Shown here piece by piece: positions 1-20,636 of a stretch of 20,636 nt of DNA. The DNA is from a virus. The stretch's first letter is position 1, and the number at the start of each line of letters is the position of its first letter. The translations under genes and the position numbers were made by a program. A model generated the notes under the pieces. The model searched no databases. It saw nothing but the letters and a program-made list of their open reading frames with translations, and was not told the DNA's origin. The stretch lies in the IMG/VR virus record IMGVR_UViG_3300028581_000303, positions 1 through 20,636 of that record; one strand, written 5' to 3'.

Positions 1-480
1 TGTTCCTGATGTTCCGTCAGTCCCTGAAGTTCCACTACTTCCACTTGTTCCTGATGTTCCATCGGTGCCGGAAGTTCCACTACTTCCACTTGTTCCACTT
101 GTCCCATCTTTTCCTGATGTTCCACTTGTCCCATCTTTTCCTGATGTTCCACTTGTCCCATTTCCACTTGTCCCAGATGTTCCGTTCCCTGACGTTCCAC
201 TTGTTCCCGGAGGAGATGGTAATCCATCATGACCAGAAGTTCCACTTGTTCCCTTTTCCCCTGATGTTCCACTAGACCCCTTTTCACCTGAAGTTCCTGA
301 TGTCCCATCGTGACCACTTGTTCCACTACTTCCATTTATTGCACTGGTCCCACTTGTACCATTACCTGAAGTTCCACTACTTCCAAAACCATCCAAACCA
401 TCTTTTCCTGATGACCCACTTGTTCCATTTTTTGATATTCCACTTGTTCCTGAATTCCATTCGGTAATTAAAGCGGAAGT
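1..480 (-). repeat. Collagen-coding degenerate repeat tract
   Basis: The DNA has strong 9-base periodicity from Gly-X-Y codons (GGA ACA AGT, GGA ACA TCA, GGA AGT AGT). Codons vary synonymously between units (AGT/TCA/TCT for Ser, GGA/GGG/GGT for Gly), so the protein repeat is older than any recent slippage. It continues past the left edge. Confidence 0.8.
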
Positions 481-1101
481 AAAATCAGTAAACTTACCAT
501 TTGAACCTGATAAGAAAGTTACATTAAATGAATATTGTCCAAAAGGAATATTATTAAAGGATGATGTTATAACATAAATTCCCCAAATTAAAGGATTATC
601 TTTTTGTTCAATTTTAACAAATCCGGATAACCATCCAGATAACCAACCACTACAATCACCACTAAAAGTATCATGATAATTAACATCTATTCTATTAACA
701 TCTGGAATATTTACATCATAAACATGTGGATTACCATATGTCCAACCATTGATATAACCCCAATCGGTTTGTATATCATTACTAACAGATATAAAAGGTC
801 TAGCAACACCAAGTTGTGAGTAACCAGATGTACCGGATGTACCATCTACACCAGAACTACCTGAACTACCATAGAAATTACCATCAACACCAGAACTACC
901 ACTTGTTCCTTTAGCGTTTCCATCTAGAACTACGTTGATTGAATGGGTATCAGAATTGAAACTTGAAGATAAAGCATCATTACCTGTTGTTTTTTCATCA
1001 AAATTTCCATCCAAACCTTGACCAACAACATTTAAATGTATTGCTTTGTTATCTTTATCATAACTTCTACCAAATACTTCTTCTGAACTAAAATATTCCA
1101 T
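1..1101 (-). CDS. Collagen-like tail fibre protein, partial (C terminus outside window)
   Basis: The frame is open for 367 codons from an ATG at 1101-1099 to the left edge, so the C terminus is missing. Residues 1-60 are a non-repetitive head, probably the virion anchor. Residues 62-93 hold a short Gly-X-Y tract, about 95-205 a globular domain with a GWLSGWLSG motif, and about 206 onward a long Gly-X-Y tract built from GTSG, GSSG, GKDG, GEKG and GHDG units. Glycine at every third residue is the collagen signature, and proline-poor Thr/Ser versions are common in phage fibre shafts. It follows the putative connector by 14 bases and is probably in the same operon. The role in host attachment is inferred, because the receptor-binding tip is not visible. 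Confidence 0.85.
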   Translation of the reverse strand, partial: MEYFSSEEVFGRSYDKDNKAIHLNVVGQGLDGNFDEKTTGNDALSSSFNSDTHSINVVLDGNAKGTSGSSGVDGNFYGSSGSSGVDGTSGTSGYSQLGVARPFISVSNDIQTDWGYINGWTYGNPHVYDVNIPDVNRIDVNYHDTFSGDCSGWLSGWLSGFVKIEQKDNPLIWGIYVITSSFNNIPFGQYSFNVTFLSGSNGKFTDFTSALITEWNSGTSGISKNGTSGSSGKDGLDGFGSSGTSGNGTSGTSAINGSSGTSGHDGTSGTSGEKGSSGTSGEKGTSGTSGHDGLPSPPGTSGTSGNGTSGTSGNGTSGTSGKDGTSGTSGKDGTSGTSGSSGTSGTDGTSGTSGSSGTSGTDGTSGT

Positions 1102-1115
1102 ATTTAATTATTATT

Positions 1116-1619
1116 TTATACTTTACCTATCCTGAAATTCCATGTATTTTGTGCTGGTTTATCATGATATTTATTATTTTTCCATAAAGGATAAAGAGAA
1201 ATATTGTCATCAATATATCTTTTCATTGTTTGTCTAACTCTATCCATATAATTTTCAATGAAATCTCTGAAAAAAGCTAAATCTTTTGATTCTGCTGCGA
1301 TGGAATGATCACTTGATTTTATTCTCAATCCAGCAGAATTCAACTGTAAAGAAAGTGTCATAACCAAATACTGCCATACCGATAAAGAAACTAATAATTT
1401 AAGAAAATTATTTACGATATAAGCGTTTGCTGCTGTATATGTACCTCCACTTTTTTGTGATATAATTTCATCACTCCATTCTTGTCCAAGTGTATCACGA
1501 AGAATTGTATCTTCTACTGCTAATGTAGCACGATTTATAAGTAAATCATTTATATCTCCATTTACTTCAGGACAAAAAACACGAACCTCACTAGATGTTA
1601 CTAAATATTGATTATACAT
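1116..1619 (-). CDS. Putative head-tail connector / head-completion protein (DUF6712-like)
   Basis: A 167 aa protein. The first 60 residues (LVTSSEVRVFCPEVNGDIND, then LGQEWSDEII) resemble the small mostly helical proteins next to portals in Bacteroidota phages, which I recall as DUF6712 and which look like gp6/gp15-type connectors. The middle (about 66-110) is hydrophobic and helical, and the C terminus is basic and aromatic. Its position directly after portal and endonuclease supports a job at the head-tail interface: connector proteins form a ring under the portal that receives the tail. The ATG overlaps the last 8 bases of the endonuclease gene, so translation is probably coupled. The family assignment is from memory of sequence style, so the function is only moderately supported. 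Confidence 0.55.
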   Translation of the reverse strand: MYNQYLVTSSEVRVFCPEVNGDINDLLINRATLAVEDTILRDTLGQEWSDEIISQKSGGTYTAANAYIVNNFLKLLVSLSVWQYLVMTLSLQLNSAGLRIKSSDHSIAAESKDLAFFRDFIENYMDRVRQTMKRYIDDNISLYPLWKNNKYHDKPAQNTWNFRIGKV

Positions 1620-2094
1620 ATTTATTTTCTTTATTTTTTCTCAAACCCTTATTCCAAGGTATTCTACCTTTCATAGAATTACTGGTCTTTAATCTTCGTT
1701 CATCAGATATTTTTCTATTTTTAGCTGCTTCTGAAATTATCCTTTTAGTTTCATCAGTTCTTTTAACACCTTTGTTTGAATCACTCATTTTTTTTCTAAT
1801 TTCATCTGTTCTGATAAAATTTCTACCACCCGACGTGATATTATATCCGTTATTTATGGAATTAAAATGATTTATATACCAAATTTCTTTTTCATTTAAA
1901 TCATCCAAATCCATACAAACTTCTAAAATAGTCCATTTAAAATTTTCAATTCCGTTCTTTTTAACAGAATTATCAAAATGAGACCTTGTACCGGATGGTT
2001 TATTGTGTTCCCAAATTCTATCCTGTAATGTTCTAGTGGTTTGTCCAATATAACATTTACCATTTATTTTATTTGTTGCTTTGTATACTATCAT
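1612..2094 (-). CDS. GIY-YIG homing endonuclease with NUMOD3 DNA-binding repeats
   Basis: A 160 aa GIY-YIG nuclease resembling free-standing and intron-encoded phage enzymes such as I-TevI. The N-terminal domain (1-90) has the two tyrosine motifs (IVY at 2-4, CYIGQ at 14-18), the catalytic arginine (R26 in LQDRIWEH), the metal-binding glutamate (E70 in NEKEIWYI) and the NGYN asparagine region (82-85), so it looks intact. Residues about 96-145 carry three NUMOD3-like repeats (SDSNKG, SEAAKN, TSNSMKG), which bind DNA in this family. It would cut an allele lacking the insert and spread by repair. No intron is visible around it. Its ATG overlaps the portal stop (ATGA, 2091-2094) and its stop overlaps the next start by 8 bases, so it is fully embedded in the operon. 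Confidence 0.9.
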   Translation of the reverse strand: MIVYKATNKINGKCYIGQTTRTLQDRIWEHNKPSGTRSHFDNSVKKNGIENFKWTILEVCMDLDDLNEKEIWYINHFNSINNGYNITSGGRNFIRTDEIRKKMSDSNKGVKRTDETKRIISEAAKNRKISDERRLKTSNSMKGRIPWNKGLRKNKENKYV

Positions 2095-3092
2095 TGAATT
2101 TGTATTCTTTTGTCCATAAGAGGTTGTAACTTCCTATCAATTTCAGCTTTCATTGGTTGTACCATATTGTCATTATATAACTGTTGAAACACTGGTAAAT
2201 CCGTAGCATTACCCAATTTACCGGGTACAAGTACACCGAGTAAAGGTGCTGGATAACTATGTGAAATAGCAATCTGTTGTGTTACTTGTTCAGTTAACCA
2301 TTTGTATTTTCTATCACTATCATTTTCATTAAATGGTGTAATAGTTGGTGCATGATCTTTATCTTCACTATAAGTAATAAATACACGACCAGCGTTTTCA
2401 CTTCCAGTGAATGATGATTTAATATCTTTCTCAAATTCTTTTTGTTTTTCTTGATCGAAATACGCTGGTACATTAATTAATGTATTTGAAACGAAATTAT
2501 TCTGAACAAGATTTGCGTAATAATTTTCTAATTCAATATCCGTTGTTATCCATTTTACCCCTGAATAATAATAAGGTCTTGGATAAATATCCTCACCAAT
2601 CATATATCTTTTACCTACATATATCTGATGTTGATCAAAAGTAGGATTTGTATTATACGCTTGTATCATTTCAATTTTTCTATTGGAATATTTAAACCAG
2701 TCATTAGAATAATAATAAAAAATTGGTTCATTATTCTCATCCGATTTACCATTTCTTACCTTACTAAAATCCAAATGATTCATTTTCAATATGTTAGTGT
2801 GATTAACATTCCATATTACTTCTACTGCAAATCCTCCAAGTGTGATGTAGTCAAGAACAATTCTTTTGTAAAATTCATCTTCCTGTTGTTCCTTTGTTAT
2901 TTGAAATTGAAGATTGTTCAATATTGCAGCGTGGATTGAAGATTTATAGTAACATTCCATCAATTGTAAATACCATTTATTATCTTCACCCGCCATATAA
3001 TAATTATAGGCTGGTTGCCAAACTTCCTTAAAAACTGGGATTTTCATCTCACTCAAATTGACTGACATAAATCCGCCTTGTTTATTATCCAT
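2091..3092 (-). CDS. Phage portal protein
   Basis: A 333 aa portal protein, the dodecameric ring at one capsid vertex through which DNA is packaged and to which the tail attaches. It shows the usual order: an N-terminal wing with ITLGGFAVEVIWN (about 82-94), a beta-rich middle with WFKYSNRKI, then YYANLVQNNFVSN (about 192-204), and a C-terminal region with APLLGVLVPGKLGNATDLP followed by a helix (LYNDNMVQPMKAEI). It ends soon after that helix and is short for the family, which often exceeds 400 residues. The endonuclease starts at its stop codon, so the insertion may have trimmed its end. The chosen ATG has an A-rich leader; a second ATG eight codons in (MSVNLSE) is possible. It is transcribed divergently from the capsid unit. 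Confidence 0.88.
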   Translation of the reverse strand: MDNKQGGFMSVNLSEMKIPVFKEVWQPAYNYYMAGEDNKWYLQLMECYYKSSIHAAILNNLQFQITKEQQEDEFYKRIVLDYITLGGFAVEVIWNVNHTNILKMNHLDFSKVRNGKSDENNEPIFYYYSNDWFKYSNRKIEMIQAYNTNPTFDQHQIYVGKRYMIGEDIYPRPYYYSGVKWITTDIELENYYANLVQNNFVSNTLINVPAYFDQEKQKEFEKDIKSSFTGSENAGRVFITYSEDKDHAPTITPFNENDSDRKYKWLTEQVTQQIAISHSYPAPLLGVLVPGKLGNATDLPVFQQLYNDNMVQPMKAEIDRKLQPLMDKRIQIQ

Positions 3093-3266
3093 AAAGTTTC
3101 ATTATTTTTCTATACTTATATATATGAAAAAAGAAAGTTTTACTATAATCTTTATCTATCTTTTATGGATCTATATACGATCTCCATACGATCTTTGGCT
3201 TATTAAGAATTATATATTTTTCTATATATATCTATACACGTGTTTAAAAAATAATAAAGCAACCTT
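3093..3266. promoter_or_regulatory. Divergent intergenic control region
   Basis: A 174-base, very AT-rich spacer lies between the portal (minus) and scaffold (plus) starts, so both promoters should be here. I see no perfect TAnnTTTG on either strand. The nearest plus-strand match is GATCTTTG at 3190-3197, one mismatch, without a well-spaced TTTG upstream. It also holds the phased GATCT repeat and an 8-bp palindrome ACACGTGT at 3236-3243. The leader before the scaffold ATG is A-rich with no Shine-Dalgarno site. Confidence 0.5.
3168..3194. repeat. Three GATCT direct repeats at 11-base spacing
   Basis: GATCT occurs at 3168, 3179 and 3190. The last two copies extend to a 9-base identity, ATACGATCT (3175-3183 and 3186-3194). 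Spacing of about one helical turn would put the copies on the same DNA face, as in operators bound cooperatively. The last copy overlaps the weak -7-like element GATCTTTG. Confidence 0.5.
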
Positions 3267-3860
3267 ATGTTAGACAAGATTATCAAGTTACTTAAACTGA
3301 GGTTTGCCGGAGAGATGACGCTAAAAGATGGTACTCCCATCATAATTTCTGGAGATTTAACAATTGGTGTAGAAGTTAAAGTAAATGGACCTGATGGTCC
3401 TATTTTACTGCCAGCTGGTACATATGAATTGGAAAGTGGTCAAATCATAACAGTAGACGAAAAAGGTTTAATAACTGATATTGTCGAAGTTGTTGATACA
3501 CCAGAAAATCCAGATACAGAAACAGGAGCACCATCAGTAGATGAACCAATTGAAGTTGAAGAGGTAAAAGATCCAGTGGTTGAAGAACCAAAGGAACCAA
3601 CAGATTCTGGTACAACTACCAAAGATATGCCAGTGGTTGATATGGAAACTAAATTTAAAGATTTAGAAGATAGAATTAAATCATTGGAAGATAAAACGTC
3701 TAAACTTTCGGAAGAAACTACGAAATTTGATACTGATTTAGAGCTTATCAAAAATAAGGCTACATTTAGTAAAGAATTATCTAAAAACTCTAGCCCCGAT
3801 GTGGCTACAACATCACCATTAGTTGATAAAATAAATAGAATTCGTCAACTTAAAAAATAA
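3267..3860 (+). CDS. Putative capsid scaffold / head assembly protein
   Basis: A 197 aa acidic protein immediately before the capsid gene, the usual place for a scaffold. Residues about 15-72 form a small beta-rich domain (MTLKDGTPI, then LLPAGTYELESGQIITVDEK). Residues 78-112 are a Pro/Glu/Val-rich acidic linker, 126-165 a predicted coiled coil with heptads (KFKDLEDRIKSLEDKTSKLS), and the last 17 residues are basic (DKINRIRQLKK). An acidic, coiled-coil protein with a basic C terminus fits known scaffolds, whose basic tails bind capsid subunits during procapsid assembly and which are later removed by the prohead protease. The N-terminal domain recurs in the 66 aa protein at 6311-6511. The stop is 11 bases before the capsid ATG. 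The function is inferred from position and architecture. Confidence 0.6.
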   Translation: MLDKIIKLLKLRFAGEMTLKDGTPIIISGDLTIGVEVKVNGPDGPILLPAGTYELESGQIITVDEKGLITDIVEVVDTPENPDTETGAPSVDEPIEVEEVKDPVVEEPKEPTDSGTTTKDMPVVDMETKFKDLEDRIKSLEDKTSKLSEETTKFDTDLELIKNKATFSKELSKNSSPDVATTSPLVDKINRIRQLKK

Positions 3861-3871
3861 TAATAATTCTT

Positions 3872-4771
3872 ATGGCATTCGATATTAGTGCAATTAATTA
3901 CACATGGGTCAATGAGAACAATCAAAACCTTTTAACTGAAGCCATCATCGGAGCTCAAACAGCTTCTTTGGTACAAGTTTATCCGGGTGTTAAGTATAAA
4001 GAAAACTTAAAGTTTCTTGCTACTGATGCTTGGACACAGGCTGGTGGTTGTGGATGGTCAGCATCCGGTAATACCACTCTAACCGACAAAGATGTAATTG
4101 TTACTTCATTGAAATGGACAGAATCACTTTGTCCTGACACATTAGAAACCACAGCGTTACAACTCTCAATGAGAGCTGGTAAGAATGAACAAATTCCTTT
4201 TGAACAGGCTTACGTTTCTTTAAAAACAAAACAAATCCAAACAGTTCTTGAAACAATGTATTGGAGTTCAACAGCAGCATCTTCAGTTAAATGTGATGGT
4301 TTAATCTATCTATTAAACAATGATTCTGACGTACACGATTATGTATTTAATCCTTGTGCAACTGGTCAAACTTTCAGTACTTGGGCAGCTGCTGTATATG
4401 GTATGTACAATCACCTTTCACCTGAAGCTAAAAACTTTAACGACCTTACCTTATTCGTAAGTTATTCGACTTTCAGTTTAATGCAACAGGCTATGGTAAT
4501 TGCTAACATGTATGCAATTGACCAAACTGGACCAAATTTGATGGCTTTCCGTTTCCCGGGAACCAACGTTACTGTACAACCAATCAAAGCGTTAGGTTGT
4601 TACATGGTATTATCACCATCATCCAATTTACTTTGGGTAACTGACTTGGTTTCAGAAGAAGATAAGATCAACCTTTGGTTTAGTCAAGACAACCAAGAAG
4701 TAAGATTTGTAGCAAACGGTAAAATCGGTGTTTCATATTACTTTGGGGATTACATCGTTCTCGCACAATAA
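3872..4771 (+). CDS. Major capsid protein (HK97-like fold)
   Basis: A 299 aa protein in the major-capsid position between the scaffold-like and tube-like genes. I recognise the style of Bacteroidota phage capsid proteins: a short N arm without a long delta domain, an E-loop-like stretch rich in Gly/Trp/Cys (WTQAGGCGWSASGNTTL), a long helix region (TKQIQTVLETMYWSS, about 115-130), an A-domain-like middle (FNDLTLFVSYSTFSLMQQAM), and the terminal strands VRFVANGKIGVSYYFGDYIV typical of HK97-fold C termini. No internal cleavage site is evident; the shell may mature by digestion of the separate scaffold. The start lies in an A/T-rich leader with no Shine-Dalgarno site. The gene should be strongly expressed, but its promoter is not obvious. 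Confidence 0.82.
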   Translation: MAFDISAINYTWVNENNQNLLTEAIIGAQTASLVQVYPGVKYKENLKFLATDAWTQAGGCGWSASGNTTLTDKDVIVTSLKWTESLCPDTLETTALQLSMRAGKNEQIPFEQAYVSLKTKQIQTVLETMYWSSTAASSVKCDGLIYLLNNDSDVHDYVFNPCATGQTFSTWAAAVYGMYNHLSPEAKNFNDLTLFVSYSTFSLMQQAMVIANMYAIDQTGPNLMAFRFPGTNVTVQPIKALGCYMVLSPSSNLLWVTDLVSEEDKINLWFSQDNQEVRFVANGKIGVSYYFGDYIVLAQ

Positions 4772-4806
4772 TTAAAAAATGTGATAAAAAAAAATAACTA
4801 ATAAAA

Positions 4807-5364
4807 ATGGCATGTTTGAGATTTAATCAAGAAGTTACCAGTGCATGTAGAAACTCCCAACCGGGTGTAGCAACTGTATACTTAGCAAACTTTGACGCTA
4901 TTACTAGTTTTACCACAAATACAGCAGGAACGATATTATCAGGACTTACTGCATCAGGTGAAACAGGAACTAGTTCAAAAGCGTTTTATCAGTTGGCACA
5001 AAATAAAAATTCCGCAATTTTGCTCGATACCGCAAGTATCAACATATCTAACGGAACAGCTGTGTCAAAACCGAAGTTAACTATTAAGTTACAAGGACTT
5101 ACAGAAGAAGTTATAACAGTTTATAAAGAACTTTTACAAGCTTCTGTTGTAGCGGTTGTTAAAACAATTGACGCTAAATACTACGCTATCGGATTCAATA
5201 ATGGTTTGGATGCTATCACAGCAACTTTAGGAACTGAAGCCGCAAGTGACGGTTTTAAAGGTGCAACCTTCGAATTAGAAGGGATCGAAAGTTCTCCTTT
5301 CTATTTAATAGATGATAGTGCAGGTGGAATTGGAAGTACATTCGTAACAACTTATGTAGTCTAA
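4807..5364 (+). CDS. Tail tube-like major tail protein
   Basis: A 185 aa protein directly after the capsid gene and followed by a strong terminator. It begins MACLRFNQEVTSACRNSQPG and continues with beta-rich segments (VYLANFDAI, PKLTIKLQGL, VVAVVKTIDAKYYAIGFNNG, GFKGATFELEGIE). The sequence aligns along nearly its whole length with the minus-strand protein at 9123-10235, except for that protein's insertion after residue 58 and its C-terminal extension. Size, predicted all-beta content, and expression with the capsid suggest the main tail tube subunit, which stacks in rings around the tape measure. A capsid decoration protein or head-tail joining ring is an alternative; the link of the paralogue to the tape-measure gene favours a tail role. 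Confidence 0.62.
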   Translation: MACLRFNQEVTSACRNSQPGVATVYLANFDAITSFTTNTAGTILSGLTASGETGTSSKAFYQLAQNKNSAILLDTASINISNGTAVSKPKLTIKLQGLTEEVITVYKELLQASVVAVVKTIDAKYYAIGFNNGLDAITATLGTEAASDGFKGATFELEGIESSPFYLIDDSAGGIGSTFVTTYVV

Positions 5365-5381
5365 TCCTACACACTTCAAAT

Positions 5382-5408
5382 AAAAAGCCACTCAATGAGT
5401 GGCTTTTT
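5382..5408. terminator. Bidirectional intrinsic terminator between convergent genes
   Basis: A perfect 12-bp stem (AAAAAGCCACTC / GAGTGGCTTTTT) with a 3-base loop (AAT), a T-run on the plus strand and an A-run before the stem, so it can terminate transcription in both directions. It lies 17 bases after the tube gene stop on the plus strand and 55 bases beyond the protease stop on the minus strand. Confidence 0.93.
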
Positions 5409-5419
5409 TATGCTCGAAA

Positions 5420-5451
5420 TTTGGAAATCTCGTAAATTTGTTGTAACTTTG
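5420..5451 (+). promoter_or_regulatory. Bacteroidota-type promoter pointing rightward (antisense to protease gene)
   Basis: TTTG at 5420-5423 and TAACTTTG at 5444-5451 are separated by 20 bases and match the Bacteroidota primary sigma pattern (TTTG near -33, TAnnTTTG near -7). Transcription would begin near 5457. The only annotated gene downstream, at 5464-6294, is on the other strand, so any transcript would be antisense to the prohead protease. In AT-rich DNA such matches arise by chance, but this one lies in a 55-base gap right after a terminator. Confidence 0.5.
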
Positions 5452-5458
5452 TAGCAAT

Positions 5459-5472
5459 GCCTTTTAAAAGGC
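5459..5472. repeat. 14-bp perfect palindrome GCCTTTTAAAAGGC
   Basis: A perfect palindrome begins 8 bases after the -7 TTTG, that is at or just past the predicted start site of the rightward promoter. It overlaps the protease stop codon (5464-5466). The position fits an operator, though a plain dyad in AT-rich DNA is possible. Confidence 0.5.
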
Positions 5473-6294
5473 GAATAATGATTCTACTGAAAAACCTAAC
5501 ACTTTCTTTGCTTTTACATACTGCCAGAGCTCTTCCCCAATGATTTTATATTCACAGAACCATCTTGTTTGTTTTAATTGTTCATCTTCTTCCAACCAAC
5601 TATTCAATAAAATTGCTGATCCTGTTTTGTCCTCTTTGTGATTAACGGAAATACTACGATTGAAACCATATTTTTCTTTTGCTAATTTTACTGTTTCTCT
5701 ACTAAAATATACATATCCCGGGTTATTTAATCCATCAACATTATTACGATAAATCATTTTTCCACTAACTAATACACAACCTTTAACAATTCTTTTTTCA
5801 TCATCTGCTAATGTTAAATAAATATCACCACTTTCTTCTGATAATGATTGATCTAAATATTTCCATTTATTCCTTGGTACTTCGTTAATTGATGTACATC
5901 TTCTTAAAGTATGACGGCAATTATATAATTGTTGAGATCCTGAAAAATCTGTTGTATTTGTTCCATCGAATGTTTGAAAGAAATTTGAGTCCTGTATCCA
6001 ACCTGCACTATAATAATTACCTTCCGAATGATTTAAATTAGCCCAATCTTGTATTTCAATTTCGTGATAAACACGACCAGCGTGTTCCTTACAAAAGGGG
6101 TGTGATGTTGCTATAACTTCTGGTTCCGGTGAACAAGTAAATTTGAAATATGGTAACACTGCTGGTATATCATATTTGAAAAATTCAAAATTTTCCTGTA
6201 TTGCGGGACTTTCCACAAATGAAATTAATTCAACACCTGTCCTGTCATCTGGGTTAATCTTTAATTCTTTTATCTTAAATAATGGTTTTTCCAT
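5464..6294 (-). CDS. XkdF-like prohead protease with an embedded gpF-like Cys/His segment
   Basis: A 276 aa putative prohead maturation protease. The N terminus has VELISFVESPAIQENF (21-36), typical of XkdF/S78-type phage proteases. The family pattern resumes at about 155-276: IVKGCVLVSGKMIYR, YVYFSRETV, a VNHKEDKTG segment (candidate catalytic His219), LLNSWLEEDE (candidate Ser232), and WFCEYKI, ELWQYVKAKKVLGFSVE at the C terminus. Between them, residues about 62-140 hold HPFCKEHAGRVY and YNCRHTLRRC, resembling the Cys/His C-terminal segment of Mu gpF-like minor head proteins. This class cleaves scaffold and capsid precursors inside the procapsid. It is the last gene of the long minus-strand operon, far from the plus-strand capsid and scaffold genes it should act on. 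The active-site residues are assigned by pattern only. Confidence 0.75.
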   Translation of the reverse strand: MEKPLFKIKELKINPDDRTGVELISFVESPAIQENFEFFKYDIPAVLPYFKFTCSPEPEVIATSHPFCKEHAGRVYHEIEIQDWANLNHSEGNYYSAGWIQDSNFFQTFDGTNTTDFSGSQQLYNCRHTLRRCTSINEVPRNKWKYLDQSLSEESGDIYLTLADDEKRIVKGCVLVSGKMIYRNNVDGLNNPGYVYFSRETVKLAKEKYGFNRSISVNHKEDKTGSAILLNSWLEEDEQLKQTRWFCEYKIIGEELWQYVKAKKVLGFSVESLFAF

Positions 6295-6310
6295 AATAAT
6301 AAATTATTTT

Positions 6311-6511
6311 TTACTCCTCGTTAATATATATGATTTTATGATCTTTTATTACCATTCTACCTTTTGATAATTCATACTCACCATCTGGTAAATAGTTTCT
6401 TTTATCATATACTTCTTGTTGAAACGGAGATATTTCTAACAAATGATCATTCATATAAGAATACATCAAATACCATTCACTCCCGTCTTTTAATTTTATA
6501 CTTGTTTTCAT
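6311..6511 (-). CDS. Small protein with the LPxGxYEL domain found in the scaffold-like protein
   Basis: A 66 aa protein of unknown function. The start is the ATG at 6511-6509, which shares an A with the upstream stop (TAATG); a TTG three codons earlier is less likely. Nearly the whole protein matches residues 17-72 of the scaffold-like protein at 3267: IKLKDG against MTLKDG, LPDGEYELSKG against LPAGTYELESG, and VIKDHKIIYI against TVDEKGLITDI. The domain is probably a small beta barrel or sandwich. It lies between a lectin-like gene and the prohead protease, 16 bases from the latter. Adjacent protease and shared scaffold domain suggest a head-assembly role such as protease docking or regulation; this is inference only. 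Confidence 0.7.
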   Translation of the reverse strand: MKTSIKLKDGSEWYLMYSYMNDHLLEISPFQQEVYDKRNYLPDGEYELSKGRMVIKDHKIIYINEE

Positions 6512-7083
6512 TATGTACAAATTTTTATATAAAAAAATCTAATTGGTTTAACATATAGATTTGTTGTTTTCATTGATACTACTGTAGGAACCGTATGTGA
6601 AATATCAAATATCCAAGATGTTTGTTGACCATGTTCTGATGATGTCCAGTACCATGTTGTAAATCCAGTCGGTGCCCACAAATAATTTTTAATACTTTTA
6701 ATTTCATAAAATGATGGTAAAAACCAGTCTGTAAATCCAGATAATGATAAAGTATCACTATAACTTGCTGCAATAGGCCTTAATGTTGTACCATTTAAAA
6801 TTCTTGTTGTATTATCCTGACCAGTTCCAATGGTCAATCCAGTTGAACCTATCGTATCACCAGTATAACCCCATTGAAACAGTTGTGGATTATCTTGTTG
6901 TAAAATAATACCACCGATATACCCAGATAAATATAATGTATCACCCGTATTGAATATATACCCAACAATTCCTCCTTGAAATATATCACCCAAACTTAAA
7001 GATACTGCACAATCTAAACCAATTCTTTTAGTTGTTGGTAAATCATTAACTATTTTTTTATCATGAATACATAAATATTGCAT
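6511..7083 (-). CDS. Free-standing DUF1566/Lcl_C lectin-like tail protein
   Basis: A 190 aa protein, most of it (about 30-185) a DUF1566/Lcl_C domain. Key motifs are LGDIFQGGIVGYIF (31-44), IGTGQDNT (85-92), SGFTDWFLPSFYEI (115-128), WYWTSSE (144-150) and YVKPIRFF (177-184). Domains of this family have a C-type-lectin-like fold and are found in surface adhesins, including the C terminus of Legionella Lcl. The same domain, more diverged, is inserted in the tube-like protein at 9123-10235. It sits after the collagen-like fibre and the beta-propeller protein, 4 bases from the latter, so a receptor-binding or fibre-tip role is likely. The short N terminus (1-30, LCIHDKKIVNDLPTTKRIGL) may attach it to the virion. 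Confidence 0.75.
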   Translation of the reverse strand: MQYLCIHDKKIVNDLPTTKRIGLDCAVSLSLGDIFQGGIVGYIFNTGDTLYLSGYIGGIILQQDNPQLFQWGYTGDTIGSTGLTIGTGQDNTTRILNGTTLRPIAASYSDTLSLSGFTDWFLPSFYEIKSIKNYLWAPTGFTTWYWTSSEHGQQTSWIFDISHTVPTVVSMKTTNLYVKPIRFFYIKICT

Positions 7084-7087
7084 ATTA

Positions 7088-8191
7088 TTATGTTGTTTTT
7101 TGATAATATAAAGATTCAGTCTGGCCGTCTATTAATGCGATATAATTATCATTTCCAGAAATGTTTAATGTCCAACCACCATTTATTATTTTTTCAGTTA
7201 TCCAATTATAACCATCATATGATGTGATAATACCAGCATTATAAAAAGACATTGATAAGAACTTATTGTCTTTATAATTATACAAATAATAAGACCAATA
7301 TGGATGAGTTGTTCCATCAATTTCTGCTGCACCCGGTGTTTCATACCATGTAATACCATCACATGATTTAGATACCCAACTACCCTCATAACTAACAAAC
7401 ATACCACAACCAAATGTTACCAGACCAGTATCATTTCTTCCATCAGAAGCATTTCTTGTTGAAACATTCCAATTTACAAAGTCTGTTGTTGTTAATAAAT
7501 TACCTCTATTAGCAAATACGTATTTACCATCTGCATAATAACCACATGTTATTATTGATGTCCCACTTTGTTGTATTGCTAATGTCCAATTTATTTGATC
7601 AGTAGAATACATAATTTTATATGTATCAAAAGCTTTTCTACCAACCCAGACCCATTTTCCATTACCATAAAATAGTGATGTATTATAATAGTCACTACCC
7701 AATGGTTCTAACAAATTATAAGTCCATCCAGTAATACTAGATGAATAATAATAACCCATTCTAGCAGTAGCCCCTTCCCCTATAATTATAAATTTCCCAT
7801 TTCCATCTGTTGCTATAAACATAGGAGATATAGATGAACTGAGATTATATGTATATCCAGTATCCGGAGTATGAGTATACATTTTCATAAATGTCCATCC
7901 AGTATTAGTAATGTCAGAATTCATATAAAACGCATCACCTAAACCAGAACCTAATTTACCAACCATTAACCAATTTTGTGAACTTTCATCCCATTGAACT
8001 AATGAATAGTCCCACCATGTATTCCCAGAAACAAGAATTGGTGTATAACTTGTCCAATCTCCATAGGTATAAGTTCCAGATGATGAACAATTACCACAAC
8101 TTGGTTCATAAAAATAAACCTCGTTTGGTTTCATTTGAACTGAACCATTGATTGGATCTATAACTACCCCTGCTGCTCCTGTTGGTTTCAT
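7088..8191 (-). CDS. Beta-propeller-like receptor-binding tail protein
   Basis: A 367 aa protein with five or more irregular repeats, each ending in an Asp-box-like or BNR-like motif: SSSITGWTYN, YSTDQINWTLA, TTTDFVNWNVS, KSCDGITWYE and TSYDGYNWITE. Each is preceded by a strand pair such as GNGKWVWVGR or ADGKYVFANR. This pattern is typical of sialidase-like or photosystem-stability-factor-like beta-propellers, used by phages for glycan binding or cleavage. No complete sialidase arginine triad is apparent, so binding is more likely than catalysis. The N terminus (GAAGVVIDPINGSVQMKPNE) is fibre-like. Its ATG overlaps the stop of the collagen-like gene (8188-8191, ATGA), so stem and tip are probably made together. 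Confidence 0.65.
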   Translation of the reverse strand: MKPTGAAGVVIDPINGSVQMKPNEVYFYEPSCGNCSSSGTYTYGDWTSYTPILVSGNTWWDYSLVQWDESSQNWLMVGKLGSGLGDAFYMNSDITNTGWTFMKMYTHTPDTGYTYNLSSSISPMFIATDGNGKFIIIGEGATARMGYYYSSSITGWTYNLLEPLGSDYYNTSLFYGNGKWVWVGRKAFDTYKIMYSTDQINWTLAIQQSGTSIITCGYYADGKYVFANRGNLLTTTDFVNWNVSTRNASDGRNDTGLVTFGCGMFVSYEGSWVSKSCDGITWYETPGAAEIDGTTHPYWSYYLYNYKDNKFLSMSFYNAGIITSYDGYNWITEKIINGGWTLNISGNDNYIALIDGQTESLYYQKTT

Positions 8192-9075
8192 ATTCTTGTT
8201 GAATTTGTTAATATACCATTTTTAAATGTTACTGTTACTGTACCACTTGTCCCATCCATTTTACCAGTAAACTCAAAGGTGTGTGTCACACCTTCAGAAT
8301 TATCACTTGATTTATAATTTGAATATGGTTTAAAATAACCAGAATTTGTAGTTCCTGTTATAATTAGAGTTGGTACATATAATGTAGTAGTTCCTGATAT
8401 ATAGTAAAAATTAACATCGGTAGAAAATACACCACTTGAACCTGCTGTACCTGAACTCCCATAACCACCACTTGTACCAGAACTTCCATAACTCAATCCA
8501 CTAGTTCCACTAGATCCAGACCCACTAGTTCCACTAGATCCAGACCCACTAGTTCCACTAGATCCAGACCCACTAGTTCCACTGGATCCAGACCCACTAG
8601 TTCCACTGGATCCAGACCCACTAGTTCCACTGGATCCAGACCCGCTAGTACCAGAACTTCCAAAACCACTCGTGCCTGAACTTCCAAAACCACCACTAGT
8701 ACCAGAACTTCCAGAACCAGTTGTAAATCCAGTTACTTGATAGACTAAACCATTATCAATTGTTAATACGATACCATTATCAGCAAAAGTATCAATGTGT
8801 GACAAATTCAGATGTGGTGTATATAAAGTAGTTATCCCACTTTCCCAATATAAATTTACATCGGTACTGTAAGCTTTACCACTAGTCCCAGCACTACCAG
8901 CACTGCCCATAGCACCATTTGTACCAGATGTTCCACCTACATATGCAGAAACATAATCTTTTATCTGATCAAGTGTCACCTGTCTCACTTCAGGATATGT
9001 ATTTAAATCAACTGGAAATACATTATTCCCATTGATTGTTGGTTCTACATCTAAATTTCTTACGCGTTTACCCAT
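8188..9075 (-). CDS. Collagen-like tail fibre stem protein
   Basis: A 295 aa protein. Residues 1-45 (NNVFPVDLNTYPEVRQVTLD, IKDYVSAYV) are the usual N-terminal virion-anchor pattern of phage fibres. A short Gly-rich tract follows (48-66). Residues 68-115 form a domain opening STDVNLYWESGITTLYTP. Residues about 118-220 are collagen-like, with GSSGTSG repeated every 7-8 residues. A second copy of the small domain follows (STDVNFYYISGTTTLYVP), then a C-terminal strand region (GTVTVTFKNGILTNST). The repeat interrupts strict Gly-X-Y phase at each GSG step. It is the first gene of the fibre group, 47 bases after the tube paralogue, and overlaps the propeller gene by 4 bases. Confidence 0.83.
   Translation of the reverse strand: MGKRVRNLDVEPTINGNNVFPVDLNTYPEVRQVTLDQIKDYVSAYVGGTSGTNGAMGSAGSAGTSGKAYSTDVNLYWESGITTLYTPHLNLSHIDTFADNGIVLTIDNGLVYQVTGFTTGSGSSGTSGGFGSSGTSGFGSSGTSGSGSSGTSGSGSSGTSGSGSSGTSGSGSSGTSGSGSSGTSGSGSSGTSGLSYGSSGTSGGYGSSGTAGSSGVFSTDVNFYYISGTTTLYVPTLIITGTTNSGYFKPYSNYKSSDNSEGVTHTFEFTGKMDGTSGTVTVTFKNGILTNSTRI
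8498..8641 (-). repeat. 24-bp tandem repeat, six copies
   Basis: Six consecutive 24-base units encode the eight-residue repeat GSGSSGTS. Three units (8498-8569) read AGATCC and the next three (8570-8641) read GGATCC at one variable base; otherwise they are essentially identical. This implies recent slippage or unequal exchange, and a likely length polymorphism. Diverged copies continue to about 8710. Confidence 0.93.
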
Positions 9076-9122
9076 CGAATATATTATTGGTTTTTAGTCT
9101 ATCTATTAATATATATAATTTT

Positions 9123-10235
9123 TTAACAATTCATGTATGTGATTGATAGTCCACCCAAATATTCCAATGAAATATTTATATCAACCAATATATCACAATC
9201 ACCTGAACAATTCGGAAAACATTTACCAATACCATCAGGATCAAGTAAATACATAGGATCTTTTTCTGTACCTTTCAATACAAATGTTGCTCCTTTGAAA
9301 CCACTTTCCCTATTTTCTGTTGTACCGATTGTACATTCTACTGTATCTAATCCATTTTGAAATCCAAGTGCATAAAATTGATTATCCAAAGTTTTACAAA
9401 CAGCTATTAAAGTTGTTTGTTTCACTTGATCATAAAATTTCAATATCGTTTCATCCAATCCGATAACTTTAAAATCCAATTTTGGTATAGATTGTGCTAC
9501 ACCATTTGGAATATGTATCAATGCTTCTGTTAAGAATAATGCTGTTTGTCTTGGTATTGAAACTTTATACCATGATTTTGTTATGTATGTTGGACCAAAT
9601 GTACGAATTGGTCTAACCCATTTAGATTGATATGTTCCACCAGCTCCACCTAGTGATGTTGGTAAAGAATAGTATGGTGTAGCATACATCGCAGAATTAC
9701 TTGTAATTTGAAAAGATGACCAATATGTATCGCCCATAGATTTTTTGAAATTTCCTATTAAATTTTCATTTAATAGTATTTGTTCCCATTCTAATTTTGA
9801 TGGAAGGTACCAATCTGTGTATCCACTTATATTGGCATTATGACACCACCAAGCAGCCATTGATCCATTACTACAACTATTCATAATATTTATTGTACTA
9901 GATAATCCATATCCTATATTTTCATTTGTGTATACACTAGTTTGTGCACATCCTGTCCAAAATGTCTTACCAGAAAAATCATCCTGTGCACAAATCAATC
10001 CCTCTGTTCCTCCATTCCAAGTATAAAATACAACACCACCTTGATAAATATCACCGATATTTTTAACAATCGGTATTGCTTCCCCGTCCATAGTTATACC
10101 AGAAAGTATTACATCATCCGGATATAATCTATAATCTATTAAATCAGAATAATTAGCAAGATAAATCTCTTTAACACCCGCTGGTGTACCACATAAATTG
10201 GTTATTTTGTGTCCAAATCTCCTACAATTAGCCAT
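9123..10235 (-). CDS. Tail tube paralogue with an inserted DUF1566 lectin-like domain
   Basis: A 370 aa protein. Residues 1-57 and 215-334 align with the 185 aa tube-like protein at 4807: GVKEIYLANYSDLI, DVILSGITMDGE, PKLDFKVIGLDE, ALGFQNGLDT and GFKGATFVLKGTE all have counterparts. Between them, residues 58-214 form a complete DUF1566/Lcl_C domain (NIGDIYQGGVVFYTW, SGYTDWYLPSKLEW, YWSSFQ, WVRPIRTF). The C terminus (335-370) adds a Cys-containing extension (KCFPNCSGDC). It comes 15 bases after the tape-measure gene. I infer a specialised tube or tip ring that displays a carbohydrate-binding domain on the outer tail surface. The start is in a typical A/T-rich context. Confidence 0.75.
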   Translation of the reverse strand: MANCRRFGHKITNLCGTPAGVKEIYLANYSDLIDYRLYPDDVILSGITMDGEAIPIVKNIGDIYQGGVVFYTWNGGTEGLICAQDDFSGKTFWTGCAQTSVYTNENIGYGLSSTINIMNSCSNGSMAAWWCHNANISGYTDWYLPSKLEWEQILLNENLIGNFKKSMGDTYWSSFQITSNSAMYATPYYSLPTSLGGAGGTYQSKWVRPIRTFGPTYITKSWYKVSIPRQTALFLTEALIHIPNGVAQSIPKLDFKVIGLDETILKFYDQVKQTTLIAVCKTLDNQFYALGFQNGLDTVECTIGTTENRESGFKGATFVLKGTEKDPMYLLDPDGIGKCFPNCSGDCDILVDINISLEYLGGLSITYMNC

Positions 10236-10250
10236 TATTTATACTTATTT

Positions 10251-13200
10251 TCACCATTTCGATCTTTGCTCCATTACTGAAACTTTTCTTTGTACTTTAC
10301 TAACATCATATTCCGTTACATTAACAGGAATAGATGATGTACCAGCAACAACCTCTGTTACTATTTTCCTTAAACTACTTTCATCAAATCCTCCATTTGT
10401 ATTATAGTTATTTGTTACCATTTGACTTGTATTATTTGTTGGAATAACACCACCATTAGCAAATTTTGGTGTACCATAACTATAATTACTTGTAAAATAA
10501 TTATTTGAAATTGGTATCAATCCATTATTCAATCCATCTAATTTTTGTAACATTCCCGGTTGTTGAACAACAGATTTTCTTACAATATATTCACCACCCT
10601 CAGCTACAATTGGAACACCACCACTTGAATGAGATGGTCCAGATACCTCACCCCCTAATTCGTATTCTGGCACTGGTTGTTTTGCTATTAATCCAATTTG
10701 AGTGGCCACTAACGCTGCTGTTAGTGAAGCAAATATGGCACCTAATATTGGGTTTCCTGCACTTGCGTATGCAGATACAACTGCTAACGCTCCATTGATA
10801 ACCGCCTTTAAGATTGATGCTTGTTTTTCTTTTTGGAATTGTGCACGTTTCATTTGACGTTCTTGTTCCATCTTATTCTTTTCCGCTGCAGCTACTTTAT
10901 CATCATATTGTTTTCTTGTGATTAATTGTTCATCAAGTAATGTTTGAAGATTATCTTTTTCTTGTGTTAACGCTTGATCCATTTGTTGTAACTGCATTTC
11001 CATTGCACGTGCATTCTGTTCTATGTAAGAATCAATTGCTGCTGTCATGATTTCACCTGTTTTATTGGCTAAATCCTGCATATAGGATAACCAATTTTCT
11101 TTGAAATCTTTGCCAATTACTTTTGGATCCCAACCAAGTGAAAAATTATCCAATGGTTTTTGTGTTTGTATTTCATCTATTTTAATAACAGTTTCATCGA
11201 GTGATTTATTCAAATCATCTAATGCTTGTGTTTCTGCAATAACACGTTCTTCACCTGTCATTGTAGATTCTATCCATTTCATACGTGCATCGTATGCAGC
11301 AATATAAGTATTCTTCAATTCATCTAATACTTGTACTTCTGCTTTACGATTTGCCTGTACATCTTTAAATGTATTGGTTGGAACTTTTTCTGCAGTTTGC
11401 ATTGAATCAACCAAATTCTTTTGTAATGAAATCTTATCATTCCATAGTTTTACCCTATCTTCTAAAAATTTAACATCAACATCTAATAATTTTTTGTTAT
11501 TATCATCAGTAATTTGTTTAATCTTTACACCTTGATCAGTAACTAATTTTTCTTGGGTATTATTAAAATCATTAATTAATGCAACTCTTGTTTTATCTAA
11601 AATTTCATCATTCTTTATAATTAAATCATAATCTTTTTTAGATGCATCTTTCTTTAACTTTTCATTATCAGCAATCTTTTTATCCAATGCTGCTAATTCC
11701 TTATCAAAATTAAACTTTAATTGTTGTTGTGCTAAATTACTTACACGAATTTGTTCCTCAATTTTATAATCACTATCATCAGTAATTAATTGTTTTGAAT
11801 CAGCATTAAATTGTTTGTGCATATCCAATATCCTATTATATTCAGATATTTCAATATCACCAAATAAATTACTTTGTTTTATTGTATTCAAGTCTTGGAA
11901 ATATCTATTTTCCATTTCCAATTGTCTCTTTCTTATCTCTTCTGATCTCTTTAAAGATAATTCTTGTGTATCTGTCGAATACATATTTAGAATCAATCTA
12001 TTATATTGATCCCAAGTTTCTTGCCATATTTGTAATAACTTTTCTCTTGTTGCTTTCTCTAATTGGATACGAGTATCTGCGTTAGCTTTATTCTTTTCAA
12101 TTATTGCAAGTCCTGCTTCTTTATCTAGAATAATTAATTCTTTGTTCATCTTCTCGATACGAGTTTTATTCCAATTATCGAAGTTTGTCTTTACGGACTG
12201 TTTCATGGTTTGGAATAAGTACTCACCTTCTATCTCACCTGCTTGATATTTACGATTTATTTCTGCAAGTTCAAGTAATTGTTTTTGTTCTTCCCTCTTA
12301 TATTCTTCCCAATATTTTCTACTTATTTCATTTCTTTTAGCTTGAGTTTCTGTCATTCTACCTGCCAAAACAGCAATTTTATCATCTAATGTACCTATTT
12401 CATTCCTTAATCCTTCAATTTGTTTCTGATAATCCTTCATCAAATCAATTGAAGTTTTAATTGCTGCCTGTACTTCCTTTTCTGCTTTAACTTGATTACT
12501 TTCTTCCAAGAATAATTTATTAAATGCCCATATTAAACCAGTAATAGCGATAGCAAATGCTGCCATCCATCCAAGTGATACTAATAGTGTCCTACCGAAA
12601 TTAGCTGCTGCTGTTGCTGCTGATTGAAAACCTATTGGTAAAAATGAAATTAATTTTGTAGTTGTTGATACTTTACTACCAAAATTTCCGAAATTATTTC
12701 CTGTTTTATCAATTATATTACCTGTTTTATCAACTTCTAATCCTAACTCTCTTAATGATTTTAAAATAACAGATGGAACTATTTTACCACCAGCATTTTT
12801 AAAATTGTTTAATTTGGTAGTAGTGGAATCCAATTTAGATCCAACATCACACAAACTTTTAGCCATTGGAAGTTGTTCCGGTTTGAGTCCAATCGTTTCA
12901 ATTGCTTTTGAAAAAACACCCATTTGAGATGTAACATTATCTAATACTGTTTGATAACTGATATATGCTGCTTTTTGTTCTAAAACAGCTTTTGTTAAAC
13001 CTTGTGTAGCTGCAGAACCAGCTAAATTTGAAGCTGTATTTGTATTTTGACTTTTAGTTGTATCTGTTATTTCTTGTGATAAACTTTGTGTTGCTTGTAC
13101 TTGTTTTTGTGTAACAAATAATTCAGCGATTTTAGTAGCATATATTTTACCAAGAGTAATTAAACGTTTTGAGTCTGCTAATGACTGCAATGCATTACCA

Positions 13201-13559
13201 ACAGCCATAAATTGAAGTATTTTCTTTTCAACTTCACCTGCTTTTTCGGATTCAACTCCAAGTAATGACATAACACCTGTTAAACCAGCAACAGCATTTG
13301 ATGCAACACCAGCAAAACGAGCCATATTACCAAATACATCACCCGTATCAACATTGGATGCGGAAGCACGTAGGTCATCAAAGTCACCTTTCAATTCTCC
13401 AAAACGAGCCTTTAATTTATCATTATCTTCTTTGGATAGTAGAGAACTACCAATAACACCTTTAAGTGCTGCCATTTCTCTTCTAATACCCGTTAAAGAA
13501 CTATCAAATTGTTTGGTATCTAGCCCAACTTTTACATAGATTTCGTTAGTTTCTGCCAT
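10251..13559 (-). CDS. Tail tape measure protein
   Basis: A 1102 aa protein, the longest helical protein here. It fills the tail tube and sets its length. The N terminus (IYVKVGLDTKQFDSSLTGIR) is the typical tape-measure opening. A hydrophobic segment lies at about 325-348 (SLGWMAAFAIAITGLIWAF), followed by long charged coiled-coil regions (about 355-900, rich in Lys/Glu/Gln). A second hydrophobic Ala-rich region lies at about 918-957. A C-terminal GGEVSGPSHSSGGVPIVAEG motif with GGEYIVRKSVV follows, common near the end of tape measures. No lysozyme or peptidase domain is evident. At roughly 0.15 nm per residue the tail would be about 165 nm. The start overlaps the 80 aa gene by 14 bases. Confidence 0.93.
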   Translation of the reverse strand: MAETNEIYVKVGLDTKQFDSSLTGIRREMAALKGVIGSSLLSKEDNDKLKARFGELKGDFDDLRASASNVDTGDVFGNMARFAGVASNAVAGLTGVMSLLGVESEKAGEVEKKILQFMAVGNALQSLADSKRLITLGKIYATKIAELFVTQKQVQATQSLSQEITDTTKSQNTNTASNLAGSAATQGLTKAVLEQKAAYISYQTVLDNVTSQMGVFSKAIETIGLKPEQLPMAKSLCDVGSKLDSTTTKLNNFKNAGGKIVPSVILKSLRELGLEVDKTGNIIDKTGNNFGNFGSKVSTTTKLISFLPIGFQSAATAAANFGRTLLVSLGWMAAFAIAITGLIWAFNKLFLEESNQVKAEKEVQAAIKTSIDLMKDYQKQIEGLRNEIGTLDDKIAVLAGRMTETQAKRNEISRKYWEEYKREEQKQLLELAEINRKYQAGEIEGEYLFQTMKQSVKTNFDNWNKTRIEKMNKELIILDKEAGLAIIEKNKANADTRIQLEKATREKLLQIWQETWDQYNRLILNMYSTDTQELSLKRSEEIRKRQLEMENRYFQDLNTIKQSNLFGDIEISEYNRILDMHKQFNADSKQLITDDSDYKIEEQIRVSNLAQQQLKFNFDKELAALDKKIADNEKLKKDASKKDYDLIIKNDEILDKTRVALINDFNNTQEKLVTDQGVKIKQITDDNNKKLLDVDVKFLEDRVKLWNDKISLQKNLVDSMQTAEKVPTNTFKDVQANRKAEVQVLDELKNTYIAAYDARMKWIESTMTGEERVIAETQALDDLNKSLDETVIKIDEIQTQKPLDNFSLGWDPKVIGKDFKENWLSYMQDLANKTGEIMTAAIDSYIEQNARAMEMQLQQMDQALTQEKDNLQTLLDEQLITRKQYDDKVAAAEKNKMEQERQMKRAQFQKEKQASILKAVINGALAVVSAYASAGNPILGAIFASLTAALVATQIGLIAKQPVPEYELGGEVSGPSHSSGGVPIVAEGGEYIVRKSVVQQPGMLQKLDGLNNGLIPISNNYFTSNYSYGTPKFANGGVIPTNNTSQMVTNNYNTNGGFDESSLRKIVTEVVAGTSSIPVNVTEYDVSKVQRKVSVMEQRSKW

Positions 13560-13788
13560 ATTTCTTTATTATTTCTTGTGTTAAGACATCACAAACATTG
13601 TACATGTCCAACTCCATTGTATCCAATTGATAGGATTTACATGCATTGATAAATCCACGCTTGTATATATACTTTTTAACAATCTTATAGAATTGATCAA
13701 TGATATAAATATCATCCTTACTTAATATCAATTCAGTTCTCTTGATATCTTTTAACGAATAAATTAAATTGAAACATTCTAAATTCAT
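13546..13788 (-). CDS. Small protein upstream of the tape measure (possible tail assembly chaperone)
   Basis: An 80 aa, mostly helical, charged protein with no family I recognise. It has two Lys/Ile/Tyr-rich helices (DDIYIIDQFYKIVKKYIYKR) and Cys at positions 5, 50 and 66. Its last 14 bases overlap the tape-measure start in another frame, so translation is probably coupled. In many siphophages the tail assembly chaperones sit just upstream of the tape measure, which makes that role possible, but I see no clear slippery heptamer and no second overlapping frame for a longer fusion product. It is 15 bases after the 1410 aa gene. Confidence 0.6.
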   Translation of the reverse strand: MNLECFNLIYSLKDIKRTELILSKDDIYIIDQFYKIVKKYIYKRGFINACKSYQLDTMELDMYNVCDVLTQEIIKKYGRN

Positions 13789-13803
13789 AACTTTTATATA
13801 TTT

Positions 13804-16800
13804 TTATAGATTATTTGTGTACCAGTTAATACCATCAGAATAAATAAATACCAATCTATTATTAGCATCTAATGTAGTGAATGGTGTTCCAATACCTTCC
13901 ATACCAATTACTATTGGATTTGAGGTAGCGTTATTCGCTAAATCATGAATGATAAAAACTTTACCATCAATTTTATCAACATCCATCAAAGTAATTGCTC
14001 TACTAGTAACACCTGTATAATTATCACCAATAACAAAATCACCACTTGTTTGATAAGTTGCTGTTGTTTTAATGGTGTTATTGAATGTTCCAGACTTACT
14101 TGAATAATTATCACTTACCCAAGTTTCTGTAACACCAGATTTAGTATCTGTATAACTTTGACTATCCGTTACCGCTTGTGTATAAGTATTTCCAGTTACA
14201 GAATAAACAAATTCTTCCGTAACAACTGTACTTAAGTCCTTACCACTAATGTAAGTTTTACTATTCTCTGTAACTGTAATTCCGGTTGTACCAATTAATA
14301 CAACATCAGTAACACCACTCGAAATAATGTTATCACTTGAATTCATCAAAACAATTTTACTATCTGTAACAGTATTATTATTTGAATTAATAAATACACT
14401 TGTATTCAAATTGGTAACACCAGATACCGTTGTACCTGTTATTTCAAAATTAAAATCACTTGAAACATCAATATTATTACCCTGTGAACCAATTAAAACA
14501 ACATCATTTTGATTAACAGTATTATTTTTACTACCAATTAATACAGTATTATTGTTATTTACGATATTATTATCACCCTGAACAAATGAATCATTGGAGT
14601 TTATAGTATTATTTTTACCCATTATAATACCTCTTGCATTAGCAGGATATGAATTATTTGAATAAGGAGTTGAACCCATATCCAAATCACCTGTCTGATC
14701 CGAATAAGTTTCATTGGAAGTAAGTAAATTACCACCCAAATTTAACATTAGTCCACCACCATTACCTATTCCAATACCTATTCCACCACCACCGATACCT
14801 CCACCACCTGTAGCACCACCAGTTGATTGACAACCTGCACTTTGGAATATTTTCCAAGTAGGTGTATCAATTGAGAATGGTAAATTGTAGTAAGTATATC
14901 TTATCAATTCAACTTTACATTCTTGTCCATTTGTCCAGTCAATGATTTTATTCAAATAATAATAAGTATTGCCTATTCTTATCTTTTTACGGAAATTCAA
15001 CATCGCAATATCACTATGATTTAATCTCATTGTGTATGTAACCAATTTTGAATTTGGGTCCATATACAATGCAATCTTTTCTTTCCAGTAATTCTTGAAC
15101 AAATTAAATAAAGTGTATTTATGTAATTTAGAAAAGTAATATTTTTGTACACCCCAGTTTAAATCTTTCGTTGGATTATATGGATTATCCCAATGTCCCG
15201 CGTAAGGAAAGAAATTCCTTGTTGTACCAGCACCAAAGTAGAATTCACCCAATCTATACCAATTCATACCTGATGTTGTACCAGATGTTGTCCCAGATAG
15301 GTAAGATAATACAGAAATCTTACTTAATGATTGTCCACCTAAATCCGATGGTAATAATTTTTTACGGTACATGATTTTAGTAGAAAATGTTTGGTCACTT
15401 TTCTTGTTATCAGTTAACCAAGTTTTTCTTTTACCATCATTCCATAAACTTGACATCAACCAAGATGATGTTCCAAAATTTCTAATAAAACATGTACTAA
15501 ACAAACTATCAATTTTCATACTACCCTCTGATAAATATGGATTTGTTATTGTCATAGAACCATAAGGAACTGTATATTCCTCACTATATTTTTTAGTTAA
15601 ATCATCATTACCATCCTTAACATATTGAAATAATACATCTTTATTCACTAAATCAGGTATTCTATCAATAATTTCTTCACCTTTTCCATCAACTTTATAA
15701 GTCCAATCCGTTGTTTCTGTAATACCAGAACGAAAGAAATCATTCCAAGGTTCAATTATTATATTACCCGGAACATCTTTATCTTCTTGATATATAAGAT
15801 TATACATATTAGATATACCTTTAATCAAATCAATTTGTTTCATATCAGGTAAAATATTGTTCATGTGAACCATGTTACCCTCGTAAAGATATGGTTTGTT
15901 GTTGTAATCGTTATTACAATAAGATAAGATTTTGTTCACCATCACCCAAGTTTGTACCCAACCACCTGTCATTGGTGTACCTACTGATCTCCATTTAAAT
16001 TCATCAGCACTAGCACGTATTGTCATATAGAAATATACTTTATCATTAACATATAAATCTTGTTCAGAAATATCCAATGATACTACCTGATTATTCAAAA
16101 TCCAGTCCTCACCTTTTGTTCCCGGGTATCTTGCGAAAGCGTTTGGATTTGGATCACCAAAGTTACCAACGTGGGGGTTGTTAATGTAAACTGTTTCTAC
16201 TGTTTCACCGATATTTTCATGGACACCAGATGGTGTGATACGGTAACAATGTAATCCTATTTCTACCGTATTGTATTGACCGTATTCATCACCACTTGTC
16301 CATGCTCCATAAAAAGGTGCGTTATTACTATCATATGGTTTGCCAAATAAATCATATGAAATAAAAGCGTGTAATTTATAATTACCTGACCTACGAACAT
16401 TCCACCATTTGTTTGTAGTATCCCAACTTAATCCTGTTGATCCTGTATTGTTAAATAAAGAAACTGTATTACCTGAATAATCCATTAAACAACCACTCAT
16501 TTGATCAAATGGTAATTTATTTCCTCTTGTTCTTCCATCGGAATATGAATAGAAATTGTGTAATCCACATTTAAATACATAACTTGATGATGTATTACAT
16601 GGTGATTGTACCGCTGGTAATATACCACCTGAATAACCAGCAATATCGTAACCACTCCAATATGTCCAACCTGTCATTGAACTCCCGTGTGCAAAAGTAC
16701 CAGATGTTGTTCCAGCGGTATCACCTGACATATTTACACTAATACCAATCTGAAATTTATTCTTATCCAATTCAAAAGTATCTTCTGATACATTTTTTGT

Positions 16801-18036
16801 TAATGGTATAATCAATGATTTAAATTCAGTACTATTTAAGAAATTACTTGAATACTGATAACCCGCATCAGCAAATATCTTATCCCATAATTCTTTTACA
16901 TAAATTGCAGGTCTCACACAAGTAAAATCTAATTTTGTTCCATCCTCAAATCCTTGATAATCAATAAATGGGTAAAAATAACCAACCGAATTATTGTACA
17001 TTGTTGTATTGTTATACGATGCAATAACATTTGGTATTGTGTAAAGATGATCATATTCACTAAAATCCAAATCATCAATTGGATTATCATTATTAGATAA
17101 CATCTTGTCACCAATTGAATCTGCTAATGATTTTACATTACCATAGAAAGTTCCCTCATATTCAATGAAATATTCTCCCTTAATAACTTTTTCCAATTCA
17201 AAATATCCAACCATTAATTGTATTGTATCTTGATAAATACCTGCAGGAATTCTCTTGTTCAAAAATATAACTGTATCTCCTGTTGTATTACCAATGAATA
17301 AATTTTCATCAAATAACATTTTAAAGATTTGATTATTATTTGGTGTTCCCGGAACTTTTATGGTTTTGGAATAGTTTGATGCTCTTCCACTAAAATCTGT
17401 TGTGATTTGAAAATTTAAAACGAAAGTATCCTCATCATAAAGATCCAATCTAACAGTTGTGCCCATACTTGGTATTATGGTAAGATTTGAAAAACCTCCC
17501 GTAAATCCGGGACTTGGAATAATTTGAACTTGTTGTGTTTGTATTGTAGTTGTACCTGTCACATATATTTGTTGTGATTGTCTACCATTTGTTGTTATTG
17601 GTAGTCCAGTTACACCATAAAGAACCGGAGTAATACTATCTGTATTTCCTGATTGTAATCCTTTCACATCTATCGAAACAGTATAATAACCCGCGTCAAA
17701 CATTGGATCAGATACTGGTTGTAAATCCATCCAAATTGGTTCCGTACTACCCGCGTCAGATCTCATCCAACCTGCATTATTATTTTCCAAAGTATCAAAT
17801 GTCCAACCACTTATCATTGTAACTTGATCTGTATTACCTTGTATTGTACTTGATGGTACATTCATAAGATAAGTAGTATTACCACTCCAACCATTTCCAT
17901 AATTCATAAATGATTGTTGTCCACCACCCTCACCAATTCCGGTTCCTCCACCTATACCAGTTCCACCACCAACACTTTGATTGGATTGGTTAATTATTTC
18001 TGGACGATATATCAGCCTGATTTCATTTGCTATCAT
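13804..18036 (-). CDS. Large distal tail/baseplate protein with C-terminal Asn-rich beta-roll fibre region
   Basis: A 1410 aa structural protein. After a Gly-rich linker (about 22-39) and a beta domain, residues about 195-245 contain DLYDEDTFVLNFQIT, ASNYSKTIKVPG and NNNQIFKMLFDEN, a combination I associate with distal tail proteins of Bacteroidota phages. Residues about 250-1065 are long, aromatic and beta-rich, with no motif I recognise. A second Gly-rich linker (about 1070-1100, GGGGIGGGGIGIGIG) leads to Asn-rich repeats (about 1140-1265; units such as NNTVNQNDVVLIGSQGN) that resemble YadA-type trimeric beta-rolls. The terminal domain (about 1320-1410) is compact. I infer a hub or baseplate protein ending in a trimeric fibre. 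It lies between the 556 aa protein and the tape-measure pair. Confidence 0.65.
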   Translation of the reverse strand: MIANEIRLIYRPEIINQSNQSVGGGTGIGGGTGIGEGGGQQSFMNYGNGWSGNTTYLMNVPSSTIQGNTDQVTMISGWTFDTLENNNAGWMRSDAGSTEPIWMDLQPVSDPMFDAGYYTVSIDVKGLQSGNTDSITPVLYGVTGLPITTNGRQSQQIYVTGTTTIQTQQVQIIPSPGFTGGFSNLTIIPSMGTTVRLDLYDEDTFVLNFQITTDFSGRASNYSKTIKVPGTPNNNQIFKMLFDENLFIGNTTGDTVIFLNKRIPAGIYQDTIQLMVGYFELEKVIKGEYFIEYEGTFYGNVKSLADSIGDKMLSNNDNPIDDLDFSEYDHLYTIPNVIASYNNTTMYNNSVGYFYPFIDYQGFEDGTKLDFTCVRPAIYVKELWDKIFADAGYQYSSNFLNSTEFKSLIIPLTKNVSEDTFELDKNKFQIGISVNMSGDTAGTTSGTFAHGSSMTGWTYWSGYDIAGYSGGILPAVQSPCNTSSSYVFKCGLHNFYSYSDGRTRGNKLPFDQMSGCLMDYSGNTVSLFNNTGSTGLSWDTTNKWWNVRRSGNYKLHAFISYDLFGKPYDSNNAPFYGAWTSGDEYGQYNTVEIGLHCYRITPSGVHENIGETVETVYINNPHVGNFGDPNPNAFARYPGTKGEDWILNNQVVSLDISEQDLYVNDKVYFYMTIRASADEFKWRSVGTPMTGGWVQTWVMVNKILSYCNNDYNNKPYLYEGNMVHMNNILPDMKQIDLIKGISNMYNLIYQEDKDVPGNIIIEPWNDFFRSGITETTDWTYKVDGKGEEIIDRIPDLVNKDVLFQYVKDGNDDLTKKYSEEYTVPYGSMTITNPYLSEGSMKIDSLFSTCFIRNFGTSSWLMSSLWNDGKRKTWLTDNKKSDQTFSTKIMYRKKLLPSDLGGQSLSKISVLSYLSGTTSGTTSGMNWYRLGEFYFGAGTTRNFFPYAGHWDNPYNPTKDLNWGVQKYYFSKLHKYTLFNLFKNYWKEKIALYMDPNSKLVTYTMRLNHSDIAMLNFRKKIRIGNTYYYLNKIIDWTNGQECKVELIRYTYYNLPFSIDTPTWKIFQSAGCQSTGGATGGGGIGGGGIGIGIGNGGGLMLNLGGNLLTSNETYSDQTGDLDMGSTPYSNNSYPANARGIIMGKNNTINSNDSFVQGDNNIVNNNNTVLIGSKNNTVNQNDVVLIGSQGNNIDVSSDFNFEITGTTVSGVTNLNTSVFINSNNNTVTDSKIVLMNSSDNIISSGVTDVVLIGTTGITVTENSKTYISGKDLSTVVTEEFVYSVTGNTYTQAVTDSQSYTDTKSGVTETWVSDNYSSKSGTFNNTIKTTATYQTSGDFVIGDNYTGVTSRAITLMDVDKIDGKVFIIHDLANNATSNPIVIGMEGIGTPFTTLDANNRLVFIYSDGINWYTNNL

Positions 18037-18088
18037 ACTTTATTTCTCTTTTTATATTTTTTACCAAGATTATATGTGTGTCCTATTA

Positions 18089-19759
18089 TCATCCCTGTTG
18101 TACAATCGATTCATTCGAAGGTCTTAATTTTATCTCGTAATATATGATTTTATCATTTTTCTTTTGTTCATATCTAACACTATCCGATACAACTATCATG
18201 GGCACGCCGTAAGGCCACCATGCATCATTGTAATAGAATGTTTGTAACATGTACACAACAGGACTAGTATATAAACCCATTAATATTTGACTTTCCATTT
18301 GAGTAACAGAATTAGTTCTTAAAGTATACTCTTCCTGATAGTTTACATTGAAAACCCTTTCACCTGCATCATATGGTGAATAAGATGATGTTGGTAATTT
18401 CTGTTTATATGTTGTACGGTTAATTTTCTGATTTATTTCTTTTTTTGCTGAAAAAGTAAATGTGTCGAACCCCCCGTGCTTGTTGAGAAAAAAGATTTGT
18501 ACCCTATCATATCTATTACATTTATCTTTCTTAAATACTTGGAAAGGTACACGATTTAAAGTTAATAAAGATGTAGATGTTTTACTATAATATATTGGTC
18601 CTGAACGATGTGACCAAGGACCAGTTCCCGGATGACTAACATCACCATCTATAACTGTTCCACCTGATGAAAGTAATGCAAATACTCCTTCGTTTTGAGC
18701 TTCATAAATCATACTACCAACAGGCATTAATAAATTATTAGCACTTGTATTACTATAACAATAATCATTATAACTACCATTCTTTACTAAATCAATTTCA
18801 TATCTAATCCAAGTATTTGTGAATCCACTTAACACACCATTGTAATTTATGAGTTGTTTAGGACCACATGGAAATCTGTATGCTCTTGTATTTGTATAAG
18901 TAAATGAAAAATTATCATCATATATTGTAGTAACAGAAATACCAGAATGTGATTGGATGATACTAATACCACCACCTCCACCACCACCTATGTATGAACT
19001 ATCACCACCTGTTGCAATATTTTTAGTATCCAAACTTGGAAGTGACATTTGTAAATTTTCTTGACCATCAATATTAGCTGCTAATTGAATACCACTACCA
19101 CCCCCTCCGATGGTTTGTGTATTTGTTCCTTGTGTCCAAGTAGAATGCCATACTCTGTATCTTATTTTATCAGGACGACCACAAATGTTATCACCCAATG
19201 CATATAAAAATAAATATTCATCATTATCTAATTCATATCTATTTGCATCAGTTAAAAATTTACCACCAGTCGTACCACTCAAAGATGATGTTGTTGTTCC
19301 ACTCATAACCCAAAGTGCATTACCATCTGGATTTAAACCCATATAATCATATGGTATTGGTTGTTGACAACCATTGAAATAAGTTCTAGGTGTACTTTCG
19401 TACCAGTTACCTGTATTAATTCTTACAGGAGGTGTACCATAATATTCATAAACAAATAATTGAAATCTTAACGCCATTGTTAAACACTCTTCAAGATTAG
19501 TATCACTTAAATTAATTTCCTCTTTAACAAAGTTTCTATAAATAGATGATGGATTAAATTCACATGTTCCACCTGATATTGGATAAAGATTATATGTACC
19601 CAATTCTTTTGTCCATCCATCATATGTATAATATTTCAATACAAATTGGAATTGGAAATTCGGTTGTGTCCAGTTACTACTTGAGAACTGATATGTTAAT
19701 CTATTGGTATCGAATACTCTACCCCAATCTTTTGGTTGTGTTATCAATGATATTGCCAT
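18089..19759 (-). CDS. Tail/baseplate protein with polyglycine linkers
   Basis: A 556 aa protein of uncertain exact role. The N-terminal region (1-210) is beta-rich, with VFDTNRLTYQFSSSNWTQPN, FQFQFVLKYY and CEFNPSSIYRNFV. That style is shared with proteins near the tail tip of Bacteroidota phages. Two glycine-rich linkers follow at about 216 (TIGGGGSGIQL) and 253 (YIGGGGGGGISII), then a second beta-rich half ending in YEQKKNDKIIYYEIKLRPS. Between the linkers is a small segment with QENLQMSLPSLDTKN. It comes after the gp10-like tail-completion gene with one base between them, and 52 bases before the 1410 aa gene. A distal tail or baseplate component is the best inference. No enzymatic motif is visible. 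Confidence 0.55.
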   Translation of the reverse strand: MAISLITQPKDWGRVFDTNRLTYQFSSSNWTQPNFQFQFVLKYYTYDGWTKELGTYNLYPISGGTCEFNPSSIYRNFVKEEINLSDTNLEECLTMALRFQLFVYEYYGTPPVRINTGNWYESTPRTYFNGCQQPIPYDYMGLNPDGNALWVMSGTTTSSLSGTTGGKFLTDANRYELDNDEYLFLYALGDNICGRPDKIRYRVWHSTWTQGTNTQTIGGGGSGIQLAANIDGQENLQMSLPSLDTKNIATGGDSSYIGGGGGGGISIIQSHSGISVTTIYDDNFSFTYTNTRAYRFPCGPKQLINYNGVLSGFTNTWIRYEIDLVKNGSYNDYCYSNTSANNLLMPVGSMIYEAQNEGVFALLSSGGTVIDGDVSHPGTGPWSHRSGPIYYSKTSTSLLTLNRVPFQVFKKDKCNRYDRVQIFFLNKHGGFDTFTFSAKKEINQKINRTTYKQKLPTSSYSPYDAGERVFNVNYQEEYTLRTNSVTQMESQILMGLYTSPVVYMLQTFYYNDAWWPYGVPMIVVSDSVRYEQKKNDKIIYYEIKLRPSNESIVQQG

Positions 19760-19760
19760 A

Positions 19761-20225
19761 TTATATAATCTTTGTTTTTGCTAATTCTTTTTGTAAATCA
19801 GTTTTAAGTGAACCAAATACATTGGTAACATTCTTTATCTTACTTTCTTGATTTAGAAACCTGACTGCTTTAATACCTTTCTTTGATATTGATTTCTGTA
19901 ACATATATGATGCACCAACTTGTGTAATCTTTCTATTTTTACCTTTATTAATTTTACTCATAAAACCTCTACCATGATTTGTGAACAACCATTGATATAT
20001 AGGTAATCTTGGAGGAGGTTTAGCACCCGCTCTTCTTCCACTATCAACATACTTACCATAAGAAACATATTTGATGGTGAAGTTTTTATTTTGTTCATCA
20101 ATATCATAAGTAATGGAGTTATATAATCTTCCGGTATTAACTTTATTATTTGTCTCCAATACTTTCTTCATGTTCACAATTGTACGTTGTGCCCATTTTT
20201 GCAGCACTTTCCCTATTTCTGTCAT
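19761..20225 (-). CDS. HK97 gp10-like tail completion / head-tail joining protein
   Basis: A 154 aa protein of the HK97 gp10-like type, which caps the head-proximal end of the tail or joins it to the connector. The signature is VNTGRLYNSITYDI (28-41) followed by YVSYGKYVDSGRRAGAKPPP (54-73) and PIYQWLF, matching the family pattern of a leading helix, a TGxLxxSI motif, then a Y-G-xYV-xxG-Ar-PP segment. The C-terminal third is basic with a final helix (FGSLKTDLQKELAKTKI). It is the first intact gene of the long minus-strand operon. Its start is 23 bases after the stop of the HNH remnant. There is no promoter I can identify directly upstream, so the message may begin further right. Confidence 0.82.
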   Translation of the reverse strand: MTEIGKVLQKWAQRTIVNMKKVLETNNKVNTGRLYNSITYDIDEQNKNFTIKYVSYGKYVDSGRRAGAKPPPRLPIYQWLFTNHGRGFMSKINKGKNRKITQVGASYMLQKSISKKGIKAVRFLNQESKIKNVTNVFGSLKTDLQKELAKTKII

Positions 20226-20248
20226 GCCAATATATATGATTTTTCGAT

Positions 20249-20575
20249 TTATTGGGGTAATGGTTGTATCTTATATTCCGATAAATTATTATCTATGATA
20301 TATTGATTTCTTATTTCTATTGCATCAGAAAGATTAACATGAAATCCAATATATTTACCATCACAATGGACACCATATCCACTCTTTACTTTAGATACAC
20401 CAAAGAATTCGGTGGTACAATTTTTATTTTTTCTCTTATTTGAATTTTGAATATGGGCTGAAACCCATCGTAAATTTCCGGGTTCATAGTTTAGGTCATT
20501 GTTACTTCTATCTAATGTTAATCCCTGACCATAATTTGGGTCGGAACCGGGAGTGACTACTACACCCCGGTTTTT
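20249..20575 (-). pseudogene. 5'-truncated HNH homing endonuclease remnant with AP2-like C terminus
   Basis: An open stretch of 108 codons with no usable start codon before its conserved part, and an in-frame TAA just upstream (20576-20578). The residues LTLDRSNNDLNYEPGNLRWV, then SAHIQNSNKRKN, match the second half of the HNH type common in phages (LDRidNdgxYxpxNcRW, QxxNrr). The following TEFFGVSKVKSGYGVHC and KYIGFHVNLSDAIEIR match the AP2-like DNA-binding domain often fused to these enzymes. The N-terminal part with the leading zinc and histidine residues is missing, so it should be inactive. It precedes the gp10-like gene in the same direction and ends at the module boundary. Confidence 0.75.
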
Positions 20576-20578
20576 TTA
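20545..20578 (+). terminator. Hairpin terminator reading rightward
   Basis: A 7-bp stem AACCGGG / CCCGGTT (20545-20551 and 20566-20572) with a 14-base loop is followed by a continuous T-run (to 20577). This would stop plus-strand transcription. No plus-strand gene precedes it within 15 kb, so it would stop antisense readthrough before the next promoter. It overlaps the first codons of the HNH remnant. Confidence 0.65.
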
Positions 20579-20602
20579 TTTCAATAATTTTACTTATCTT
20601 TG
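20571..20602 (+). promoter_or_regulatory. Bacteroidota-type promoter for the rightward gene
   Basis: TATCTTTG at 20595-20602 matches the -7 consensus TAnnTTTG. A T-rich TTTT (20571-20574) sits 20 bases upstream in place of TTTG. Transcription should begin near 20608, giving an A-rich leader of about 20 bases before the ATG at 20628. The position, directly after a terminator and before a start codon, supports it. Confidence 0.65.
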
Positions 20603-20627
20603 TAATCTAACATTTAAAACAAACAAT

Positions 20628-20636
20628 ATGAAAACA
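20628..20636 (+). CDS. Start of a rightward gene, cut by the window edge
   Basis: ATG AAA ACA (Met-Lys-Thr) at the right edge lies 25 bases after a good promoter -7 element and follows an A-rich leader (AAAACAAACAAT) typical of Bacteroidota starts. Only three codons are visible, so no product can be named. Confidence 0.5.

Follow-up and report, generated by a model that had tools for sequence, protein, structure and literature searches.

Why a virus should encode a second tail-tube-type protein with a whole lectin-like domain lodged inside it, and where such a protein would act, is the question raised by one gene within a 20,636-nucleotide stretch of virus DNA (IMG/VR record IMGVR_UViG_3300028581_000303; hereafter, the window). 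The product of this gene is referred to as tubeB-lectin and its shorter counterpart, encoded elsewhere in the window, as tubeA. The initial annotation had given the open reading frames and coordinates of both proteins correctly, and had suggested that the longer one places a ring or patch of glycan-binding domains on the tail. The features discussed are collected in Table 1.

Table 1. Features of the window, with the basis of each assignment.
Feature	Coordinates	Strand	Basis
tubeB-lectin, second tube-type protein (370 aa) with inserted Lcl_C-like domain	9123..10235	(-)	Open reading frame and homology to tubeA
tubeB-lectin, N-terminal tube core (residues 1-52: N-arm, strands 21-28, 32-38, 43-49)	10080..10235	(-)	36% identity to tubeA
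tubeB-lectin, insert: Lcl_C/DUF1566-like domain and linkers (residues 53-218)	9582..10079	(-)	
tubeB-lectin, C-terminal tube core (residues 219-340) and cysteine-containing extension (to 370)	9126..9581	(-)	44% identity to tubeA
tubeA, predicted main tail tube protein (185 aa), immediately 3' of the major capsid gene	4807..5364	(+)	Fold; present in all relatives
Major capsid protein	3872..4771	(+)	Conservation and order; no Pfam match
Tape-measure-like protein, directly upstream of tubeB-lectin	10251..13559	(-)	Length and order
Large tail-tip-like protein	13804..18036	(-)	Syntenic in relatives
Collagen-like (GSSGTSG)n fibre-type protein, next gene after tubeB-lectin	8188..9075	(-)	
367-aa protein, same accessory cassette as the collagen-like gene	7088..8191	(-)	
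Free-standing Lcl_C-like protein (190 aa)	6511..7083	(-)	Paralogue of the insert
556-aa protein	18089-19759		

The model of tubeA, calculated from 17 family members, has a pLDDT of 78 and a pTM of 0.74. The fold looked for was that of tube proteins, namely a beta-sandwich together with a single alpha-helix, in which strands 2 and 3 are connected by a long loop. Structural comparison using VIA-align matched tubeA to the tube proteins of YDC107 (Z 8.9), lambda (gpV), 80alpha and Mu (Z 8.6 each) and SPP1 (Z 8.4), and nearly all of the matches were tail tube proteins or their T6SS/injection-system (Hcp) kin. Although Z-scores of about 8 are moderate, the list of matches is consistently of one fold, and tubeA as modelled has the tail-tube fold. 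Structure comparison alone gave these matches, and a sequence profile of the tube family returned nothing convincing from the PDB. Relatives of tubeA in BFVD include Nonlabens and Polaribacter phage proteins, as well as a protein named 'Major tail protein'; the same fold search lists longer tube-like proteins (279, 400 and 485 amino acids), in which similar insertions may occur. As 15 of the 17 family members belong to PHROG 19091, listed as of unknown function, that group gains a probable function as tail tube.

That the flanks of the 370-residue protein align with the 185-residue one, as first claimed, was borne out by BLASTP. Residues 219-340 of tubeB-lectin match residues 57-179 of tubeA with 44% identity over 124 amino acids (E=5e-34), and residues 4-52 match residues 3-52 with 36% identity over 50 amino acids (E=3e-8). 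The similarity is beyond chance, and from these alignments tubeB-lectin is a diverged copy of tubeA. Between the two segments, roughly 166 residues of tubeB-lectin (53-218) replace just five of tubeA, TGTSS; the sequences bordering the junctions are ...ILSGITMDGE and TKSWYKV... in tubeB-lectin and ...ILSGLTASGE and KAFYQL... in tubeA. The lectin domain proper corresponds to about residues 57-214, and the boundaries proposed at first (58-214) were correct to within a few residues. The C-terminal extension comprises some 23-30 residues from about residue 339, with cysteines at 339, 343, 347 and 370.

The model of tubeB-lectin has low overall confidence (pLDDT 52, pTM 0.44) and is worst toward the end of the lectin, for which the alignment gave no cover over about the last third to half. 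Within this low-confidence model, the core includes strands 21-28, 32-38, 43-49, 223-226, 233-239 and 248-258, a helix at 262-271 and a strand at 275-282, nearly identical to the elements of tubeA and in the same order. VIA-align again returned tube proteins, with Z up to 8.4 and matches that span residues 17-337 across the insert. As modelled, the protein keeps the tube-subunit fold around its insert. The models and VIA-align gave no sign of flanks that depart from the tube fold or of homologues that are unrelated, either of which would have undone the initial assignment; a second tube-type protein is supported by homology, by the tube fold of tubeA and by the same ordered elements in the flanks.

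In solved tubes, for example that of JBD30, strands 1 and 2 lead into a long hinge loop in contact with the next ring, after which come a strand and a helix (PMC11445458, PMC8718954). From the order of these elements we infer that residues 50-83 of tubeA constitute the inter-ring loop, and that the insertion lies at its N-terminal base. Among the closest relatives, moreover, no other loop of the family varies as much in length as the one that receives the insert. What is unusual in tubeB-lectin is where the insert lies, at the base of the loop by which rings are normally joined; there it could disturb ring stacking. Because of this location, the 'ring or patch' of the initial annotation is a choice between different mechanisms.

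The insert had been described as a complete DUF1566/Lcl_C domain. Comparison with Pfam upheld homology over the length of the domain, but the insert alone scores 22.1 bits against Lcl_C (PF07603; E=2e-4), below the curated gathering cut-off of 34.9, and for this reason it is named here as Lcl_C-like, a diverged relative. It matches PHROG 4245 at 5e-12. In an alignment comprising the whole 370-residue protein, the insert alone and 18 homologous phage domains, all 20 members match Lcl_C (best 2.3e-14). A profile of 19 such domains also matches the crystal structure of the C-terminal domain of Legionella Lcl (PDB code: 8q4e) with E=7.5e-19, and as both the start and the end of that structure are aligned, the insert corresponds to a whole domain placed in one loop, in agreement with the first description.

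The C-terminal domain of Lcl is C-type-lectin-like without the classical calcium/sugar motif, is trimeric and binds sulfated glycosaminoglycans (PMC11162425). Whereas Legionella Lcl has a positive surface, basic residues are not abundant in the insert (8 lysines and arginines versus 10 aspartates and glutamates in 163 amino acids), and therefore the ligand of Lcl is not to be assumed for it. The free-standing Lcl_C-like protein of the window is paralogous to the insert, with about 30% identity. The nearest relative of the insert, with 41% identity, is a free-standing lectin in the fibre cassettes of contigs L040 and L042, the tube protein of which is 53% identical to tubeA. Among 50,697 phage records, tubeB-lectin was matched only through its lectin part, in two Porphyromonas phages. 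A recent foreign origin of the insert was rejected, the base composition being alike in insert and flanks. Many phage DUF1566 and C-type lectins are targets of diversity-generating retroelements; this too was rejected here, as neither a template-like repeat of either lectin end nor RVT_1 was found in the 35,089-bp contig, which is possibly incomplete. Another candidate glycan-binding tail part is a laminin-G/concanavalin-like lectin (PF13385, 2e-12) encoded by contig L012 (11917-12666, (-)).

The gene for tubeB-lectin lies within the tape-measure/tip cluster, as originally described. It begins 15 nt after the tape-measure-like gene and is followed by the collagen-like gene, the 367-aa gene and the free-standing lectin gene. 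The relatives that were mapped have the gene order tip, tape measure, protease, scaffold-like, capsid, tube and portal. Four of these (L035, L019, L003 and L022) have nothing tube-like between tape measure and protease, and the whole block from tubeB-lectin to the lectin gene is absent from that junction. A role outside the tail, as a neck or head decoration or as a soluble lectin released from cells, is very improbable: neck-borne carbohydrate-binding modules (CBMs) do exist in 936 phages (PMC6669499), but tubeB-lectin retains the tube fold and its gene adjoins the tape measure and the tip.

Several other features of the neighbourhood were observed. The scaffold-like/capsid/tubeA block (3267-5364) is inverted with respect to the other syntenic relatives mapped, where it lies on the strand of the tail genes. 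Long flanking inverted repeats were not found, and an invertible element was rejected as the explanation of the flipped block. Between the capsid block and the convergent protease gene lies a perfect, terminator-like inverted repeat of 13 bp (5382-5408), and a GIY-YIG/NUMOD3 homing-endonuclease gene (1612-2094, (-)) overlaps the end of the portal gene. In the tip protein, repeats like NNTVLIGSKNNTVNQNDVVLIGSQ are found in the C-terminal third and resemble the beta-roll head of trimeric adhesins. Long (GSSGTSG)n collagen-like repeats are found in tail-cassette proteins both in the window (8188-9075, (-)) and in L003 (12798-14876) and L013 (9582-14303).

The distribution of the second copy was examined in relatives collected via the capsid, tip and tube proteins, whose whole contigs were then searched with the tube profile. 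Of the 24 contigs with the tube family, 23 have one tube gene, beside the capsid gene, and this virus alone has two. The lectin-bearing copy is likewise confined to this virus, an absence from the others that is firm only for the sequenced stretches, because most of their contigs are fragments. Free-standing lectins occur in relatives as tail-cassette genes. No match to tubeA, the capsid or the tip proteins was returned from the 50,697 phage records, and no relative of the virus was found in 84,980 genomes. The tube genes of two contigs have in-frame stops, one TAG in G007 (3300001485_000027, 16878-17381) and one TAA in G023 (3300000127_000017, 8051-8569), which may reflect recoded stop codons or errors of sequencing.

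In a tree of 13 tubes, tubeB-lectin falls inside the close clade (support 100/99) with a branch length of 1.19, compared to 0.16 for tubeA. It keeps 33 of the 53 residues (62%) that are invariant in five close single-copy tubes, whereas ordinary tube members keep 80-98% of such residues in leave-one-out comparisons. The long branch and the residues kept fit a retained but re-purposed copy. Recent duplication was rejected, since DNA similarity between the two genes is gone beyond an 18-base match; the sequences point instead to a duplication that is lineage-limited but not recent, the copy having been retained with a changed role. Occurrence in one virus and a fast-evolving branch could also be taken as marks of an assembly artefact or of a decaying duplicate without function. 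This is scarcely credible, as the 370-codon frame is intact, the insert fits one loop exactly and over half the invariant residues of the core are retained; moreover, another and longer record of the virus, possibly of the same assembly origin, shares 20,235 identical bp.

The gene position directly after the tape measure is the usual one for a distal tail protein (Dit), and Dits are built on a tube-like core that in some cases bears CBM insertions (PMC10688798, PMC7291167), so that tubeB-lectin might serve as the functional Dit of the virus, in the form of an 'evolved Dit' into which a carbohydrate-binding domain has been inserted. This appears improbable, however. The protein is missing from the 23 related contigs (partial), several of which have the tail gene set, and its sequence is clearly nearest to the tube protein. 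Because the same tail gene set occurs without tubeB-lectin, another protein must fill the Dit role in the relatives. The lack of a Sipho_tail/Dit match in Pfam is a weak point of the case against, as the relatives likewise have none: Sipho_tail (PF05709) has no match in this virus or in two relatives, for which the profile may be too distant. Overall, identity as an evolved Dit is disfavoured, while a Dit-like way of working is possible.

The reading we favour, with a probability of roughly one half, is that tubeB-lectin forms one or more accessory tube-derived rings, probably located distally on a siphovirus-type tail, that display lectins for host adsorption. A tail tube gene would have been duplicated and a lectin domain captured from a tail-fibre-type gene of the same virus group. 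The product would still fold as a tube subunit, would be produced together with the tape-measure and tip genes and would probably co-assemble at the distal end, in a single ring or a small number of them. Tail assembly starts at this end, and the products of the neighbouring tape-measure and tip genes act there. Up to six Lcl_C-like domains would then face outward from each ring, allowing multivalent, probably reversible binding to host surface glycans before the tip engages. Distal placement is suggested by the gene trailing that of the tape measure by 15 nt within the tip cluster, and by the insert at the inter-ring loop, which would hinder stacking on one side. From these data we infer that the protein is present in the virion, assembles into rings, sits distally and binds glycans, as well as its copy number.

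Two elaborations may be considered. By analogy with the trimers of Lcl, the six lectins could pair into two trimers per ring, although this is speculation. It is doubtful, though conceivable, that the lectin in the inter-ring loop makes tubeB-lectin a dedicated end ring able to stack on one side only; if true, a single insertion would both fix the position at the tail end and display six glycan-binding heads there. The arrangement would further show a direct route by which phages obtain host-binding parts, with a tube gene copied and a fibre lectin placed into its most tolerant loop. It would also offer a testable case for how tube-like proteins reach special positions, such as that of the Dit ring, whose core fold is the same.

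The main rival to the distal ring is that tubeB-lectin is scattered as rings or subunits along the whole tube, in the manner of gp17.1*, the less abundant, longer form in SPP1, or of the TpeX-bearing tubes of 936 phages. The retained core and inter-ring elements (the N-arm and the long loop after the insert) would permit this, and precedents exist in the two tube-protein forms of SPP1, at a 3:1 ratio (PMC8718954), and in the CBM-extended tube proteins of 936 phages (PMC6669499). We nevertheless regard scattering as unlikely: the genes for tubeB-lectin and tubeA are in different transcription units on opposite strands, the insert is found at the inter-ring loop and neither follows the helix nor stands at the C-terminus, and mixed interfaces may not match, given divergence to about 41% identity.

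The distal ring of lectins would join a set of related designs. Carbohydrate-binding decorations on tube proteins and Dits are already known and their aid to adsorption is partly shown (PMC6669499, PMC10688798); in lactococcal phages, CBM insertions in tail proteins raise adsorption (PMC10688798). The literature and phage records searched yielded no other case of an additional, separate tube gene whose inter-ring loop contains a lectin, and the arrangement is so far known from one virus, from sequence and models. Closest in outline are SPP1 gp17.1/gp17.1* and the MTP-TpeX pair of 936 phages, which similarly comprise two tube-protein forms, one with an added domain for which binding to the host surface is either supposed or demonstrated (PMC8718954, PMC6669499). 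In those systems the domain is C-terminal and arises through frameshift of one gene, whereas tubeB-lectin has its insertion internally and comes from a gene of its own, diverged from that of tubeA and on the opposite strand, for which reason a frameshift-extended tube protein was rejected. Evolved Dits resemble tubeB-lectin as tube-like tail-end proteins with an internal carbohydrate-binding insertion and a gene adjoining the tape measure (PMC10688798, PMC7291167). The Dit, however, is a standing part of the tail with or without an insert, and tubeB-lectin is a copy of a tube protein that is absent from relatives. In JBD30 gp44 and YSD1_22 a domain is also inserted inside the tube fold (PMC11445458, PMC8718954), but there it is Ig-like or a beta-sandwich, follows the alpha-helix and belongs to the sole tube protein, while the insert of tubeB-lectin is Lcl_C-like and precedes the first arm of the inter-ring loop in a second copy. 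Lastly, Legionella Lcl combines a homologous domain with a collagen-like stalk (PMC11162425), and in the window a collagen-like gene is found next door; in Lcl, an adhesin of the bacterial surface, the domain is C-terminal in a trimer, in contrast to tubeB-lectin, in which it is carried inside a tube subunit.
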